Positions 1 to 64,000 of a DNA stretch of 64,000 nt are shown here, one piece after another; the first letter of the stretch is position 1, and every line of letters starts with the position of its first letter. Both the position numbers and the translations under genes were made by a program. The notes beneath the pieces are model-generated. The model was not told where the DNA came from and did no database searches. It saw only the letters and a list, made by a program, of their open reading frames with translations. Origin of the DNA: Vallitalea pronyensis (GTDB lineage: Bacteria; Bacillota; Clostridia; Lachnospirales; Vallitaleaceae). The stretch is from contig NZ_CP058649.1 of the NCBI RefSeq assembly GCF_018141445.1, positions 2,251,001 to 2,315,000 of the forward strand, written 5' to 3'.

Positions 1-2
1 TA

Positions 3-866
3 TCTGAAGGAATTTATGATTTTAAATCATTAACAAGGGAAGAGCTTCAAACAAAAATAAAGGGTATCGTCAAAGATGAAATTGAAGAATATCCTTATAT
101 GTCATATGAAGATTACCCTTGGCACGTTGATGAAGAAGATTATAGACTGGCTGTTGGGCATTGTGGTCTATCTAAGTTTATGTTGTTATACGACCATCAA
201 GGTCAGTTTGTAAGCGGCCATACATGGTCGGATAACGTGGGATTACCACCACAAGCTGTCTATCGAAAAAAACAAAATGCTTTTTCAGTGACGCCCATAC
301 ACTATGGAAGAGGTACAGGCATTTCCTTGTTTGGCGGTCGCTGGTTTGAATTATATAAGGGTAATCTTATTCCCATGATGGATTATTTAACAAATGGTCA
401 TGAAGTCCCACCGCCTCATATATCTTATGCTCACGTGTATCGCATATTGAATGAAGTATACAGTGAAGAAACAGGTGATTATCAAGTGACCTATTATGCT
501 GGCATCAATATATCGGAGGAAGAACTTAAAATTGGTACCAAGGTGACTGTCTACTATAAATGGTTGGAAGATCGACAGCAGTTTGACATGAAGAAAAATA
601 TTCATGATGTATTATATGAAGATATTTTTTATGAGGGTATCGAAGATGATATATTGAGCGATAGTTATAAACACATTAAATCCATGGTGAACAGTGGTGA
701 TGAATTTACTAATCAAAATATGATTCCATTACTGGCTGCATGTGGTCAAAGTAATAAGCGGGACAGTATACTAAAGACATTGAGAATGTGGTGCCTGGAG
801 CAGGAAGACCAAGAGTATTACATAAAGTTAATACAAATAATTGATAATACACTAAAAAGGAGTTAA
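3..866 (+). CDS. Hypothetical protein, 5' end outside the window
   Basis: The frame is open from the left edge to a TAA at 866. The first in-frame ATG is at 99, but the codons before it (from position 3) read as normal coding sequence, so the true start lies upstream and the gene is only partial here. The visible part, about 287 residues, is rich in Tyr, Asp and Glu and looks soluble. I see no signal peptide, membrane segment or catalytic motif I recognise. It ends four bases before the next gene, so the two are probably co-transcribed. The function is unknown. Confidence 0.7.
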   Translation, partial: SEGIYDFKSLTREELQTKIKGIVKDEIEEYPYMSYEDYPWHVDEEDYRLAVGHCGLSKFMLLYDHQGQFVSGHTWSDNVGLPPQAVYRKKQNAFSVTPIHYGRGTGISLFGGRWFELYKGNLIPMMDYLTNGHEVPPPHISYAHVYRILNEVYSEETGDYQVTYYAGINISEEELKIGTKVTVYYKWLEDRQQFDMKKNIHDVLYEDIFYEGIEDDILSDSYKHIKSMVNSGDEFTNQNMIPLLAACGQSNKRDSILKTLRMWCLEQEDQEYYIKLIQIIDNTLKRS

Positions 867-870
867 CAAC

Positions 871-1701
871 ATGCTAAAGACAACAAGACGCTACATCACG
901 ATTATCATTGGACAATTCATAGCCGCCCTTGCTTTTCGGTGTGTGCTATTACCCAATGATCTCATAGCTGGAGGTTTTGGTGGTATTGCCACGGTGGTCA
1001 ATAAATTAACAGGGATGAATATTCAGCTGGTCTTGATTATACTTTGTATACCTGTTATTCTATGGGCTTATCTGAAATACAACCGTAAACTAGTGTTCTA
1101 TGCAGCGTTTTGTTTTGCTATCTTTACATTTTTTATTGGTTTTATTGCCGATGTTATACCTGAATTTACAACGGATAAAATAATTGCCGCTATTGTAGCA
1201 GGTGTCTTATTTGGTATTGCATCGGGTATGATTATTCGGGTTGGTGCTGCTAATGGACCAGAAGCTATTATTGGCATGTACCTGAAAGATAAAAAAGGCA
1301 TTACCATTGGGACTTACTTTACGGTACTCAACAGTGCTATCTTAGGCTCTTCACTGATTTTTGGTGATATAACCATTATTATTTACTCCCTTATTAGCAT
1401 CTATATTGGGGGAAAAGTGACAGACTATATTATATTGGGTACCAGAAGAGATTATTGCGTCAATATCATATCGGAGAATTTCCTTGATATTACGGAGTTT
1501 ATCCATAATGAGCTAAAGCGAGGTGTAACCTTTGTGCCATGTGTGGGTACATATAAGGTAAATAAAAAAATGATGATTAAAGCAGTAGTCACCAATGCAG
1601 AACTGGTCATACTGAAAAATTACGTGGCCTCTTTAAAAGATAACAGTTTTGTCTATGTGACAGAAAGCATTGAAGTTTTTGGAGGCGGGTTTACGGACTA
1701 A
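871..1701 (+). CDS. YitT family membrane protein (DUF161/DUF2179)
   Basis: This 276-residue protein has five or six hydrophobic segments in its first 190 residues, with the family-typical GGFGG turn near residue 36 and a conserved AANGPEAI stretch near residue 127. A soluble C-terminal domain of about 80 residues (from about 190) matches the DUF2179 layout. YitT proteins are common in Firmicutes; their transport substrate is not established. AAAGGAG lies eight bases before the ATG. The gene follows the partial gene at the left edge by four bases and ends at a large hairpin shared with the convergent VOC gene. Confidence 0.85.
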   Translation: MLKTTRRYITIIIGQFIAALAFRCVLLPNDLIAGGFGGIATVVNKLTGMNIQLVLIILCIPVILWAYLKYNRKLVFYAAFCFAIFTFFIGFIADVIPEFTTDKIIAAIVAGVLFGIASGMIIRVGAANGPEAIIGMYLKDKKGITIGTYFTVLNSAILGSSLIFGDITIIIYSLISIYIGGKVTDYIILGTRRDYCVNIISENFLDITEFIHNELKRGVTFVPCVGTYKVNKKMMIKAVVTNAELVILKNYVASLKDNSFVYVTESIEVFGGGFTD

Positions 1702-1724
1702 CATAAGGTTATTTATTAATAAAC

Positions 1725-1810
1725 AAGGCTGTCTCATAAAATGATCGCCTATGAACAGAGGAGCTACTTCTATCTGTTATAGGTCATTCACTTTTATGAG
1801 ACAGCCTTTT
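1725..1810. terminator. Large bidirectional hairpin terminator between convergent genes
   Basis: The outer 17 bases at 1725-1741 pair perfectly with 1792-1808. An imperfect inner stem (around 1742-1758 with 1774-1790) continues it, so about 84 bases fold back on themselves. The outer arm has A-rich and T-rich edges on both strands, as expected for a terminator serving both convergent genes. The length and the GGCTGTCTCATAAA-type end also resemble small inverted-repeat elements, so a MITE origin is possible. Confidence 0.75.
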
Positions 1811-1857
1811 ATGTACTGTGATAGTATACTAAAAGCGTGTACTGCTTTTGGTACTGC

Positions 1858-2277
1858 TTAACGGTATTGGAAAAATTCGATGAGTTCCCCATCATAGCCT
1901 ATAACAAAGGCAATACGGATAGGTACATCTTTTTCATGACCGTTAATGGTAAGGTCTTCAGGTGCCATGTGGCTGGAACATCCTGCTTTTAGAGCCGCAT
2001 TGTACATGGCATCACATTCATCCGTTAAAAAAGCAAAGTGAATCATGGGTTCTTGCTGTAACGCACCATTGGATTGCCCTCCGTCAAATATTTCAATGTA
2101 AGTGCCATCACCCATGTCCAACATACAAGCGCGCTCTTTTCCTTCACCCCAAGATAAAGCCATATTGAGACCCAGTGTATCCTGATATAGACCCACACTT
2201 TTGTCGAAATCTCGTACTTTTAATGCAATATGGTGAAAACCTGTATTTTTAAATGTTGAATTACTCATTCTATTCAT
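1858..2277 (-). CDS. VOC (glyoxalase/bleomycin resistance) family protein
   Basis: This 139-residue protein has the vicinal oxygen chelate pattern: an N-terminal FHHIALKVRDFDKSVGLYQDTLG strand-helix unit (His near residue 15), a central MLDMGDGTYIEIF strand and a C-terminal DGELIEFFQ strand with the expected metal-ligand Glu. Family members bind a divalent metal and act as lyases, isomerases, dioxygenases or resistance proteins; the substrate cannot be read from sequence. On the minus strand AGGAGG sits six bases before the ATG at 2277. It is transcribed alone, convergent with yitT. Confidence 0.85.
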   Translation of the reverse strand: MNRMSNSTFKNTGFHHIALKVRDFDKSVGLYQDTLGLNMALSWGEGKERACMLDMGDGTYIEIFDGGQSNGALQQEPMIHFAFLTDECDAMYNAALKAGCSSHMAPEDLTINGHEKDVPIRIAFVIGYDGELIEFFQYR

Positions 2278-2414
2278 ATGTAACCTCCTAAATTTTTATT
2301 AGGTCTATTATAGCATTTTTTTATGGCGTTGATAAAGTATTTATGAACATATAGTCTAAATATCTTAAAAAAAGTAAAAATATCACATGTTTATTTTGAC
2401 ATAGAGGCTTTATA

Positions 2415-4208
2415 ATGGATATGATGAATACGAAAAGGGTGGCTGATTTTATGATAAGAAATCGGAAGATAGGTACAAAATTATTGATGTCATTCAGTCT
2501 GATTATTATTTTTACATCCTTATTAATCAGTGTATTAAGCTATAAAATTACGTCTAATGTATTAGAAAAGAATCTAAAAATCTATTCAGATGAGTATCTA
2601 GCCCAGTTAAGTAGAAACCTGGAGAATACCTTGGAAGATTTGAATGATGATTTGTTCAATAGTCTGAGTAGAACAGGATTATTAAATAGAAAAATATTAC
2701 ATCTTTTTATGAATGAAGCCAATCAAAACAACGATTTGCTCGGTCTTGATTTTAATCGTCGTGTATCGGAAGTTCTTGCTTCAAACGTATCGGTGAAAGC
2801 CATACTTATACAAAGCATTTATCAACAATCCTATTTTCAAAGAGACCCACAGGTAAGTATCGATATTGAACAACTCCATAAGGTATTATCGGATAATACC
2901 CAACGTTACGCTGTACTAAGAAATCTTAATGAGCGGTATGTGGTTATCATCAAGCCTTTGTTTGATTTATCCAATACCCAGTTAATTGGTCATGCCGCTA
3001 TTGTTGTGGAGCAAACCTATTTCACCAATGAGTTTAAAAAGAATCAAACATACAAAGAGTGGGAAGTTCTGATTTTGGATAAGAACGAAGTGATTATTGC
3101 AGAAAATGAAGCCATACGACCCATTCACGACTACATCAGTAAGGAAATTGCATCAAGTGGTAAGGTGCAGCATGTATTCGACTACAACAATAAGGCTTAT
3201 ATGGTCAATGTGGTGACCTCCCCCAAAAAGCAAATACGGGTCATGAATATTATCCCCATGGATTCTGTTACCCGAGCGTCTAATCGACTGTTAGTGGTGA
3301 TTGTATGGGCTTGTATGGGTGCCTTACTCTCCAGTTTTGTCATTGCACTGGTGACCACTGCTGGCTTCTCTAAAAACATTAAAATCCTGGTTGATAACAT
3401 CCGCTCTTTCAAAGATGGCCAATTTGATACGTCTGTTGAGATTAATAGCAATGATGAAATCGGTCTTATTTCACATGAGTTTAATAAAATGACCAAGGAA
3501 ATCAACCATTTAATTACGGAAGTCTATCATGAGCAATTGTTGAAAGAGAAAGCTAGGAAGGAGTCCATTAAGTTTGAGTATGATGCACTCCAAGCCAAGA
3601 TGAATCCCCACTTCTTATATAATATTCTTGAATCCATCAACGGTATGGCAAAGATTCAAGGTAACCATGAGATCAGTGAAGTGGTATGTCTCTTAGGTGA
3701 ATTATTAAGAGACAGCATTAGTGATGAAAGAACCAATATTTTTTTAGAAGATGAGTTGGCATATACGGAAAAATATTTGGCTCTGAAACAAATCACAAGC
3801 AAAAACAACATTGAAGTGGTGTATGATATTGATGAAATCCTATTAGGTGCTGTTGTGCCAAAGTTTATTTTACAGCCCATTGTTGAAAATGCCATTGTCC
3901 ACGGTATTAGCAAGCAGCTTAAAAAAGGGAAAATTTATATTAAATGTGGTGAAATAAATGGGGATTTGGTGCTGGAGGTGCAAGATAATGGTCTTGGATT
4001 TAATCAGGATAAGTTACCGACAGTGGATAACAAACAGGGGCGATGGCAACGGACTCGAGTAGGTATTAAGAGTATTGATAAAAGACTGAAAATCTTGTTT
4101 GGAAACGCCTATGGTGTTGAAATTCATAGTGAAGAAGGTAAGGGAACCCTTGTTAAGCTTCGCATGCCTTATCGAACAGACATAGACAGTGAAAGGGGTG
4201 GTCATTAG
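2415..4208 (+). CDS. YesM-type sensor histidine kinase
   Basis: This 597-residue membrane kinase has an N-terminal membrane helix (about 23-45), a roughly 250-residue extracellular sensor region, a second helix (about 295-320), a HAMP linker, a His_kinase domain with the QAKMNPHFLYN phospho-acceptor motif (about 395-405) and an HATPase domain with ILQPIVENAIVHG and DNGLGF boxes. Such kinases pair with YesN-type regulators to sense extracellular sugars. The stop codon touches the regulator's ATG. An alternative ATG at 2451 also has a fair ribosome site, so the first 12 residues are uncertain. It heads sugar cluster 1 and probably controls it. Confidence 0.92.
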   Translation: MDMMNTKRVADFMIRNRKIGTKLLMSFSLIIIFTSLLISVLSYKITSNVLEKNLKIYSDEYLAQLSRNLENTLEDLNDDLFNSLSRTGLLNRKILHLFMNEANQNNDLLGLDFNRRVSEVLASNVSVKAILIQSIYQQSYFQRDPQVSIDIEQLHKVLSDNTQRYAVLRNLNERYVVIIKPLFDLSNTQLIGHAAIVVEQTYFTNEFKKNQTYKEWEVLILDKNEVIIAENEAIRPIHDYISKEIASSGKVQHVFDYNNKAYMVNVVTSPKKQIRVMNIIPMDSVTRASNRLLVVIVWACMGALLSSFVIALVTTAGFSKNIKILVDNIRSFKDGQFDTSVEINSNDEIGLISHEFNKMTKEINHLITEVYHEQLLKEKARKESIKFEYDALQAKMNPHFLYNILESINGMAKIQGNHEISEVVCLLGELLRDSISDERTNIFLEDELAYTEKYLALKQITSKNNIEVVYDIDEILLGAVVPKFILQPIVENAIVHGISKQLKKGKIYIKCGEINGDLVLEVQDNGLGFNQDKLPTVDNKQGRWQRTRVGIKSIDKRLKILFGNAYGVEIHSEEGKGTLVKLRMPYRTDIDSERGGH

Positions 4209-5804
4209 ATGTACAAAGTAGCCGTCATAGACGATGAACCTTACATTCGGGACTCGTTGGTGAATACCATTGATTGGAAGGGACTTCATTGTTCGTTGGT
4301 TTTTGCAGCAGAGGAAGGAAAAAGTGCCTATGCATCCATTCTGAAACATGAGCCGGATATTATCTTATTAGATATCCATATGCCTGGTATGTCAGGGCTT
4401 GAAATTGTGGAAAAAATAGTACAAAAGAACATGGCATGTAAAATAGTGATTATTTCAGCCTATCAAGATTTTAATTATGTGAAGCAGGCCTTGCAATTAG
4501 GTGTGTTTGATTATATTGCAAAGCCCATTAGGAATCGTGAAGTAAAGGATATTGTCATACGTGCCAAAAAAGTCATCGATGAGGAACGACGTAAAAAAAC
4601 AGAAGAAAAGACCATGCAAGAAGAGATGGAAGTACTCACGGAATATTTTAAACATACAAAACAGTTGCTGAGCAGTCAAGTGATTCATAACATGATTCAT
4701 CATCAAAGCTATGATGAATCCCTCTTAATGCTCCCAGAAAACATTCAAAAACATGCAACCCTTGTTATACAATCACAAAGTAAAGAAAGTGACCGTGTGG
4801 TTAACAAGAAATACATTCTGGACTTTATCGACAGCATTAAAGCAAAAGTCGATTATCAGATGGTGCAGACCATCATGAATGGTGATATTGTCTTGGTTTT
4901 ATTCTTTAGTAAAAATACCAGTGCTCATGCTTATAAAATATATGCGAAACGGTTAAGTATTGCCATATTGGATTTTGTGAAAGAATGGGAAGATGTGGGT
5001 ATTTATATTGGTATAAGCACCTTGTATAATGACGTGGATAGTCTAAGTCATTCCTATAAAGAAGCCCTTAATGCTGCTGGCAATCACTTTTTTTCAAGTA
5101 ATAAAGACATTGTGTTTGTTGATGAAGAACATACCAATAAAAGGCATGCCAAGTTCTCCATTGTTCATGATTTGGATTATTTTTATCATACACTGGTCAA
5201 TGGGGAAGAAAAAGCATTAGAAAAACAACTGGAACTGCTTATTGCTGGTATAGAAAATTATGCAGGGGGCAATATTTCTGTTGCTAAGACATTATTATCG
5301 GAAATATGTATTACCATTGCCCGTTACTCAGCCAGTCACGTAGCCAACAATCAAAAGCTGTTACCCCTTAATAAAGTGCTTTTTGATATTAATGAATTAA
5401 ACCACATGGATGAAGCCTTTGCGTATATCAAAAATTATTTGAAATCCGCTTTGCATGTTCCAGAAAAAGATCCCGATTACTCACCTCTTGTTAATAAAGT
5501 GATTAAATACATTAAACAGCATTATATGCATGGCATTTCTCTTAACAGTACCAGCCAAGAAGTTGCTCTAAATCCAAGTTATCTAAGCCGTATGTTAAAG
5601 AAAGAAACAGGTAGGAACTTTAGCGACATTGTCCTTGAAGAACGTATGAAAGCCGCTAAAAATATGTTGAGAAATCCCAAACTAAGATTAAATGAAATTG
5701 CGGTACAGATAGGGTATAAAGACTATTCTTATTTTTATCAAGTGTTTAGCAAATATGAAGGCATGACACCTATGCAATACCGAAAAACATGTAAAGAAAT
5801 ATAA
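4209..5804 (+). CDS. YesN-type response regulator with AraC DNA-binding domain
   Basis: The 531-residue protein begins with a receiver domain (acidic pair IDDEP at the start, phospho-acceptor Asp in LLDIHMPG near residue 57, conserved Lys in AKPI). It continues with a long coiled or linker region of about 270 residues and ends in an AraC-type double helix-turn-helix (from about 425, with NPSYLSRMLKKETG and IGYKDYSYFYQVFSKYEGMTP in two helices). It directly abuts its kinase. The family activates transport and catabolic genes nearby, so the binding protein gene just downstream is the likely first target. Confidence 0.93.
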   Translation: MYKVAVIDDEPYIRDSLVNTIDWKGLHCSLVFAAEEGKSAYASILKHEPDIILLDIHMPGMSGLEIVEKIVQKNMACKIVIISAYQDFNYVKQALQLGVFDYIAKPIRNREVKDIVIRAKKVIDEERRKKTEEKTMQEEMEVLTEYFKHTKQLLSSQVIHNMIHHQSYDESLLMLPENIQKHATLVIQSQSKESDRVVNKKYILDFIDSIKAKVDYQMVQTIMNGDIVLVLFFSKNTSAHAYKIYAKRLSIAILDFVKEWEDVGIYIGISTLYNDVDSLSHSYKEALNAAGNHFFSSNKDIVFVDEEHTNKRHAKFSIVHDLDYFYHTLVNGEEKALEKQLELLIAGIENYAGGNISVAKTLLSEICITIARYSASHVANNQKLLPLNKVLFDINELNHMDEAFAYIKNYLKSALHVPEKDPDYSPLVNKVIKYIKQHYMHGISLNSTSQEVALNPSYLSRMLKKETGRNFSDIVLEERMKAAKNMLRNPKLRLNEIAVQIGYKDYSYFYQVFSKYEGMTPMQYRKTCKEI

Positions 5805-5908
5805 TGTTAAGTCAAATATATGCGATATTTTTACGTCTTAGAAGGGTCTATACTTAAGTTATGTTTCACGATAACATAATTTATAGGACGAAATGGAGGA
5901 TGTTTTGT

Positions 5909-7237
5909 ATGAAGAAAATATTAGCCATGTTAATGGTAATAATCATCATGTCCACTGTCATGATGGGGTGTAGTAAAAAAGAAACAGAGAATGAAGGTGT
6001 TGATCAAACACCATCAGAGACCAACGACCAAGATGGGGATGCACTGGATAAACCTTTAGAAAAAGAAGAAGTCACCTTGACATTCTTTCACCACATGAGT
6101 GAGGAAGCTAAAAGGTTAGGTATTGAAAAACTTGCCGCTGCCTTTTCAGAACGTAACCCAGAAGTGACTTTTGATATTCAAGCCATGGATTTTGGTCAAT
6201 ATGCGTCAACCCTAAAAACAAAAATTGCAGCCGACGATGCACCTGACATTATGTTTGGTCGACCTAAAGGTTATTCGGACTTGGTGCAAGCGGGTCACAT
6301 CATGGAGTTATCAGGTAATGATTATATTAACCATATGCAAGATTCCGCCCTTCCTGCATTAACAGTTGACGGGGGTGTTTACGGTATTGTACTTGACGTA
6401 ACCGCTATGGGTACCTTCTATAATAAGGATATTTTTGCAGCCCATGGGCTTGAAGTTCCTACAACTTTTGATGAATTAATGCATATCGCTAAGACCCTTG
6501 ATGCAGCAGGCATAACAGCTTTTTCAAGAGGATATAAAGATGCATGGACCGCACAAGTTGAACATAATGCATTTAATCACGGTGAGATGTTTGGCTTATA
6601 TCCTAACTGGATGCAAGAAATCACCGAAGGTACAAAAAAATTCTCAGATTATCCAGAATTCACCAGTACATTACAAGCGTGGGCAGATACGCTTCCTTAT
6701 AGTAATGACGATATTTTTGGTACAGATTACTCAAAATCCATTGAGTTGTTTGCTACAGGCCAAGCAGCCATGTTTAGTCAAGGTATGTGGGCTCTTGGTG
6801 AGATTAGAAAAATAGCACCTGATATAAATATCGGTTTCATGGCACCTCCTGCAACCAATCAAGCAGACCTTGTCAAGCTATCCGCATTTGGTGACGATGG
6901 CTTTATGATGAGTGCTTCAACCAAACACCCAGAATACGTTAATGCGTTTTTTGATTTTGTTTTATCCTCAGAAGGTGCGACCATATGGTCAGATACAGCA
7001 GGTCAAGTGAGCTTTATGAAAGATTCAGGCGTTACTTACACTGATCCAGCAATCTTAGAGTTCATATCCTATATTGAAGAAGGCAAAACAGTAGGCCAGG
7101 AAGATGGACCATTCCTTGCAGGTCAAATGGATGCCACTTATAGAGAGTATCAGGAACTGTTTGCAGCAAAAGGTGATAAAGAAGTAGAAAGTTTTGTTTC
7201 CGATTTAGATGCAGAGTTTGATGCCATTAGAGATTAA
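5909..7237 (+). CDS. Extracellular sugar-binding lipoprotein of an ABC importer
   Basis: I start this gene at 5909, where GGAGG precedes the ATG and the product opens with a lipoprotein signal (Lys-Lys, a hydrophobic core, lipobox VMMGC with Cys at about 21). An upstream in-frame ATG at 5861 would spoil the signal. The mature part (442 residues in all) has the family 1 solute-binding fold: an early LTFFHHMSEEAK strand, DAPDIMFGRP, and a conserved GIVLDVTAMGTFYNKDIF hinge segment. An acidic linker tethers it to the membrane. It feeds the two permeases downstream; sugar specificity is unknown. Confidence 0.9.
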   Translation: MKKILAMLMVIIIMSTVMMGCSKKETENEGVDQTPSETNDQDGDALDKPLEKEEVTLTFFHHMSEEAKRLGIEKLAAAFSERNPEVTFDIQAMDFGQYASTLKTKIAADDAPDIMFGRPKGYSDLVQAGHIMELSGNDYINHMQDSALPALTVDGGVYGIVLDVTAMGTFYNKDIFAAHGLEVPTTFDELMHIAKTLDAAGITAFSRGYKDAWTAQVEHNAFNHGEMFGLYPNWMQEITEGTKKFSDYPEFTSTLQAWADTLPYSNDDIFGTDYSKSIELFATGQAAMFSQGMWALGEIRKIAPDINIGFMAPPATNQADLVKLSAFGDDGFMMSASTKHPEYVNAFFDFVLSSEGATIWSDTAGQVSFMKDSGVTYTDPAILEFISYIEEGKTVGQEDGPFLAGQMDATYREYQELFAAKGDKEVESFVSDLDAEFDAIRD

Positions 7238-7275
7238 CACATCATTTATCCCTACACAAAGTCATAGGACCTTGG

Positions 7276-7307
7276 TAATAAAGCGACCTTATAAAGTCGC
7301 TTTATTA
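7276..7307 (+). terminator. Intra-operon hairpin between binding protein and permeases
   Basis: A perfect 12-bp stem (7276-7287 with 7296-7307) has an 8-base loop and no long T tract. Its position between a binding-protein gene and its permease genes fits an mRNA-stabilising or attenuating hairpin that keeps the binding protein in excess over the permeases. Confidence 0.7.
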
Positions 7308-7352
7308 CATGGTTATGCATCATGGTGATAAAGCAAGAAAGGTGATAATGAG

Positions 7353-8216
7353 ATGAAAAAATATATGAAAAAAATAAAAGCCAATGGATGGAAAATTGGA
7401 TTTTTAGCACCTGCAATGATTCTGTTTATATTTATCGTTGCTGAGCCATTTGTTAGAGGGTTTATTTATTCGTTTACCAATTGGGATGGGGTAGCCAAGA
7501 ATTATGACTTTATAGGCTTTAAAAATTACGTCAAGTTTTTTAGAGACCCAACGGTTTTTTTACCCATAAGAAACTCATTCTTATATACAGTCATTACGGT
7601 TATATGCAATAATGTGGTTGGTTTGGCACTGGCATTAGCCCTTAATAATAAATTAAAAGGTACGAAGATTTACAGAACCATATTTTTTGTGCCTTTCGTG
7701 ATCAGTTTTGTATTGGCAGGCTTTTTATGGTCTTATATGTATACAGATGTCATAGGAGCTTTGTTCAATATCAACAGCTTACTAGGGAATCCAAAAACGG
7801 TCATTCCTGCCATTGCCATGATTTCTCTATGGCGTGACGCAGGCTATGTGATGGTCATTTATTTAGCAGGGCTTCAATCCATACCCCAAGAACTCTACGA
7901 GTCTGCCAAAGTAGATGGGGCTAATCCTATACAAAAATTCTTTAAAATTACCATACCCATGTTAACGCCTGCTTTTACCATTAACTTTGCTTTGTTCATT
8001 GGTTGGGGCATTAAAGTCTTTGATTATGTCATGGCCACAACAGGTGGCGGACCTGGGAAATCTTCTGAGACCCTTGCGTTATATGTGTATAAATATACCT
8101 TCAACTACAACAAAGTAGGTTATGGCCAAACAGTAGCTATCTATATGATGATTTTAGTTTTTATTTTATCGGGCTTAACAGCTGCCTTTTTTAGAAGAAG
8201 AGAGGTGGAGATGTAA
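7353..8216 (+). CDS. Sugar ABC transporter permease (MalF type)
   Basis: This 287-residue protein has six membrane segments. It carries the binding-protein-dependent permease motif near the C-terminal third, YESAKVDGANPIQKFFKITIP, which is the EAA loop that contacts the ATPase. A short basic cytoplasmic N-terminus precedes the first helix (about 17-35). AGAAAGGTG lies before the ATG. Its stop codon overlaps the start of the second permease (ATGTAATG), a sign of translational coupling. It imports the ligand delivered by the upstream lipoprotein. No ATPase gene accompanies it; a shared MsmX-type ATPase elsewhere is the usual solution. Confidence 0.93.
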   Translation: MKKYMKKIKANGWKIGFLAPAMILFIFIVAEPFVRGFIYSFTNWDGVAKNYDFIGFKNYVKFFRDPTVFLPIRNSFLYTVITVICNNVVGLALALALNNKLKGTKIYRTIFFVPFVISFVLAGFLWSYMYTDVIGALFNINSLLGNPKTVIPAIAMISLWRDAGYVMVIYLAGLQSIPQELYESAKVDGANPIQKFFKITIPMLTPAFTINFALFIGWGIKVFDYVMATTGGGPGKSSETLALYVYKYTFNYNKVGYGQTVAIYMMILVFILSGLTAAFFRRREVEM

Positions 8217-9052
8217 TGGATAATAAGCGAAAAAGAACAGGTTTAAACGTTCTCTACTATGTGGTTATTTCAGCCATTGCCGTGGTTTTCTTACTGCCAT
8301 TTTATATTGCCATTGTCTATTCCTTCAAAACCAAAAGTGAGATTGCTTTTTCAGGATTAGCCTTTCCTAAAGTATTCCATTTTGAGAATTATGCAAAAGC
8401 CATTGAAGTTTCTAATTTCTTTGGGGCTTCCATTAACAGCTTGATTCTTACCTTAGCGGTTGTGCTCATTGTAACCGTGACCTGCTCCATGGCAGCATAT
8501 GTCATTGCTAGAGGCAAAGGCGGTATCTATAATGCTCTATTCTATATGTCTCTTGGGGCTATATTGATACCTTTTCAAGTGGTGATGCTGCCATTGTATG
8601 TCTCGTTAAAAGAATTTGGTCTGATGAATACAAGGCTGGGATTGATTTTGGCTGTTGCTGGATTTCAGATTGGTTATAATATATTTATCTATACAGGGTT
8701 CATTAAAACAGTACCTGTTTCATTTGAAGAAGCGGCTCGCATCGACGGATGCAATCGGTTCTCAGGGTTCTGGTTGATTGTCTTTCCTCTGTTGAAACCC
8801 ATTGTATCCACATCCGTTATACTCAATGCACTGACGGCTTGGAATGAGTTCCCTATATCCCTTATTGTGGCACAGAAAAATGCGGTACGTACGTTACCCT
8901 TAACCCAATTTTATTTTTTCGGTCAGTTTAACGTGGAATTGAATCTAGCTTTTGCCGCCTTCACGTTATCCATGATTCCCATTATTGCTTTATACCTGAT
9001 CTTGCAGAAAAACATTGTGGGTGGTCTCATGGCTGGCGGTGTTAAGGGGTAG
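8216..9052 (+). CDS. Sugar ABC transporter permease (MalG type)
   Basis: The 278-residue protein has six predicted membrane helices and the EAA loop FEEAARIDGCNRFSGFWLIV near residue 182, typical of the MalG/AraQ branch. The C-terminus ends in a glycine-rich tail (GGLMAGGVKG), common in this branch. Its ATG overlaps the previous gene's TAA by one base. It should pair with the MalF-type partner to form the transmembrane channel of the cluster 1 importer. Confidence 0.93.
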   Translation: MDNKRKRTGLNVLYYVVISAIAVVFLLPFYIAIVYSFKTKSEIAFSGLAFPKVFHFENYAKAIEVSNFFGASINSLILTLAVVLIVTVTCSMAAYVIARGKGGIYNALFYMSLGAILIPFQVVMLPLYVSLKEFGLMNTRLGLILAVAGFQIGYNIFIYTGFIKTVPVSFEEAARIDGCNRFSGFWLIVFPLLKPIVSTSVILNALTAWNEFPISLIVAQKNAVRTLPLTQFYFFGQFNVELNLAFAAFTLSMIPIIALYLILQKNIVGGLMAGGVKG

Positions 9053-9077
9053 TTCTATTTCGTGAGGAGGACAAATC

Positions 9078-11225
9078 GTGTTATATGATCCTATATTGGA
9101 TACATCCATCAAAACCGATGAACATGACATGACAGATGGGAAGGCTTACTGGATATGGTACCCAGGTCAAAGAGTTGCCCATCTTCATAAAGATAAGATA
9201 AAAACATCACAAAAACGATTCAAATATTTAGGCTACCCAGGAACATTTAGGCAGCCTATTTATGTGGCCTATTATAAAAAAACATTGACAGTAGAAAGTA
9301 AACAAATTGTTAGATGGGATACGTTAGGCAGCTGCCGTATGCGCATGTCCATTAATGGTATGGAACTTGACATGACCCGCCGTGAAACAGCATTAGAAGC
9401 AGGGCATTATAAGCTGTTTGTATCCATTGATTTTGCAGACACCTTGCCTTGTTTTTATATGGAAGGCGGTGACGCCAATACCTCCCACGATTGGTTAGTC
9501 AGCCTAGATAAGCAAGTGTGGCAAGAAGCAGCTTATTTACCTGAATACAATAGGAGAGACAGGTCGCCTATGTCAAGCAGGGAGATAAGTATGACAATTG
9601 CTCCCAAACATATCACCTGTAGTAGGAACCTGCTGCAGGAAGGTGCACATTATGTCAACCATGATGCAGGTCATATGGTCATTGATTTTGGGTATTATGA
9701 ATTAGGCAAGGTCACTTGTCAAGCAAAAGGAGAAGGGACACTTAAGATGGTTGTCGGTCAATCCCTTGAAGAAGTGCAGGAATGGGATGACACATTCCTT
9801 GAACAGATACAAAAAGATTCGGAAAATATTCAATCAACATGGCAGACTTATGGCTCTTCCACACAAGCTTGCCGTTATGCAAAAATCACATTAACAGGGT
9901 CTATTCAGGTAAAGTCTATGATGTTTCATGCCCAGGTTTGGCCTGTTACCTATCATGGTGGTTTTCTTTCTGATGATGCATTACTCAATGCTTGCTGGTC
10001 CATGGGTGCAGCAACAGTCCATAGCTGTATGCACGAATTCCTCTTAGATGCGATCTATCGAGATGCCTTGCCTTGGGCACTTGATGGTTTCTGCGCCATG
10101 GAAGCTTCAGATTATCTATTTTTTGATGAACAGATAGCTCATCAGCATATCATGTCTCAGATGTTGCCACTCCATTCGGATATGAGTGACTTAGGTGTGA
10201 TTTATTTGGATTTTCAATTGCATACACTCCTAGGTATAGAATATAATTATCTTGTAAGGAAAAATAAAACGTTCTTAAAAGCATGTAAAAATGTCATGGA
10301 CCATACGCTGGCAACCTATATGGCACTCCAAGATGCAAGCGGTTTTATTAGCGCATCAACCCTTAAAGGGGCTCATTTTTTCCCTGATTGGGCTGTCAAT
10401 GAAGCAATAGGTCCGGATGTGTATGGTACACCAAGTTATGTGCAGATGATGTTGATGCATTGTTTTGAATTCGCCGCATATGCATCCGGTATATTGGGTG
10501 ACGAAACACAACAAGCCCTCTATACGCAACAGGCTCAAAGATTAAGAAAGCATATCGAGGATGTTTTTTATGATCAGGAGCAAGGTGTTTTTCGTAACGG
10601 ATATTTTAAGAATGGCAAAATGGATGGACGTTTTACAATTTTTTCTCAAGTATTTGGGATCTTATATGATTTGGTTCCAGACGATAAGTATCCGTTAATG
10701 GCTCTTGCCATAAAAAATGGTACAGTTAAGAGACACCCATCCATAAGCTTAAACTATTATTTTGAGTTACAAGCCTTGTGTCAATTAGGTGAGACAGACA
10801 TGGCACTAGCATCTATACGCCGGCATATAGGTGGCATAATAGCCTCTGGGGATGTGCGGGTCTATGAAGATATTCATGCAAAGGGTCTTCGAACACTTGA
10901 TTTTTATGGTCGCAAGTATGGAAAAAGCCTTTGCCACGGGGTTATGGGTGCAGCACCAGTCACTGCATTAAGTAAATATGTGATGGGTATTCAACCACAA
11001 TGTACAGAAGGCTTTGACTATTGCTTTAAACCCTTAAAAAGCTCACTTAAAAAAGTAGAAGGCTCCGTACCCACACCGAAAGGGGCTATTCACGTGTATT
11101 ATGATGAGAAAACCACCCTTATCACCATACCCCAAGGTATAACCGTATATTTACATGATTATGAAACAGAAAAAGGACAAACATCCATTAACGAACAAGG
11201 TGAATACCACTTAAGAAAACGCTAA
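9078..11225 (+). CDS. GH78-like (alpha-L-rhamnosidase-type) six-hairpin glycosidase
   Basis: The start is a GTG with a perfect AGGAGG seven bases upstream. The 715-residue protein lacks a signal peptide, so it acts in the cytoplasm on imported oligosaccharides. Its N-terminal half is beta-rich. The C-terminal half is an (alpha/alpha)6 barrel of the bacterial rhamnosidase type, with LLDAIYRDALPWALDG (about 315-330) lining up with the DxxxRDxxxW acid motif of GH78. The fold assignment is fair, but rhamnose specificity is not proved; related unsaturated or modified sugars are possible. It sits between the importer and the isomerase genes of the same cluster. Confidence 0.75.
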   Translation: MLYDPILDTSIKTDEHDMTDGKAYWIWYPGQRVAHLHKDKIKTSQKRFKYLGYPGTFRQPIYVAYYKKTLTVESKQIVRWDTLGSCRMRMSINGMELDMTRRETALEAGHYKLFVSIDFADTLPCFYMEGGDANTSHDWLVSLDKQVWQEAAYLPEYNRRDRSPMSSREISMTIAPKHITCSRNLLQEGAHYVNHDAGHMVIDFGYYELGKVTCQAKGEGTLKMVVGQSLEEVQEWDDTFLEQIQKDSENIQSTWQTYGSSTQACRYAKITLTGSIQVKSMMFHAQVWPVTYHGGFLSDDALLNACWSMGAATVHSCMHEFLLDAIYRDALPWALDGFCAMEASDYLFFDEQIAHQHIMSQMLPLHSDMSDLGVIYLDFQLHTLLGIEYNYLVRKNKTFLKACKNVMDHTLATYMALQDASGFISASTLKGAHFFPDWAVNEAIGPDVYGTPSYVQMMLMHCFEFAAYASGILGDETQQALYTQQAQRLRKHIEDVFYDQEQGVFRNGYFKNGKMDGRFTIFSQVFGILYDLVPDDKYPLMALAIKNGTVKRHPSISLNYYFELQALCQLGETDMALASIRRHIGGIIASGDVRVYEDIHAKGLRTLDFYGRKYGKSLCHGVMGAAPVTALSKYVMGIQPQCTEGFDYCFKPLKSSLKKVEGSVPTPKGAIHVYYDEKTTLITIPQGITVYLHDYETEKGQTSINEQGEYHLRKR

Positions 11226-11267
11226 GTCGTCCAATGAAAAATTTATATGAAAGAGGTGGAAAAGGCT

Positions 11268-12107
11268 ATGAGAATTGGCGGTAATATACTATTACCTTAT
11301 GAGCATCCTGATGAGTGGCTGAAAATTGTAAGAGACTTAGGATACAGTACCGTTTTATCGCCTGTTAAAAAAGAAAATGCAACAGAAGAAGAAATTAAGG
11401 CCTATGTAACCCATGCTCGTCAACACAATATTACCATAGGTGAAGTAGGGGTCTGGAATAACCCTATGGCTCTTGATGCACATGTGCGCAAAGAGGCCAT
11501 TGACTATTGTATCAGACGCTTACATTTAGCCGATGCGCTGGGTGCCAATTGCTGTGTCAACATTGCAGGAGCAAGAGGAGAAGGTTGGGCCAGCCTGTAT
11601 GAAGCCAACTATACAGATGACACCTATGCACTGGTTGTAGACACCATCAGAGAAATTATTGACGCTGTTAAACCGACAAGAACATGTTATACCATTGAGA
11701 GTATGCCATGGATGGTGCCAGATTCACCAGAACAGTATCTAAAGCTTTTAAAAGATGTAGACCGTTCAGCCTTTGGCGTTCATTTAGATTTTGTTAACAT
11801 GATCAACAGCCCTAAAAAATATGCCCAGAGAGACGCTTTTATCAAGTCTTGCTTTGATTTGCTTGGGCCCCATATTAAAAGCATACACCTGAAGGATATT
11901 AAGTTTACAGAAGTGATACCATGCCATCTAGAAGAATGCCAACCGGGTCATGGGGATTTGAATTTTGGGAAGATACTGCAATGGTGTGAAGGTGTGGATA
12001 CGGATATTTCAGTTTTTGTGGAGCACATGTCCCAACAAGAGGATTATAAACAAGCGGTCAAGTATATACGGGATATAGCAAAAACAGTTCATGTGCATGT
12101 GATTTAA
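11268..12107 (+). CDS. Sugar phosphate isomerase/epimerase (xylose isomerase-like TIM barrel)
   Basis: The ATG at 11268 is preceded by AAGAGGTGG; the earlier ATG at 11247 has no ribosome site and lies inside that signal's upstream leader. The 279-residue product fits the AP-endonuclease 2/xylose isomerase-like barrel. It has metal-ligand-like residues at conserved strand ends: Glu in YTIESMPW, His-Asp in GVHLDFVNM, His in IKSIHLKDI and Glu in SVFVEHM. Family members isomerise or epimerise sugars or act on inositol derivatives. A second paralogous barrel follows within 40 bases, so the two probably catalyse successive steps on the sugar freed by the hydrolase. Confidence 0.85.
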   Translation: MRIGGNILLPYEHPDEWLKIVRDLGYSTVLSPVKKENATEEEIKAYVTHARQHNITIGEVGVWNNPMALDAHVRKEAIDYCIRRLHLADALGANCCVNIAGARGEGWASLYEANYTDDTYALVVDTIREIIDAVKPTRTCYTIESMPWMVPDSPEQYLKLLKDVDRSAFGVHLDFVNMINSPKKYAQRDAFIKSCFDLLGPHIKSIHLKDIKFTEVIPCHLEECQPGHGDLNFGKILQWCEGVDTDISVFVEHMSQQEDYKQAVKYIRDIAKTVHVHVI

Positions 12108-12145
12108 CCTAAGCTTTTATGCTAAAAGAAAAAGGAGAACAACCA

Positions 12146-12928
12146 ATGAAAATAGGTATATGTGCGTGGGTATTACCCGTAAAAGAAATAGAAGCCATAC
12201 CATTAGCGAAACATTTTGGATTGGAAGGTATTACCATTGATTATGGCGACGAAAACAAAGGGTTTGTGTTAAGGGATGAAGCCATAAGGGCTGCTTATCT
12301 GGAAGCCATTCAAAAACATAATATGGACATACCCACCATGGCGTTGAACCTTTTATGTCAAAGAGGGATGACCAAAAAAGAGAACCATGGTTTTGTGAAA
12401 GAGGTGCTTAACGAAAGTATTGAAATTGCTCAATTAATGGGAATACCTAAACTTCAAATACCAAGTTTCTATGATAACCTCATAAGAACAGAGGAAGACC
12501 TAGACAATACCATTGACATGTTTCAGTATGCCTGCCATTTAGGCAGTCAATATGATATCGTCATTGGCTCAGAAAGTGTCATGACCATCAAGCAGCATGA
12601 AAAGTTCTATCAGGAAGTCCATTCGGAATATTTAACCACCATTTTTGACACCCAGAACCCATGGCGGATGTTGAACCAAGATGGTCTAAGGATGGCCAAG
12701 TATATGGCACCTTTTACAGGGGAACTCCATGCAAAAGACAGTCATAGGAATGGACCATTTGAACTACAGCTTGGTGAAGGAGATGTTAACTGTACGGATA
12801 TTATGAGGTTCTACGCAGCAGCTGGCTATAATGGGTGGATTCAGTTGGAGAGCGCCTATGGCCGTATGCAAGATTATGAAAGGATTTTGAAGAAGGATAT
12901 TAAGCGGATTAAAGAGATTTGGAGGTAA
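12146..12928 (+). CDS. Sugar phosphate isomerase/epimerase, second copy
   Basis: AAAAAGGAG precedes the ATG at 12146; the ORF extends to 12119 but those nine codons contain the ribosome site. The 260-residue protein is another xylose isomerase-like barrel, with Glu in VIGSESVM, Asp in TIFDTQNPW, His-Lys in GELHAKDS and Glu in WIQLESAYG as likely metal ligands. It is clearly diverged from its neighbour, so this is not a recent duplication. Pairs of such barrels next to a Gfo/Idh/MocA dehydrogenase are common in oxidative sugar or inositol breakdown. Confidence 0.85.
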   Translation: MKIGICAWVLPVKEIEAIPLAKHFGLEGITIDYGDENKGFVLRDEAIRAAYLEAIQKHNMDIPTMALNLLCQRGMTKKENHGFVKEVLNESIEIAQLMGIPKLQIPSFYDNLIRTEEDLDNTIDMFQYACHLGSQYDIVIGSESVMTIKQHEKFYQEVHSEYLTTIFDTQNPWRMLNQDGLRMAKYMAPFTGELHAKDSHRNGPFELQLGEGDVNCTDIMRFYAAAGYNGWIQLESAYGRMQDYERILKKDIKRIKEIWR

Positions 12929-12932
12929 AATC

Positions 12933-13931
12933 ATGAAAAAGATTAATTGGGGAATCATTGGCTGCGGCGGCATAGCTGCTAAATTTACAACGGGTCTTGC
13001 AAGTCTTGAAGACGCAACGTTGATAGCTGTTGGTTCAAGAACACCTGGTAAAGCAAAAGCTTTTGCCCATACATACAACGTCAGCACAAGCTATGATTCT
13101 TATGAAGACCTACTAGCCGATGATAGGGTAGATGTGGTTTATGTAGCAACCACCCATAATTTTCATTATGAGAATGTATTACAGTGTTTATTGGCTGGAA
13201 AACATGTATTATGTGAAAAGGTCTTTACCATTAATGCAAAACAAGCCCATCACTTACAGCAGGTAGCCATAGAAAAAAAGCTGTTCCTTATGGAAGCCAT
13301 GTGGACCAGGTTTTTACCAGCAACAAAAGAAATCATGAAAGTAATTGCCGATGGGGTAATTGGTGAAGTGAAGTTCATGGAAGCAGACTTCTCTTTTAAA
13401 ACAGCCATGGACCCAGAAGGACGTTTTTATAATAGAGCATTGGCTGGCGGTTCACTGATGGACTTGGGCATCTACACCGTCTCTTACGCCAGTATGCTAT
13501 TTGGCAGACAACCGGCTACCATTAAAACCAATGCTTGTATGACCCCAACAGGCGTAGACGAGCGCAATACCCATATTTTTGAATACCCTGATGGAAAAGC
13601 AGCATTACTCACATCTTCCTTTGCTTATTATGCTAGAACACAAGCCCTCATTGCTGGAACCAAAGGTCATATAGAAATACCTGCCTTCTTCCATGCCCAA
13701 ACATTCATGGTAAAAGCAGGGGACAAAACAATCCACTATGAACTACCTTTTGAATCAAACGGTATGGGTTACGAAGCCATGGAAGTCATGGATTGTATAC
13801 GAACAGGGCGCTTACAAAGTGATATCATGTCCATGGACGAAACAGTAGCCATTATGGAAACCATGGATGCCATTAGAAAAGAATACGGGTTGGTGTATCC
13901 AGAGCATATGGAACGGATCATCACATCATAA
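12933..13931 (+). CDS. Gfo/Idh/MocA family oxidoreductase
   Basis: The 332-residue protein starts with a Rossmann NAD(P)-binding motif (WGIIGCGGIAAKF, residues 5-17) and the family's VYVATTHNFHYEN and CEKVFTINAKQA segments; the EK Lys is the conserved catalytic residue. The C-terminal alpha/beta domain begins with the LMEAMWTRFLP helix. The family oxidises or reduces sugar alcohol carbons with NAD(P). It follows the second isomerase by four bases and ends the tight run of sugar genes, so it probably handles the same sugar. Confidence 0.92.
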   Translation: MKKINWGIIGCGGIAAKFTTGLASLEDATLIAVGSRTPGKAKAFAHTYNVSTSYDSYEDLLADDRVDVVYVATTHNFHYENVLQCLLAGKHVLCEKVFTINAKQAHHLQQVAIEKKLFLMEAMWTRFLPATKEIMKVIADGVIGEVKFMEADFSFKTAMDPEGRFYNRALAGGSLMDLGIYTVSYASMLFGRQPATIKTNACMTPTGVDERNTHIFEYPDGKAALLTSSFAYYARTQALIAGTKGHIEIPAFFHAQTFMVKAGDKTIHYELPFESNGMGYEAMEVMDCIRTGRLQSDIMSMDETVAIMETMDAIRKEYGLVYPEHMERIITS

Positions 13932-13937
13932 AGCATA

Positions 13938-13975
13938 AGAGGGCTTTACCATCCAGGTATGTGCCCTCTATTGTT
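13938..13975 (+). terminator. Probable terminator after the oxidoreductase
   Basis: AGAGGGC at 13938-13944 pairs with GCCCTCT at 13963-13969, with a small inner TACC/GGTA stem. The T tract behind it is weak (ATTGTTGT), so read-through into the mutarotase gene is possible. Confidence 0.55.
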
Positions 13976-14125
13976 GTATCTAGGTACCAGCATGGATACA
14001 ACAGGCATTTTACATGTTATGAACATGATTTTTACACAACAGGACATTGCTTGTGGAGGCTTAATCCATTATAATAAAATAAGTATGATAACCTATGAAA
14101 AATCCATATTGAAAGCAGGGATAAC

Positions 14126-15001
14126 ATGATAAACGTATTAGAAAATGACGTACTAAAAATAGAAGTAAATGCTTTAGGCGCTGAATTATCAAGCATGATG
14201 ATGAAAGAAGATGGTACTGAATATCTATGGCAGGGCGATCCAGCATCATGGAAAAGAAAAGCACCTGTTCTATTTCCTATCGTTGGTGGTCTAAAAGATA
14301 ATGAGTATTATGTGGATGATAAACGGTATGGATTAAGTCAGCATGGTTTTGCTAGAGACATGGTTTTTACCCTGAAGGAACAATCCAATCAGTCCTTGGT
14401 ATATGAACTGATGTACTCGGAAGAGACATTGACGAAGTATCCTTATAGATTTGTTTTGACCATTGGGTATACTTTAGAAGGGAACAATTTACATATAGGC
14501 TATCAGGTGAAAAATCTAGACACAGATACCATCTATTTTTCAATCGGTGCACACCCAGGTTTCAATGTACCTTTGGAACAAGGTGAGACACTTGAAGATT
14601 ATTATGTCGCATTTGACCAGCCAGAAACAGTAAGCCGTTATGCGTTAACAGCCAATAACACCGTTGGTATTAAGTGTATACCGTTTCTTCAAGAGGAACA
14701 GCAGTTTCATCTGACACAGGATATCTTTCATGAAGGAGCCATCATTCTATTAGACCTTGTATCCAATAAACTGGCTCTTAGAAGCAACAAGAGTGATAAA
14801 GCTATTATCATAGCCTATGAAGGGTTTCCATATATGGGTATATGGGGCATGCCCCATCGTTCGCCTTTTGTCTGCCTTGAGCCTTGGTATGGGGTTGCTG
14901 ATTTTGATGACACGGATAAACAATATAAGACCAAAAAAGGTATTCAAAACTTAGAAGTAGGAGAAGAATTCTCAGCCAGATACACCATGACAATCGAATA
15001 A
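14126..15001 (+). CDS. Aldose 1-epimerase family protein (LacX/YeaD-like)
   Basis: This 291-residue protein is an all-beta mutarotase-fold protein. It shows the start-of-fold ELSSMMMKEDGTEYLWQG segment, the FPIVGGLKD region with nearby HGFARD (catalytic His candidate), and SIGAHPGFNVP with the second conserved His-Pro. Family members interconvert sugar anomers or bind phosphosugars. It has its own 190-base upstream region but belongs functionally to sugar cluster 1. A strong hairpin terminator follows at 15081. Confidence 0.85.
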   Translation: MINVLENDVLKIEVNALGAELSSMMMKEDGTEYLWQGDPASWKRKAPVLFPIVGGLKDNEYYVDDKRYGLSQHGFARDMVFTLKEQSNQSLVYELMYSEETLTKYPYRFVLTIGYTLEGNNLHIGYQVKNLDTDTIYFSIGAHPGFNVPLEQGETLEDYYVAFDQPETVSRYALTANNTVGIKCIPFLQEEQQFHLTQDIFHEGAIILLDLVSNKLALRSNKSDKAIIIAYEGFPYMGIWGMPHRSPFVCLEPWYGVADFDDTDKQYKTKKGIQNLEVGEEFSARYTMTIE

Positions 15002-15080
15002 AAAAGCTTCAACATCTATTTTTTTTGTTATAGCCAAATCTTATATAATCATTAAATATTATCCATGATATGAAAAAATT

Positions 15081-15122
15081 ATAGATTCACATGAAGTGAG
15101 TCTATTCTTTTTGCCTTTTTTT
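15081..15122 (+). terminator. Rho-independent terminator after the mutarotase-like gene
   Basis: A 10-bp stem (15081-15090 with 15096-15105, one G-T pair) with a 5-base loop is followed by a T-rich run (TCTTTTTGCCTTTTTTT). It separates sugar cluster 1 from the redox genes. Confidence 0.8.
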
Positions 15123-15185
15123 GGGGGTACAATCATAGCATAAGATAAACAAGAAAGAAATCATGAGTGAAAGGTGGTGGGGTAT

Positions 15186-15890
15186 ATGGCAGGCGATCAA
15201 GTATTTACAAGTACTGTATTTATTGCAGGATTTATATCATTTTTCTCACCGTGTATATTACCATTATTACCTGTATATATATCTTATTTTGGTGGTGAGG
15301 GCGAAGCAAAGCTTAGGAAGATAGGACCTTTGAAGATAAACCCAACAATCGTACTTAGGACATTTTTATTCGTTCTTGGATTAGCCACCAGTTTTGTTCT
15401 TCTTGGATTTGGGGCAGGTTCTTTTGGGGCTGTGATTTATAGTAAGACTTTTATTACCATACTGGGTATCATTGTCATTCTATTAGGTATACACCAGACG
15501 GGTCTTATTCATGTAAAATTCCTTGAACGGGAAAAGAAATTACAAATTAAGCGAAGTAAAAGGAATGATTTATTTGGTACTTACTTATTAGGATTTGCAT
15601 TTAGTTTTGGCTGGACCCCATGTATTGGACCGGTTCTTGGAGCAGTACTTGGTATATCCGCTAGTGAAGGGCAAGGCGTATATGGCGCATGGCTCATGTT
15701 TATTTATTCACTAGGTATGATGATACCGTTCTTAATTATTAGTATTTTCTCAGATAGTCTTCTGAGACATGTGAAGAAACTGAATAAATACATGCCGGTC
15801 ATACGTATCGTTGGCGGTATTGTTATTATCATAATGGGTATTCTACTGATGACAGAAAATCTTAATGTGATTATGACATTATTTGAATAA
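15186..15890 (+). CDS. ccdA: CcdA/DsbD-type membrane thiol-disulfide carrier
   Basis: I place the start at the ATG at 15186, eight bases after AGGTGG; two in-frame GTGs at 15174 and 15177 fall within that site. The 234-residue protein has six membrane segments and the CcdA signature SFFSPCILPLLPVY (first redox Cys, about residue 23) and GFAFSFGWTPCIGPVLG (second redox Cys, about 150). The family passes electrons from cytoplasmic thioredoxin across the membrane to outside thioredoxin-like proteins. The next gene encodes exactly such a protein, and the third a methionine sulfoxide reductase. Confidence 0.93.
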   Translation: MAGDQVFTSTVFIAGFISFFSPCILPLLPVYISYFGGEGEAKLRKIGPLKINPTIVLRTFLFVLGLATSFVLLGFGAGSFGAVIYSKTFITILGIIVILLGIHQTGLIHVKFLEREKKLQIKRSKRNDLFGTYLLGFAFSFGWTPCIGPVLGAVLGISASEGQGVYGAWLMFIYSLGMMIPFLIISIFSDSLLRHVKKLNKYMPVIRIVGGIVIIIMGILLMTENLNVIMTLFE

Positions 15891-15917
15891 ATGATGAATG
15901 GAAAGGATGGATGAATA

Positions 15918-16598
15918 ATGACTTATATCAAACAAATGGGTATTGTATTAGCTCTTGTGTTAGTCATAACAGGTTGTGCCAGCAAAGTGGAGGATACAAA
16001 AGACAATGGCGACATGATGGATAAGGATCAACAGACAGAAGATATGCAAGATAATCACTCAGATGATGACATGACAGATGATAAGGACATGGATGATGAG
16101 ATGACAGATGACGCCATGAAGGATGACATGAAAGACAATGCGGAAGACGATGCAATGGCAGTTGAAGTGAAGAATAAAGGTAAAGAAGCCAATGATTTTA
16201 CATTAACAGATATCAACGGGGAGACACATACCCTTTCAGATTATAAAGGCAAGAAAGTATACTTGAAGTTCTGGGCATCATGGTGTTCCATTTGTGTAGC
16301 TGGATTGAGTGAAGGGGATGAATTAGCAGGTGCTGACAATGACTTCGAAGTATTGACCATTGTATCTCCAGGGTTCAGTGGTGAAAAGAATGCAGAAGCC
16401 TTTACAGAATGGTTTAATGGTCTTGGTACAGAACACATGAATGTGTTGTTTGATGAAGGCGGGGATATAGCCAAAGCATATGGCGTTAGAGGCTACCCCA
16501 CATCGGCATACATTGGATCAGATGGTATTTTAGTGAAACAACAACCAGGCCATAACAGTAATGAGAAAATTACGGAAAGCTTTGAAGCAATCTATTAA
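15918..16598 (+). CDS. TlpA-like thioredoxin-fold lipoprotein with Asp/Met-rich linker
   Basis: A lipoprotein signal (lipobox VITGC, Cys at about 20) anchors this 226-residue protein outside the membrane. Residues about 24-77 form a highly acidic spacer with repeated DDM/DKDM/DEM units. The rest is a TlpA/AhpC-TSA-like thioredoxin fold with ANDFTLTDINGETHTLSDYKGKK and the active site WASWCSIC. It should take electrons from CcdA and hand them to the MsrAB lipoprotein downstream. The Asp/Met-rich spacer is odd: it could bind metal, or its methionines could act as an oxidant sink; both are inference. Confidence 0.9.
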   Translation: MTYIKQMGIVLALVLVITGCASKVEDTKDNGDMMDKDQQTEDMQDNHSDDDMTDDKDMDDEMTDDAMKDDMKDNAEDDAMAVEVKNKGKEANDFTLTDINGETHTLSDYKGKKVYLKFWASWCSICVAGLSEGDELAGADNDFEVLTIVSPGFSGEKNAEAFTEWFNGLGTEHMNVLFDEGGDIAKAYGVRGYPTSAYIGSDGILVKQQPGHNSNEKITESFEAIY

Positions 16599-16627
16599 AG
16601 GATTCACTAATATTCTCCTAGGATAAG

Positions 16628-16654
16628 AGCACCTGCTATCGAGGTGCTTTTACC
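16628..16654 (+). terminator. Terminator after the TlpA-like gene
   Basis: AGCACCT at 16628-16634 pairs with AGGTGCT at 16642-16648, followed by TTTT. It lies between the thioredoxin-like gene and msrAB, so msrAB may have its own promoter in 16655-16780. Confidence 0.7.
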
Positions 16655-16793
16655 CGTTTCATTAAAACTAAGTGACCCCTTAATGTTTCCAAAAACGCTA
16701 GTCTATAGAATTATTTGATGAGACATACTAAAGAACCAATGTAATAGCATGATTCAGTTTTGACGAGTTTATATAAGAAAGGTGGTAGATGAG

Positions 16794-17912
16794 ATGAAAT
16801 ACGTAGGTGCTATTGCTTTATTGACACTAATCGTTGTCTTAATATCCAGTTGTACATCAGGAACTACCACAGGAGGTGTTAAGGCCAATATGGAACATAT
16901 GGATACAGCCTATGAAAGTGGGTTACCAGATAATCCCAATGCAGGCATTGACTATTCACAGACCCCATTAAAAGAAATATGGCTGGCAGGTGGATGCTTC
17001 TGGGGTATTGAAGCCTATATGGCAAGAATTTATGGTGTAGCAGATGTAACAGTAGGGTATGCTAATGGTAACACCGAAAACCCAACCTACGAAGAAGTCA
17101 TTGGTGGGTCCGGACATGCAGAAACCGTTCATGTCACCTATGACCCAGAGCGGGTTAATTTAGAAACACTATTGACGTATTTTTTCAGAGTGGTTGACCC
17201 TACAAGTGTGAATAAACAAGGAAATGATCGAGGCAGTCAATACCGTTCAGGTATATACTATCAAGATGAGACAGACTTGTCTATCATTGAAGAGGTTATA
17301 GCAGAGGAACAGAAAAATCATGATAAAGCCATTGTAACGGAGGTAGAACCTCTAGAGGCTTATGATCTGGCAGAGACATATCACCAAGATTATTTAGAAA
17401 AGAATCCCAATGGCTATTGCCATGTGGACTTTAAACATTTAGATGAGGAGGTCATTGTTATCGACGAAAACAAATACAAGAAACCAAGTGATGATGTGTT
17501 AAAAGAGACATTAACGGATATACAATATCGTGTGACACAGTTAGATGATACAGAAAGAGCTTTTAGTAATGAGTATTGGGATAACAAAGAAGCTGGTATC
17601 TATGTGGATGTAGCAACAGGTGAACCACTCTTTACATCCCTTGATAAGTACGATTCCGGCTGTGGATGGCCCAGCTTTACCAAACCCATTGTGGATGAAG
17701 TGGTGCATTACGAAGAAGATACCACATACAACATGGTGAGAACAGAAGTTAGAAGTCGAGCAGGGGACAGTCATCTTGGGCATGTGTTTGACGATGGACC
17801 AGAAGATCAAGGCGGAAAACGTTATTGTATCAACAGTGCATCCATCAAATTTATTCCAAAAGATGATATGGAAGCTGAAGGTTATGGCTATCTATTAAGC
17901 TTATTTAAGTAA
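16794..17912 (+). CDS. msrAB: Bifunctional peptide methionine sulfoxide reductase MsrA-MsrB, lipoprotein
   Basis: The ATG at 16794 follows AAAGGTGG; the GTG at 16782 lies in that site. A lipoprotein signal (Cys near residue 20, VLISSC) puts the 372-residue enzyme outside the membrane. The MsrA domain has the catalytic [11 protein letters not shown] near residue 65. The MsrB domain (from about 230) has DSGCGWPSF (recycling Cys) and [11 protein letters not shown] (catalytic Cys). The two Zn-binding CxxC pairs of many MsrBs are replaced ([11 protein letters not shown] and [13 protein letters not shown]), as in the Zn-free Neisseria PilB type. With CcdA and the TlpA-like protein it forms an outside repair chain for oxidised methionine. 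Confidence 0.95.
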
Positions 17913-17946
17913 GACATTGCAGTTTTAAAACCTTAAGGCTATAATG

Positions 17947-18003
17947 GAGATAAGAGTGATTGTTAACCATACATGTATGGCTAAGGTGCTCTTATCTCAT
18001 TTA
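17947..18003 (+). terminator. Hairpin terminator after msrAB
   Basis: A 10-bp perfect outer stem (17947-17956 with 17989-17998) contains an inner stem around CCATA/TATGG. A moderate A/T-rich tail follows. It ends the redox block before the next two-component pair. Confidence 0.65.
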
Positions 18004-18062
18004 TTATGTTCCATAAAACCAGAACTTATATGCAAGATATCTATTTCTATAAAGAGAGGGTG

Positions 18063-18839
18063 ATGTCTATCTATAAATTATTAATTGTTGACGATGAGCC
18101 GATTGTGAGAAAGGGCATTCGTTCTTTTGTGGATTTTGAAGCATTATCCATTGATCATGTCTTTGAAGCTTCTAATGGTAGTGAAGCATTAACCATTTTC
18201 AAGAAAGAATTGCCTCATATGGTGTTAGCAGATATCAACATGCCAAAGATGAATGGTTTGGATTTTGCAGCATTAGCAAAAGAAGTGAAACCCGATGTGA
18301 AAATAGCCGTTATTACAGGCTACGATTATTTTGATTATGCAGTAAAGGCCTTAAAAACAGGCATTGATGACTATATTTTAAAACCCGTATCCCGTAAAGA
18401 CATCTTTGAATTGTTACAAAAACTGGTGGATAAGTTAAGAGAAGAAAAAGTGACATCTGAAATCAACCATGTGGTAAAAGACTTAAAAGACCAATCCGGT
18501 ATTGATGAGCAGGACACGTATCAAAGCAGGTTATACAATCTTGTGGAAGAGAATATTGGCAATAAAGGTCTAACCTTGAGTCTATTAGCAGAAGAAATGG
18601 GACTAAGCGTCGGTTATCTCAGTGGTTTGTTTAAGAAGTTATTTGGGCAATCTTTTAAAGAATATGTATTAGCCAGGCGCTTAGAACGTGCTAAGATACT
18701 TCTACTCAGTTCAGACATGAAAAATTATGAAATAACAGACGTGATTGGTTTTGATGACCCCAATTACTTTAGTACGTGTTTTAAGAAAAAGTATGGTGTA
18801 GCTCCCAGTAAATACAAAGAAAAAATAAGGAATGATTAA
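18063..18839 (+). CDS. Response regulator with AraC DNA-binding domain
   Basis: The start is placed at the ATG at 18063, where the receiver domain begins (MSIYKLLIVDDEP) and AGAGAGGG lies close upstream; the ORF reaches back to 18006 without a better site. The 258-residue product has a receiver domain (phospho Asp in LADINMPKM, about residue 54; Lys in ILKPVS). It ends in an AraC-type helix-turn-helix pair (GLSVGYLSGLFKKLFG and IGFDDPNYFSTCFKKKYG). Unlike the YesN at 4209 it has almost no linker. The kinase gene follows by one base. Confidence 0.93.
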   Translation: MSIYKLLIVDDEPIVRKGIRSFVDFEALSIDHVFEASNGSEALTIFKKELPHMVLADINMPKMNGLDFAALAKEVKPDVKIAVITGYDYFDYAVKALKTGIDDYILKPVSRKDIFELLQKLVDKLREEKVTSEINHVVKDLKDQSGIDEQDTYQSRLYNLVEENIGNKGLTLSLLAEEMGLSVGYLSGLFKKLFGQSFKEYVLARRLERAKILLLSSDMKNYEITDVIGFDDPNYFSTCFKKKYGVAPSKYKEKIRND

Positions 18840-18840
18840 A

Positions 18841-20583
18841 ATGAAGCGACCTCATTTTTTCAAAAAAATACAAGTTCAAGTATCCATGAATGCTTTAGCA
18901 GCAGGCTTATTGGCGGTTTTGCTTGTTGGCTTTATTTTGTATTATAGTATGTCGCATATTGTGCTACAACAATCCATTAAGTCCACAGAAATGGCCATTG
19001 GAAAAAGCGGTGATTATATTGATCTCTACATTGAACGGTTAAAAGCCATTACGAAGATGATAGCTGAAGATTCCAGAACCATCTTCTATTTAGAAGGAAA
19101 AAGGGATACAGCCCTGTGTTCACAGAACGATATGATGGATATGATTAGGACAACCATCAACACGGATCCTTACATAAAATCCATCATCATTGTTGGTAAG
19201 AATGGTGAAGTCATTTCCAATGAAGAAGCCCTTAGTATGACCATGTCCAGCGATATGATGAATGAGGAGTGGTATGTAGAGGCCATTCATAGCGGCAGTA
19301 TGCCACATCTTACTTCTGCTAGAATGCAGAAGTTCTCCATGGATAAAGAAGAATGGGTCATATCCATGAGTAGGGAGATTACCAACAATGAAGGTGAAAA
19401 TATCGGTGTGATGGTACTGGACGTGCATTACAAAGTCATTGAAGATTATCTGGATAGTTTGGATTTGGGCAGTAAAGGTTGTGCTTTTATCCTTAATGAT
19501 AGTGGACAAGTAGTGTACCACAAGAATCCAGCCTATTTTAGTGATCCTGTATTGAAAGAGGAGTTAAATGCTATTCGTGATATGGCAATGGGTTACGATG
19601 CCAAGATAGAACGTCTTATTGAGCCTTATCCGTTAAAGCATGCCAATTGGACGCTCATTGGTATATCTTCATTGGATGAGTTAGCAGGTGTTAAGCGGCA
19701 GCTCATTGAAACGGTGATTATTGTAGGTATCATTATAGCGGTTGTGGTGATTGCTAGTGGTACTTATTTTGCTGGCAAGATTACCAATCCCATCAAACAG
19801 TTAGAGCAGGCAATGATGGATATTGAAGATGGGTTAAAGGAAGTTCATATTCGTAAAGACGGTACCTATGAAGTGAATGCCCTAGCCCTTCAATTTAATC
19901 GCATGATTGTGCGTATTAGGGAACTGATGCAAGATGTGACGGTGAAAGAGAAGAATATCCGAGAGTATGAATTAAAAGTACTCCATAGTCAAATTAATCC
20001 TCATTTTTTATACAACACATTGGATACCATTGTGTGGATGGCAGAATTTGATGATAGCCAAAAGGTTATTGCCATTACAAAAGCTCTTGCCAGCTTTTTT
20101 AGACTTTCCCTTAGTGGAGGAAGTGACCGGACGACGGTTAAACATGAATTTGAACATGTGAGGATGTACTTGTTTATTCAAAAAGAAAGATATGGGGATC
20201 AATTGACTTATGATTTGAACTATGATGTAGATATTGAGGATTGTCTTATACCGAAGATTATTTTACAGCCAATAGTAGAGAATGCGATTTATCATGGTAT
20301 TCGGGGGATGGATAAGCCGGGTTATATTGAGGTTACAGCGGAAAAAGTACCAGAGGGTATTGTGTTTACGGTGATGGATAATGGGGTTGGTTTTGATAGG
20401 CAGGGTGAAGAACAAGAGGATAGTAGGGGAGAAGAAAAAGTGAAATTAGGTGGGGTCGGTATTCAAAATGTTGATAAGCGTATTAAGTTGTATTATGGTA
20501 AGGGATATGGTGTTGAGGTGCAGTCTGAACCAGGTGTAGGGACGACTGTTAGGTTGGTAGTTGGTAGGATGATTAGGGGGTAG
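18841..20583 (+). CDS. Sensor histidine kinase, Cache-type extracellular domain (YesM family)
   Basis: TAAGGA sits nine bases before the ATG at 18841; an ATG at 18832 has no spacer to it. The 580-residue kinase has a membrane helix (about 18-42), an extracellular double-Cache-like sensor (about 50-290, including VGKNGEVISNE and GCAFILNDSGQVVYHKNP), a second helix, a HAMP domain, the HSQINPHFLYNTLD phospho-acceptor motif and an HATPase domain with ILQPIVENAIYHG. No transporter or enzyme gene is next to it, so its target is unclear. A long noncoding tract of foldback units follows. Confidence 0.92.
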   Translation: MKRPHFFKKIQVQVSMNALAAGLLAVLLVGFILYYSMSHIVLQQSIKSTEMAIGKSGDYIDLYIERLKAITKMIAEDSRTIFYLEGKRDTALCSQNDMMDMIRTTINTDPYIKSIIIVGKNGEVISNEEALSMTMSSDMMNEEWYVEAIHSGSMPHLTSARMQKFSMDKEEWVISMSREITNNEGENIGVMVLDVHYKVIEDYLDSLDLGSKGCAFILNDSGQVVYHKNPAYFSDPVLKEELNAIRDMAMGYDAKIERLIEPYPLKHANWTLIGISSLDELAGVKRQLIETVIIVGIIIAVVVIASGTYFAGKITNPIKQLEQAMMDIEDGLKEVHIRKDGTYEVNALALQFNRMIVRIRELMQDVTVKEKNIREYELKVLHSQINPHFLYNTLDTIVWMAEFDDSQKVIAITKALASFFRLSLSGGSDRTTVKHEFEHVRMYLFIQKERYGDQLTYDLNYDVDIEDCLIPKIILQPIVENAIYHGIRGMDKPGYIEVTAEKVPEGIVFTVMDNGVGFDRQGEEQEDSRGEEKVKLGGVGIQNVDKRIKLYYGKGYGVEVQSEPGVGTTVRLVVGRMIRG

Positions 20584-20671
20584 ATTGGTTTTGATTGGAA
20601 ATGGAATTGGATTTAAATTTTGTTGAGTTTTTTTGTGGAATTTTTATTGGTAAGTTATGTGCAAGACGTTC

Positions 20672-20877
20672 GTAGAGGGGGAATGGGTATGTAAAGTCGG
20701 TTCCTGTTAAAAGTGTCTAAGAAAAGCTAAGATTCGCGAAAGAGGTATTTCCTAAAGCTTACAACTCCCTAAAGGTCAGACAGGTAAGCTTCTTAACGGA
20801 AATACCTCTTTCGCTCACCAAGTTTTTCTAAGACACTTTTAAAAATCACCGACTTTACATACCCATTCCCCCTCTAC
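20672..20877. repeat. Foldback unit 1: 206-bp long imperfect palindrome
   Basis: The outer 30 bases (20672-20701) are a perfect inverted match of 20848-20877. Inside, 20709-20725 pairs with 20824-20840 (one mismatch), 20736-20752 pairs perfectly with 20798-20814, and 20755-20762 pairs with 20784-20791, leaving a 21-base loop. No ORF of note is inside and there is no long T tract. It may be a MITE-like element or a structured RNA; I cannot tell which. Confidence 0.85.
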
Positions 20878-20978
20878 TGGGGTAGTTGAAGAGCCACAGG
20901 CCATGGCGTTTTCTTGTGACTTATGAATTTACTTTGACCATTTGGTAAGTATTGCCTGTAGCCCTTTCAGATTGCCTA

Positions 20979-21176
20979 GTAGGTAGATGGGTATTGTAAA
21001 TCCGAGATGTTTAAATAATGGTTAGAAATCCTTAGTGAAAGGAAAGATGAATGACGTTAAGAAACTGAAGTGTTTGAACGCTAGTGAGTTTTCAGTTTTA
21101 GGCATTCAGCTTGGAGTGAACTTAGTATTTCTTCCATTATTTAACCTGAACGGATTTATAATACCCATCTACCTAC
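20979..21176. repeat. Foldback unit 2: 198-bp imperfect palindrome related to unit 1
   Basis: Bases 20979-21004 match the inverse of 21151-21176 in 25 of 26 places, and 21011-21021 pairs perfectly with 21134-21144. The arm shares GTAG..ATGGGTAT.GTAAA with unit 1, and both units are preceded by TTGGTAAGT (20647 and 20942). The right flank (CTACGGAAACCTTGCAC) resembles the inverse of unit 1's left flank (GTGCAAGACGTTCGTAG). Confidence 0.8.
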
Positions 21177-21298
21177 GGAAACCTTGCACAGTGTCTAATC
21201 ATCATACCTATTTTTTCACCGGATTGACCTTAGCATTTATGTCTTTATAGTTGACAAAACCCATGTAATCCTATAGAATACTATTTAATAATCGAAAG

Positions 21299-21430
21299 GG
21301 GTATTGTAAGTTATGACAATCAATTGCTAATGATAAGAAATCAATAAAAGAAGGATAAGGAACTTACCTAATAGAGGTTTGTTTGTGTTGTCCTTATTGG
21401 ATTAGCATTGAAGATAACTTATTGTACTAA
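21299..21430. repeat. Foldback unit 3: decayed imperfect palindrome
   Basis: The left arm (21299-21338, beginning GGGTATTGTAA as in units 1 and 2) is an imperfect inverse of 21391-21428, with matching blocks TAAGTTAT/ATAACTTA, GCTAAT/ATTAGC and GATAAGGA/TCCTTATT. It is more degenerate than the other two. The GGGTAT boxes of the three units are 304 and 310 bp apart. Confidence 0.6.
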
Positions 21431-21515
21431 AATTGATGACTATTAGTGTTGTAATGGCATATAATGGTATATGGGCATGAGTAAGTAGCATGCTCGTGTT
21501 TAAATATGGATTTTA

Positions 21516-21552
21516 GGCTATAAGAAGATGACTTCTTATGGTCTTTTTTATA
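21516..21552 (+). terminator. Terminator-like hairpin at the end of the foldback tract
   Basis: ATAAGAAG (21520-21527) pairs with CTTCTTAT (21532-21539) around a 4-base loop, followed after GG by TCTTTTTTATA. It could end a transcript that runs through the foldback units. Confidence 0.6.
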
Positions 21553-21686
21553 ATCATATAGGCATCTGAGGAAATAAGATTACAGTATTCAATAAGAACC
21601 ATTAACACCATGTATAGTGGTTATGCTAATTCATGAAAGGGCATGAGATTATTATGTAAGAATACAATGGATTAGGAGTGGTGAAT

Positions 21687-22568
21687 ATGAGCCAATTTAG
21701 AATGATAAAAGATTATAAAGATATTGAACATATAAGAACAAGTTTTAATAGGTTAGCAAAGGAAACATTTGGTATTGATTTTGAATCATGGTATGCGAGA
21801 GGATTTTGGAATGACCGTTATATCTGTTATTCCATGTTGGATGGCGATAGGGTGATTGCGAATATTTCAATGAGTAAATTATCCATTTGTATAGAGGGCA
21901 AAACCTATGAAGCCATACAGATTGGAACAGTGATGACCCATCCTGATTATCGAAAACAAGGTCTTGCCAGGCAGTTAATGGAAGCCATCTATAGGGATTA
22001 TGATGAACGATGTGATTTCTATTATTTATTTGGGAATGATTTTGCATATGATTTTTATCGTAAACTTGGTTTTTCTCCTTCTCAGGAGCATACATTTACA
22101 ATGGCTTATCATAACCATGAAAAACCTAGTGGTGGTATGCGACAGCTTCATATCAATCAACCAGAGGATTTAGCTCTTATTATGCGCCTAACGAAGAATA
22201 AAGCTTATATTGACAAGTCATTTGGCATTAAGGATGAACAGGCTTTGCTATTATTCTATATGTTGTATGTGTATACCGATGATATTTTCTATCTGGAAGA
22301 CAAGGATACCATTGTGATGTATAAGATTGAGGATGGTGTGTTAGTCCTTATTGATGTAATCAGTGAAAATCAGGTACCTGTTGATTCTTTATTGCCTTAT
22401 ATAGCCACGGAAGACGTGAAACAGGTAGAGTTTTTGTTTACACCGAATATCGATACAACATCTATGGTTGTAAAAGCATTGGAAAAAGAGGATTCGACGA
22501 CCATGTTTCGACATCTAAACCATACTTTTAATAAGCCATTCAGATTTTCTGCTTGTTCACATGCGTAA
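21687..22568 (+). CDS. GNAT family N-acetyltransferase (Eis-like)
   Basis: AGGAG lies eight bases before the ATG at 21687; two GTGs at 21678 and 21681 overlap it. The 293-residue protein has an N-terminal GNAT fold with the acetyl-CoA loop in IGTVMTHPDYRKQGLARQLM (about residues 81-100), then YYLFGNDFAYDFYRKLGF. A second domain of about 150 residues follows, the two-part layout of Eis-like acetyltransferases. The substrate is unknown. It stands alone between the foldback tract and asd. Confidence 0.85.
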   Translation: MSQFRMIKDYKDIEHIRTSFNRLAKETFGIDFESWYARGFWNDRYICYSMLDGDRVIANISMSKLSICIEGKTYEAIQIGTVMTHPDYRKQGLARQLMEAIYRDYDERCDFYYLFGNDFAYDFYRKLGFSPSQEHTFTMAYHNHEKPSGGMRQLHINQPEDLALIMRLTKNKAYIDKSFGIKDEQALLLFYMLYVYTDDIFYLEDKDTIVMYKIEDGVLVLIDVISENQVPVDSLLPYIATEDVKQVEFLFTPNIDTTSMVVKALEKEDSTTMFRHLNHTFNKPFRFSACSHA

Positions 22569-22788
22569 AAGGTTGTATAATCTTTGCAGCACTTTAACAG
22601 AACGCAGAGATAAATAACTAAAAAATAGGATTGATTTTTTATGGATTTCATGTTAAACTATATCAAGGAAAAACATATGTACATGTCTGAAAGACATATG
22701 ATGATAGATACACGGTGACAGCATTTAGTTTGTTTTGTATCTTGATAGGTAAGCAATAGATAGAATAAGATTAAAGTGAGGTAAGCAA

Positions 22789-23874
22789 ATGGAATCAAAA
22801 TTACGTGTAGGTATTATAGGTGCTACTGGTATGGTAGGCCAGCGATTTATTACATTGTTACATGACCACCCTTGGTATGATATTGCTTGTTTAGCAGCAA
22901 GCCCACGATCAGCAGGAAAAACATATGCTGAAGCAGTTGATGGACGTTGGGCACAATCCATAGACATCCCTGAGACAGTAGGAAATATGGTTATTAAGGG
23001 TGCCGATGACATAGAGGCTATAAGCGATGTAGTGGATTTTGTATTTTGTGCGGTGGACATGGATAAAAAAGCCATTCGTGACTTAGAGGAAGCTTATGCA
23101 AAAGCAGATGTACCCGTTGTATCCAACAATTCGGCTCATCGTTGGACAGAAGATGTGCCCATGGTTATTCCTGAGATTAATGATGCACACATTAAGGTTA
23201 TTGATGACCAGAGAAAACGCCTAGGTACGACGAGAGGATTTATAGCTGTTAAACCCAACTGTTCCATTCAAAGTTATGTGCCTGTAGTGGATGCCCTTAT
23301 GGCTTACAAACCTACAAAGGTTAATGTATGTACCTATCAAGCTATTTCTGGAGCAGGTAAAACATTTGATAGTTGGCCAGAAATGGTGGATAACATCATT
23401 CCGTACATTGGCGGTGAAGAAGAAAAAAGCGAAAAAGAGCCCATGAAATTATGGGGAACCATTGAAAATGGTAAGATTGTTGAAGCAAGTGAGCCAGCCA
23501 TATCGGCTCAATGTATCCGTGTGCCAGCAGCAGATGGACATATGGCAGCCGTTTCCATATCTTTTGAGAAGAAGCCAGATGTAAAAGAAGTCATTAACTT
23601 GTTAAACAACTATGCTGGTAAGCCTCAAGCATTAAACTTACCTTCAGCACCAAAGCAATTTATGAAATACATGGAAGAGGACAGCCGTCCACAGACTAAA
23701 CTTGACCGAGAGTATGAAAAAGGTATGGGTGTTACAGTTGGGCGTTTTAGAGAGGATAATCTATTTGATTACAAATTCGTCTGTCTATCTCATAATACAT
23801 TAAGAGGAGCAGCAGGCGGCGCTGTGTTAATTGCAGAATTACTAACTGCTGAAGGCTATATTACAAAAAAATAA
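22789..23874 (+). CDS. asd: Aspartate-semialdehyde dehydrogenase
   Basis: The 361-residue enzyme has the NADP-binding GIIGATGMVGQRF (residues 8-20) and the catalytic Cys in AVKPNCSIQSYV (about 153), with SGAGKTFDSWP and the C-terminal active-site RVPAADGH. It converts aspartyl phosphate to aspartate semialdehyde for lysine, threonine and methionine synthesis. The long insertion after GGEEEKSEKE places it in the archaeal/fungal-type ASADH branch that many Clostridia carry. GTGAGG precedes the ATG. No other amino-acid gene is next to it. Confidence 0.95.
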   Translation: MESKLRVGIIGATGMVGQRFITLLHDHPWYDIACLAASPRSAGKTYAEAVDGRWAQSIDIPETVGNMVIKGADDIEAISDVVDFVFCAVDMDKKAIRDLEEAYAKADVPVVSNNSAHRWTEDVPMVIPEINDAHIKVIDDQRKRLGTTRGFIAVKPNCSIQSYVPVVDALMAYKPTKVNVCTYQAISGAGKTFDSWPEMVDNIIPYIGGEEEKSEKEPMKLWGTIENGKIVEASEPAISAQCIRVPAADGHMAAVSISFEKKPDVKEVINLLNNYAGKPQALNLPSAPKQFMKYMEEDSRPQTKLDREYEKGMGVTVGRFREDNLFDYKFVCLSHNTLRGAAGGAVLIAELLTAEGYITKK

Positions 23875-23923
23875 ATCTTAAGATGTCACAATGAAACATG
23901 ACTTAGAAATATAAATCAATATG

Positions 23924-24026
23924 AGAAGGACTGTTGTTAAAGCACTTTGTTCATGCGTAAGGTATGGTATTATTTGCCAAATGCATGAGCAGTGATGATG
24001 CTTTATGAACAGTTCTTTTTATTTTA
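23924..24026 (+). terminator. Long hairpin terminator after asd
   Basis: AGGACTGTT..TAAAGCA near 23927-23943 pairs with the inverse at 24000-24016, with an inner GTTCATGC/GCATGAGC stem, and TCTTTTTATTTTA follows. The loop region is long and only partly paired. Confidence 0.65.
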
Positions 24027-24230
24027 CAAGGCAAGACCTCAACTTAAGAAATGAGATAGAAGGGTTGTATTTGTGATAAGGATTACCTAAAGGACAAATC
24101 TGATTTGCATAGCCAGAGATAATTGTTTGTTTTGTAATAATTCCCATATATATGCATGATAAGTCAGAAATGATAAGGGTTTTACTGCATTATTTATGTC
24201 AGCAATGGATAAGGGATATCTTAAAAAGAC

Positions 24231-24280
24231 TTTACATTTTATGAAAAGTATGGTACTATAAAGTTAGTAAACCGGTTTTT
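24231..24280 (+). promoter_or_regulatory. Sigma-A promoter with LacI-type operator O1 (sugar cluster 2)
   Basis: TTTACA (24231-24236), a 17-base spacer and TACTAT (24254-24259) form a good promoter. The palindrome AACCGGTT at 24270-24277 covers the expected transcription start, so a bound repressor would block initiation. The same core recurs at 24360, 28111, 29191 and 29250. Confidence 0.8.
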
Positions 24281-24352
24281 TTACCAATCAATACAAAGAT
24301 GGTACATAAGGAAAAATAGAAAACATCTTGTGTGGTATATATTTTTTTAGGG

Positions 24353-24374
24353 ATTAGTAAACCGATTTACTAAT
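24353..24374. promoter_or_regulatory. LacI-type operator O2 in the leader of the binding-protein gene
   Basis: A 22-bp near-perfect palindrome has the core AACCGATT and flanks TTAGTAAA/TTTACTAA. It lies 90 bases after O1 and about 80 bases before the start codon, so it could work as a second operator or a looping site for the LacI regulator encoded at 28148. Confidence 0.8.
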
Positions 24375-24454
24375 TAGTTTTCCTTTGTTAAGGTTCGTGT
24401 ACAAACGACTAAAACACAGAAAATAACAAAATTGCTTTGGAAGGAGAATGGAAA

Positions 24455-25723
24455 ATGCGTAAGAAAATAGTAATCCTATTAAGTCTTGTGATAATGATGG
24501 GGGTAATCTTTACAGGTTGTAACAAAAAGGAGACATCAAGTGCAGACACTCAGGATGAAAAGGTAACATTAGGTATATGGTGGGCTTCTCAAGATGAGTT
24601 CAAAGCACCCTTATTAGAAGCGATTCGAGAATTTGAAGAGGCTAACCCTCAGATAAAGATTGAACCCGAATGGATGCCTAACTTTGATTATTATGATAAG
24701 TATAAGATTGCACTGACAGGGGATCAGGCGCCGGATATTGTCAAGATTGACCATGTCTTTGTTCAATCCTTGGGCTATAATGGCCAAGTTTTTGATTTAG
24801 CTGAATTTGGTGCAGACAAAATAAAAGATCAATTTATTCAGTCCACTTGGGATGCAAACATGTATAAGGAGCATGTCTATGCTTTGCCTTTTGATGCCAA
24901 CACCCTAGCACTTATGTACAATAAAGATATCTTAGATAAGGCTGGTGTAATGCCGCCGACGACACTGGAACAACTCATCGCATCTTCCCAAGCGGTTTCA
25001 GAACTTGGCGAAGAAGGTGTATATGGTTATACCATACCTTTTGATCCAGGTAAAAGTGGTTTCCTATCCTTTCAATTCACCAGTTGGATTGCAAGAAATG
25101 GGGGCTCAATTTTAAGCGATGATTGGTCAAAAGCTACATTAAACTCACCAGAAGTTATTCAGGCTTTAAAACAAGTGAAATCATTAATTGACACCAAAGC
25201 TGCTCCAGCTAATGCATTTATGGAAAATGAGTTTTATGCTGGAAAGATTGGTATGCTGGAAATGGGACCTTGGCATGTACCGACAATCACTAGCCCTGAC
25301 GCACCTGCAAACTTTGGGATTGTACCTGTCGTATCGCTCAAGGAAGGAGTGGATACCTATGCACCACTTGGCCTTTATAGCTTAGCTATTGCCAAGCAAT
25401 CCAAACATCCAGAGGAAGCTTATAAGTTTATTGAATTCTTAGCAACTCATGAAAAAATGCAGATTGCTTATTCAAAGACAACCAACCTGATGCCAACATT
25501 AAAAGAAGCTTATAAAGATGAATTCTATGATAATGATGTTTGGAAAATCTTTATTACCCAATTGGAAAAGACAGTTTCTCGACCTGGATCACCTGCGTGG
25601 CCATTAATTGATGAAGCAATTAGCGATGCGATCCAAGAAGTTTTGACAGACACAAAATCACCTGAAGATGCACTAAAAAATGCTGAAGAAAAAATCAACA
25701 AGGAACTGGAGAAATTACAATAA
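24455..25723 (+). CDS. Extracellular sugar-binding lipoprotein, cluster 2
   Basis: AAGGAG is eight bases before the ATG at 24455; the TTG at 24437 precedes that site. The 422-residue protein has a lipoprotein signal (VIFTGC, Cys about 22) and the family 1 binding fold, with LGIWWASQDEFK, TGDQAPDIVKIDHVF and LPFDANTLALMYNKDIL. It should deliver a sugar to the permeases at 29346 and 30235, although a hydrolase and the regulator lie between. Two LacI-type operators sit in its promoter and leader. Confidence 0.92.
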   Translation: MRKKIVILLSLVIMMGVIFTGCNKKETSSADTQDEKVTLGIWWASQDEFKAPLLEAIREFEEANPQIKIEPEWMPNFDYYDKYKIALTGDQAPDIVKIDHVFVQSLGYNGQVFDLAEFGADKIKDQFIQSTWDANMYKEHVYALPFDANTLALMYNKDILDKAGVMPPTTLEQLIASSQAVSELGEEGVYGYTIPFDPGKSGFLSFQFTSWIARNGGSILSDDWSKATLNSPEVIQALKQVKSLIDTKAAPANAFMENEFYAGKIGMLEMGPWHVPTITSPDAPANFGIVPVVSLKEGVDTYAPLGLYSLAIAKQSKHPEEAYKFIEFLATHEKMQIAYSKTTNLMPTLKEAYKDEFYDNDVWKIFITQLEKTVSRPGSPAWPLIDEAISDAIQEVLTDTKSPEDALKNAEEKINKELEKLQ

Positions 25724-25781
25724 GAGACGTTCAGAAGAGGAATTATTAGGAAAAACAAATGAAATGAGGAGATTGAATACC

Positions 25782-27944
25782 ATGAAAAAAATCTTATGTG
25801 TATTACTTGTAGGCGTTTTATGCGTCTATCCTATGGTAAGTGGAAAATCAACTTCAAAAGTTTATGCTTATGCTAATGGTTCTTATTTTATTCAACCTGC
25901 TTACACAGCTACCACCTTAAAAGTTATAGACAGAGCGGATTTAACCCTCAAGCAAAGACCGATGATAGCTGCTTTACAAGGCCTTATTGCCAATAAAACA
26001 TCCAATCAGATATACATCACAGATTCTACCAATGGTGATGGGTATTATCAACATGGTGATGCTTATCTAAGATGGCTTAATGATTTGAGAGATAATTATA
26101 ACGTTTCCTATACAACAACCACGGATGCATGGTCACTGGTTAATCAATATAAGCAATACATTGATGGCTATATTCTCTATCAAGATGGGGATAGCTCAAT
26201 TAATGTGGCGTCATCCTTAGCGGGTGTGTTAAATGCTATACCCGTAGAAGCCAGTCTTGAAAGTACTGTCATGGGTTATGGTCTATCAAAAGTCATTGAT
26301 GTCAGGGGAAAAGATGAAGCCTGGTGTAAAGATAATTATTGGCATCTTTTTAATCATGATGTCATTATTGAGCAAAAAGAAGAGAATGAACTTTGCATGC
26401 GAGATTTTGCAGCCATGCATAAGTGTATGGTCTTCTATGATGGTACACAAAATTCTTCATGGCGAACATCTCTTATGCAAGCCATGAATGATGATGCTGT
26501 CATCATGGGATGGGGTTTGGTGAGTGGATCAGAAAATGGTTTTATTATCAATAGCGGGCAAAATGGTGTGCATTATCTACCAGCAGATTGGGGCAAAAAC
26601 CTGTCGGTACTTAGTGGGTTTAATCCAAGAACCAGCTATACGCAAAATACACATACGGACCCTGCATATGAAGAAAACGTGCATTATGTGACCTTTATTA
26701 TGTCTGATGGTGATAACCTTCAATGGACACTGGCTCGAGGAATGGAAGATAAATGGTGGGGAAATACAGCTCGAGGTGATTTTGACATGGGATGGTCATT
26801 TCCTCCTTCTCTCATGCGACTTGCACCAACGGTCATGAACTGGCATTACGATACAGCTTCAACGGGGACAGGACGGGATAATTTTGTAGTAGGTCCATCT
26901 GGAGGCGGTTTCTTCTTCCCAGGGGATTATCCAACAGCAGAACATAGTTTACACCTACAACGTTTGAATGAGTTCATGGGTATAGCCGATATGAACAGCG
27001 TTATGTTATTAGGCTATAATGATTGGAACAATACGGCCATGTTTGACCGCTATACCGCGCAAAGCAATATTGATGGCTTGTTTTATTTTGAATGGTACGG
27101 GTTTGGGCTAGATACCCATGGTAGGACCATCAAATGGTCCAACAATAAGCCTGTTATGTCAGGCGGGGCCAAACTATTTGAACGAAAAAATGAATGTGTA
27201 TCCACCATTAACAGTGGGTCAACCAATGTGTATACCGATGGTGCTTACACGGCTGTATATGTACAAGCATGGGAACCCAATATCATGGATAATGTGAAGT
27301 ATGTGGTTGATCGTTTAAATAGCAACGTACGAGTGGTCACACCAGAAGAAATGATAAAAGTGGTCAATCATTTTAGAAATCCCAATAACCCAGTTGATCC
27401 TCCAATACAAGGGCAGGTACAGGTTAATCTATCAAGCAATTTCAATGCGGATGGTTTTAGTTATGATGCTAATTTAGCAGATGGCGATTTGGCAGGTGGA
27501 TATGCCTATTCTGCTGACTTGGTTAATAATGAACAACAATATGAGAGAATTATATATCAGTTAGGCTCTTTTACCGATGGGCAACTTAATTCCATGTATT
27601 GTGCTGGACAAACCATTGACCTTCCAGACGGTCAGTTTGCGGAAGTACGTCTATTAGGTTCCTCAACCTATGGCAATAAAAGTGGCAGTTTTACGCTGAA
27701 CTATACCGATGGTACCAGTTCAGTGGTCAATGTAACCATGCAGGATTGGTGTCAATATGGAAGCAATCAAAAGATCGTTCAAACCATGGATCATCGACAT
27801 GATAAAAATGCAAACACTGGTGAAACCATTACAAATTACATATTTGCTTACTATTTAACGGCCAATGCAAACAAAACCATAAGTAGTATCAAGGTACCTC
27901 AGAATAACAATATGCATGTCTTTGCTATGACCTTAAAACCATAG
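25782..27944 (+). CDS. Secreted putative glycoside hydrolase of the GxGYxYP family
   Basis: The ATG at 25782 has GAGGAG ten bases upstream and starts a Sec signal peptide (MKKILCVLLVGVLCVYP, cleaved near Ala-Tyr-Ala about 29). Residues about 35-555 resemble the GxGYxYP putative hydrolase family. IMSDGDNLQWTLARG and the name-giving region, here VGPSGGGFFFPGDYP with Phe in place of Tyr, are the clearest boxes. A C-terminal beta-sandwich of about 180 residues (from about 565) looks like a carbohydrate-binding module. Activity is not established for the family. Its place between binding protein and regulator suggests it releases the sugar that is then imported. Confidence 0.7.
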   Translation: MKKILCVLLVGVLCVYPMVSGKSTSKVYAYANGSYFIQPAYTATTLKVIDRADLTLKQRPMIAALQGLIANKTSNQIYITDSTNGDGYYQHGDAYLRWLNDLRDNYNVSYTTTTDAWSLVNQYKQYIDGYILYQDGDSSINVASSLAGVLNAIPVEASLESTVMGYGLSKVIDVRGKDEAWCKDNYWHLFNHDVIIEQKEENELCMRDFAAMHKCMVFYDGTQNSSWRTSLMQAMNDDAVIMGWGLVSGSENGFIINSGQNGVHYLPADWGKNLSVLSGFNPRTSYTQNTHTDPAYEENVHYVTFIMSDGDNLQWTLARGMEDKWWGNTARGDFDMGWSFPPSLMRLAPTVMNWHYDTASTGTGRDNFVVGPSGGGFFFPGDYPTAEHSLHLQRLNEFMGIADMNSVMLLGYNDWNNTAMFDRYTAQSNIDGLFYFEWYGFGLDTHGRTIKWSNNKPVMSGGAKLFERKNECVSTINSGSTNVYTDGAYTAVYVQAWEPNIMDNVKYVVDRLNSNVRVVTPEEMIKVVNHFRNPNNPVDPPIQGQVQVNLSSNFNADGFSYDANLADGDLAGGYAYSADLVNNEQQYERIIYQLGSFTDGQLNSMYCAGQTIDLPDGQFAEVRLLGSSTYGNKSGSFTLNYTDGTSSVVNVTMQDWCQYGSNQKIVQTMDHRHDKNANTGETITNYIFAYYLTANANKTISSIKVPQNNNMHVFAMTLKP

Positions 27945-27982
27945 CATACATAAACGTATAATCAGGAATAAACAAGGTCAAC

Positions 27983-28016
27983 AAATCCCGTATCTTTTCT
28001 GGTACGGGATTTTAAT
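27983..28016 (+). terminator. Terminator between the hydrolase and lacI genes
   Basis: A perfect 10-bp stem (27983-27992 with 28003-28012) has a 10-base loop, and the descending arm ends in TTTT. It makes the LacI gene a separate transcription unit. Confidence 0.85.
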
Positions 28017-28106
28017 GCCTTATCATAAAGAAAAAATTGTATTATTTAACGTAGGATGTAATTTAAGTCATAACCTTTACATTCATGAAGCAATATGCTA
28101 AGATGA

Positions 28107-28120
28107 ATAAAACGGTTTAT
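28107..28120. promoter_or_regulatory. LacI-type operator O3 upstream of the lacI gene
   Basis: ATAAAACGGTTTAT is a near-palindrome matching the other operators, placed 28 bases before the LacI start codon. It suggests that the repressor controls its own gene. Confidence 0.65.
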
Positions 28121-28147
28121 GAGTATCATAAGAAAGGGTGTGACGAC

Positions 28148-29146
28148 ATGGCGAATATTAATGACGTTGCTAGAAAAGCAGGGGTATCAAAATCCACGGT
28201 ATCCAATGTGTTTAATGGAAAGAAGAATGTCAGTGATGAAATACGGCAGAAAGTATTTCATATTGCAGATAATTTGGGCTATTACCCTAACAAATTGGCT
28301 TCTGCTTTAACTACCAAAAGAACAGGATTAACGGGTCTATTTATTGACAATAACAGTCGCTTTAGACATATGGATTACAAATTAATTGAAGGCGTGTCAC
28401 GTGAGCTCAGAAAAACCAATAAACATATGATTTTGTATTTACAAGCAGGTAAGGATAACGATGTGAATGCTATGGACATAAATAATAAGTTAATTGCTGA
28501 ACCCATCGATGAAGCCATTATCATAGCACCTATGGTGAAGGATATTCGTATCAATGAGCTCATTGACATGCGAAAGCCTATTGTTATCATTGGCCAAGCA
28601 CCCAATCATTTATTACCCCGAGTTAAGTGTCTGGATGTGGACAATATTCAAATATCCTATGAAGTTACCAAGCACTTATTGGAGCTGGGGCATCGAAAAA
28701 TAGCTTTGATTAATAGTGATTCCAACATGACCATCAGCATTGACAGGATGAAAGGGTATATAAAAGCCCTAAAAGAATACCATATTGAATACAACCCGGA
28801 GTATACCTTTAACTCTGATAATACGGAGGAAATGGGCCAGCAATTAGGTTCACGTATTTTGAATCAATTGGATATGACGGCAGTTATTACATCATCTGAT
28901 GAGGTTGCAAGTGGTCTATACAAGGAAGCTGAGCAGTGTGGCATAGCCATACCAAAGGATTTATCTATTTTTGCTTTGGGTGGGACAGATAAACAACTTA
29001 AGCCTGATCTATGTACCGTTTATGTGGACTATGAGAAGCTAGGAAAACAAGCAGTGACCTTATTGTCTGATAAGGAAGCACGCACCAATCAAGTCATTGA
29101 TGCCTATGAATTATGTATAGCAGACTCCATTAAAAGGATCATATAA
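28148..29146 (+). CDS. LacI family transcriptional regulator
   Basis: The true start is the ATG at 28148, because the helix-turn-helix begins right there (MANINDVARKAGVSKSTVSNVFNG); the ORF reaches back to 28085 through the operator. The 332-residue protein has the hinge ADNLGYYPNKLASALTTKRTG and a periplasmic-binding-like effector domain. It sits inside sugar cluster 2, and five AACCGGTT-like palindromes surround it, the core typical of LacI-family hinge-helix binding. It most likely represses the binding protein/hydrolase unit, itself and the permease unit until an imported sugar binds. Confidence 0.95.
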   Translation: MANINDVARKAGVSKSTVSNVFNGKKNVSDEIRQKVFHIADNLGYYPNKLASALTTKRTGLTGLFIDNNSRFRHMDYKLIEGVSRELRKTNKHMILYLQAGKDNDVNAMDINNKLIAEPIDEAIIIAPMVKDIRINELIDMRKPIVIIGQAPNHLLPRVKCLDVDNIQISYEVTKHLLELGHRKIALINSDSNMTISIDRMKGYIKALKEYHIEYNPEYTFNSDNTEEMGQQLGSRILNQLDMTAVITSSDEVASGLYKEAEQCGIAIPKDLSIFALGGTDKQLKPDLCTVYVDYEKLGKQAVTLLSDKEARTNQVIDAYELCIADSIKRII

Positions 29147-29180
29147 CCATCCTTTACAGGCAAAGAAATATATGATAATA

Positions 29181-29209
29181 TTGAAATGTGAACCGGTTTT
29201 ATATACCAT
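29181..29209 (+). promoter_or_regulatory. Promoter-like site with LacI-type operator O4
   Basis: TTGAAA (29181-29186), 17 bases and TACCAT (29204-29209) give a possible promoter for the permease genes. AACCGGTT (29191-29198) lies inside the spacer, an efficient place for repression. Confidence 0.6.
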
Positions 29210-29246
29210 GAAGTATGCCTTTAAGGCAAAAAATTTTACCATAATA

Positions 29247-29260
29247 ATGAACCGGTTTAC
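29247..29260. promoter_or_regulatory. LacI-type operator O5 before the permease genes
   Basis: TGAACCGGTTTAC with the palindromic core at 29250-29257 lies 59 bases after O4 and about 90 bases before the first permease. The spacing of the O4-O5 pair resembles the two-operator layout at the binding-protein gene. Confidence 0.7.
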
Positions 29261-29345
29261 AAAAATAATAGAAGCGAATTGATGAGCATACAGAAGCTAC
29301 AGGTAATACAGCTATCAGCACCTGTAGAGGTAAAGGAGTAGTGAC

Positions 29346-30242
29346 ATGTATACATGGAACCGATATAAGGTGAAATACAGTAATGAGTTAACGGCATACA
29401 AGTTGCTGAGTATACCGCTTTTGATTTGGGGCATTTTTTTTGTTTTTGCACTCTTTCGGGCTTTTTCCATTAGCTTAACGGATTGGAATTTACTCAAGGA
29501 GGCTTCTTTTATAGGTGCCACTAATTACAAAGATATACTTATGGACTCAGAAACCCTCAACATTATTAAAAATACGGTTATATGGACACTTTTTATCGCC
29601 ATCGGACATAATATTATTGGGTTATGCATGGCCTATATGTTAAATGATATACCAAAAGGTGAGAAGGTGTTTAGAGCATTGCTCTATTGGCCTGTATTAG
29701 TTTCATTGATTGTTGGGGCAGAGATGATCAAGTACATCTTTAACCCCAGTCCATTTGGATTTATGAACAGTATTTTGATAAAGTTAGGTCTAGAACCACT
29801 GGCTTGGTATCAGGACCCAAAGATTGCATTAATGTCATTAATTGTTTTTCCAATGATTACAGGATTTGGTATCAAAATGCTTATATACCAAGCAGGTCTA
29901 AAAGGTATTCCCAAAACAATCTATGAAGCAGCTAAGCTGGACGGTGCTACGCCTTGGCAGCAATTTACAAAAATATCCTTTCCATTGTTGAAGCCTGTGG
30001 TGATCTTAAATTTTGTCATGTCAACCATAGAAGGGTTTCGTGTATTAGCACCTATGCAGCTTGTAACCAACGGTGGTCCAATCAAATCCACGGAAACTGT
30101 CGTGCTTAGCATCTATAAACATGGGTTTGTGAAGAATAACATGGGTTACGCATCTGCTTTAGCATTTGTGTTATTTGGTATTATATTGATGATTACCATT
30201 GTACAGTTAAGATTACAGGGGGAGGATATTAGCTATGAATAA
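29346..30242 (+). CDS. Sugar ABC transporter permease (MalF type), cluster 2
   Basis: The 298-residue protein has a basic N-terminus, six membrane helices and the EAA loop IYEAAKLDGATPWQQFTKISFP near residue 196. AAAGGAG precedes the ATG. It has its own LacI-type operators upstream, so it is co-regulated with, but not directly joined to, the binding-protein gene 5 kb away. It overlaps the next permease by eight bases. No ATPase gene is present in the cluster. Confidence 0.93.
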   Translation: MYTWNRYKVKYSNELTAYKLLSIPLLIWGIFFVFALFRAFSISLTDWNLLKEASFIGATNYKDILMDSETLNIIKNTVIWTLFIAIGHNIIGLCMAYMLNDIPKGEKVFRALLYWPVLVSLIVGAEMIKYIFNPSPFGFMNSILIKLGLEPLAWYQDPKIALMSLIVFPMITGFGIKMLIYQAGLKGIPKTIYEAAKLDGATPWQQFTKISFPLLKPVVILNFVMSTIEGFRVLAPMQLVTNGGPIKSTETVVLSIYKHGFVKNNMGYASALAFVLFGIILMITIVQLRLQGEDISYE

Positions 30243-31068
30243 TAAAATCCGTGTGCGACATATTATTTTTTACATCTTCTTATCCGTGTATTCCTTTATA
30301 CAGATTTTCCCCTTTTATTTAAAGGTGGTTAATTCATTGCAGTCTAAGGACTTTGTTCCTGTTCTAGGTCAATTTTATCTATGGCCTGAAAAAATAAATT
30401 TTGGAAATTACGCTGTTGCGTGGAAAACAGCTAACCTAGGCAGGGGCTATCTTAACAGTTTAATTTATGTCACATTGTATACCGCCATCAGTGCTATTAT
30501 TATCGTTATTGTGGGTTATGTGATTGCTAAAAAGAAATTTAAGGGAAGGAAATTCGTTTTTATTGTCTTGATTTCAACCATGATGGTGCCAGGAGAAATA
30601 TTGTTTATTCCCAATTATTTGTTTTTACGGGATATTAACTGGCTGAATACGTTTGCTGCTTTGATTGTTCCAGGATTGGTGAATACTTTTGGGATCTTTC
30701 TAGCTAAACAATTTTTTATGACAATCCCAGATTCCATTCTCGAATCGGCTCATATTGATGGTGCATCAGAGCTTCGTATTATTCGTAACATTATCTTTCC
30801 ATTATCAGGACCAGTCATCGCAACGTATTTTATTATTACGTACACCAATATGTGGAATGAATACATATGGCCTAAGATTGTATTAACCCAATCAAAACTA
30901 TATCCTGTGCAACTTTCTTTACATACATTTGAACCCACGTTTAAAACCCAATACGATGAAATATTAAAATCTGCTGGAATGATTGTGACATTGATACCGG
31001 TTATTATTGTCTTTTTGATTTTCCAGAAAAAATTTGTGGAAGGTATTAGTTTAACAGGCAATAAGTAG
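30235..31068 (+). CDS. Sugar ABC transporter permease (MalG type), cluster 2
   Basis: This 277-residue protein has six membrane helices and the EAA loop ILESAHIDGASELRIIRNIIFP near residue 166. GGGGGAGG lies within the end of the upstream gene, which it overlaps by eight bases, so translation is coupled. It completes the channel of the cluster 2 importer. A hairpin terminator follows at 31124. Confidence 0.93.
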   Translation: MNNKIRVRHIIFYIFLSVYSFIQIFPFYLKVVNSLQSKDFVPVLGQFYLWPEKINFGNYAVAWKTANLGRGYLNSLIYVTLYTAISAIIIVIVGYVIAKKKFKGRKFVFIVLISTMMVPGEILFIPNYLFLRDINWLNTFAALIVPGLVNTFGIFLAKQFFMTIPDSILESAHIDGASELRIIRNIIFPLSGPVIATYFIITYTNMWNEYIWPKIVLTQSKLYPVQLSLHTFEPTFKTQYDEILKSAGMIVTLIPVIIVFLIFQKKFVEGISLTGNK

Positions 31069-31123
31069 TCATGGCATAGGATGTTAAGTAAGCTTTCTAG
31101 AATATTTTACAAGTAATCCGAAG

Positions 31124-31157
31124 AGGGTGTGAGTTGAGAAGACTTACATCCTTTTTA
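31124..31157 (+). terminator. Terminator after sugar cluster 2
   Basis: An 11-bp stem with two wobble pairs (31124-31134 with 31142-31152) and a 7-base loop is followed by TTTT. Confidence 0.75.
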
Positions 31158-31494
31158 GCGTGTTAACAAGCATATATGCATCTCTTGTTATGGTAAGACC
31201 CACCGAAAGGCGAAGTTTTTGGACAAGATTATGCAATAAAATACAAGATTGACTTATACAAATTATGGAATGCCTGTGATACGATAAGTGTAATCATAAC
31301 ACTAAAATATCAAAAGGATGACTTAGAAGCCACATGGTGATAAGTTCACATGTCTTTTACATTTCTTATGACTAGAATGGTATCCAGCATAACACATGAT
31401 GATAAGTATTCTAGTAAGCGTCGTTTTTTCCTATGCTATACAATTAGTCACAATAGATCGTTGATACAACGAAATATAGATGAGGAGTGAGTTC
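31158..31494. other. Intergenic region, no gene seen
   Basis: These 337 bases hold no convincing ORF. A short stem near 31330-31353 (ACATG..CATGT) and A/T-rich stretches that could hold the promoter for the glycosylation genes are present, but I cannot name a site with confidence. Confidence 0.5.
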
Positions 31495-32469
31495 ATGAAA
31501 AAGATTTCTGTCATTGTACCCATGTACAATGAAGAAGAAGTTGTTCAAGAGTGCTATAATCGTTTAACAACAATCATGCAAGGGACCTTTTATAACTATG
31601 AATTGATCATGATCAACGATGGCAGCCATGATGAAACACTACCAAAGCTGCAACGAATAGCTGAAAAAGATAAACACATAAAAGTGGTTAGTTTTTCACG
31701 TAATTTTGGTCATCAGATTGCCGTAACGGCTGGTATAGATTATGCCCAAGGTGATGCGTTGATTATTATTGATGCTGACATGCAAGACCCGCCTGAGCTC
31801 ATGCCACAGATGATAGGTTTATGGGAACAAGGATATGAGGTTGTTTATGCAAAAAGGAAAAAAAGACAAGGTGAAACATGGTTCAAAAAAATGACAGCAG
31901 CATGTTTTTATCGTGTTTTAAATCGCTTAGCAAGTGTTCATATACCCGTTGATACAGGGGATTTTAGGTTGATTGATCAAAAAGTGGCTGATCAATTACG
32001 AAGACTTTCAGAACATCATCGTTTTATACGAGGACTTGTTAGTTGGACAGGATATAGACAAACCGCCATTACCTATGAGAGAGATGAACGTTTTGCAGGA
32101 GAAACCAAATACCCGTTGAAAAAAATGCTGACACTGGCAGGGGATGGTATTTTCTCATTCTCGGACAAGCCATTACAATGGGTTCTCTACATGGGTATGC
32201 TTTTCTTTACAATTTCCATATGTTTACTTGTTCTTGGTATCATTGCATCCATATCCGGATGGTCGGGAACGTTGGCCATATGGCTGATTTGCACCATGTT
32301 TTTTTTCGGAAGTACACTTCTTTTGGCACTTGGCATCATGGGGCAGTATGTGCTTCGCATCCATAAAGAATCACGAGGACGACCGCTTTACATTGTTGAT
32401 AAAAAGATGAATGTAGACAGCTATGAGACTGAACCGTATTATCAACCTGTTGAAAAAATGTTGGGGTGA
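31495..32469 (+). CDS. Family 2 glycosyltransferase, polyprenyl-phosphate sugar synthase type
   Basis: AGGAG precedes the ATG at 31495; the ATG at 31480 lies inside that signal. The 324-residue protein has a GT-A domain (VIVPMYNEEEVV at the start, MINDGSHDET, the Asp-x-Asp IIDADMQDPPE near residue 92, and GDFRLID). Two C-terminal membrane helices (about 225-300) follow, as in DPM1/GtrB-like enzymes that make undecaprenyl-phosphate mannose or glucose. The PMT-like giant protein two genes downstream would use that lipid-linked sugar, so the two probably serve surface protein or polymer glycosylation. Confidence 0.9.
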   Translation: MKKISVIVPMYNEEEVVQECYNRLTTIMQGTFYNYELIMINDGSHDETLPKLQRIAEKDKHIKVVSFSRNFGHQIAVTAGIDYAQGDALIIIDADMQDPPELMPQMIGLWEQGYEVVYAKRKKRQGETWFKKMTAACFYRVLNRLASVHIPVDTGDFRLIDQKVADQLRRLSEHHRFIRGLVSWTGYRQTAITYERDERFAGETKYPLKKMLTLAGDGIFSFSDKPLQWVLYMGMLFFTISICLLVLGIIASISGWSGTLAIWLICTMFFFGSTLLLALGIMGQYVLRIHKESRGRPLYIVDKKMNVDSYETEPYYQPVEKMLG

Positions 32470-32495
32470 CAGGTTGTAAAAAAGGGGGGTATACA

Positions 32496-33200
32496 TTGAA
32501 ACACTTGAAGAAGATAGGGAGAGTGGCAGTTATCCTGCTCATGAGCTTTTGTATATTTCGTACAGTGTATGCGCAGGATGCAGGCATTCTAAATAGTGAC
32601 TTTGAAAAGGTGGATGTCAAGTCAGGAGCAATTACCCATTGGACGTACGATGCCTGGCAGCAAAGGGAAACAGCCAATTATTCCATTCATAAAGGAGACG
32701 CGAAATCGGGGGATTATTTTATAGCCATCACCCATTTGGAAGACAATGATTCACGGCTTATCCAAAAGGTGAAAGTACAGGAGCTTACCACTTACAAACT
32801 ATCCGTATGGGTAAAAGCAGCCCATATTCCATCTCAACATATAGGTGGGAGTATAGCCATTTTAGAAGATGAAGACATACCTAACAGCATCCGTGATACA
32901 GATGGAGAATGGCAGTTATTGGAGCAGACTTTTGACACAGATAAAGGTCAAACGGAAGTGACCGTTGCCTTAAGATTAGGCTTTTATGGGCATGTAACAA
33001 AAGGGATGATTGCTTTTGATGATGTCCGTATCCAAAAATTAGGGATAGCACAACCAGTAAATGCTAAAGAAACCCATAAGCACGCTTTTGAACTAAAAGT
33101 CAATGGTATACCCGTATGGGTCTATCTAAGTACGATAATCTTTATACTCGCTAGTATTTTTATAAAAAAAAAGTCCTTAAAGATGACCCTACAGAGGTAA
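32496..33200 (+). CDS. Secreted, membrane-anchored sugar-binding-like protein
   Basis: A TTG at 32496 follows AAAAAGGGGGG and starts a clear signal peptide (LMSFCIFRTVYAQ, cleavage after Ala about 26); a GTG at 32466 overlapping the previous stop is less likely. The 234-residue product has a jelly-roll-like domain (NSDFEKVD, ITHWTYDAW, TYKLSVWVKA, IAFDDVRI), the pattern of CBM4/9-type modules, then a membrane helix (PVWVYLSTIIFILASIFI) and a Lys-rich end. The end coincides with a run of nine A that puts an A AAA AAG heptamer in phase, and the next ORF lies in the -1 frame with no clear start, so the two may be one product. Confidence 0.75.
   Translation: MKHLKKIGRVAVILLMSFCIFRTVYAQDAGILNSDFEKVDVKSGAITHWTYDAWQQRETANYSIHKGDAKSGDYFIAITHLEDNDSRLIQKVKVQELTTYKLSVWVKAAHIPSQHIGGSIAILEDEDIPNSIRDTDGEWQLLEQTFDTDKGQTEVTVALRLGFYGHVTKGMIAFDDVRIQKLGIAQPVNAKETHKHAFELKVNGIPVWVYLSTIIFILASIFIKKKSLKMTLQR
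33164..33173 (+). promoter_or_regulatory. Slippery A9G run, possible -1 frameshift or slippage site
   Basis: Nine A and a G are read as AAA AAA AAG in the upstream gene's frame, which gives the A AAA AAG heptamer known from dnaX. A -1 shift here continues through KKVLKDDPTEVKSYAIYG into the giant glycosyltransferase. That frame is open from 33155. A sequencing or assembly error in the homopolymer is the main alternative. Confidence 0.5.
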
Positions 33201-33220
33201 AGTCCTATGCTATTTATGGG

Positions 33221-36196
33221 GTGCTTGCTGGTGCACTTCTTCTTCGACTCTTTGTCATGGGAAGTGAAGGCTACGAGACGGATGTGAATTGTTTTAAAGC
33301 TTGGTCAACCCATGCCGCAAAATCCTTAAGCCATTTTTATACAAGTGATTTGTTTACAGATTATCCCCCAGGCTATATTTATATCTTATGGTGTATTGGG
33401 AAACTAAAGGACATGTTTGGCTTATCCTCAGATGCTACTGCTTTATTATATCTCATTAAGATGCCTGCTGTTTTAGCGGATGTGATAAGTGTTTATATCC
33501 TTTATTGGGTAGCTTCACGTCATATGCATACACGTAGGGCGTTAGGGCTGGCTGTGCTGTATGCCATGAATCCGGCTGTGTTAGTGAACTCGGCTATTTG
33601 GGGACAGGTTGATGCTATCTTTACACTGATGCTCGTGGTTTCATTATATGAGATGTATCAACATCGTTTTAGAAGGGGCACAGTATGGTATGTACTGGCT
33701 GTGTTATTTAAACCTCAGGCATTAATCATAGCCCCTTTGTACCTCTTTATTTTTATCGATAAACGATCATGGCGCTGTTTATGGCAAAGTCTGGTTATTG
33801 GACTAGCCGTATTTGTTCTCTTAATTTTACCATTTTCTATGGGACAGCATCCGTTATGGATTGTGGACCAGTATCTTAACACATTAGGTTCTTATCCATA
33901 TGCATCTTTAAATGCTTGGAATCTTTTTACACTATTTGGTGGCAACTGGGCACCTATTCAGGATACATTTGTATGGCTATCTTATGAAATCTGGGGATAT
34001 GTCTTTCTAATTGGGGCAGTGACAGTTTCTTGCATCATGTACGTCAAACAAAGAGATAGAGTAAAGATATTTTACATAGCTGCTTTCATCTATTTAGCCT
34101 TTTTTGTAACAGGTATAAAAATGCATGAAAGATATCTGTTTCCCGTGTTGATACTGACTTTATTCAGCTATATTTATACCCACAAAAAAGCCTATTATCA
34201 TATCTTTTGCGTCTTAAGTGTGACCCATTTTATCAATGTTGCTTTTGTGTTATATCTAGGCTCATACATGGGTGGTATCCTCTATATTATTTCAGCGGTT
34301 CATGTGATTGTATGGATTGGCTTTATGATGATGATCTACCCCCAAAAATGGCATGGGATTTATGCCGTGATGCTTAAGCTAAGCGAAGGAGTAAAGAAGA
34401 TAGGGCATAGCAGACAACTGACCACAGTGGCACTAAATAAGCCAATGGCATCCAATAAGCAACCAACATCCAGTAAGCAATCTAAGATGACTGTTCAAGA
34501 TTGGGTCATTGTAATTTGCATCATGCTAGTCTATGGTTGTGTCGCCTTTTTCAATTTAGGGGATAGAACAGCACCACAGACCTTCTATCGTACACATCAT
34601 GACAACGGCGCATTTTATCTGGATTTTGGGGAAGTAGCGTACATCGACAGTATGACGTGTTATACGGGAGCAGATATTGGGGGAACACTTCATATCCAAT
34701 TATCCATGGATGGTGAAGAATGGACAGGTGTTGGCGATATGACCCATAACAGTGTGTTTTTGTGGCAAAAAATTCAGATTGGAAAAGAAGCCAGGTATGT
34801 GAAATGTCTGCCAAGAGGGCTTTCCGTAATTGGAGAGGTTGCTTTTTTTGGGAAAAACAGTCCAATACCGCTAACCATCCATCAGGTGGTTGCCATGGAA
34901 CAACACTACCAAGAGGAAGTTATCAACGTTAAGGATGAACAAAACATGGCAGTGGCTATACCATCCTATAAAAATAGCAGTTATTTTGATGAAATATATT
35001 TTGCACGTTCAGGGTACGAGTATTTGAATCATAAACCCATCTATGAATATACCCATCCACCTCTCGGTAAATTGTTGATTTCCGTAGGCATCGCCCTATT
35101 TGATATGACACCTTTTGGGTGGCGGTTTGCTGGAACCGTTATTGGTATATTCATGGTTGGCATTATGTATCTATTGGGAAAGGGTCTTTTTGGTCAAACC
35201 AAATATGCTGTTTTAGCTGCTCTTATCATGGCTTTAGACGGCGTGCATTTTGTGCAAACACGTATAGCCACTGTGGATGGCTTTTTGGTATGTTTTATCA
35301 TGCTGATGTATTATTTTATGTATAGGTATACCCAGCAGCTAAAGTATAGCACCAGCCTCACACATACCCTCAAACCATTATTTTTAAGTGGCTTCTTTTT
35401 TGGTTTGGGTGTTGCAACCAAATGGTCTGCATTGTATGCAGGCATAGGGCTTGCTATAATCTATTTCTATGTTTTGATGAAAAAAAACTGCATGTTAAAT
35501 GCCAGCCATAAAAAAGCAAAAGGTTTTTTCATCCAATGGATTCTATGGGCATGTGGATGCTTTATCATCATACCTGCTACGGTATATGTCCTTACTTATG
35601 TGCCCCAATTACAGATTGAAGGGAGCAGAATTCGTCATTTATGGGATGTTCTAAGGCTTCAAAAAGACATGTTTCATTACCACCAACAGCTTGTATCCCA
35701 TCATCCCTTTGCATCTGAACCATGGACATGGCCATGGTTAATCAAACCTGTTTGGTATTATATGGGGCGCTATGGACTTGCAGAAGGAACAAAAAGCAGT
35801 ATTGTTTTAATGGGTAATCCCATCATTTGGTGGTCTGGTATTGTTGCAGCAGGATACACTTTATATGATACTATTCGAACAAAACGTAAAGTAGGTATGT
35901 TTCTCTTGGTTGCCTTTTTTGCACAGTATGTACCTTGTTTTTTCATACCAAGGCAGATGTTTTTATACCATTACTTTCCTTCCCTTGTATTCATCATGCT
36001 AATGATTGTCTATGGGTTCAGTCGATTAGAGGAAAAGTCATGGGGGTCTAGAAAAACCAATCTTGTTATGATGATCTATGGTGTTATTATTTTGATTACT
36101 TTTGTCTTGTTTTATCCCATTTTATCAGGTTCTACCTTTACACAGGCTTTTGCAGAAGTGTGGTTAAGGTGGATGGATACATGGATATTTATATAG
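33221..36196 (+). CDS. Giant double GT-C glycosyltransferase, PMT-like C-terminal half
   Basis: This ORF has 991 codons from its first GTG, but no ribosome site precedes that GTG and the frame is open back to 33155, so the start is doubtful. Residues about 1-390 form a multi-pass GT-C domain (YETDVNCFKAW, FTDYPPGYIYILW, AIWGQVDAIF). About 430-560 hold a discoidin-like beta-sandwich (VAYIDSMTCYTGADIGG). About 580-991 are a second GT-C half with protein O-mannosyltransferase features (DEIYFARSGYEYLN, YTHPPLGKLLI, DGVHFVQTRIATVDG). It should transfer sugar from a polyprenyl-phosphate donor, made by the GT2 gene upstream, to exported acceptors. Two GT-C halves in one chain are unusual. Confidence 0.85.
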   Translation: MLAGALLLRLFVMGSEGYETDVNCFKAWSTHAAKSLSHFYTSDLFTDYPPGYIYILWCIGKLKDMFGLSSDATALLYLIKMPAVLADVISVYILYWVASRHMHTRRALGLAVLYAMNPAVLVNSAIWGQVDAIFTLMLVVSLYEMYQHRFRRGTVWYVLAVLFKPQALIIAPLYLFIFIDKRSWRCLWQSLVIGLAVFVLLILPFSMGQHPLWIVDQYLNTLGSYPYASLNAWNLFTLFGGNWAPIQDTFVWLSYEIWGYVFLIGAVTVSCIMYVKQRDRVKIFYIAAFIYLAFFVTGIKMHERYLFPVLILTLFSYIYTHKKAYYHIFCVLSVTHFINVAFVLYLGSYMGGILYIISAVHVIVWIGFMMMIYPQKWHGIYAVMLKLSEGVKKIGHSRQLTTVALNKPMASNKQPTSSKQSKMTVQDWVIVICIMLVYGCVAFFNLGDRTAPQTFYRTHHDNGAFYLDFGEVAYIDSMTCYTGADIGGTLHIQLSMDGEEWTGVGDMTHNSVFLWQKIQIGKEARYVKCLPRGLSVIGEVAFFGKNSPIPLTIHQVVAMEQHYQEEVINVKDEQNMAVAIPSYKNSSYFDEIYFARSGYEYLNHKPIYEYTHPPLGKLLISVGIALFDMTPFGWRFAGTVIGIFMVGIMYLLGKGLFGQTKYAVLAALIMALDGVHFVQTRIATVDGFLVCFIMLMYYFMYRYTQQLKYSTSLTHTLKPLFLSGFFFGLGVATKWSALYAGIGLAIIYFYVLMKKNCMLNASHKKAKGFFIQWILWACGCFIIIPATVYVLTYVPQLQIEGSRIRHLWDVLRLQKDMFHYHQQLVSHHPFASEPWTWPWLIKPVWYYMGRYGLAEGTKSSIVLMGNPIIWWSGIVAAGYTLYDTIRTKRKVGMFLLVAFFAQYVPCFFIPRQMFLYHYFPSLVFIMLMIVYGFSRLEEKSWGSRKTNLVMMIYGVIILITFVLFYPILSGSTFTQAFAEVWLRWMDTWIFI

Positions 36197-36363
36197 AAGA
36201 GCAAAGGGATTAATACATGGAACAATTATTCAAAAATTTTAACTCCACCCGTTAGGAGGTGAGCATGACAACAGGGGGTTGAAATACATGTGAGAATGGA
36301 TGATTACTCAATTTAAACCGAAGATAATCATGAGATTCTCTCAATAATAAAGGAGGTTATGTT

Positions 36364-39036
36364 ATGTCGTGTACAAGATATTCAAAAGGTATAGCGCTGT
36401 CTTTAGTGATTGTCTTACTGGGTATGATAGCTATCATGCCTACCATAACACAAGCAAGTAATGAATGGCAAGCAAACACCAGCTATCAAGTAGGGGACTT
36501 GGTTACCTATGACAATGTGGTTTATAAATGTCGGCAAGCCCATACATCGTTGGTGGGGTGGGAACCACCTCATGTACCTGCACTTTGGTTAAAAACCGAT
36601 GACCCAACACCCACACCCACACCAACGCCTACACCCACACCTACACCAACTCCAACACCCATTGACTCCGATAAAGTCATTGTGGGGTATTGGCATAATT
36701 TTGATAACCATTCAACGGTCATTCGTCTAAGAGACGTCCGAGCAGATTTTAATGTGGTCAATGTGGCTTTTGCTGAACCAGTTGGTGACACCTATACCAT
36801 GGCATTCTCACCTTTTAATGCCACAGATGCAGAATTTATTTCCGATATACAGGCATTACAAGGAAGAGGCACCAAAGTGCTTATTTCTATTGGAGGAGCA
36901 AATGGTAGGGTTGAACTACATAATAGTGCAGCGAAACAGACATTTATAACAACCATGACCCATATTATTGAAAAGTATGGCTTTGATGGCATGGATATTG
37001 ACCTGGAAGGCGGTTCATTAGCTTTGGATGCAGGGGATACAGATTATAAAAACCCCATAACGCCCAAAGTGGTTCACTTGATTGATGCTGTAAAGACCAT
37101 CAAAAACCATTTTGGCAGCTCTTTCGTATTAAGCATGGCCCCTGAAACAGCTTATGTTCAAGGTGCTATGAGCGCTTATGGAGGCGCATGGGGGGCTTAT
37201 CTGCCTGTAATTCATGCCTTACGACATGATCTGGATGTGATTCATGTACAACACTATAATTCCGGTTCCATGATAGGTTTAGATGGACAATCCTATTCCC
37301 AAGGAACTGCAGATTTCCAAGTGGCTATGGCTGAGATGCTCTTGCATGGTTTTCCAATAGCCAATAATCCAAGCAACATGTTTGAGGCCTTAAGAGAAGA
37401 TCAAGTAGCCATAGGCATACCAGCAAGTACCAATGCTGCTGGAGGGGGCTATATTACCACCACTGAAATGGAAAAAGCACTCAACTATCTTATAAAAGGT
37501 CAGTCCTTTGGAGGCAGATATCAGCTTCAAAAAGCCAGTGGATACCCTGATTTTAGAGGTATCATGACCTGGTCCATTAATTGGGATGCTCACAACAATT
37601 ATGAGTTCTCTACATTCTATTCCAATTATTTTAGTCTTCCAATGCCGACGCCCACACCTACAGTGAGCCCAACACCAACCCCAACATCCACGCCGACGCC
37701 AACCCCAACGCCTACACCAACCCAGCCGCCAACAGGTAAGAAAATAGTGGCTTATTATCCAGAATGGGGTGCGTACTCCGCACACAATACCTATGCGCCA
37801 GCAGATATCCCATGGGATAAAGTAACCCATATTAATTACGCCTTTGCTGATATTAAAAATGGTGAGATTGCTATATTTGATGATTGGGCAGCTACAGGTA
37901 TTGCTTTTGGTGAACCTTGGGATTCGCCTTATAAAGGCTGTTTAGGCCAGTTCAAGAAATTAAAGCAGCAATACCCAAATACCACCACACTCATTTCTGT
38001 TGGTGGATGGTCAAGGTCAGCAGAATTCCATAACGTAGCCGCCACACAAGCAAGTCGAGAGAAATTTGCCAGGAGTGTTGTTGCCTTTATTCGCCAGTGG
38101 GGATTTGACGGTGTGGATATTGATTGGGAATACCCAACATTCTACCGTGTGGGTGATACCGTGGATAATCCCAATGATCTAGGAACACCTTATGCAACAC
38201 CCGATGAAAAACATACCTTCACCTTGTTAATGCAGACCCTTCGAGCTACTCTGGACCAAGCAGGTAGTGAAGATGGCAGGTATTATAGTTTAACCACAGC
38301 AGTAGGAGCAGGTAAAGATAAAATAGAGCAAACAGAACCAGACCTGTATGCTCAGTATGTAGATTTTATCAATGTGATGACTTATGATATGCATGGTGCA
38401 TTTGAAGGTATTACAGGCCATCAGTCGCCGTTATATTTTAACCCAGATGCAGAGCAAGCCTACAGAGCGTATTATGAAACCCTTTATACAGATCCAGCAG
38501 AAGTAGAAGCCAATGTGGCATTGATGAAAAAATACACCACCGATGAGGCCATGAAGCAATTCTTAGCTTATGGCATACCATCAGAAAAATTGGTTGTCGG
38601 TTCGCCTTTCTATTCAAGAGGCTGGTCAACGGTACAAAATAATGGACCTATTCCTGAATTGCCTGGCTTATACGCCACATGTGCTTCTAAAAATGCCACA
38701 GGCACCTATGGCAGCCAAGGTATATGGGATGGAGGCCGATATGCTGGGGTTAATCCTTATTATCATTTGAAGGGCATGGAGCAGGACGCATCCTTCCAGA
38801 AATACCGAGATCCTATTTCAAAAGTACCCTATCTTTATAGTGAATCAAAAGGTGAGATGTATACCTATGAAGATACGATATCGTTGCAAGAACGCATTAA
38901 CTATGTGAACGATAATCAGTACGGAGGCATTATATTCTGGGAAGTGACAGGGGATTATGTACCTTCAACAGGTACCAATAAAGGTGGTGTTGGCGAGCTG
39001 GTCAACATCCTTTACAATGGGCTTATAGGTCAATAA
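36364..39036 (+). CDS. Secreted chitinase with CBM5/12 and two GH18 domains
   Basis: GGAGG lies seven bases before the ATG. The 890-residue protein has a Sec signal (about 1-31), a CBM5/12 chitin-binding module (about 33-80, WQANTSYQVGDLVTYDNVVY), a Pro-Thr linker, a first GH18 domain with DGMDIDLEG (acid Glu215), a second Pro-Thr linker (about 425-455) and a second GH18 domain with DGVDIDWEYP (Glu589). Both domains keep the full DxxDxDxE motif, so both should cut beta-1,4-GlcNAc chains, perhaps with different modes. The Thr-rich linkers are plausible targets for the PMT-like enzyme encoded next door. Confidence 0.95.
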   Translation: MSCTRYSKGIALSLVIVLLGMIAIMPTITQASNEWQANTSYQVGDLVTYDNVVYKCRQAHTSLVGWEPPHVPALWLKTDDPTPTPTPTPTPTPTPTPTPIDSDKVIVGYWHNFDNHSTVIRLRDVRADFNVVNVAFAEPVGDTYTMAFSPFNATDAEFISDIQALQGRGTKVLISIGGANGRVELHNSAAKQTFITTMTHIIEKYGFDGMDIDLEGGSLALDAGDTDYKNPITPKVVHLIDAVKTIKNHFGSSFVLSMAPETAYVQGAMSAYGGAWGAYLPVIHALRHDLDVIHVQHYNSGSMIGLDGQSYSQGTADFQVAMAEMLLHGFPIANNPSNMFEALREDQVAIGIPASTNAAGGGYITTTEMEKALNYLIKGQSFGGRYQLQKASGYPDFRGIMTWSINWDAHNNYEFSTFYSNYFSLPMPTPTPTVSPTPTPTSTPTPTPTPTPTQPPTGKKIVAYYPEWGAYSAHNTYAPADIPWDKVTHINYAFADIKNGEIAIFDDWAATGIAFGEPWDSPYKGCLGQFKKLKQQYPNTTTLISVGGWSRSAEFHNVAATQASREKFARSVVAFIRQWGFDGVDIDWEYPTFYRVGDTVDNPNDLGTPYATPDEKHTFTLLMQTLRATLDQAGSEDGRYYSLTTAVGAGKDKIEQTEPDLYAQYVDFINVMTYDMHGAFEGITGHQSPLYFNPDAEQAYRAYYETLYTDPAEVEANVALMKKYTTDEAMKQFLAYGIPSEKLVVGSPFYSRGWSTVQNNGPIPELPGLYATCASKNATGTYGSQGIWDGGRYAGVNPYYHLKGMEQDASFQKYRDPISKVPYLYSESKGEMYTYEDTISLQERINYVNDNQYGGIIFWEVTGDYVPSTGTNKGGVGELVNILYNGLIGQ

Positions 39037-39037
39037 T

Positions 39038-39072
39038 AAAAATGATAGCATCTTTGATGCTATCATTTTTTG
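39038..39072 (+). terminator. Terminator after the chitinase
   Basis: A perfect 15-bp stem (39038-39052 with 39056-39070) has a 3-base loop, and the descending arm ends in a run of T. Confidence 0.95.
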
Positions 39073-39090
39073 CCTTGGTGGGAAGTCATA

Positions 39091-39192
39091 TTATCCCAAT
39101 GAACTACCTACGAAAACATTGGGATAATCAGTTGCTTACTAATGGGCTTTTAGCAAATAACGTTGTTATGTTGGGAAAAAATCTTAGTAAGG
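39091..39192. repeat. Two nearby inverted repeats of unknown role
   Basis: TTATCCCAATG at 39091-39101 pairs perfectly with CATTGGGATAA at 39117-39127. CTTACTAA at 39135-39142 pairs with TTAGTAAG at 39184-39191. Both lie between the chitinase terminator and the SIMPL gene. The loop text CTACCTACGAAAAC resembles the right end of foldback unit 2 (CTACCTACGGAAAC). Confidence 0.55.
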
Positions 39193-39256
39193 ACATAGTA
39201 CGAACAGTTGCTGCACACATACTATATACAGACTAAAGTTATTGAGGGAATAGAAG

Positions 39257-39931
39257 ATGAAAAATATGTATTATTACAATAATCCATATGGCTATGGAAA
39301 GAAATTAAAAAGGATGGAGAACCAAATTACAGTAGAGGGTATAGGTAAAGTAGAGGTAGAGCCAGACATTATCGCTATCCGTATGGGCGTCATTACACGG
39401 GATACAGATGTGATAAAAGCTCAAGATGAAAATAAAAGGATTATGAATCAAGTGATTGATGGACTTCTTAGGGATGGTGTTGATGAAAAGGATATTAAGA
39501 CCACCCAATTCTCAGTGATGCCACGCTATAACTATATCAATGGTCAGCAAGAATTTGATGGTTATGTGGTGAGTAATGTGATACAGGTGACAGTTAGAGA
39601 TATGGATAAAGTAGGTATCATCATTGAAAATGCTTTAAAAAATGGTGTGAATAACCAGCGAAGTCTAAATTACACCATTAGTGAACCAGAAACATATTAT
39701 GAAGATGCTTTAGAATTAGCAGTTATAAATGCCCAAGAAAAAGCACATAACATAGCCATGACACTGGAGTCGAATATCCATATGCGGCCTATCAAACTCA
39801 CAGAGGAGACAGATCGGGATCAACTAAGTCCAAGGGAACGGCAATACATGGTTATTGATGGTGGTGTTCCTGTAAAAGCAGGAACAATGGAAATCGTTGC
39901 TAAAGTGAAAGCCACATTTGAATATGAGTAG
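39257..39931 (+). CDS. SIMPL domain protein (DUF541)
   Basis: The 224-residue protein opens with a Tyr/Gly-rich tail (MYYYNNPYGYGKK), then the SIMPL/DUF541 core starting QITVEGIGKVEVEPDIIAIRMGV. A repeated strand-helix unit follows (VSNVIQVTVRDMDKVGIIIENALKNG). Many SIMPL proteins are exported; this one has no signal peptide, so it should be cytoplasmic. The biochemical role of the family is not settled (oxidative stress and signalling links are reported for some members). It looks like a single-gene unit. Confidence 0.85.
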   Translation: MKNMYYYNNPYGYGKKLKRMENQITVEGIGKVEVEPDIIAIRMGVITRDTDVIKAQDENKRIMNQVIDGLLRDGVDEKDIKTTQFSVMPRYNYINGQQEFDGYVVSNVIQVTVRDMDKVGIIIENALKNGVNNQRSLNYTISEPETYYEDALELAVINAQEKAHNIAMTLESNIHMRPIKLTEETDRDQLSPRERQYMVIDGGVPVKAGTMEIVAKVKATFEYE

Positions 39932-40012
39932 GTAAAAGAGGGGGTGGGTAAACAAATAATAATAACATGCCAATGGGTTGTAATAGGAATGATGCCATCA
40001 TTAGGGTATCAT

Positions 40013-40060
40013 AAAAATGTCAAATAGGATGAAAAATGTCAAATAGGATGAAAAATGTCA
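40013..40060. repeat. 19-bp direct repeat, 2.5 copies, upstream of the sulfatase promoter
   Basis: The unit AAAAATGTCAAATAGGATG occurs at 40013-40031 and 40032-40050, and its first ten bases again at 40051-40060. Each copy holds TGTCA. The array ends just before the -35 box of the sulfatase promoter, where a regulator could bind side by side. Confidence 0.85.
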
Positions 40061-40095
40061 CACATATTGACAAAAATAAAATGGACTGATATACT
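40056..40095 (+). promoter_or_regulatory. Sigma-A promoter of the sulfatase gene with overlapping inverted repeat
   Basis: TTGACA (40067-40072), a 17-base spacer and TATACT (40090-40095) make a near-consensus promoter. TGTCA at 40056-40060 and TGACA at 40068-40072 form an inverted repeat overlapping the -35 box, a candidate operator for the TetR-type regulator encoded downstream. Confidence 0.75.
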
Positions 40096-40122
40096 TATCT
40101 TATCATGAAGGAGGACAAGTAT

Positions 40123-41733
40123 ATGAGTAGAAAAAGACCACATATCATCATTTTTAACCCTGACGAGATGCGTGCAGATGCAATGCGCCACTTAGGCAAT
40201 GAGGCTGCTTATACACCGAATATGGATGCCCTTGCCTATGAAGGTGTATCCTTTCGAAATGCTTTTGTACAAAACCCAGTGTGCACCCCCAGCAGATGCA
40301 GTTTTATGAGTGGTTGGTATCCCCATGTCCGTGGACATAGGACTATTTCTTATATGATGCATAAAGACGAACCCGTTCTTTTAAAGGAATTAAAAGACGA
40401 AGGTTATCATGTCTGGATAAATGGTAGAAACGACCTTGTTCCCGCAGACGGCAATCAACCATTTAAAGATTATGCACATATAGTTTTCAACCCTAAAAAT
40501 ATTGAGGCGGTTTCAGGTGAAGTAGAGCGTGGAGAGAAAGGTTCAGACAATTACTACTCTCAATACAGAGGAAAAATACCAACACCTAAAGGACAGGATG
40601 ATGTATACGACATGGATGCTGCTTGGGTGGATGGAGCTGTTGATTTTATTAAAAAACGTCCAAAAGATAAACCTATCTGTGTTTTTCTTCCATTAATGTA
40701 TCCTCATACACCTTATCAATCCGTAAAGAAATATTATGATTTAATCGATGAACATAAATTGCCAAATCGAATTCCGTGTCCTGGCTGGGCTGACAAGCCC
40801 AGCATAATAAAAGGACTTAAAGACCTCCAGGGACTGGATAACTGGACAGAAGATGATTGGACAGAGCTTAGGAAGACATATCTTGCTATGTGTGCCAGAG
40901 TTGATGATCAGTTGGGGCAGGTTCTTGAAGCATTAAAAGAGGAAGGCATATACGATGATTCTGCCATATTCGTTTTCAGCGATCACGGGGATTTTACAGG
41001 GGATTACGGCTTAATTGAAAAAAATCAAAATACCTTTGAGGATTGCCTGACAAACGTACCATTTATCGTTAAACCTCCTAAAGATGTAGATGTAGAGCCC
41101 GGTATAAACGAAGCATTGGTTGAGCTTATTGATTTTTATGCAACAGTGGAAGATTTCACTGGACTTACGCCTACACATACTCATTTTGGCAAATCACTAA
41201 GAAAAGTATTATCCGGAGAAGAAAAAGAGCACCGACAGGAAGTATTCTGCGAAGGTGGAAGACTACATGAAGAAAGACATTGTTACGAATCCTTCCACAA
41301 TCCAGGGCTTGGAAAAGAAACAAGCGATTACTATCCTAGGTCCACGATGCAGGCCAGCGAAGGACCGGAACATACAAAGGCCACTATGATTAGAACAAGC
41401 GATTTTAAGTATGTAAAGAGACTTGATGAAAAAGATGAGCTTTATGACTTGAAAAATGATACGGAAAACTTATATAATCTAATTGATAATCCTGAATACA
41501 AAGAGATTGTCCTTGAATTAAAGGATAAGATGCTTACGTGGCTCCAGAGAACAGCGGATGTAGTGCCTTTTAAAGCGGACCAGAGATTTACAACAGATAT
41601 GCTCTTAACAGTGATGAAATCTAAGCTGCCAAAGGAAAAGTACATGAGGTTTAAATCAGCATTAAAAAGTGGAATGAGCGTATCCCAGTTGATGTCAATG
41701 GCAATGGATGGCAAACATCAACACGATAAGTAA
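40123..41733 (+). CDS. Type I sulfatase
   Basis: AAGGAGG sits eight bases before the ATG at 40123; the ATG at 40105 overlaps the site. The 536-residue enzyme has the alkaline-phosphatase-like fold with FNPDEMRADAMRHLG (metal Asp), the sulfatase signature NPVCTPSRCSFMSG (Cys54, converted to formylglycine in active enzyme) and FSDHGDFTGDYGL. No signal peptide is present, so it acts inside the cell. Cys-type sulfatases in anaerobes need a radical SAM maturase (anSME); none is encoded here. Base use looks a little different from the flanking genes, a hint of transfer together with the TetR gene. Confidence 0.93.
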   Translation: MSRKRPHIIIFNPDEMRADAMRHLGNEAAYTPNMDALAYEGVSFRNAFVQNPVCTPSRCSFMSGWYPHVRGHRTISYMMHKDEPVLLKELKDEGYHVWINGRNDLVPADGNQPFKDYAHIVFNPKNIEAVSGEVERGEKGSDNYYSQYRGKIPTPKGQDDVYDMDAAWVDGAVDFIKKRPKDKPICVFLPLMYPHTPYQSVKKYYDLIDEHKLPNRIPCPGWADKPSIIKGLKDLQGLDNWTEDDWTELRKTYLAMCARVDDQLGQVLEALKEEGIYDDSAIFVFSDHGDFTGDYGLIEKNQNTFEDCLTNVPFIVKPPKDVDVEPGINEALVELIDFYATVEDFTGLTPTHTHFGKSLRKVLSGEEKEHRQEVFCEGGRLHEERHCYESFHNPGLGKETSDYYPRSTMQASEGPEHTKATMIRTSDFKYVKRLDEKDELYDLKNDTENLYNLIDNPEYKEIVLELKDKMLTWLQRTADVVPFKADQRFTTDMLLTVMKSKLPKEKYMRFKSALKSGMSVSQLMSMAMDGKHQHDK

Positions 41734-41768
41734 TGGATTATACATTTAATTGAGATGAGGTAATGAGA

Positions 41769-42419
41769 ATGGAACTGGAGAATTTTTATAATGACACGAA
41801 CTTTAAAAAGAAAAAGAGATATAAAATTCTTAATGAAGCAATAAAGCTATTTATGAATAATGACTTCAGTCATGTGACGATACAGGATGTTGCAGATGCA
41901 TGTGATGTGACAACAAGGACTTTCTATAGATATTACAGCAACAAGGATATGCTGATCATTGATGCTTTTTATCATCATTCAAATAATACCTATGTCTATG
42001 ATAAATTCGATTTTAAGGCTCACAAGGATTTGAAAGGAATCGACATACTAAGAAAAATGATTACTAAAAATTATAATGAGGCAGATTATGACAATGTCAA
42101 GTTTTTAATGAAATTTGATTTGTTTTTAAATTCGCTGGATAAAGACAGTGAAGCATTTGTTAAATATACAAAAGATTATGCGGTAGATATAAACGCTGAT
42201 TTCAGAGAGGATTTGAAAAAAGCTTTGGAAATCGGCATTGATGATAAAACCATTTTAATTGACAAAAGTGACATGCACTTAAATGTTGAATATATTATTC
42301 AGTCCATTGCTTCCTTAATGCTGAGAATACTTATGAAGCAACAGGCAAACAAAAAATTCAGCATGGATCTTTTGGATAGACATATCGACATGATAATACG
42401 TGGTTTTAGCAGCAAATAG
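41769..42419 (+). CDS. TetR/AcrR family transcriptional regulator
   Basis: The ATG at 41769 is eight bases after GATGAGG; an ATG at 41763 is three bases away and less likely. The 216-residue protein begins with a TetR helix-turn-helix (ILNEAIKLFMNNDFSHVTIQDVADACDVTTRTFYRYYSNKDML, split over residues 18-60) and has a helical ligand domain. It follows the sulfatase by 35 bases, so it is co-transcribed and probably controls that operon, perhaps through the TGTCA-type repeats at 40013-40072. The ligand is unknown. Confidence 0.92.
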   Translation: MELENFYNDTNFKKKKRYKILNEAIKLFMNNDFSHVTIQDVADACDVTTRTFYRYYSNKDMLIIDAFYHHSNNTYVYDKFDFKAHKDLKGIDILRKMITKNYNEADYDNVKFLMKFDLFLNSLDKDSEAFVKYTKDYAVDINADFREDLKKALEIGIDDKTILIDKSDMHLNVEYIIQSIASLMLRILMKQQANKKFSMDLLDRHIDMIIRGFSSK

Positions 42420-42520
42420 CTTTTATACAAGGCATTCATTAATCATGAAAACGATTATCACAAGGCATCCAATAGTTACAGTTGAACCACATGGTGACGG
42501 ATGCTATATGTCATATTATA

Positions 42521-42549
42521 TTGAAATCAAATGTTGGTAATGATAAGAT
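42521..42549 (+). promoter_or_regulatory. Putative promoter of the Lnr-like operon
   Basis: TTGAAA (42521-42526), 17 bases and TAAGAT (42544-42549) lie about 65 bases before the kinase start. A GCATCC/GGATGC hairpin precedes it near 42465-42505. Confidence 0.5.
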
Positions 42550-42613
42550 AGGAGTAGAAATGTGATACGTAAGCATCATAAAGTCATTCTCGGAGCAACA
42601 AGGAGGGATGCAT

Positions 42614-43714
42614 GTGATAAGACATACATTGCTACTGGAAATACTGATATCATTCTGGTATATCAAAGAAGTCGTCGTTGATCAAGATCATGATTTATTT
42701 GCCATGATTATGGTATTACTTGTTTATCTATGTTTGAAGACCGTCTATTATATTTTTTTAGATAAACATGTGCATAAGTATATTTCACTGCTGTTAGTGA
42801 TAACGATTATTGGTCTTGGGTATAGTGTTTTTCAGCCCATCACTTTTTTTCTATCCTTTAATCTAGCTAAATGTATAGGTACGATTAAGAAAGAAAGTAT
42901 CCTATTATCCAGTGTTGCTTTATTATATGCATGGTTGATTCCATCCATCTACTTACAGAATTTTCTCTTGCTCAATATGTTTTCGCTGCTGTTTATAGGG
43001 GTTAGCATCAGCATGACAGAGAAATCACAGAAACTATCTCATGACAATAGAGCCTTGAAACAAGAGATGGAAAAAATAAAAGAAGTCGAGTTAAATGCAA
43101 AAGAATATGCTTTACACTTAAGATATACATCAAAACTTGAGGAGCGACATGTCATCGCTCAAAAGCTCCATGATGAACTTGGTCATACCCTATCAGGCAG
43201 TACCATGCAACTGGAAGCCTCCCTTCTGATGATGGATAAAAACCAGGAAAAAGCAAGAGATATGCTAGGTACCGTTATTGAGAACTTAAGGGATGGTACA
43301 GAGTCCATTAGAAAAATTCTAAAGAGCATCAAACCGGAAACAGCCAGTATGAACATACAGACAATCAAAATGCTAGTCATGGAAACACAAGAAAAAAGCG
43401 GTATTACCATGGACTTAATCTATAACAGTGATATTGCAGACATTGATTACACCAAGTGGCATGTGATTACCGTGAATATAAAAGAAGCATTAACCAACAT
43501 GATGAAGTATGCAAAGGCTACAAAATGCACGATTAAATTTGAACGCTTAAATAAGCTGTATAAAATAGCCATTAAGGATAATGGGATAGGGTGTAATCAT
43601 ATCAAGCAGGGCATGGGTCTTCAAGGCATGAATGAACGCTTATCCCATATAGGTGGACAGCTTATTTTGGATGGCACAGATGGCTTTCATGTCATTATGT
43701 TACTACCCATTTAA
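42614..43714 (+). CDS. NarL-type sensor histidine kinase (LnrJ-like)
   Basis: I choose the GTG at 42614 because AGGAGG ends seven bases before it; the ATG at 42608 has almost no spacer. The 366-residue kinase has five or six short membrane helices in residues 1-135 with almost no outside loop. A coiled segment, a HisKA_3 domain (QKLHDELGHTLSG, His about 190) and an HATPase domain (NIKEALTNMMKYAKA, DNGIGC, GMGLQGMNERL) follow. Membrane-embedded kinases of this form next to ABC exporters sense membrane-active drugs, as LnrJ does for linearmycins in Bacillus subtilis. Confidence 0.9.
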   Translation: MIRHTLLLEILISFWYIKEVVVDQDHDLFAMIMVLLVYLCLKTVYYIFLDKHVHKYISLLLVITIIGLGYSVFQPITFFLSFNLAKCIGTIKKESILLSSVALLYAWLIPSIYLQNFLLLNMFSLLFIGVSISMTEKSQKLSHDNRALKQEMEKIKEVELNAKEYALHLRYTSKLEERHVIAQKLHDELGHTLSGSTMQLEASLLMMDKNQEKARDMLGTVIENLRDGTESIRKILKSIKPETASMNIQTIKMLVMETQEKSGITMDLIYNSDIADIDYTKWHVITVNIKEALTNMMKYAKATKCTIKFERLNKLYKIAIKDNGIGCNHIKQGMGLQGMNERLSHIGGQLILDGTDGFHVIMLLPI

Positions 43715-43749
43715 TGGATGATCGATGATGTATGAGAAAGGAAAAGAGT

Positions 43750-44370
43750 ATGCCTATTAATATAATCATTGCAGATGATGACGCTCTTATTCGTGAGAGT
43801 CTAAAAATTATTTTTGACTTGGATGAAAGATTTCACGTGGTCCATGTAGCCCATCATGGTAAAGAAGCTTATGATATATGCAAGAAAGAAGCCGTTGATG
43901 TGGCATTATTGGATGTGCGCATGCCCATATTAAATGGTGTGGAAGCCACAGCAAAAATCGTTTCAGAAACCATGGTAAAAGTTTTGATATTGACCACTTT
44001 TGACGAGGATGACTATATTAAAAATGCTTTTCTAAACGGTGCATCCGGCTACCTTTTAAAAAATAATCCGCCAGAACAGATAAAAAATGCAGTCCTTGCT
44101 GTTCAAGGAGGCAACGCCGTTGTACAAGATGTGGTCATGGAAAAAATTAAAAACCCGCCTAATAAAAATCCTAAAGAGGACAGATTGAATGCACTCACAA
44201 CCAGGGAAAAAGAAGTGGTGGTATTAATAGCAAAAGGTTTAACCAATAAAGAGATTGCCGAAAAACTGTTTATTTCTGAAGGTACTGTCAAAAATACGGT
44301 GAGTAATGTGTTAAGTAAACTCGCTCTAAAGCATCGAACACAAATCGCTATTTATTATTTGGAAGATTAA
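43750..44370 (+). CDS. NarL/LuxR-type response regulator (LnrK-like)
   Basis: AAAGGA lies before the ATG at 43750, where the receiver domain starts (MPINIIIADDDALIRE). The 206-residue protein has the phospho Asp in ALLDVRMP (about 54), Lys in GYLLKNNPP, and a LuxR helix-turn-helix (LTTREKEVVVLIAKGLTNKEIAEKL, split over 142-168). It follows its kinase by 35 bases. By the LnrK precedent it should activate the exporter genes just downstream. Confidence 0.93.
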   Translation: MPINIIIADDDALIRESLKIIFDLDERFHVVHVAHHGKEAYDICKKEAVDVALLDVRMPILNGVEATAKIVSETMVKVLILTTFDEDDYIKNAFLNGASGYLLKNNPPEQIKNAVLAVQGGNAVVQDVVMEKIKNPPNKNPKEDRLNALTTREKEVVVLIAKGLTNKEIAEKLFISEGTVKNTVSNVLSKLALKHRTQIAIYYLED

Positions 44371-44382
44371 ATCAAACATGAA

Positions 44383-44440
44383 ACGTTACTTTAGTAACGG
44401 TATAAGTCGTGACACTCTTCACTAACGAAGAGTGTTTTTA
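44383..44440 (+). terminator. Hairpin terminator after the regulator
   Basis: A perfect stem ACACTCTTC (44412-44420) with GAAGAGTGT (44427-44435) is followed by TTTTATC. A smaller CGTTAC/GTAACG hairpin lies just before it at 44383-44398. The exporter genes therefore need read-through or their own promoter. Confidence 0.85.
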
Positions 44441-44502
44441 TCATGTATGATAATACCATAGAAGATAGCTTCAACAAGTATTACAACTAAAGGAGGGATA
44501 TC

Positions 44503-45438
44503 ATGGCTATTGTAGCTGTCAAAAAAATAGTGAAACGATTTGGTGATATTACGGCGGTTGACCATGTGGACTTAACCATACAAGAAGGTGAAATATATGG
44601 CTTGCTCGGACCCAATGGAGCAGGTAAGAGCACCATGATCAATATACTCTGTGATATGGTTAAAAGAGATAGTGGCGACTTATGGCTTTTTGGGCATAAG
44701 GTGAATAAAATAGGGAAAAAAGAGAAGGAAGAGATAGGTGTTGTACCTCAGAATATAGCCATATATGATGACTTAACAGCCAAAGAAAATGTGATGTTTT
44801 TTGGCTCTTTATATGGACTAAAAGGTGACTTGTTAAAAGAAAGAACATTAGAGGCATTGGCTTTTGTCGGGCTGTTAGATCAGCAAAAAAAATTACCTAA
44901 GACATTTTCAGGCGGTATGAAAAGAAGGTTAAATATAGCCTGTGCTATTGTGCACCATCCGAAACTCATCATTATGGATGAACCAACAGTGGGCATTGAT
45001 ACGCAATCAAGAAACCAAATTTTAAACGCTGTGAAGAAATTAAATAGTAAGGGAAGCACAATCATCTACACCACACATTACATGGAAGAAGCAGAACATC
45101 TGTGTACAAGAATCGGTATTATGGATCATGGAAAAGTGATAGCAGAGGGAACCTGTGAAGAACTTCAAAGTATTGTAACCGACCGAAAAAGCATCGTCAT
45201 TCAAACAGGCATTGACCAAGTCATCAAACCTGAAAGTTTAAAAAGCATAAGAGGTGTACTTCATGTTACCATTGATGAGCATGTGGTTACTATTGAATGT
45301 CCAAAAGAAAGTGATTGCATAACAGATGTCTTAGCTTACTTTGCCCAGCAGAAAATAGTCATTCGAGACATTAAGATGCAGGGGGTAAGTCTTGAAACTG
45401 CATTTCTTAGTCTAACGGGGAGGAGGCTTAGCGATTAA
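44503..45438 (+). CDS. ABC transporter ATPase (DrrA/LnrL-like)
   Basis: AAAGGAGGG precedes the ATG. The 311-residue protein has Walker A GPNGAGKST (about 36-44), the signature FSGGMKRRLNIA (about 137), Walker B LIIMDEPT and a switch His in TTHYMEEAEHL. The C-terminal 90 residues form the extra domain seen in drug-export ATPases. It powers the two ABC-2 membrane proteins that follow. Its stop overlaps the next start by one base. Confidence 0.95.
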   Translation: MAIVAVKKIVKRFGDITAVDHVDLTIQEGEIYGLLGPNGAGKSTMINILCDMVKRDSGDLWLFGHKVNKIGKKEKEEIGVVPQNIAIYDDLTAKENVMFFGSLYGLKGDLLKERTLEALAFVGLLDQQKKLPKTFSGGMKRRLNIACAIVHHPKLIIMDEPTVGIDTQSRNQILNAVKKLNSKGSTIIYTTHYMEEAEHLCTRIGIMDHGKVIAEGTCEELQSIVTDRKSIVIQTGIDQVIKPESLKSIRGVLHVTIDEHVVTIECPKESDCITDVLAYFAQQKIVIRDIKMQGVSLETAFLSLTGRRLSD

Positions 45439-46586
45439 TGATGCTATTAAAAGTTGCCATAAAAGAAATTTTACAGAACATAAGAGATGTAAAAACCATA
45501 GCCCTCATGACACTCATGCCCATAGCCAGTATATTGATATTAGGTATGGCCATATCATCAGCATTTAGTCATAGCGGCACGGTATCCATGGAAGATGTAC
45601 ATGTAGAGTACCTGGTAGAAGGTGAAAAGGGAGCGTTAACCACAGGTTTTGAAAACATCATGGGGCGCATGTTAACAGATGATCGTCATCTAGTAGAAGT
45701 GGATGACAGAGAAACATCATTAAATCGAATTAAAAATAATGCCATTGCATGTCTGGTTGAAATAAATGAAGCCAATCAATCCATCTCACTTTATAAAAAT
45801 AACAGGTATAATACCAACGGCTCCATTATTGAAGCACGATTAAGAACATACATGAATCACATTAATGCTGTCTATGCTATCAAAGGCGTTGACACAGAGC
45901 TCCCTGAAGAGATGCCTTTAGATGGTGGTGAGAGGGATAACACCATAACCATTAACGAGCTTGATTTAGAAGAGCCTGTAAGTGCAATGGATTATTATGG
46001 CGTAGCCATGAGCATTTTGTTTGTACTCTATAGTATGTCTGTTCAAGTAACACGCAACATTAATGAAAAGAAAAAAGGGGCCATGAACAGAGTACTTGTA
46101 TCATCCATCCGAAAACGGGATATTCTATTAGGAAAAGTATTGGGTGGCGTGACCATTACAACCCTACAGTTTGCTTTTGTCATAGCTACCACATTATTTA
46201 TCTTTAATGTTAATTGGGGCACCAATCCAGCTTATACACTTATATTAATGTTCACCTTCATTATCATGGCTATATCCATTGGTACAGCGCTAGGAGTGGT
46301 GTTTAATAGTGAAGATAAAGCCATGGCCGTTCTTCATGTCTTTATTGTTATGGTTGCACTTTTTGGCGGAAGTTATATGCCATTAACAGATTTAGGTGTA
46401 TTTGGTGAGGTGGGTAAATACTTCTCGCCTATCTGGTGGAGCGTTAGAGGGGCAATGGAGACCATTTACCAAGGGGATACAGGTACGCTATATATAGCCA
46501 TGGGCATCAACATCGGTATTGCCTTGGTTTTTCTTCTATTAGCATCATGGAGAATGACGAAAAAGGAGGGGTTGCTTCATGGGTAA
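45438..46586 (+). CDS. ABC-2 type permease (LnrM-like)
   Basis: The 382-residue protein has one N-terminal helix (about 20-42), a large outside loop of about 150 residues and five C-terminal helices (about 185-375). This is the ABC2_membrane_3 plan of YhgE/LnrM-like exporters. GGAGGAGG lies within the end of the ATPase gene, and ATG overlaps its TAA; an ATG three bases later is equally possible. It should pair with the next permease to form a heterodimeric channel. Confidence 0.92.
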   Translation: MMLLKVAIKEILQNIRDVKTIALMTLMPIASILILGMAISSAFSHSGTVSMEDVHVEYLVEGEKGALTTGFENIMGRMLTDDRHLVEVDDRETSLNRIKNNAIACLVEINEANQSISLYKNNRYNTNGSIIEARLRTYMNHINAVYAIKGVDTELPEEMPLDGGERDNTITINELDLEEPVSAMDYYGVAMSILFVLYSMSVQVTRNINEKKKGAMNRVLVSSIRKRDILLGKVLGGVTITTLQFAFVIATTLFIFNVNWGTNPAYTLILMFTFIIMAISIGTALGVVFNSEDKAMAVLHVFIVMVALFGGSYMPLTDLGVFGEVGKYFSPIWWSVRGAMETIYQGDTGTLYIAMGINIGIALVFLLLASWRMTKKEGLLHG

Positions 46587-47715
46587 AATCATATTAGTCA
46601 TTAAAACCATATTAAAGCGAATGTTTAAAAAACCATCCAGTTTTTTTCTGTACTTGATACTGCCTATTGCCGTTAGTATTGGCATGTACTTACTGTTTAA
46701 TCTGGAAGATCATGATAAAACCAATATAACGGTGGTTGATGCTGATCAAACCATGTTGTCACGATCCCTCATTGGAAACTTTGAAGGTACAGATGGATTC
46801 GATATCAGCCATGTACATCTTAGCTATCTTCATGAACATATGATGGATACAGGCACTTCCTTGGCCTATATTATACCAAGTGGCTTTGAAAAAGCTATTT
46901 TAGCTGGTGAGAAACCTGCTCTTGAAATCCTATCCGTAGGTGACCAAGATACCATTTGGTTAGATGAAATATTAAGTGCACATGTGGATACATTAATGAT
47001 GATGGCTGAAGCAAGCAACTTCCAAAAAAAGCCATTGTATGAAAAGATCTATCAGTTGAAAGATGGTAGGGTTAACTACGAGTCGACCCTTATTCAGGAT
47101 GAGGCCAAGAAGAAATCTGTAACTGTAAGAACCTTTGGCAATTATATGGTTGTGTTGTTAATCAGTACGTTTACCATTCCTTTTCAAATATTAAATGAAA
47201 AAAGACAAGGTACATTTGCAAGAATTGGTATGTCACCCATTCATCCTAAAAGCTATATATTTGCTAATATCATTGCTAATGTTTTAGTGATGATGGTCCA
47301 AGTGGGTGTGGTGCTGTTGACATTGAAATTTGTATTGGGTGCTGTCTTCTTTGTTAACCCATTCATCATCTACCTGATCCTGATACTTTTTGCTTTATGT
47401 GGTATTAGTCTAGGTGTGTTCATTGCAGCTTATTCAAAAAATACCAATGCAGCTGGAGCATTTATGGGCATCATCGTGTCCCCATCCTGTATGATAGCTG
47501 GATGTCTATGGCCTATAGAATTTATGCCGGAATATATGCAAAAGATTGCTTATATCACACCTCATCGATGGACCCTTGACGCCATTAGCACGATACAAGC
47601 CAATCAAAACTTTGTAGAAATTCTACCACATTTGCTTGTGGTTCTGAGTTTTACGGTATTGTTTTTCTTAATTGCCGTGTATAAGTTTAAACATGAGGAT
47701 AAATTATATGCTTAA
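46579..47715 (+). CDS. ABC-2 type permease (LnrN-like)
   Basis: This 378-residue protein has the same plan as its neighbour: an N-terminal helix (about 18-38), an outside domain and five C-terminal helices with the ABC2 motif PFQILNEKRQGTFARIGMSPI near residue 205. It overlaps the upstream gene by eight bases. The ATPase and two permeases behind a NarL-type pair reproduce the order kinase-regulator-ATPase-permease-permease known as LnrJKLMN. The exported compound here is unknown. Confidence 0.92.
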   Translation: MGKIILVIKTILKRMFKKPSSFFLYLILPIAVSIGMYLLFNLEDHDKTNITVVDADQTMLSRSLIGNFEGTDGFDISHVHLSYLHEHMMDTGTSLAYIIPSGFEKAILAGEKPALEILSVGDQDTIWLDEILSAHVDTLMMMAEASNFQKKPLYEKIYQLKDGRVNYESTLIQDEAKKKSVTVRTFGNYMVVLLISTFTIPFQILNEKRQGTFARIGMSPIHPKSYIFANIIANVLVMMVQVGVVLLTLKFVLGAVFFVNPFIIYLILILFALCGISLGVFIAAYSKNTNAAGAFMGIIVSPSCMIAGCLWPIEFMPEYMQKIAYITPHRWTLDAISTIQANQNFVEILPHLLVVLSFTVLFFLIAVYKFKHEDKLYA

Positions 47716-47733
47716 ATCATAAGTTTCTACCTA

Positions 47734-47769
47734 TCCGCTTACTCGATATTGTGTAAGCGGATTTTTTCT
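47734..47769 (+). terminator. Terminator after the Lnr-like exporter
   Basis: A perfect 10-bp stem (47734-47743 with 47754-47763) and a 10-base loop are followed by TTTTT. Confidence 0.9.
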
Positions 47770-47787
47770 GGTAATATTATATCAAGA

Positions 47788-47840
47788 GAGGTATTATCCG
47801 TTCATAGGGTTCATACATGATGTAACCATGTAATACCTCT
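47788..47840. repeat. Inverted repeat in the leader of the flavodoxin-like gene
   Basis: AGAGGTATTA at 47788-47797 is a perfect inverse of TAATACCTCT at 47831-47840, with a 33-base loop. It lies about 60 bases before the start codon and has no T tract, so it could be a leader structure or an operator. Confidence 0.5.
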
Positions 47841-47902
47841 ATACCAGTATGAATATTTTTATAGTGTAGGGTTAGAAAAGCATGATTTAAGGAGGAAAAC
47901 AA

Positions 47903-48385
47903 TTGAAAGAAATGAAGACTCTCATCATCTGTGCTTCTTACCATCATAAGAATACAATGAACATAGGTAAAAAAATGGCTGAAGTATTGGATGCAACGAT
48001 TATTGAACCAAAAGACTTTCATGAGGACATGTTGAATCGTTATGGGTTAATCGGTTTTGGCTCAGGTATTTATAACGGAAAACACCATAAGAGCATACTG
48101 GCATTAGCTAATCAAATGAAAGAGCAACAGCATAAACATGCCTTTGTTTTTTCAACATCAACGATACCTGCAAAAACCATGCATAAAGCAATGAATGACA
48201 TACTCACAGAAAAAGGGTTCAAAATCATTGGACAGTTTTCATGTAAGGGTTTTATGAACTATAGCTTTTCGAAGTATATCTTTGGAGGGTTAAACAAAGG
48301 CAGACCCAATAAAAGAGATTATATAGATGCAATGAATTTTGCTAAAAAGATAAAAGCCTACCAAAGTGATAACGGGGAGAAATAA
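47903..48385 (+). CDS. Flavodoxin-like protein
   Basis: GGAGG is seven bases before a TTG at 47903; an ATG at 47912 is too far from it, so TTG is preferred. The 160-residue product has the flavodoxin fold with a TLIICASYHHKNTMNIGKKM phosphate-loop region (about 5-24), YGLIGFGSGIYNGKHHKSI and a FVFSTSTIP strand. It should bind FMN. These short flavodoxins are often stress or electron-transfer proteins; the partner is not clear. Confidence 0.85.
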   Translation: MKEMKTLIICASYHHKNTMNIGKKMAEVLDATIIEPKDFHEDMLNRYGLIGFGSGIYNGKHHKSILALANQMKEQQHKHAFVFSTSTIPAKTMHKAMNDILTEKGFKIIGQFSCKGFMNYSFSKYIFGGLNKGRPNKRDYIDAMNFAKKIKAYQSDNGEK

Positions 48386-48447
48386 CCTAGTCCGTCATGT
48401 GGTGATCATGGGCTTTGAAAAAAAACTAAATAATAAAACAACAATGG

Positions 48448-48493
48448 ACCATACCGCAAAATAGTCAATCCTATTTGGTGGTGTGGTTTTTTG
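48448..48493 (+). terminator. Terminator after the flavodoxin-like gene
   Basis: ACCATACC and AAAATAG at 48448-48464 pair with CTATTT and GGTGTGGT at 48471-48487 around a short bulge, and TTTTT follows. Confidence 0.85.
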
Positions 48494-48525
48494 AGGAACA
48501 GTCAAAATAAAAAGGTGAAAAGGTG

Positions 48526-48596
48526 TTGCTATCATCTGCAAACTGTAGTATAATGAAGTTAACATTGATATCGAAATTCGATAACGAAATACGATA
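48526..48596 (+). promoter_or_regulatory. Promoter of the PadR-FetAB operon with a palindromic operator
   Basis: TTGCTA (48526-48531), 17 bases and TATAAT (48549-48554) form the promoter. TATCGAAATTCGATA at 48569-48583 is a perfect odd palindrome just after the expected start point, with a further CGATA at 48592-48596. It is a likely binding site for the PadR protein encoded next. Confidence 0.75.
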
Positions 48597-48608
48597 GGAG
48601 GTTTGATT

Positions 48609-48920
48609 TTGAAAAATTATGTCAGTAAACGATTATTTCAGGGGTTGATATGCATTCATATCTTGCACCATGCCAATAAAGAACCTTTTTATGGTAGTTG
48701 GATGTTGGAAGAGTTATCGGAGCATGGTTATACCTTGAGCCCTGGAACACTCTATCCCATACTTCACAGCCTTGAGAAGGAAGGCTTTATCAAGCACTTT
48801 GATAAAAATGTGAATGGTAAAATCAGAAAGTATTACACCATTACAGAAATGGGTAAAGAACAGTTGATGGAATCCAAAAAATATGTATCCGAATTAGTAG
48901 CTGAAATAGGTATTATCTAG
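48609..48920 (+). CDS. PadR family transcriptional regulator
   Basis: AGGAGG lies seven bases before the TTG at 48609; a TTG at 48603 is only one base away and is rejected. The 103-residue protein has the PadR winged helix (NKEPFYGSWMLEELSEHGYTLSPGTLYPILHSLEKEGFI, split over residues 20-60, and KYYTITEMGKEQL). A short dimer helix ends it. It begins an operon with the FetAB-like exporter 11 bases downstream. The inducer is unknown; metal or oxidative stress would fit the transporter. Confidence 0.92.
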   Translation: MKNYVSKRLFQGLICIHILHHANKEPFYGSWMLEELSEHGYTLSPGTLYPILHSLEKEGFIKHFDKNVNGKIRKYYTITEMGKEQLMESKKYVSELVAEIGII

Positions 48921-48931
48921 GAGGGGCGAAG

Positions 48932-49567
48932 ATGTTTGAATTTAAAGATGTCAGGTATAAGGATATTATTGATATACCATCCTTAGTCATTAAAAAGGGT
49001 GAGATAACAACATTAATTGGTGAAAGCGGTGGTGGCAAGACCACCATCTTACGATTACTGAATAAGATGATTTCCCCTACCCATGGCGAGATTATGTTTG
49101 ATGGTAAGCCTCTAACACGTATTCATACCATAACGCACCGACAGCAAGTCACCATGTTATCTCAGAATCCTATTGTCTTTGATGGCAATATTAAGGAAAA
49201 TCTAACGGCGGGTTTTCGTTTTCAAGAAAAACCGTTACCTGATGATACTCTGCTAAAACAGGTATTGGATAGCATTCAATTAAAGAAAAAACTGACGGAT
49301 TCAACAGATCGTCTATCAGGTGGTGAAAAACAGCGTTTAACCCTAGGGAGGGTTTTGCTCCTTGATTCACCGATCTATTTATTGGATGAGCCTTCGTCAG
49401 CATTAGATGATAGTACAGAGGAATTAATCATTGAGATGTTCTATGGATTTGTTAAAGAAAATCACAAAACGCTTGTTATGGTGACACACTCGAAAGAAAT
49501 AGCCTACAAGTATTCAGATTCAATGATAAGAATTGAAAACGGTAGATGCGTATCGGAGGGAGAATAA
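48932..49567 (+). CDS. ABC exporter ATPase, FetA (YbbL)-like
   Basis: The 211-residue ATPase has Walker A IGESGGGKTT (about 31-40), a Q-loop TMLSQNP, the signature LSGGEKQRLTLGR and Walker B IYLLDEPSSA. Its small size and pairing with a YbbM-type membrane protein match FetAB, reported as an iron exporter that eases oxidative stress in E. coli. AGGAGGGG precedes the ATG. Its TAA overlaps the next ATG by one base. Confidence 0.88.
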   Translation: MFEFKDVRYKDIIDIPSLVIKKGEITTLIGESGGGKTTILRLLNKMISPTHGEIMFDGKPLTRIHTITHRQQVTMLSQNPIVFDGNIKENLTAGFRFQEKPLPDDTLLKQVLDSIQLKKKLTDSTDRLSGGEKQRLTLGRVLLLDSPIYLLDEPSSALDDSTEELIIEMFYGFVKENHKTLVMVTHSKEIAYKYSDSMIRIENGRCVSEGE

Positions 49568-50343
49568 TGAAGGGTATTATTGATTTATCAGTTATACAAG
49601 TAGCATTGGCATATATATTTGTCGTCTTTGTACTGATTGTTGTGAAACGACGTGGTATTCATCGAGAAAAGGAAATCATCGTGTCATCCATTCGCATGAC
49701 ATTGCAACTTATCTTAACAGGGTATGTTCTACAGTTTGTTTTCGATAATCCTAATGCATTCATCACCATAGGTATTATTATCTTAATGGAGCTGTTTGCC
49801 ATTTATACCATCTTCAAAAAATTTAAGGGCAAACTATCCCATCCATTAAAAAAAGTGATTGCAGTGGCTATGAGCATAGGGACATTTTCCTGTATTGTAT
49901 ATTTTCTGCTGGTTGTTATACGGATTAACCCTTGGTTCGACCCACGCTATTTTATACCCATAGCAGGGATGTTGATTGGTAATTCCATGACAGGGATTTC
50001 ATTAGGTATCCATTCTTTAATTGAAGGCATGACCGTTAAAAGGGCTATTATTGAAGAAGCATTAATCTTGGGCGCCACACCTCAAAAGGCTTCAAGAACG
50101 GTCATTAACAATGCTTTTGATGCAGCTATTCTTCCTACCATTAATTCCATGGTCGGTATGGGCATTATCTTTTTACCAGGGATGATGACAGGACAGATAT
50201 TAGGTGGCGCAGACCCAACCACGGCAATTGCTTATCAAATAGCCATCATGCTGGGTATTTTGGGGTCAGTAGCGTTGACAGTGGTTATTATGCTGAAGTT
50301 AAGCCACAGTACATTTTTTAATGATGAAAGTCAATTAATATAG
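49567..50343 (+). CDS. ABC exporter permease, FetB (YbbM)-like
   Basis: The ATG at 49567 overlaps the ATPase stop and follows GGAGGGAGA; an in-frame ATG at 49546 is upstream of that site. The 258-residue protein has about seven membrane helices and the UPF0014 features REKEIIVSSIRMTLQLILTGY and the IAGMLIGNSMTGISLGI segment, with EALILGATPQKASRTVI as the ATPase-contact loop. The pair is likely a metal or iron exporter under PadR control. Confidence 0.9.
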   Translation: MKGIIDLSVIQVALAYIFVVFVLIVVKRRGIHREKEIIVSSIRMTLQLILTGYVLQFVFDNPNAFITIGIIILMELFAIYTIFKKFKGKLSHPLKKVIAVAMSIGTFSCIVYFLLVVIRINPWFDPRYFIPIAGMLIGNSMTGISLGIHSLIEGMTVKRAIIEEALILGATPQKASRTVINNAFDAAILPTINSMVGMGIIFLPGMMTGQILGGADPTTAIAYQIAIMLGILGSVALTVVIMLKLSHSTFFNDESQLI

Positions 50344-50477
50344 AAACCTTGTTTCATGCTGCAATCATTGTCGTGGTGATTGGTACCCAGAAAGGGTAAC
50401 CCCTGTATCCTGTTATTATCGATATAATGGAGCTGTTACAGTAGCCAAGACGGCCACGTAGTGCCTTCTGCTCCAAC

Positions 50478-50519
50478 AGCCTTATTATCTAAGATATTAA
50501 CACGATAGAGGGGCTTTTT
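50478..50519. terminator. Terminator between convergent fetB-like and tyrS genes
   Basis: AGCCTTATTATC (50478-50489) pairs with GATAGAGGGGCT (50504-50515) through several G-T pairs and one mismatch, followed by TTTTT on the plus strand. It ends right at the tyrS stop codon. A small GGTACCC/GGGTAACC hairpin also lies at 50381-50400. Confidence 0.55.
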
Positions 50520-51764
50520 CTAATGAAACATGACCTTAAGGTGATGTTTTTTGCCTCGTTTAATAATGAGATGGTCATCTTGCAGGTCATTCAGGGTTAG
50601 GATGTGATCAGCCTGGGGGATTTTCTCCCCATTGACGGAAATACCACCCTGAGTAATAAGCCGCCTAGCCTCTGATTTAGAAGGTACAAAACCTGTAGTA
50701 AACAATAAGTCGATCAGTGCCACACCGTTCATAATAAGGGATTTATCTTGTTGACATTTAGGCATATGTTTGGATGACGATTTTCTCCCAAATAGCTCTT
50801 TGGCAGTTTGTAGGGCTAAGTTCGCTTCCTTTTCGCCATGGACCAATTTTGTAATTTCAAAAGCCATAAGAGCCTTCGCTTTACGAATGTCTTTATCACA
50901 TATGGCTATGATGTCTTCTAGAGGTACATGTGTGAACAGTCGTAACAGCATTTCGGTATCACAATCATCCACATTGTAAAAGTATTGGTAAAAATCGAAA
51001 ACCGTTGTTTTCTCTCGAGCTACCCATAAGGTACCCGATTCTGTCTTGCCCATTTTATTGCCTTCTCGTGTCATAAGCAGAGGGCAGGTTAAGCCAAACA
51101 TAGGTCCATGAGCCTCGTCATTGGAGAAACGCTGCTTCCGCCCTAGGTTTGTTCCAGCTACAATATTTCCCCATTGGTCACTACCACCAATCTGTAAGGT
51201 ACACCCATATGTTTTATGAAGATGTACAAAATCGTAAGATTGCATTAACATATAACTCATTTCCAGAAATGTTAAACCACCTTCTTTTAATCGATTGGCA
51301 TAAGCGTCAGCTTGCAGCATGGTGTTCACATTAAAGTGAATACCAATATCACGCATGAAATCGACAAAATTGTATGGATTAATCCAGTCTGCATTATTAA
51401 GTATAAGGGCAGGATTATCCCCATCTGTACGTATAAAGCGACTGGCTAGAATCCGCACTTCCTCTACATTATGAGCTACCTGTTCTTTTGTCAGCATTTT
51501 ACGCATGTCGCTTTTACCACTAGGATCACCAATAAGTGCAGTTGCCCCGCCAATGACTAAGATACCTTGATGACCTGCATCTTGTAAGTAACGAAACATC
51601 ATCAGTGCAAAAAAGTGACCAATATGCAAACTATCGGCAGTAGGGTCTATGCCTAAGTAAAAGGTAATCGGGTGTTGACCATTCAGAGCTTCTATAATCT
51701 CTTGTTCATGGGTTGCTTGGTAAATGTAACCTCTTTCTTTTAATACGTCAAATACATGTTTCAT
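50520..51764 (-). CDS. tyrS: Tyrosine-tRNA ligase
   Basis: The 414-residue enzyme has the class I HIGH box in DPTADSLHIGHFFAL (about 41-55), the tyrosine-binding LQIGGSDQWGNI, the KMSKS-like KMGKTESGT (about 235) and a C-terminal S4 RNA-binding domain (SEARRLITQGGISVNG). It charges tRNA-Tyr. AGGAGGC on the minus strand precedes the ATG at 51764. A T-box leader with a tyrosine specifier lies upstream, so expression rises when tRNA-Tyr is uncharged. Confidence 0.97.
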   Translation of the reverse strand: MKHVFDVLKERGYIYQATHEQEIIEALNGQHPITFYLGIDPTADSLHIGHFFALMMFRYLQDAGHQGILVIGGATALIGDPSGKSDMRKMLTKEQVAHNVEEVRILASRFIRTDGDNPALILNNADWINPYNFVDFMRDIGIHFNVNTMLQADAYANRLKEGGLTFLEMSYMLMQSYDFVHLHKTYGCTLQIGGSDQWGNIVAGTNLGRKQRFSNDEAHGPMFGLTCPLLMTREGNKMGKTESGTLWVAREKTTVFDFYQYFYNVDDCDTEMLLRLFTHVPLEDIIAICDKDIRKAKALMAFEITKLVHGEKEANLALQTAKELFGRKSSSKHMPKCQQDKSLIMNGVALIDLLFTTGFVPSKSEARRLITQGGISVNGEKIPQADHILTLNDLQDDHLIIKRGKKHHLKVMFH

Positions 51765-51837
51765 GGTATAGCCTCCTTATAATAAAATACAATAAATGTG
51801 TCCTTAACTTCGGCCAAAGTTAAATGCATCTAAACAA

Positions 51838-52105
51838 ATAAAAAACTCCCGTCCTTATAAAAAAGGACGAGAGTAACAATCACGTGGTACCACCTTCATT
51901 CATTGCTGCCTTACGGCAACAACCTTAACAAGCACGCTGATGAATCATGGTTCAAAAGGATGCCCTGGTAGGATAACGTCTACCAAGCGTCACTAGTCTA
52001 CTCATACCTATAGGTCTTTCGATAGGAAACTCAAAGAGGTATTCACATTAGCTTGTTTGAAGCCTTTCACCAACCGGCTACTCTCTGTAAAACGTTGCTA
52101 ATCTT
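51838..52105 (-). ncRNA. T-box riboswitch (tyrosine) controlling tyrS
   Basis: On the minus strand the leader shows an AGAGAGT stem I element near 52082-52090 and the sequence GAATACCTC (52036-52044) with specifier codon TAC for tyrosine at 52039-52041. The conserved antitermination box GGTGGTACCACGTGA is at 51880-51894. A terminator stem of about 10 bp with a T run ends it at 51838-51873. Uncharged tRNA-Tyr should pair at both sites and stabilise the antiterminator. A small TTAACTT/AAGTTAA hairpin at 51803-51822 lies between the terminator and tyrS. Confidence 0.95.
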
Positions 52106-52417
52106 ACTATTTCTTATCATCGTTTTTGCATCAATATGATGTTTTTCAAAATGTTGCTTATGATTATATGCCAATGTTTTATGTTTGTCAAGGTGTTTTT
52201 TTAACTTAATTATCTATATGCCATACAGTTGTAAAAGGTGCCTTGCGATGCTGTCATATATGATTATAATTCTTTAATTAAAATTAAGACTTAGCCCTAT
52301 ATACATGACAAATTTAAGGGAATGCTATAAAATAGAAGTAAGTTATAAGCCAGTTTTACAAATCTTACCATTTGGAAGAAATCCGTTAAAGCTGGGAACT
52401 ATAAGGGAGGGTCACAT
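52106..52417. other. Intergenic region between divergent tyrS leader and flavodoxin
   Basis: The region is A/T-rich with no gene. A plus-strand promoter candidate for the flavodoxin is ATGACA (52305-52310), 17 bases, TAAAAT (52328-52333). The minus-strand promoter for the T-box leader should lie around 52120-52180, but I cannot place it with confidence. Confidence 0.5.
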
Positions 52418-52912
52418 ATGAATCAAGGTAAAGTACTTATCATTTATTATTCGTTAACAGGCAATACAAAATTAATGGCTGAAGAGATAGCAAAAATTAC
52501 CGGAGGTGATGTATTACAATTGAAGCCTAAGAACAGCGATGTGAAGCCAAAGGGTTTTATGAAGTTTGTATGGGGTGGAAGACAAGTCAAGATGGGGAGT
52601 ATGCCAGAATTGATGCCCTATGATGATAACTTTGACCAATATGAAACAATCATTTTAGGCACACCCGTATGGGCAAGTCGTTATGTGCCTGTTTTTCACA
52701 CTTTCTTATCGGAACAAAAGATAAAAAATAAAAAGATTGCGATGTTTTGTTGCCAGGCAGGTGGTAGTGATGGAAAGACTTTTGGTAAGATGAAGGGAAT
52801 GTTAGAAGGCAATGATTTTATAGGTGAAATAGCCCTGCAAGATCCTCAAAAGAAGGGTTTAGAAACAGCTTATGAGAGAATAAGGTCTTGGATTGGGGAT
52901 ATATTAGCTTAG
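52418..52912 (+). CDS. Flavodoxin family protein
   Basis: The 164-residue protein has the FMN phosphate loop IIYYSLTGNTKLMAEEIA (about residues 8-25), the ILGTPVWASRYVPVF region and the MFCCQAGGSDGKTFGKM strand-turn. This is the pattern of flavodoxin-like NAD(P)H or electron-carrier proteins. AAGGGAGGG lies before the ATG. It is a single-gene unit, and its electron partner is unknown. Confidence 0.92.
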   Translation: MNQGKVLIIYYSLTGNTKLMAEEIAKITGGDVLQLKPKNSDVKPKGFMKFVWGGRQVKMGSMPELMPYDDNFDQYETIILGTPVWASRYVPVFHTFLSEQKIKNKKIAMFCCQAGGSDGKTFGKMKGMLEGNDFIGEIALQDPQKKGLETAYERIRSWIGDILA

Positions 52913-53059
52913 GCACTCATCTTTTATAAATTTTGTATCGAATTATACCACAAGTTATGGTATATTATTAATTATATTTGTAGGATAAGGTAGATGTAAA
53001 GGGGTATGTCAACATAACCACCATATGGTAAACATGGCAGGTCTAAGGAGAACGATTGA

Positions 53060-53359
53060 ATGATTGAAAAAGTATACAACTACACAAAAGAAGCTACAGA
53101 TTTATTTGAAAAGATTATTGAGCGAGAGGACATGCGCCTCAACCATGTGATTATTCAGCCAGATAAATATTTCCCAAAACACCCAACAGATGCTGAGGTA
53201 TGTATCATTATTATAAAAGGTCATTTAGATATAACACTAGCCAATCAGGAAAAAATGACCTACAACTCAGGACAGGTTGTGGAGGTACCCAAAGGTATTC
53301 CCTCCATTCTGGGAAATGGTTCCCAAGAACCTGTAGAGTTATTTGTTATTAAACGCTAA
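53060..53359 (+). CDS. Small cupin-domain protein
   Basis: This 99-residue protein has the cupin pattern HVIIQPDKYFPKHPTDAEVCIIIIKGHLDITL followed by YNSGQVVEVPKGIPSIL. The usual metal ligands are only partly kept (one His at HPTD, one Glu). AAGGAG precedes the ATG. It lies 35 bases before the amidohydrolase gene, so the two are probably one operon, but what the cupin binds is unknown. Confidence 0.8.
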   Translation: MIEKVYNYTKEATDLFEKIIEREDMRLNHVIIQPDKYFPKHPTDAEVCIIIIKGHLDITLANQEKMTYNSGQVVEVPKGIPSILGNGSQEPVELFVIKR

Positions 53360-53394
53360 GGACATAAAAATTTGACAAAAGGAAGTGGTGTTAT

Positions 53395-54759
53395 ATGAAA
53401 CATACGCTGATACAAAATGGTTATATCATAACCATGAATCCTAACAAGGATGTTTATGCAAAAGCAGATATACTCATTGAAGATGATCATATTAAAGAAA
53501 TTGGTCATGTGGATAGAAGTCAGATAAGCCCAGATGCTGATATACTGGATGCAGCAGGTAAAATTGTCATGCCTGGACTTGTGAATACCCATGTTCATTT
53601 ATCACAGCAGTTAGCAAGGGGCTTAGCTGATGATGTGGACCTTTTAACCTGGTTAAGAGAACGTATTTGGCCTTATGAAAGTGAAATGACCCTAGAGGAT
53701 TCCTATATATCTTCTTTAGCTTGCTGCACAGAGCTCATTCGTTCTGGTGTTACATGTTTTGCAGAAGCTGGTGGTCAAGAAGTAGATGGTATGGGAAGGG
53801 CAGTTACTGAAGCAGGGCTGAGAGGTATTCTTTGTCGTTCAACCATGGACCAAGGTGAAGGTTTACCCACAAAATGGCAGGAATCCACGGATACAAGTTT
53901 GGATAAACAGATTGCTTTGTATAACAAATGGCACAACCAGGCGGAAGGACGTATCCGTTATTGGTTTGGTATTCGGACCATGTTTAATGCCAGTGATGAA
54001 CTGATGGTCAGAACCAAGGAACTGGCAGATAAGTATCATGTAGGCATTCATATGCATGTGGCAGAAATAGAAGAGGAGATTCGGTTTGCAAAAGCCTCAA
54101 GAGGGGCTAGTACCGTGGAACATTTGGCGAATCTCGGCATTCTAGATCGTAATTTATTAGCTGTTCACACCGTATGGCTTACAGATCGGGAGATTGACTT
54201 CTTTAAACTGTACGATGTAAAAGTATCCCATAATCCAGGTGCCGCGATGAAGGTTGTATTAGGTTTTGCACGCATTCCAGAAATGCTGCAAAAAGGGATA
54301 CCTGTATCCATTGGTACAGATGGTGCGCCTTCTAATAACCGAATGGATATGATGGATGAGATGTATCTCACCTCATTGATTCACAAAGGCAGAACCCTTG
54401 ACCCCAAGGTAGTACCTGCTGAACAGGTCATGGAGATGGCCACCATGAATGGTGCCAAATCCCTTCTATGGGATGATGAAATAGGTAGTCTAGAAGTCAA
54501 TAAAAAAGCAGATTTAATTATACTTGACCCTCATGCCATTGGTTCCATACCCCTTCATGACCCTGTTGCCAACGTGGTATATGGTATGCATGCATCCAAT
54601 GTCACCTATTCCATGTGTAACGGTAAATGGTTAATGAAAGAGAAGCAGTTAATGACCATCGATGAAGAAAAAGTGTTATATGATGCAAGAAAACATGGGG
54701 ATGAGATTGTGAAGCGAGCAGGCATTACATTACCCCATCGTATGAAACCATGTGAATAA
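53395..54759 (+). CDS. Amidohydrolase, chlorohydrolase/MtaD-SsnA type
   Basis: The 454-residue protein is an amidohydrolase-superfamily enzyme of the TRZ/ATZ branch: GLVNTHVHLSQQLARG (metal His-x-His, about 61-76), HMHVAEIEEE (third His), AVHTVWLTD (fourth) and SIGTDGAPSNN (metal Asp). Members deaminate S-adenosylhomocysteine, 5'-methylthioadenosine, guanine or related compounds; a nucleoside or pterin deaminase is likely, but the exact substrate is unclear. AAAGGAAG precedes the ATG. The cupin gene upstream may be its partner. Confidence 0.88.
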   Translation: MKHTLIQNGYIITMNPNKDVYAKADILIEDDHIKEIGHVDRSQISPDADILDAAGKIVMPGLVNTHVHLSQQLARGLADDVDLLTWLRERIWPYESEMTLEDSYISSLACCTELIRSGVTCFAEAGGQEVDGMGRAVTEAGLRGILCRSTMDQGEGLPTKWQESTDTSLDKQIALYNKWHNQAEGRIRYWFGIRTMFNASDELMVRTKELADKYHVGIHMHVAEIEEEIRFAKASRGASTVEHLANLGILDRNLLAVHTVWLTDREIDFFKLYDVKVSHNPGAAMKVVLGFARIPEMLQKGIPVSIGTDGAPSNNRMDMMDEMYLTSLIHKGRTLDPKVVPAEQVMEMATMNGAKSLLWDDEIGSLEVNKKADLIILDPHAIGSIPLHDPVANVVYGMHASNVTYSMCNGKWLMKEKQLMTIDEEKVLYDARKHGDEIVKRAGITLPHRMKPCE

Positions 54760-54863
54760 TACATGGGAGTCATGCATGCAAAAGAAAACAAAGACGGTTT
54801 GTGAATAAAATCACAAAATAGCCTCACCAATCTTTTTCATGGTATGATGTATCAAGCATAGCA

Positions 54864-55562
54864 TTAGAATAATGTTTCTTGGAAAGGCTCAATACAATCA
54901 GGATGCTCATTTTTAGGTGAGTTAACCAAAGACGATACACCATAAGCTTTCATCAGATGGCTTGGAAATGGTTTCAAAAGGGATTTTAGATAAACAGGGT
55001 CTTTAATCTGTGAATCCAGCCATTGCTGTTCACTTGCTTCATCTAGGATAACAGGCATACGATCATGAATGGAAGTCATCAATGTATTGGGTTGGGTTGT
55101 AATAATGGTACAGGTACTTATTTTTTCACCGGCTTGATTATAATATACACTGTATAGTCCAGCCATGGTGAAGAGTTTTTTATCCTTTAAATGGATAAAC
55201 ATGGGTGTTTTATGACGTCCATTTTTTTTCCATTCATAGAAACCATTGGATAAGATTAAACAACGTCTTTGCAAGAAACCATAGCGATAAGCTGGCTTTG
55301 TGTCAATGGATTCGCTTCTTGCATTAATCATTTTATAACCTATTTTTTCATCCTTAGCCCAAGAAGGTATATAGCCCCATTTTAAATAGCCAACACGTGC
55401 TTGTTGGCGATGGTCAATGACAGAGAGAACCGGCTGACTGGGTGCAATGTTATAACGTGGTTCATATTGGTGATGATCGGGCAAATCCTCTATATGAAAT
55501 CGACCTTTTAGAATATCCATTAATACTTTAAAATCAAGGGTAAGAACAAAACGGCCACACAT
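54864..55562 (-). CDS. yedK: SOS response-associated peptidase, YedK/HMCES type
   Basis: I start at the second ATG (55562): the minus-strand site GGAAGG is seven bases before it, and it places Cys at position 2 (MCGRFVLT), which is the catalytic residue exposed after Met removal. The ORF's first ATG at 55568 would bury it. The 232-residue protein has the ARSESIDTKPAYR box, NGFYEWKK, and the conserved HDRMPVIL motif. These proteins crosslink to abasic sites in single-stranded DNA and protect them. It is transcribed alone on the minus strand. Confidence 0.95.
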   Translation of the reverse strand: MCGRFVLTLDFKVLMDILKGRFHIEDLPDHHQYEPRYNIAPSQPVLSVIDHRQQARVGYLKWGYIPSWAKDEKIGYKMINARSESIDTKPAYRYGFLQRRCLILSNGFYEWKKNGRHKTPMFIHLKDKKLFTMAGLYSVYYNQAGEKISTCTIITTQPNTLMTSIHDRMPVILDEASEQQWLDSQIKDPVYLKSLLKPFPSHLMKAYGVSSLVNSPKNEHPDCIEPFQETLF

Positions 55563-55701
55563 ACACATACCTTCCTTCTATTGGATTAACAGCATGGAGT
55601 TCACCTACTATTATAGCAAATAATGTAATGCAGATAAACAGCTTGTTTATGCATGATGTTTATCTAGAAGTCTACACCAAAGCATAAGGGAGTCATACAT
55701 C

Positions 55702-57537
55702 ATGATGAAAAAGTACTTACAAACCATAACTAGGGAATACAAAGCCATGCTGTCCGATTTCCGTTGGAGCTATATGCGCTTTATTAAATATCAGCTCATC
55801 ACCAAATTTCTTATTGGTATTATTATGGTGCCTGCTTTCAAAATTATTCTAAGTTATATCTTAAGAAGTCAAGGGAGGACTAGTGTGTATAATGGGTTAT
55901 TGTTAAAATACCTTGTCACACCACAAGGGGTAGTATCCATTATTGTCACATTATTATTAGCCATTTCGGTGGTACTCATTGAACTTGGCGGGTTAATTAT
56001 TATCAGTCATCAAGTGTATAACAAGGAAAAAGAAAGTCGTTATGATACCATTGTGTTGGCTGCCCTTAAGCATTTTAAGAATTTATTGGGGGTCGGGGGG
56101 TTATTGATTCTATTTTATGTGTTAATCCTAACACCATGGTTAGATATTGGTTATCAGACCAGTTTAATCACTACCATTGAAATCCCAGGTTTTATCTTGG
56201 ATTACATTGGTCAAAATGATCTCTTATGGGTTTTTCATGGTGTTTTATTTGTGATCCTCATTGTGTTATCCATTCTATGGGGATTTTCATTACATTTGAT
56301 TATGTTCCATAATATGCCAGCCTTAAAAGCGATTAAATTAAGTAAGCAAATGGTGGTAACACATTGGAAGAAGTTAATGGGTTTAACCATTGGTGTGAAT
56401 GCTTTGCTCCTTTTATTAGCAGTTGTTTTTTTTATTGTAATCTGTATGATTGGTGTAGGTGTGTTGTTAGTATTTGATATCCGGGCGGATATCCCTGATG
56501 TTATATTTGCTGGTTTTGTAGGGTTGATTGTGGTATATATTTTTGCTGTCAGCTTTATCGTGCTTCCCATTGAAGTGCACCTATTCACACGTTTATATTA
56601 TGGTATATCCGAAAGAACAGCAAAACCCCTTAATCTTAAATCCAAGAAAATGCATACCAGTAAACTGGATACATGGTTATCAAAACCTAAGGTTATTACC
56701 AGTATGATTATAGCAGGTATGCTTATTGCTACGGTTATTACAACGGTTATTTTATATGATATGGATGAGGTAACAATCGATGTACATGTAACGGCTCATC
56801 GTGGCAGTTCAGTGAATGCCCCTGAGAATACGTTAGCAGCTATTAAAGTTGCCATGGCACATGAAGCTGACTTTGTAGAAATCGATGTACAACGAACCAA
56901 AGACCATCAACTAATCTTATTACATGATCGGAGTTTCAAACGCACAACGGGTGTGGCTGGCTTACCTGCTGAGATGACCCTTGAAGAAATTAAGAAGCTG
57001 GATGCTGGTAGTTGGTTTGATGAGGCCTATGCAGGTGAAAAAGTGCCAACCCTCCAAGAGGTCATTGAATTAACCAAGGGTCATATTGGATTAAACATTG
57101 AGTTAAAAGGCAAAGGTGATGATGAAAATTTCATCAGACAAGTCATTCATACCATAAAAGAAAATAACCTAATGGAATCCTGTGTGGTTACATCTTTAGA
57201 TTATAACATGATACAACGGGTAGAAGCACTTGAACCACAGATTAAAACAGGCTATATCATGTATGTTGCGTTAGGTGATTTGCAAGATATCCATGTTGAT
57301 TTTTATAGTGTTGAAATGACCAATGTGAATGAAAAATTTATAGCTAATGCTCATCTATTGGGACGTGAGGTGCATGTTTGGACCGTTAATAACAAAAGTG
57401 ATATGGAAGCCATGGTATTATTGGGTGTGGATAATATCATAACGGATTATGATGCAGTACTAAGAGAAATCATTGAACAATTAAATGAAGACCAATGGAC
57501 CAGCTTTATTGATGGTGTCATCTCTTCCACTTTGTAA
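55702..57537 (+). CDS. Membrane-bound glycerophosphodiester phosphodiesterase
   Basis: The 611-residue protein has a membrane part with about seven or eight helices (residues about 20-355), as in the GDPD-membrane family, then a catalytic domain outside or at the membrane. The GDPD motifs are all visible: VTAHRGSSVNAPENT (His-Arg, Glu-Asn), FVEIDVQRTKDHQLILLHD and NIELKGKG. It should hydrolyse glycerophosphodiesters, perhaps teichoic-acid or lipid head groups. AAGGGAG precedes the ATG. It is followed by polX 73 bases later. Confidence 0.93.
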   Translation: MMKKYLQTITREYKAMLSDFRWSYMRFIKYQLITKFLIGIIMVPAFKIILSYILRSQGRTSVYNGLLLKYLVTPQGVVSIIVTLLLAISVVLIELGGLIIISHQVYNKEKESRYDTIVLAALKHFKNLLGVGGLLILFYVLILTPWLDIGYQTSLITTIEIPGFILDYIGQNDLLWVFHGVLFVILIVLSILWGFSLHLIMFHNMPALKAIKLSKQMVVTHWKKLMGLTIGVNALLLLLAVVFFIVICMIGVGVLLVFDIRADIPDVIFAGFVGLIVVYIFAVSFIVLPIEVHLFTRLYYGISERTAKPLNLKSKKMHTSKLDTWLSKPKVITSMIIAGMLIATVITTVILYDMDEVTIDVHVTAHRGSSVNAPENTLAAIKVAMAHEADFVEIDVQRTKDHQLILLHDRSFKRTTGVAGLPAEMTLEEIKKLDAGSWFDEAYAGEKVPTLQEVIELTKGHIGLNIELKGKGDDENFIRQVIHTIKENNLMESCVVTSLDYNMIQRVEALEPQIKTGYIMYVALGDLQDIHVDFYSVEMTNVNEKFIANAHLLGREVHVWTVNNKSDMEAMVLLGVDNIITDYDAVLREIIEQLNEDQWTSFIDGVISSTL

Positions 57538-57610
57538 GGATGAGACTGCACCTTATTTTTTTGAACTTTTTGGAGAAGCTAATAGAGAATAAGTCAATGA
57601 GGTGAAAAGG

Positions 57611-59308
57611 ATGAATAAGAAGCAGGTAATCGCTGTATTGAAAGAGATTGGGTTATTGTTAGAAGTAAAAGGTGAAAGTTATTTTAAATCAAAAGCCTAC
57701 TATGATGCTGCCAGAACATTGGAAAAAATGGAAGACGACATTGAAGACCTTGTTAGGGAAAGACGCCTAGAAACCATCAAAGGCATTGGTAAAGCCCTTA
57801 ATCAAAAAATTACAGAATTAGTGACAACAGGGGAATTAGCCTACTATAACCGTTTGAAAGCCTCTATTCCTGAAGGGCTTGTTCAGATGCTTCGAATTGA
57901 TGGGTTGGGACCTAAAAAGATTATGACACTGTATGATAAATTAGGTATTGCTACAGTGGAAGAGCTGACAAAGGCTTGTCAGGAGAATAAGCTAACAGGA
58001 TTACCCGGCTTTAGCCGAAAAACCCAGGAGAAAATATTAGAAGGTATTGAACGTCTGCAAGATTATGATGAACGGTTTCATTATCCAGTAGGGCATCTTA
58101 TTGGACGGGATTTACTCAAACACATGCAGGAATCGGGGTCTGTTATACGATGTGATATCGCAGGCAGCTTAAGACGTAAGCATGAAATTATCAAGGATAT
58201 CGATATCCTTGCAAGCAGTCATGAACCTGCCAAAACCATGGAAGCATTTGTGGCACACCCTTATGTAGAAGGCATTATTGGACAAGGGGATACCAAGACA
58301 AGCGTTCTTTTGCAAAATGGTATCAAGGCTGACCTAAGAGTTGTGAGTGATGAACAATACCCTTATGCCCTGCATCATTTTACAGGTAGTAAAGATCATA
58401 ATGCTGCCCTCAGACATATAGCAAAACAAGAAGGGTTAAAAATGAATGAATACGGTATATTTCGAGGAGAAAATCTGATACCCTGCACCAATGAAAAGGA
58501 AATTTTTAGGGTTTTCCAGATGGATTATATTCCCCCAGAGCTTCGAGAGAACCATGGTGAACTTGAAGCAGCACAAGCACATACGTTACCTCATCTGGTT
58601 GAGGGAAGTGATATAAAAGGCATTATTCATGTCCATTCTCAATATAGTGATGGAAATGCTACCATAGAAGAATTAGTAAAAGGCTGTATGTCAAAAGGGT
58701 ATCACTACCTTGGTATATCGGACCATAGTCAAACGGCTGTTTATGCAGGTGGACTCACAGTAGAACAATTAAAAAGACAACATGAGGAAATTGATCGCTT
58801 AAACGAGCAATACAGGGATTTTAAAATATTTAAAGGTATTGAATCCGACATTTTATTAGATGGTGCATTGGATTATCCGGACACCATTCTTGAATCTTTG
58901 GACTTTGTCATTGGTTCTATCCATAGTGCTTTTAACATGACAGAAGAAAAGATGACAAAACGTATGATGGAAGCTGTACAGAACCCTTATATGACCATAT
59001 GGGGTCATCCAACAGGCCGTTTATTACTCAGAAGGGAAGGCTATAAATTAGATGTTAAAAAAATCATTGAAGCATGCATAGCCCATGAAGTGATCATTGA
59101 AATTAATGCGAACCCTTATCGTCTGGATATGGATTGGCGTTACATGAAGTGGGCCAAGGAACAAGGTGCTCGCTTTATTATATCGCCAGATGCTCACAGT
59201 ATAAAAGAGCTGGATTATATGAATTATGGTATTCAAGTAGCAAGAAAAGGATGGTTGGAAAAAGATAACATTATCAATACACGTCATCAAGATAATGTGT
59301 GGCAATAA
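57611..59308 (+). CDS. polX: DNA polymerase/3'-5' exonuclease PolX
   Basis: GAGG is eight bases before the ATG at 57611; the GTG at 57602 is part of that site. The 565-residue protein has a family X polymerase half (helix-hairpin-helix KGIGKALNQKI and GLGPKKIM, catalytic CDIAGSLRRKHEIIKDIDIL with its Asp-x-Asp). A C-terminal PHP exonuclease half follows (HVHSQYSDGNATIEEL, ISDHSQT, GIESDIL, SPDAHS). PolX fills short gaps in base excision repair. Confidence 0.96.
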   Translation: MNKKQVIAVLKEIGLLLEVKGESYFKSKAYYDAARTLEKMEDDIEDLVRERRLETIKGIGKALNQKITELVTTGELAYYNRLKASIPEGLVQMLRIDGLGPKKIMTLYDKLGIATVEELTKACQENKLTGLPGFSRKTQEKILEGIERLQDYDERFHYPVGHLIGRDLLKHMQESGSVIRCDIAGSLRRKHEIIKDIDILASSHEPAKTMEAFVAHPYVEGIIGQGDTKTSVLLQNGIKADLRVVSDEQYPYALHHFTGSKDHNAALRHIAKQEGLKMNEYGIFRGENLIPCTNEKEIFRVFQMDYIPPELRENHGELEAAQAHTLPHLVEGSDIKGIIHVHSQYSDGNATIEELVKGCMSKGYHYLGISDHSQTAVYAGGLTVEQLKRQHEEIDRLNEQYRDFKIFKGIESDILLDGALDYPDTILESLDFVIGSIHSAFNMTEEKMTKRMMEAVQNPYMTIWGHPTGRLLLRREGYKLDVKKIIEACIAHEVIIEINANPYRLDMDWRYMKWAKEQGARFIISPDAHSIKELDYMNYGIQVARKGWLEKDNIINTRHQDNVWQ

Positions 59309-59623
59309 GCATGCATGTTATAAAGTCCACATGTGTTTCATGATTCTTTAAACGATTAGCTATCAAGGCTTTGATTGTTAAATTGTACTTTGAAAGTTGA
59401 CTTGGGTTTATTATTTAATGTAAAATTAATGGTATAATATCCTTCAATACATTATAATAAACAGTACATTTCACTGTATGGCATAGGATAAGTGATTAAC
59501 CATTATGCATAGCATAAACGATACAATTATAAAAATGGCTTAAACAATAAAATACGAATACATTGTAAGCAATAGCCAACGGCATAGAATAAAAATGTGA
59601 AAAGGACCTAAGGAGTTGATGGC
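59309..59623. other. Intergenic region with extended -10 promoter
   Basis: No gene is seen in these 315 bases. A strong extended -10 box TGGTATAAT (TATAAT at 59433-59438) implies transcription from about 59445, which gives the rubrerythrin-like gene a leader of about 180 bases. The -35 region is poor. Confidence 0.55.
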
Positions 59624-60193
59624 GTGACAAAATCAAAATGTTTGATTTGTGGTATGACAATTAACAACAAGAATTATCAATTGAATGCTTCCACATTCAC
59701 AGATGAAAATACAGATCAGCTGATTCTGCGCTGCCCATTTTGTGGGGCAATGGAAACACATTTAGGTAGCCAAGATGAACATGTTTACGCAGCAGAGGGT
59801 CATTCTTATAAAGTTCAAAAAATATTAGATATGGCCATGAAATTAGAAGTATTCAACAGCGAATTCTATGAAGAAGCCAGTAAACAGGCCAAGTCCAAGG
59901 ATTTGCATGTGTTGTTTCAAGAACTTAGTAAAATCGAATGGATGCATGCAAGCGTACATAAAATACTGGGTGGATTTGATGCATTACCATCGTTAAGGTT
60001 ACCGGATTATTCAAGGCATCATACCGACGCATTGTTATTAGCAGAAGCACATAAAAGAGAAATCCATGCCATAGCCTTTTATAAACGGTACTATGATCAA
60101 GTACCTGAAGTCATCCAGAAGATTTTTAGAGGCTTGATGGAAGTGGAGACAGAACATGTTAAAATCACAGAGATACAAGCTAAGGGGGATTAA
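59624..60193 (+). CDS. Zinc-ribbon ferritin/rubrerythrin-like protein
   Basis: The start is a GTG eight bases after AAGGAG; the nearby ATG at 59619 reads into a stop. The 189-residue protein has an N-terminal metal ribbon (KCLICGM and RCPFCGA). A four-helix domain follows with EFYEEASKQ, EWMHASVHK, EAHKREIHAIAFYKRYY and EVETEHVK, the ExxH spacing of ferritin-like diiron proteins. It probably works in peroxide or oxygen defence, as rubrerythrins do in anaerobes. The ribbon is at the N-terminus rather than the C-terminus and the iron ligands need checking. Confidence 0.75.
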   Translation: MTKSKCLICGMTINNKNYQLNASTFTDENTDQLILRCPFCGAMETHLGSQDEHVYAAEGHSYKVQKILDMAMKLEVFNSEFYEEASKQAKSKDLHVLFQELSKIEWMHASVHKILGGFDALPSLRLPDYSRHHTDALLLAEAHKREIHAIAFYKRYYDQVPEVIQKIFRGLMEVETEHVKITEIQAKGD

Positions 60194-60194
60194 A

Positions 60195-60497
60195 ATGGCC
60201 ATATTGTTGTATGGTGTCGGGGGGATTATCATAGTGGCTCATTTTATTATGGGCATTCAAACAGGTTCCTTAACGGCGTTCTTAGCAGTGAATGCTACTG
60301 GATTTGCAAAAGCGCTTATTTTCTTTGCATTAGGAAAAATCTTAATCAATCAAGAAGATATAAGAGCAGACTTACGTATTGTAGAGAATAACCAAAGACC
60401 GGTAAATGTTAGTCATGCATTGAATACATGTAATCATTGTCATAAAAAATATGATTCCGCATTGGTTTCATGTCCATATTGCGGCTATCGTGAATAA
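60195..60497 (+). CDS. Small membrane protein with C-terminal zinc ribbon
   Basis: AAGGGGG precedes the ATG at 60195, one base after the rubrerythrin-like stop, so the two are coupled; the longer ORF from 60156 would overlap the upstream gene. The 100-residue product has one or two membrane helices (about 2-50) and ends in a zinc ribbon (CNHCHKKYDSALVSCPYC). I know no function for it; being next to a redox protein that also carries a ribbon hints at a shared role. Confidence 0.8.
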   Translation: MAILLYGVGGIIIVAHFIMGIQTGSLTAFLAVNATGFAKALIFFALGKILINQEDIRADLRIVENNQRPVNVSHALNTCNHCHKKYDSALVSCPYCGYRE

Positions 60498-60643
60498 TAT
60501 AATGGTATAATCTTATTATGTAGAAATGTCGATATCTTTCTTACAATGATGTAAGGTTGTCCTCTAATATGTAAGATAATTGAATGGTATGTGCGTATAA
60601 ATATACGTATACTATATGTATAATAAGCAAAGGGGGAATGATG

Positions 60644-60769
60644 ATGGATATGATTATTAAACTGATGAAATATGCTCTGTTTACCGGTATTGCCATGTTG
60701 ATAGGGTACTTTATATTACGTATAATGAATGGTGATTTGAAAGATGGAGATAATGAGCAGTACAATTAA
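60644..60769 (+). CDS. Small membrane protein, about 41 residues
   Basis: AGGGGG at 60631-60636 lies seven bases before the third of three consecutive ATGs (60638, 60641, 60644). The product has one clear membrane helix (YALFTGIAMLIGYFILRI) and an acidic tail ending in GDNEQYN. A strong terminator follows, which supports a real gene. The function is unknown. Confidence 0.6.
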   Translation: MDMIIKLMKYALFTGIAMLIGYFILRIMNGDLKDGDNEQYN

Positions 60770-60810
60770 ATGTAAGCAATTAGACCATGTGATGATTAGA
60801 GGACATCAAT

Positions 60811-60850
60811 AAAACCACAAAATCTTTAATGAAGATTGCGTGGTTTTTTA
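60811..60850 (+). terminator. Terminator after the small membrane protein gene
   Basis: AAAACCAC and AATCTT (60811-60826) pair with AAGATT and GTGGTTTT around a 5-base loop with a small bulge, and TTTT follows. Confidence 0.85.
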
Positions 60851-61009
60851 TTATGATCATTAATGTATAATCCTCTTTATAGCGTTGACAAATAAATGTT
60901 TTTAGAGTATAATGCAATAAAACATAAATATCCATTATTAATATAACATAAAAAAAGATTGGTGTCAAGGCTTTTTAAGAAAAAAGTTTGAAAAGTTTGG
61001 AGGGAGTAT

Positions 61010-61468
61010 ATGAAATTACCACTTATTATTCAGGAGAGTGCAAGAGAAAAGCAAGTTCAGGACATTGTAGCATTGAATGAGATGACAAGGGCATATGGGT
61101 TAGTGCTTTCGTCTCACCAAGTGATGCAATTGATAGAAGAGAGAAATCGTTTACTAAAGGGGCATGGGCGTATTGAGTTGGGAAATGAGGTAATGAAAAA
61201 ATTAATTGATTATTTCTATATGTCGCCGTTTATTGAACAAGATGACTATATGCTAACCTTAATGGCATTACAAGACGTATTTTACTATATGAAGAATGAG
61301 ACAGAGGATCAAATCAGCGATGATGAATTGTTAGACATTATCAAAGATTTTTTTGAAAATAATTGCCGAGGTTCCATTGACTTGTTACAAGGCAGGGAAA
61401 TCGAAAACTTTACTCGACATCAACGTATTCAGTATCAATGGGATGAATTCTATAGAGGAGGGAAGTGA
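61010..61468 (+). CDS. Uncharacterised protein, first of a pair
   Basis: GGAGGGAG precedes the ATG. The 152-residue soluble protein is mainly helical and acidic, with no cysteine cluster (one Cys, at NNCRGSID) and no signal or membrane segment. It ends four bases before the next gene, so both are translated as a unit. From memory the pair resembles the uncharacterised DUF6323 and DUF6179 proteins of Lachnospirales, but I could not check that. No function can be read. Confidence 0.75.
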   Translation: MKLPLIIQESAREKQVQDIVALNEMTRAYGLVLSSHQVMQLIEERNRLLKGHGRIELGNEVMKKLIDYFYMSPFIEQDDYMLTLMALQDVFYYMKNETEDQISDDELLDIIKDFFENNCRGSIDLLQGREIENFTRHQRIQYQWDEFYRGGK

Positions 61469-61472
61469 CTGT

Positions 61473-62870
61473 ATGAAAACCAACCATATCATGAAATCCC
61501 TCAAGCTTGAAAATGAGAAAATAGGCACATCCCAATATACCCTATCCCTTATGGCACAAGGCATTCATGAAGGACTCCTTCAACCACAACGTGTTAGGGA
61601 CTATCAACAGGATGTATTAGAGATACTGAAAAAACTGCTTGTGAAATATACCTTTGGGGAGAGTTCATCTGTTAAAGTAGAAGTTGCTGAGAATATTATG
61701 TGCTCTATCTACTATGTGATGGATCTTTATTTTACTGAAATAGAAGAACCAGGCAAACATGTGGCTCAGCTAAAAGACATGGGTGTTCAAAAAGTCTATG
61801 AGGAAGGTCTTGCTTATGTGCATAAGATGGTTGAGACCTGTAAGGCACACTATGAAAGTGTTAAAGAAAATCGTTTAGCATTGGACATGATAGCCTATCA
61901 AGATACCATAACAGATGGATTAGGTCAATTCTTTAAGCTGTATAATGTCCTTTTTGGTGCTCATGATACCATGTGCAACATTGATTATCCATTGGCAATA
62001 GATGATATGGGTATTGAAGGCATATTATACATTAAGCAATATGTAGAACATCTAGACATAGAAAATACAGTTTGTGGGTATTTTTCTCTAGACCATGTAG
62101 AAAGACTCCTTGAAAATTATGGTGACATGTATAAGATAGCTTATAAAGAGGCTTTAATAAATGTCTTTGAGCTTATCGTTAATCAATATATTTTTTGCTT
62201 AATGCTTGACAATACCAATAGAGAACTTCAGATAACAAAGATGCAATATGCTGTTATTGAAAAAGAACTCAGCCTGCTTCAGGATCATCAAGTGAATCGT
62301 TTAGTGGATGATTTATTTGATCGGTTTGTTCTAGAATTAGAGATAAGTGAGAGTAGGGTTATTCAGTATATAAATCGGTATAAAGAAAAGTTTATACATC
62401 AATTATTGCAAAACCGTAAAATTAATCTAGCGTACTTTATTATCGTGGAACAAGAAAAAAGCAAAAAACAAGTGGTATTGATGGACAATAAAGAGAAGAT
62501 GGATGATGAGACATTTAAAAAGTTGGTAGAGTCCATCATTGATTGTGCAACATGGGAGGACAAAATAAAGCTCATAAAAGAAAATATGACGTCACTGGTG
62601 GATTTTGTGGATGTGTTAAAAGCAGATTGTTTGTTTGATGATGAATATACCAAGTTATATGAAACCATTGAGGATATGGAATTAGCTATACTGGGTAAAA
62701 TTATTTATCATGATGCACTACGTTTAGAACAAGTGGATATTATGAATCTAGAGCATCTCCAATTAGAAGAGCCATGGCAGTGGTATTTAGATGATTATAT
62801 TAAGCAGTTAGATCGTGAACGATTGTGTATCGTGACAGACTTCATGAATGAATATGATATGCAGATGTAA
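61473..62870 (+). CDS. Uncharacterised helical protein, second of a pair
   Basis: AGAGGAGGG lies before the ATG at 61473; the ORF extends to 61353 in another frame of the upstream gene and is rejected. The 465-residue protein is strongly helical and acidic, with LDNTNRELQ- and coil-like stretches and no membrane segment. It is a large, cytoplasmic protein with no motif I recognise. The tight link with the 152-residue protein suggests a two-protein complex; sporulation or cell-cycle roles would only be guesses. Confidence 0.75.
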   Translation: MKTNHIMKSLKLENEKIGTSQYTLSLMAQGIHEGLLQPQRVRDYQQDVLEILKKLLVKYTFGESSSVKVEVAENIMCSIYYVMDLYFTEIEEPGKHVAQLKDMGVQKVYEEGLAYVHKMVETCKAHYESVKENRLALDMIAYQDTITDGLGQFFKLYNVLFGAHDTMCNIDYPLAIDDMGIEGILYIKQYVEHLDIENTVCGYFSLDHVERLLENYGDMYKIAYKEALINVFELIVNQYIFCLMLDNTNRELQITKMQYAVIEKELSLLQDHQVNRLVDDLFDRFVLELEISESRVIQYINRYKEKFIHQLLQNRKINLAYFIIVEQEKSKKQVVLMDNKEKMDDETFKKLVESIIDCATWEDKIKLIKENMTSLVDFVDVLKADCLFDDEYTKLYETIEDMELAILGKIIYHDALRLEQVDIMNLEHLQLEEPWQWYLDDYIKQLDRERLCIVTDFMNEYDMQM

Positions 62871-62908
62871 GCAATACGATTTTTTTGTGTTAAATATGCG
62901 TTAATTAA

Positions 62909-62938
62909 TTTACAAAAAAAGCCAAATTGTATTATAAT
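62909..62938 (+). promoter_or_regulatory. Sigma-A promoter of yjbQ
   Basis: TTTACA (62909-62914), 18 bases and TATAAT (62933-62938) predict a start near 62945, which leaves a leader of about 160 bases before the yjbQ gene. Confidence 0.75.
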
Positions 62939-62944
62939 AGAGAT

Positions 62945-63105
62945 AAATAGGCAAGAAAGGGTAGATACTATAGAACAAAGCGACTATGTGGCGTCTTGCG
63001 AAGGAAGTTGCTTCGTAAGGAAAGTATCCTTAAGGCATATGAAAATACGTTTATTTCTTATGCTGACTTAAAGGATTTTCCTATAAGAGAAAGAAAAGAG
63101 GAAAG
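62945..63105 (+). ncRNA. Putative structured leader upstream of yjbQ
   Basis: GATACT near 62964 can close with AGTATC at 63023-63028. CTTGCGAAG (62995-63003) pairs with CTTCGTAAG (63011-63019). CCTTAAGGCATA (63028-63039) pairs with TATGC and CTTAAAGG (63059-63074). It matches no riboswitch class that I know, and there is no obvious terminator. The pairing could also be chance. Confidence 0.4.
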
Positions 63106-63507
63106 ATGATGATTACAACAACTTATAGTATTCAGACCAACAGTCATACACAAATGAAAGACATTACCCATCAAATCCAAGGGTTCATTCGTGAAAAAGG
63201 TATTCAGGAAGGACTGTGTACCATATTTATACCCCATACAACAGCAGGTGTAACCATCAATGAAAATGCGGACCCTGATGTGACCAAAGATATGCTCATG
63301 GAACTGAATAAGATTGTGCCATTAGAGGACAATTATCGTCACATGGAAGGCAATGCTGCTGCTCATATCAAATCCAGTATGATGGGATTTTCAGAAAGCA
63401 TTATCATTAAAGATGGGAAATTACTGTTAGGAACGTGGCAAGGGGTTTATTTTTGTGAGTTTGATGGACCAAGACGCAGAAAATATATTATTCAAATACT
63501 AACATAA
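63106..63507 (+). CDS. yjbQ: YjbQ/UPF0047 family protein (secondary thiamine-phosphate synthase type)
   Basis: The 133-residue protein has the UPF0047 signature: IFIPHTTAGVTINENADPDVTKDML (about 42-66) and HMEGNAAAHIKSSMMG (about 84), ending with GTWQGVYFCEFDGPRRRKYI. Some members can replace thiamine-phosphate synthase weakly, but the true role is unsettled. GAGGAAAG lies before the ATG; a second ATG follows directly. It has its own promoter and a structured leader. Confidence 0.93.
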   Translation: MMITTTYSIQTNSHTQMKDITHQIQGFIREKGIQEGLCTIFIPHTTAGVTINENADPDVTKDMLMELNKIVPLEDNYRHMEGNAAAHIKSSMMGFSESIIIKDGKLLLGTWQGVYFCEFDGPRRRKYIIQILT

Positions 63508-63529
63508 TAACGCTGCTAAAATATTTAGC

Positions 63530-63558
63530 TTTACAAAATGGATTTTTACGGTTATAAT
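63530..63558 (+). promoter_or_regulatory. Sigma-A promoter of pyk
   Basis: TTTACA (63530-63535), exactly 17 bases and TATAAT (63553-63558) form a strong promoter. The leader of about 150 bases holds a 7-bp stem (63655-63661 with 63676-63682). Confidence 0.85.
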
Positions 63559-63712
63559 ACGATGGGCAAATCTTTTATATTGTATAGAAATAGAATTAAT
63601 GAGCCTTTTATTGGGGACTATATTCCCTATAAAGATAGATGACAATTACGACAAACATTCCTATGACATTCATGGGGAATGTAAAGAACTTGAAAAGTTT
63701 AGGAGGCCTTTG

Positions 63713-64000
63713 ATGTATAAAGCTAAAACAAAAATTATTTGTACAATAGGACCTGCCAGTGAGAACAAGCAGACCATAACAGAGCTTGTTAAGAATGGCA
63801 TGAGCATTGCACGTCTTAACTTATCACATGGCAACAAAGAATACTACAAAAAAATCATTAACATCATAGAAGAAGTAAGACAAGAATTAGGCATACCCGT
63901 TGCTATATTAATGGATACAAGAGGACCTGAGATTCGTACGAAGAATTTTGTAGGTGGAGAAGCAACACTAAAAGTTGGTCAAGAATTAATCCTTTCAGCA
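63713..64000 (+). CDS. pyk: Pyruvate kinase, N-terminal part (runs past the window)
   Basis: AGGAGG lies just before the ATG at 63713, and the frame is open to the window edge (96 codons). The sequence is the classic start of pyruvate kinase: KTKIICTIGPASENK, GMSIARLNLSHG with the substrate Arg, and LMDTRGPEIRTKNF. It converts phosphoenolpyruvate to pyruvate with ATP formation. Only the first part of the TIM barrel is visible. Confidence 0.97.
   Translation, partial: MYKAKTKIICTIGPASENKQTITELVKNGMSIARLNLSHGNKEYYKKIINIIEEVRQELGIPVAILMDTRGPEIRTKNFVGGEATLKVGQELILSA

Follow-up and report, generated by a model that had tools for sequence, protein, structure and literature searches.

Large palindromic elements with maintained pairing in Vallitalea and an apical module recurring in other phyla

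An inverted pair of hairpins in the window

The window, a 64,000-nucleotide stretch of the Vallitalea pronyensis genome (G000), contains a gene-free tract running from the end of one ORF at 20583 to the start of the next at 21678 (window coordinates). The original prediction placed three foldback units in a row here with a period of about 305 bp, raising the question of whether the tract is a tandem MITE-like family, a large structured RNA, or neither. Folding of each unit as RNA, as the prediction proposed, placed all three below their shuffled versions (z −13.3 and −8.0 for units 1 and 2, each below 200 of 200 dinucleotide shuffles, and −4.2 for unit 3). Unit 1 is a 206-bp hairpin on the plus strand (20672–20877, GTAG...CTAC) with arms at 20672–20728 and 20821–20877, supported by genome matches and a covariance-model hit. 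Unit 2, a 198-bp hairpin at 20979–21176, is inverted and lies on the minus strand, with arms at 20979–21021 and 21134–21176 and 85–89% identity to several other genome copies by blastn. Units 1 and 2 are thus genuine long hairpins, but unit 3 has no relative: its best non-self hit in the genome has an E of 0.08, which leaves it without a second copy there, it matches none of the other retrieved loci, and the covariance model does not hit it. Judged by these comparisons it is not a decayed member of the family. The window therefore holds one inverted pair at 20658–21190 with its 3′ ends facing, plus an unrelated weak hairpin, and a three-unit tandem array is ruled out because unit 3 is unrelated and the pair is inverted. 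The proposed periodicity falls with it, the pairs found elsewhere being about 280 to 780 bp apart.

Alignment places the 5′ end motif of unit 1, TGTGCAAGACGTTC, at 20658–20671 on the plus strand (alignment A1; outer limit inferred from where similarity ends), and it is kept as GTGCAAGACGNNC in most aligned copies of the genome. The corresponding motif of unit 2 is TGTGCAAGGTTTCC on the minus strand, at 21177–21190. The outermost flanks, TGTGCAAGACGTTC and GGAAACCTTGCACA, had been described as inverse-like, and they do agree at 10 of 14 positions (counted by eye); because the two units are mutually inverted, these flanks are simply two 5′ motifs. The spacer between the units (20878–20978) holds the facing 3′ flanks, which are TRGGCTAG-like. 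The apical module of unit 1 (CTAAA-stem-AACTCCCTAAAGGTCAGACA-stem-TTCTTAACG) was located by alignment at 20752–20798 on the plus strand, and the same module occurs across phyla; that of unit 2 aligns at 21055–21101 on the minus strand. Two other predicted features fared less well. The sequence TTGGTAAGT, said to be shared upstream of both units, precedes the 5′ end of unit 1 but the 3′ end of unit 2 once the latter is oriented, and was not seen in the other flanks displayed, so its sharing is probably due to chance. The GGGTAT(T)GTAA box falls within the outer stem, which varies between copies.

A dispersed family with maintained pairing

A blastn search with positions 20640–21190 against the own genome (6.33 Mb) returned 61 matches, so the refuting case named in the original prediction, arms with no further copy at all, does not apply. 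A covariance model (R1), built on the inner 146 positions in 35 copies (alignment A2), gave 58 matches in the same genome, two of them second-strand hits at the same place, leaving 56 distinct copies. What had been proposed as a possible tandem MITE-like group is therefore a dispersed hairpin family, far larger than guessed. The model also matched five other genomes of the genus (8 matches in G004, 18 in G001, 4 each in G002 and G005, and 1 in G003), some of these matches being partial or of a divergent subfamily, and one of the 18 in G001 (C34:215055) being left out of the set of 90 copies. Such strong variation in copy number within the genus (56, 8, 18, 4, 4, and 1) counts for mobility. Seven further genomes beyond the genus contained matches, giving 13 of 295 genomes of the order in all.

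The copies share a common layout. The 5′ half reads GTGCAAGACGNNC, then GTAG-variable outer stem-internal loop-TTAAA stem-AGAAAAACTAAG/CACTAAGATTTTCT region-inner stem; the apex reads CTAAA-stem-AACTC-NN-loop-NN-TCARACA-stem-TTYTTAACG; and the 3′ end closes with CTAC followed by TRGGCTAG, orientation being set by the 5′ motif. GTAG stands at the hairpin base in most aligned copies, and the hairpins are about 196–208 bp long. The outer arms differ among copies, whereas conservation is found in the apex and in the internal loops, including unpaired loop residues. Copies in G001 are mutually alike except in their outer arms, which nevertheless remain complementary, and this counts for movement. 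Side observations concern the same genome: at L132, L133, L134, and L138 other palindromes interrupt the element copies, in two kinds, one per arm, and at the start of contig 48 (L123) there is a perfect fold-back of flanking sequence, which is probably an assembly artefact and was left out of the counts.

Two hairpins were present at 12 of the 31 first-fetched loci and one at the rest. In 10 of the 12 the 3′ ends face each other, as in the window, with the orientation of the second hairpin type inferred from its ends; the departures are L013, where 5′ ends face, and L038, where two copies lie on one strand. A second palindrome type of 187–188 bp, with GTAAATG ends and its own apex, was seen on the 3′ side of the element at five loci (L010:1709-1815, L011:1693-1879, L022:894-1081, L023:894-1081, and L026:1646-1833), and it accompanies copies at loci of G004 and G005 as well. 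In Sphingobacterium, too, copies have a second hairpin (GTCGCATCC...GAAGCGACGA), after which comes an inverted end motif. The combination of two dissimilar hairpins whose outer ends are inverted seems to recur as a design, and both the inverted pairs in most two-hairpin loci and the second hairpin of Sphingobacterium count for a REPIN/BIME-like reading.

The compensatory changes that the original prediction asked for are abundant. RNAalifold on 35 G000 copies returned 61 pairs, 44 of them with two-sided changes. Paired cells amounted to 95.0%, compared with 75.2% in shuffles, two-sided cells to 428 compared with 131, and the covariation score was 0.522 compared with 0.155 (sd 0.007), and none of the 500 shuffles reached these values on any of the three. 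Versions of the structure slid along the alignment scored at most 0.091, a control biased in favor of the structure, which was derived from the same sequences. When all 56 G000 copies are taken, two-sided changes occur in 61 of 69 pairs. The two strands of the 2-bp apical ministem change in concert as well: among 84 copies it is of CC/GG type in 44, CT/AG type in 16, GC/GC type in 11, and AC/GT type in 6, with 3 short and 4 other cases. Covariation of the kind expected of a structured noncoding RNA family is therefore present relative to the controls, and by copy number and by covariation against shuffled and slid versions the family exists above chance.

On these observations we read the family, with a confidence that we would put at even, as an undescribed superfamily of non-autonomous, REPIN/BIME-like palindromic elements in which the folded single strand is selected. 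Giant hairpins of this kind would spread through intergenic DNA, often paired with their 3′ ends facing, by means of an enzyme acting in trans on the folded single strand. Selection on the fold would restore pairs after mutation, and the two-sided covariation together with the paired ministem changes counts for this part of the reading.

Strand asymmetry and genomic position

A structured RNA family would be expected to favor G.U over A.C on the strand that is transcribed. In 80 copies read on the strand oriented by GTGCAAGAC...TAGGCTAG, isolated mismatches were G.T in 37 cases and A.C in 42, so there is no G.U preference on the strand as oriented. The 56 G000 copies showed no asymmetry either (G.T 40, A.C 41), while 22 copies from other species gave 3 and 13; this 78-copy count leaves out 12 of the 90, namely four divergent-subfamily and four interrupted copies of G001, one contig-end fold-back, the truncated G003 copy, and two partial G005 copies. 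In subfamily C there is a small excess in the other direction (G.T 13, A.C 10). In Tepidibacter (37 of 42 rows, five being omitted as interrupted or misaligned), A.C outnumbers G.T by 62 to 10 at columns paired in the folds of both strands, and exceeds it in 30 of 58 columns compared with 10 for the converse. The excess is independent of gene orientation, with A.C to G.T at 12:1 where the gene on the 5′ side is opposite and 50:9 where it is co-directional. The 18 Sphingobacterium rows gave 11 A.C and 1 G.T at shared columns; two columns paired only in the forward fold hold 30 T.G cells, and one Sphingobacterium count dropped columns less than 60% Watson-Crick, which the shared-column comparison shows. 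For G000 (35 rows) the shared columns gave 27 A.C and 19 G.T when the misaligned column pair 63/194 of A1 (12 G.T) is omitted, and the forward fold with that pair gives 31 G.T and 27 A.C. A cruder count over 15 Bacteroidota copies points in the opposite direction (G.T 28, A.C 14). Consensus folds were lower on the opposite strand than on the oriented one in all three sets (−34.3 and −26.9, −70.7 and −51.6, −76.6 and −66.5). From these sequence patterns we read selection as acting on the opposite single strand, firmly in Tepidibacter, probably in Sphingobacterium, and weakly or not at all in G000.

The large structured RNA of the original prediction gains from this asymmetry and becomes the main rival, though not the preferred reading. 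It would be a multi-copy family, either an RNA gene or functional for the host, read from the strand complementary to GTGCAAGAC...TAGGCTAG, and the hairpin, internal loops, and apex would then be protein- or RNA-binding features. The excess of A.C in Tepidibacter, Sphingobacterium, and the shared columns of G000 indicates that G.U is tolerated on the opposite strand; its independence of gene orientation, the better folding of that strand, and the conserved unpaired residues of the internal loops also fit an RNA. The even count over all 56 G000 copies, the lean of subfamily C, the crude Bacteroidota count, and the T.G cells of Sphingobacterium do not. No promoter-like box was apparent by eye on the opposite-strand side of the consensus, and the genes on both sides run counter to the proposed RNA strand at 34 of the 56 loci in G000. 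Among mismatches in DNA, moreover, G.T is the mildest, so that folded single-stranded DNA would leave a similar mark, and the wobble asymmetry does not tell RNA from DNA. Taken together, an RNA family is a serious candidate that we nonetheless consider on the unlikely side.

Pairing might also persist with no selection at all, if old decaying repeats had their arms kept complementary by template switching. Long palindromes are generally prone to such arm-to-arm correction, and the equal G.T and A.C deviations in G000 are what it would produce. Conserved loop mismatches, a covarying 2-bp ministem, and the strand-specific wobble of Tepidibacter would be unexpected, and so would conservation of the apex across phyla, making neutral correction the least probable of the explanations that we weighed.

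The copies are intergenic: no ORF of at least 80 aa contains any of the 56 copies in G000 or of the 34 in the other genomes of the genus. In the Clostridia they are also biased in orientation, the 5′-side gene being co-directional at 39 of 56 loci in G000 (p 0.005), 29 of 34 in the other genus genomes (p 4e-5), and 36 of 43 Tepidibacter places in a recount among the matches listed, where overlapping loci may count a copy twice. Orientation in G000 is confounded with replication direction, 24 of the 36 copies in the left half being plus and 16 of the 20 in the right half minus, with origin and terminus assumed. Among the Bacteroidota matches listed, a recount found the 5′-side gene co-directional in 6 of 15 cases with a known neighbor, which is no bias. 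A terminator-like hairpin within 70 nt was found upstream of 12 and downstream of 1 of 39 Tepidibacter copies, with corresponding numbers of 7 and 3 of 56 in G000 and 2 and 0 of 34 in the other genus genomes.

This placement would suit a 3′-UTR or terminator element, in which the hairpin would terminate or protect the message of an upstream gene that runs in the same direction. The orientation bias of the Clostridia, the T-run that follows the outer stem in Tepidibacter, and internal deletions that spare the outer stem all agree with such a role. The wobble asymmetry, however, sits on the wrong strand for the transcript of the upstream gene, no T-run follows the Vallitalea hairpins, the Bacteroidota copies (6 co-directional, 9 not) show no bias, and another terminator-like hairpin already lies upstream of 12 of the 39 Tepidibacter and 7 of the 56 G000 copies. 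We therefore regard a terminator function as improbable. For the REPIN/BIME-like elements of our preferred reading, the same placement would mean that copies are retained at gene 3′ ends, where they are harmless.

Comparison of genomes gives evidence of movement as well as of retention. The same neighborhoods in different species hold copies at different positions, and one convergent gap carries the element in opposite orientations in G001 and G002 (L118 and L124), which together count for movement. At a galK-galE-galT-like operon (names given by length and order), copies occupy four positions in five genus genomes (L105, L111, L120, L122, and L139). One site is shared in position and orientation by G000 and G004 (L031 and L108), with neighboring proteins 63–65% identical, and orthologous copies in Tepidibacter and Sphingobacterium align better than their flanks (by eye); vertical retention and conservation beyond the flanks suggest a host function. 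Orthologous sites in Tepidibacter hold remnants that have lost internal parts but retain the outer stem, and no clean empty site was found in that comparison. No target-site duplication was shown and no recurrent neighbor gene family was found among the 80 apical-module matches listed, both of which count against a mobile element.

The apical module in other phyla

A scan with the apical pattern AACTCCN{3,4}GGTCARACAN{6,11}TTYTTAACG found at least 120 stretches. The 80 matches listed include Tepidibacter, Clostridium, Tissierellales, and Vallitalea on the Bacillota side; Sphingobacterium, Flavobacterium, Christiangramia, Saprospiraceae, and others among the Bacteroidetes; and Campylobacterales/Arcobacter/Helicobacteraceae (Campylobacterota) as well as bacterium BMS3Abin06. 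Isolates are among the carriers, so contamination of metagenome-assembled genomes cannot explain all of the matches. When the phylum to which G000 belongs was surveyed with the exact pattern, G000 itself was the one positive genome among 398, with 26 places. In the phylum that includes Sphingobacterium SGR-19, 395 genomes yielded four positives (15, 3, 2, and 1 places, SGR-19 among them), and the reversed pattern gave 0 in both surveys. The exact pattern recovers less than half of the G000 copies, so these counts are minimum values. The other boxes are likewise present in the Tepidibacter copies, and Sphingobacterium and Flavobacterium copies start with interlocking repeats, for example TTTCTTTTTC-CTTGAC-GAAAAAGAAA-CAAAAA-GTCAAG. 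Next to copies at the ends of two contigs in Tepidibacter (L192:1-230 and L200:1-209) there is also a small repeat whose ends are inverted (CCCTATAGA...TCTATAGGG).

Occurrence across phyla is patchy, with many copies where the element is present, which counts for a mobile element that would have moved between phyla. Against this, no match was found in plasmids (three element queries and window positions 16000–24000), in phages (one element query), or in viral contigs (exact pattern), which is unusual for a mobile element. To our knowledge, the dispersed bacterial palindromes described so far are small and lineage-specific. We tentatively raise the wider possibility, and would sooner doubt than assert it, that the elements belong to an unrecognized class of structured elements, mobile single-stranded DNA or RNA, that are organized around a single apical recognition module, have spread among three or more phyla (Bacillota, Bacteroidota, and Campylobacterota), and are served by a dedicated recombinase or RNA-binding protein, with the fold of one strand selected. 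Within a single genome a large hairpin family retains its fold despite hundreds of paired changes, and its apex is recognizable in unrelated phyla; the purpose and the mover of intergenic palindromes thereby become testable. The apex could serve as bait for a partner protein, with the strand bias as a guide to the strand worth examining.

Candidate partners were sought in carrier genomes, most of which are drafts. The Y1 transposase family PF01797 was matched in 8 of 13, the five without a match being drafts, and the reverse transcriptase family PF00078, which a group II intron or other retroelement would require, in 12 of 16, the four without being mostly drafts. The integron integrase model TIGR02249 was over its cut-off (265) in 0 of 16, with partial matches below it in G304 and G307 (236.9 and 216.5 bits). 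A RAYT/IS200 transposase, a reverse transcriptase, or an integron integrase is disfavored as universal partner by these absences, which are weak evidence in drafts. The lack of a mobilizing gene in these surveys counts against the mobile reading. None of the four PF01797 matches of G000 is near a copy, and the apical motif (up to 2 substitutions) occurs near 3 of 44 Y1 or reverse transcriptase loci (L279 twice, L284, and a loose match at L333), which is not a systematic link. A RAYT-like Y1 transposase of 254 aa was observed in G000 (L061:1465-2229), flanked by repeats that contain GGGGACGTTTCG; to all appearances this is a standard REP/RAYT system, separate from the element. Mobilization by this resident gene was rejected, the flanking repeats being different and no apical-motif match lying within 3.3 kb.

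Among known systems, the REP/REPIN/BIME repeats with RAYT are likewise multi-copy, intergenic, palindromic, and often arranged as inverted pairs, as in the window and in the 10 loci with facing 3′ ends. REPs are short palindromes with a GTAG or CGTC tag, and PMC3733652 gives them 20–40 bp and describes the GTAG-tagged kind; our hairpins also start with GTAG in this genus, but at about 200 bp they are far outside that size range. They differ further in an apical module common to several phyla and in the five draft carrier genomes of 13 without a Y1 match. The ERIC/RU-type palindromes of enterobacteria fall into classes of 127, 168, and 103 bp, as given in PMC2759123. These too are longer imperfect palindromes in intergenic DNA, but they differ in sequence and in hosts. 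We know of no autonomous partner for the ERIC/RU type, and of no cross-phylum module or comparable wobble asymmetry in it.

The attC sites of integrons are folded single-strand hairpins with poor sequence conservation but conserved pairing; they lie on the 3′ side of cassette genes, have end motifs GTTRRRY/RYYYAAC, and are active only as the bottom strand. The element resembles them in being a folded hairpin with varying sequence and conserved pairing, but its ends are GTAG/CTAC (compared by eye), it is dispersed with no array, and no integrase exceeded the cut-off in the 16 genomes. Like MITEs, the copies are short, non-coding, dispersed, and hairpin-forming, yet the fit to a classical MITE is poor: their ends are the most variable part and covary, the internal loops and apex are conserved, no target-site duplication was shown, and no parent transposon was found among the neighbors of the 80 matches listed.

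No description of the element was recognized in the openly accessible literature, as covered by titles and abstract openings, with subscription journals beyond that scope. Flavo-1 (RF01705), a structured repeat that occurs in many copies in Flavobacteria, in transcribed regions and on either strand (PMC9723704), is similar in kind but different in sequence, and it was rejected as the identity; its match in L148 (5920–5999) is 5.8 kb from the element. Rfam at gathering score gave no element match in the window or in 16 cross-phylum loci, nor did 10 further loci searched to E 0.5, and a permissive scan of 20400–21700 gave seven sub-threshold miRNA/snoRNA matches, the best at 30.5 bits where 100 are needed; on these scans a known Rfam RNA was rejected as the identity of the element. 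Elsewhere in the window, a T-box leader was identified on the minus strand at 51860–52129 with 107 bits.
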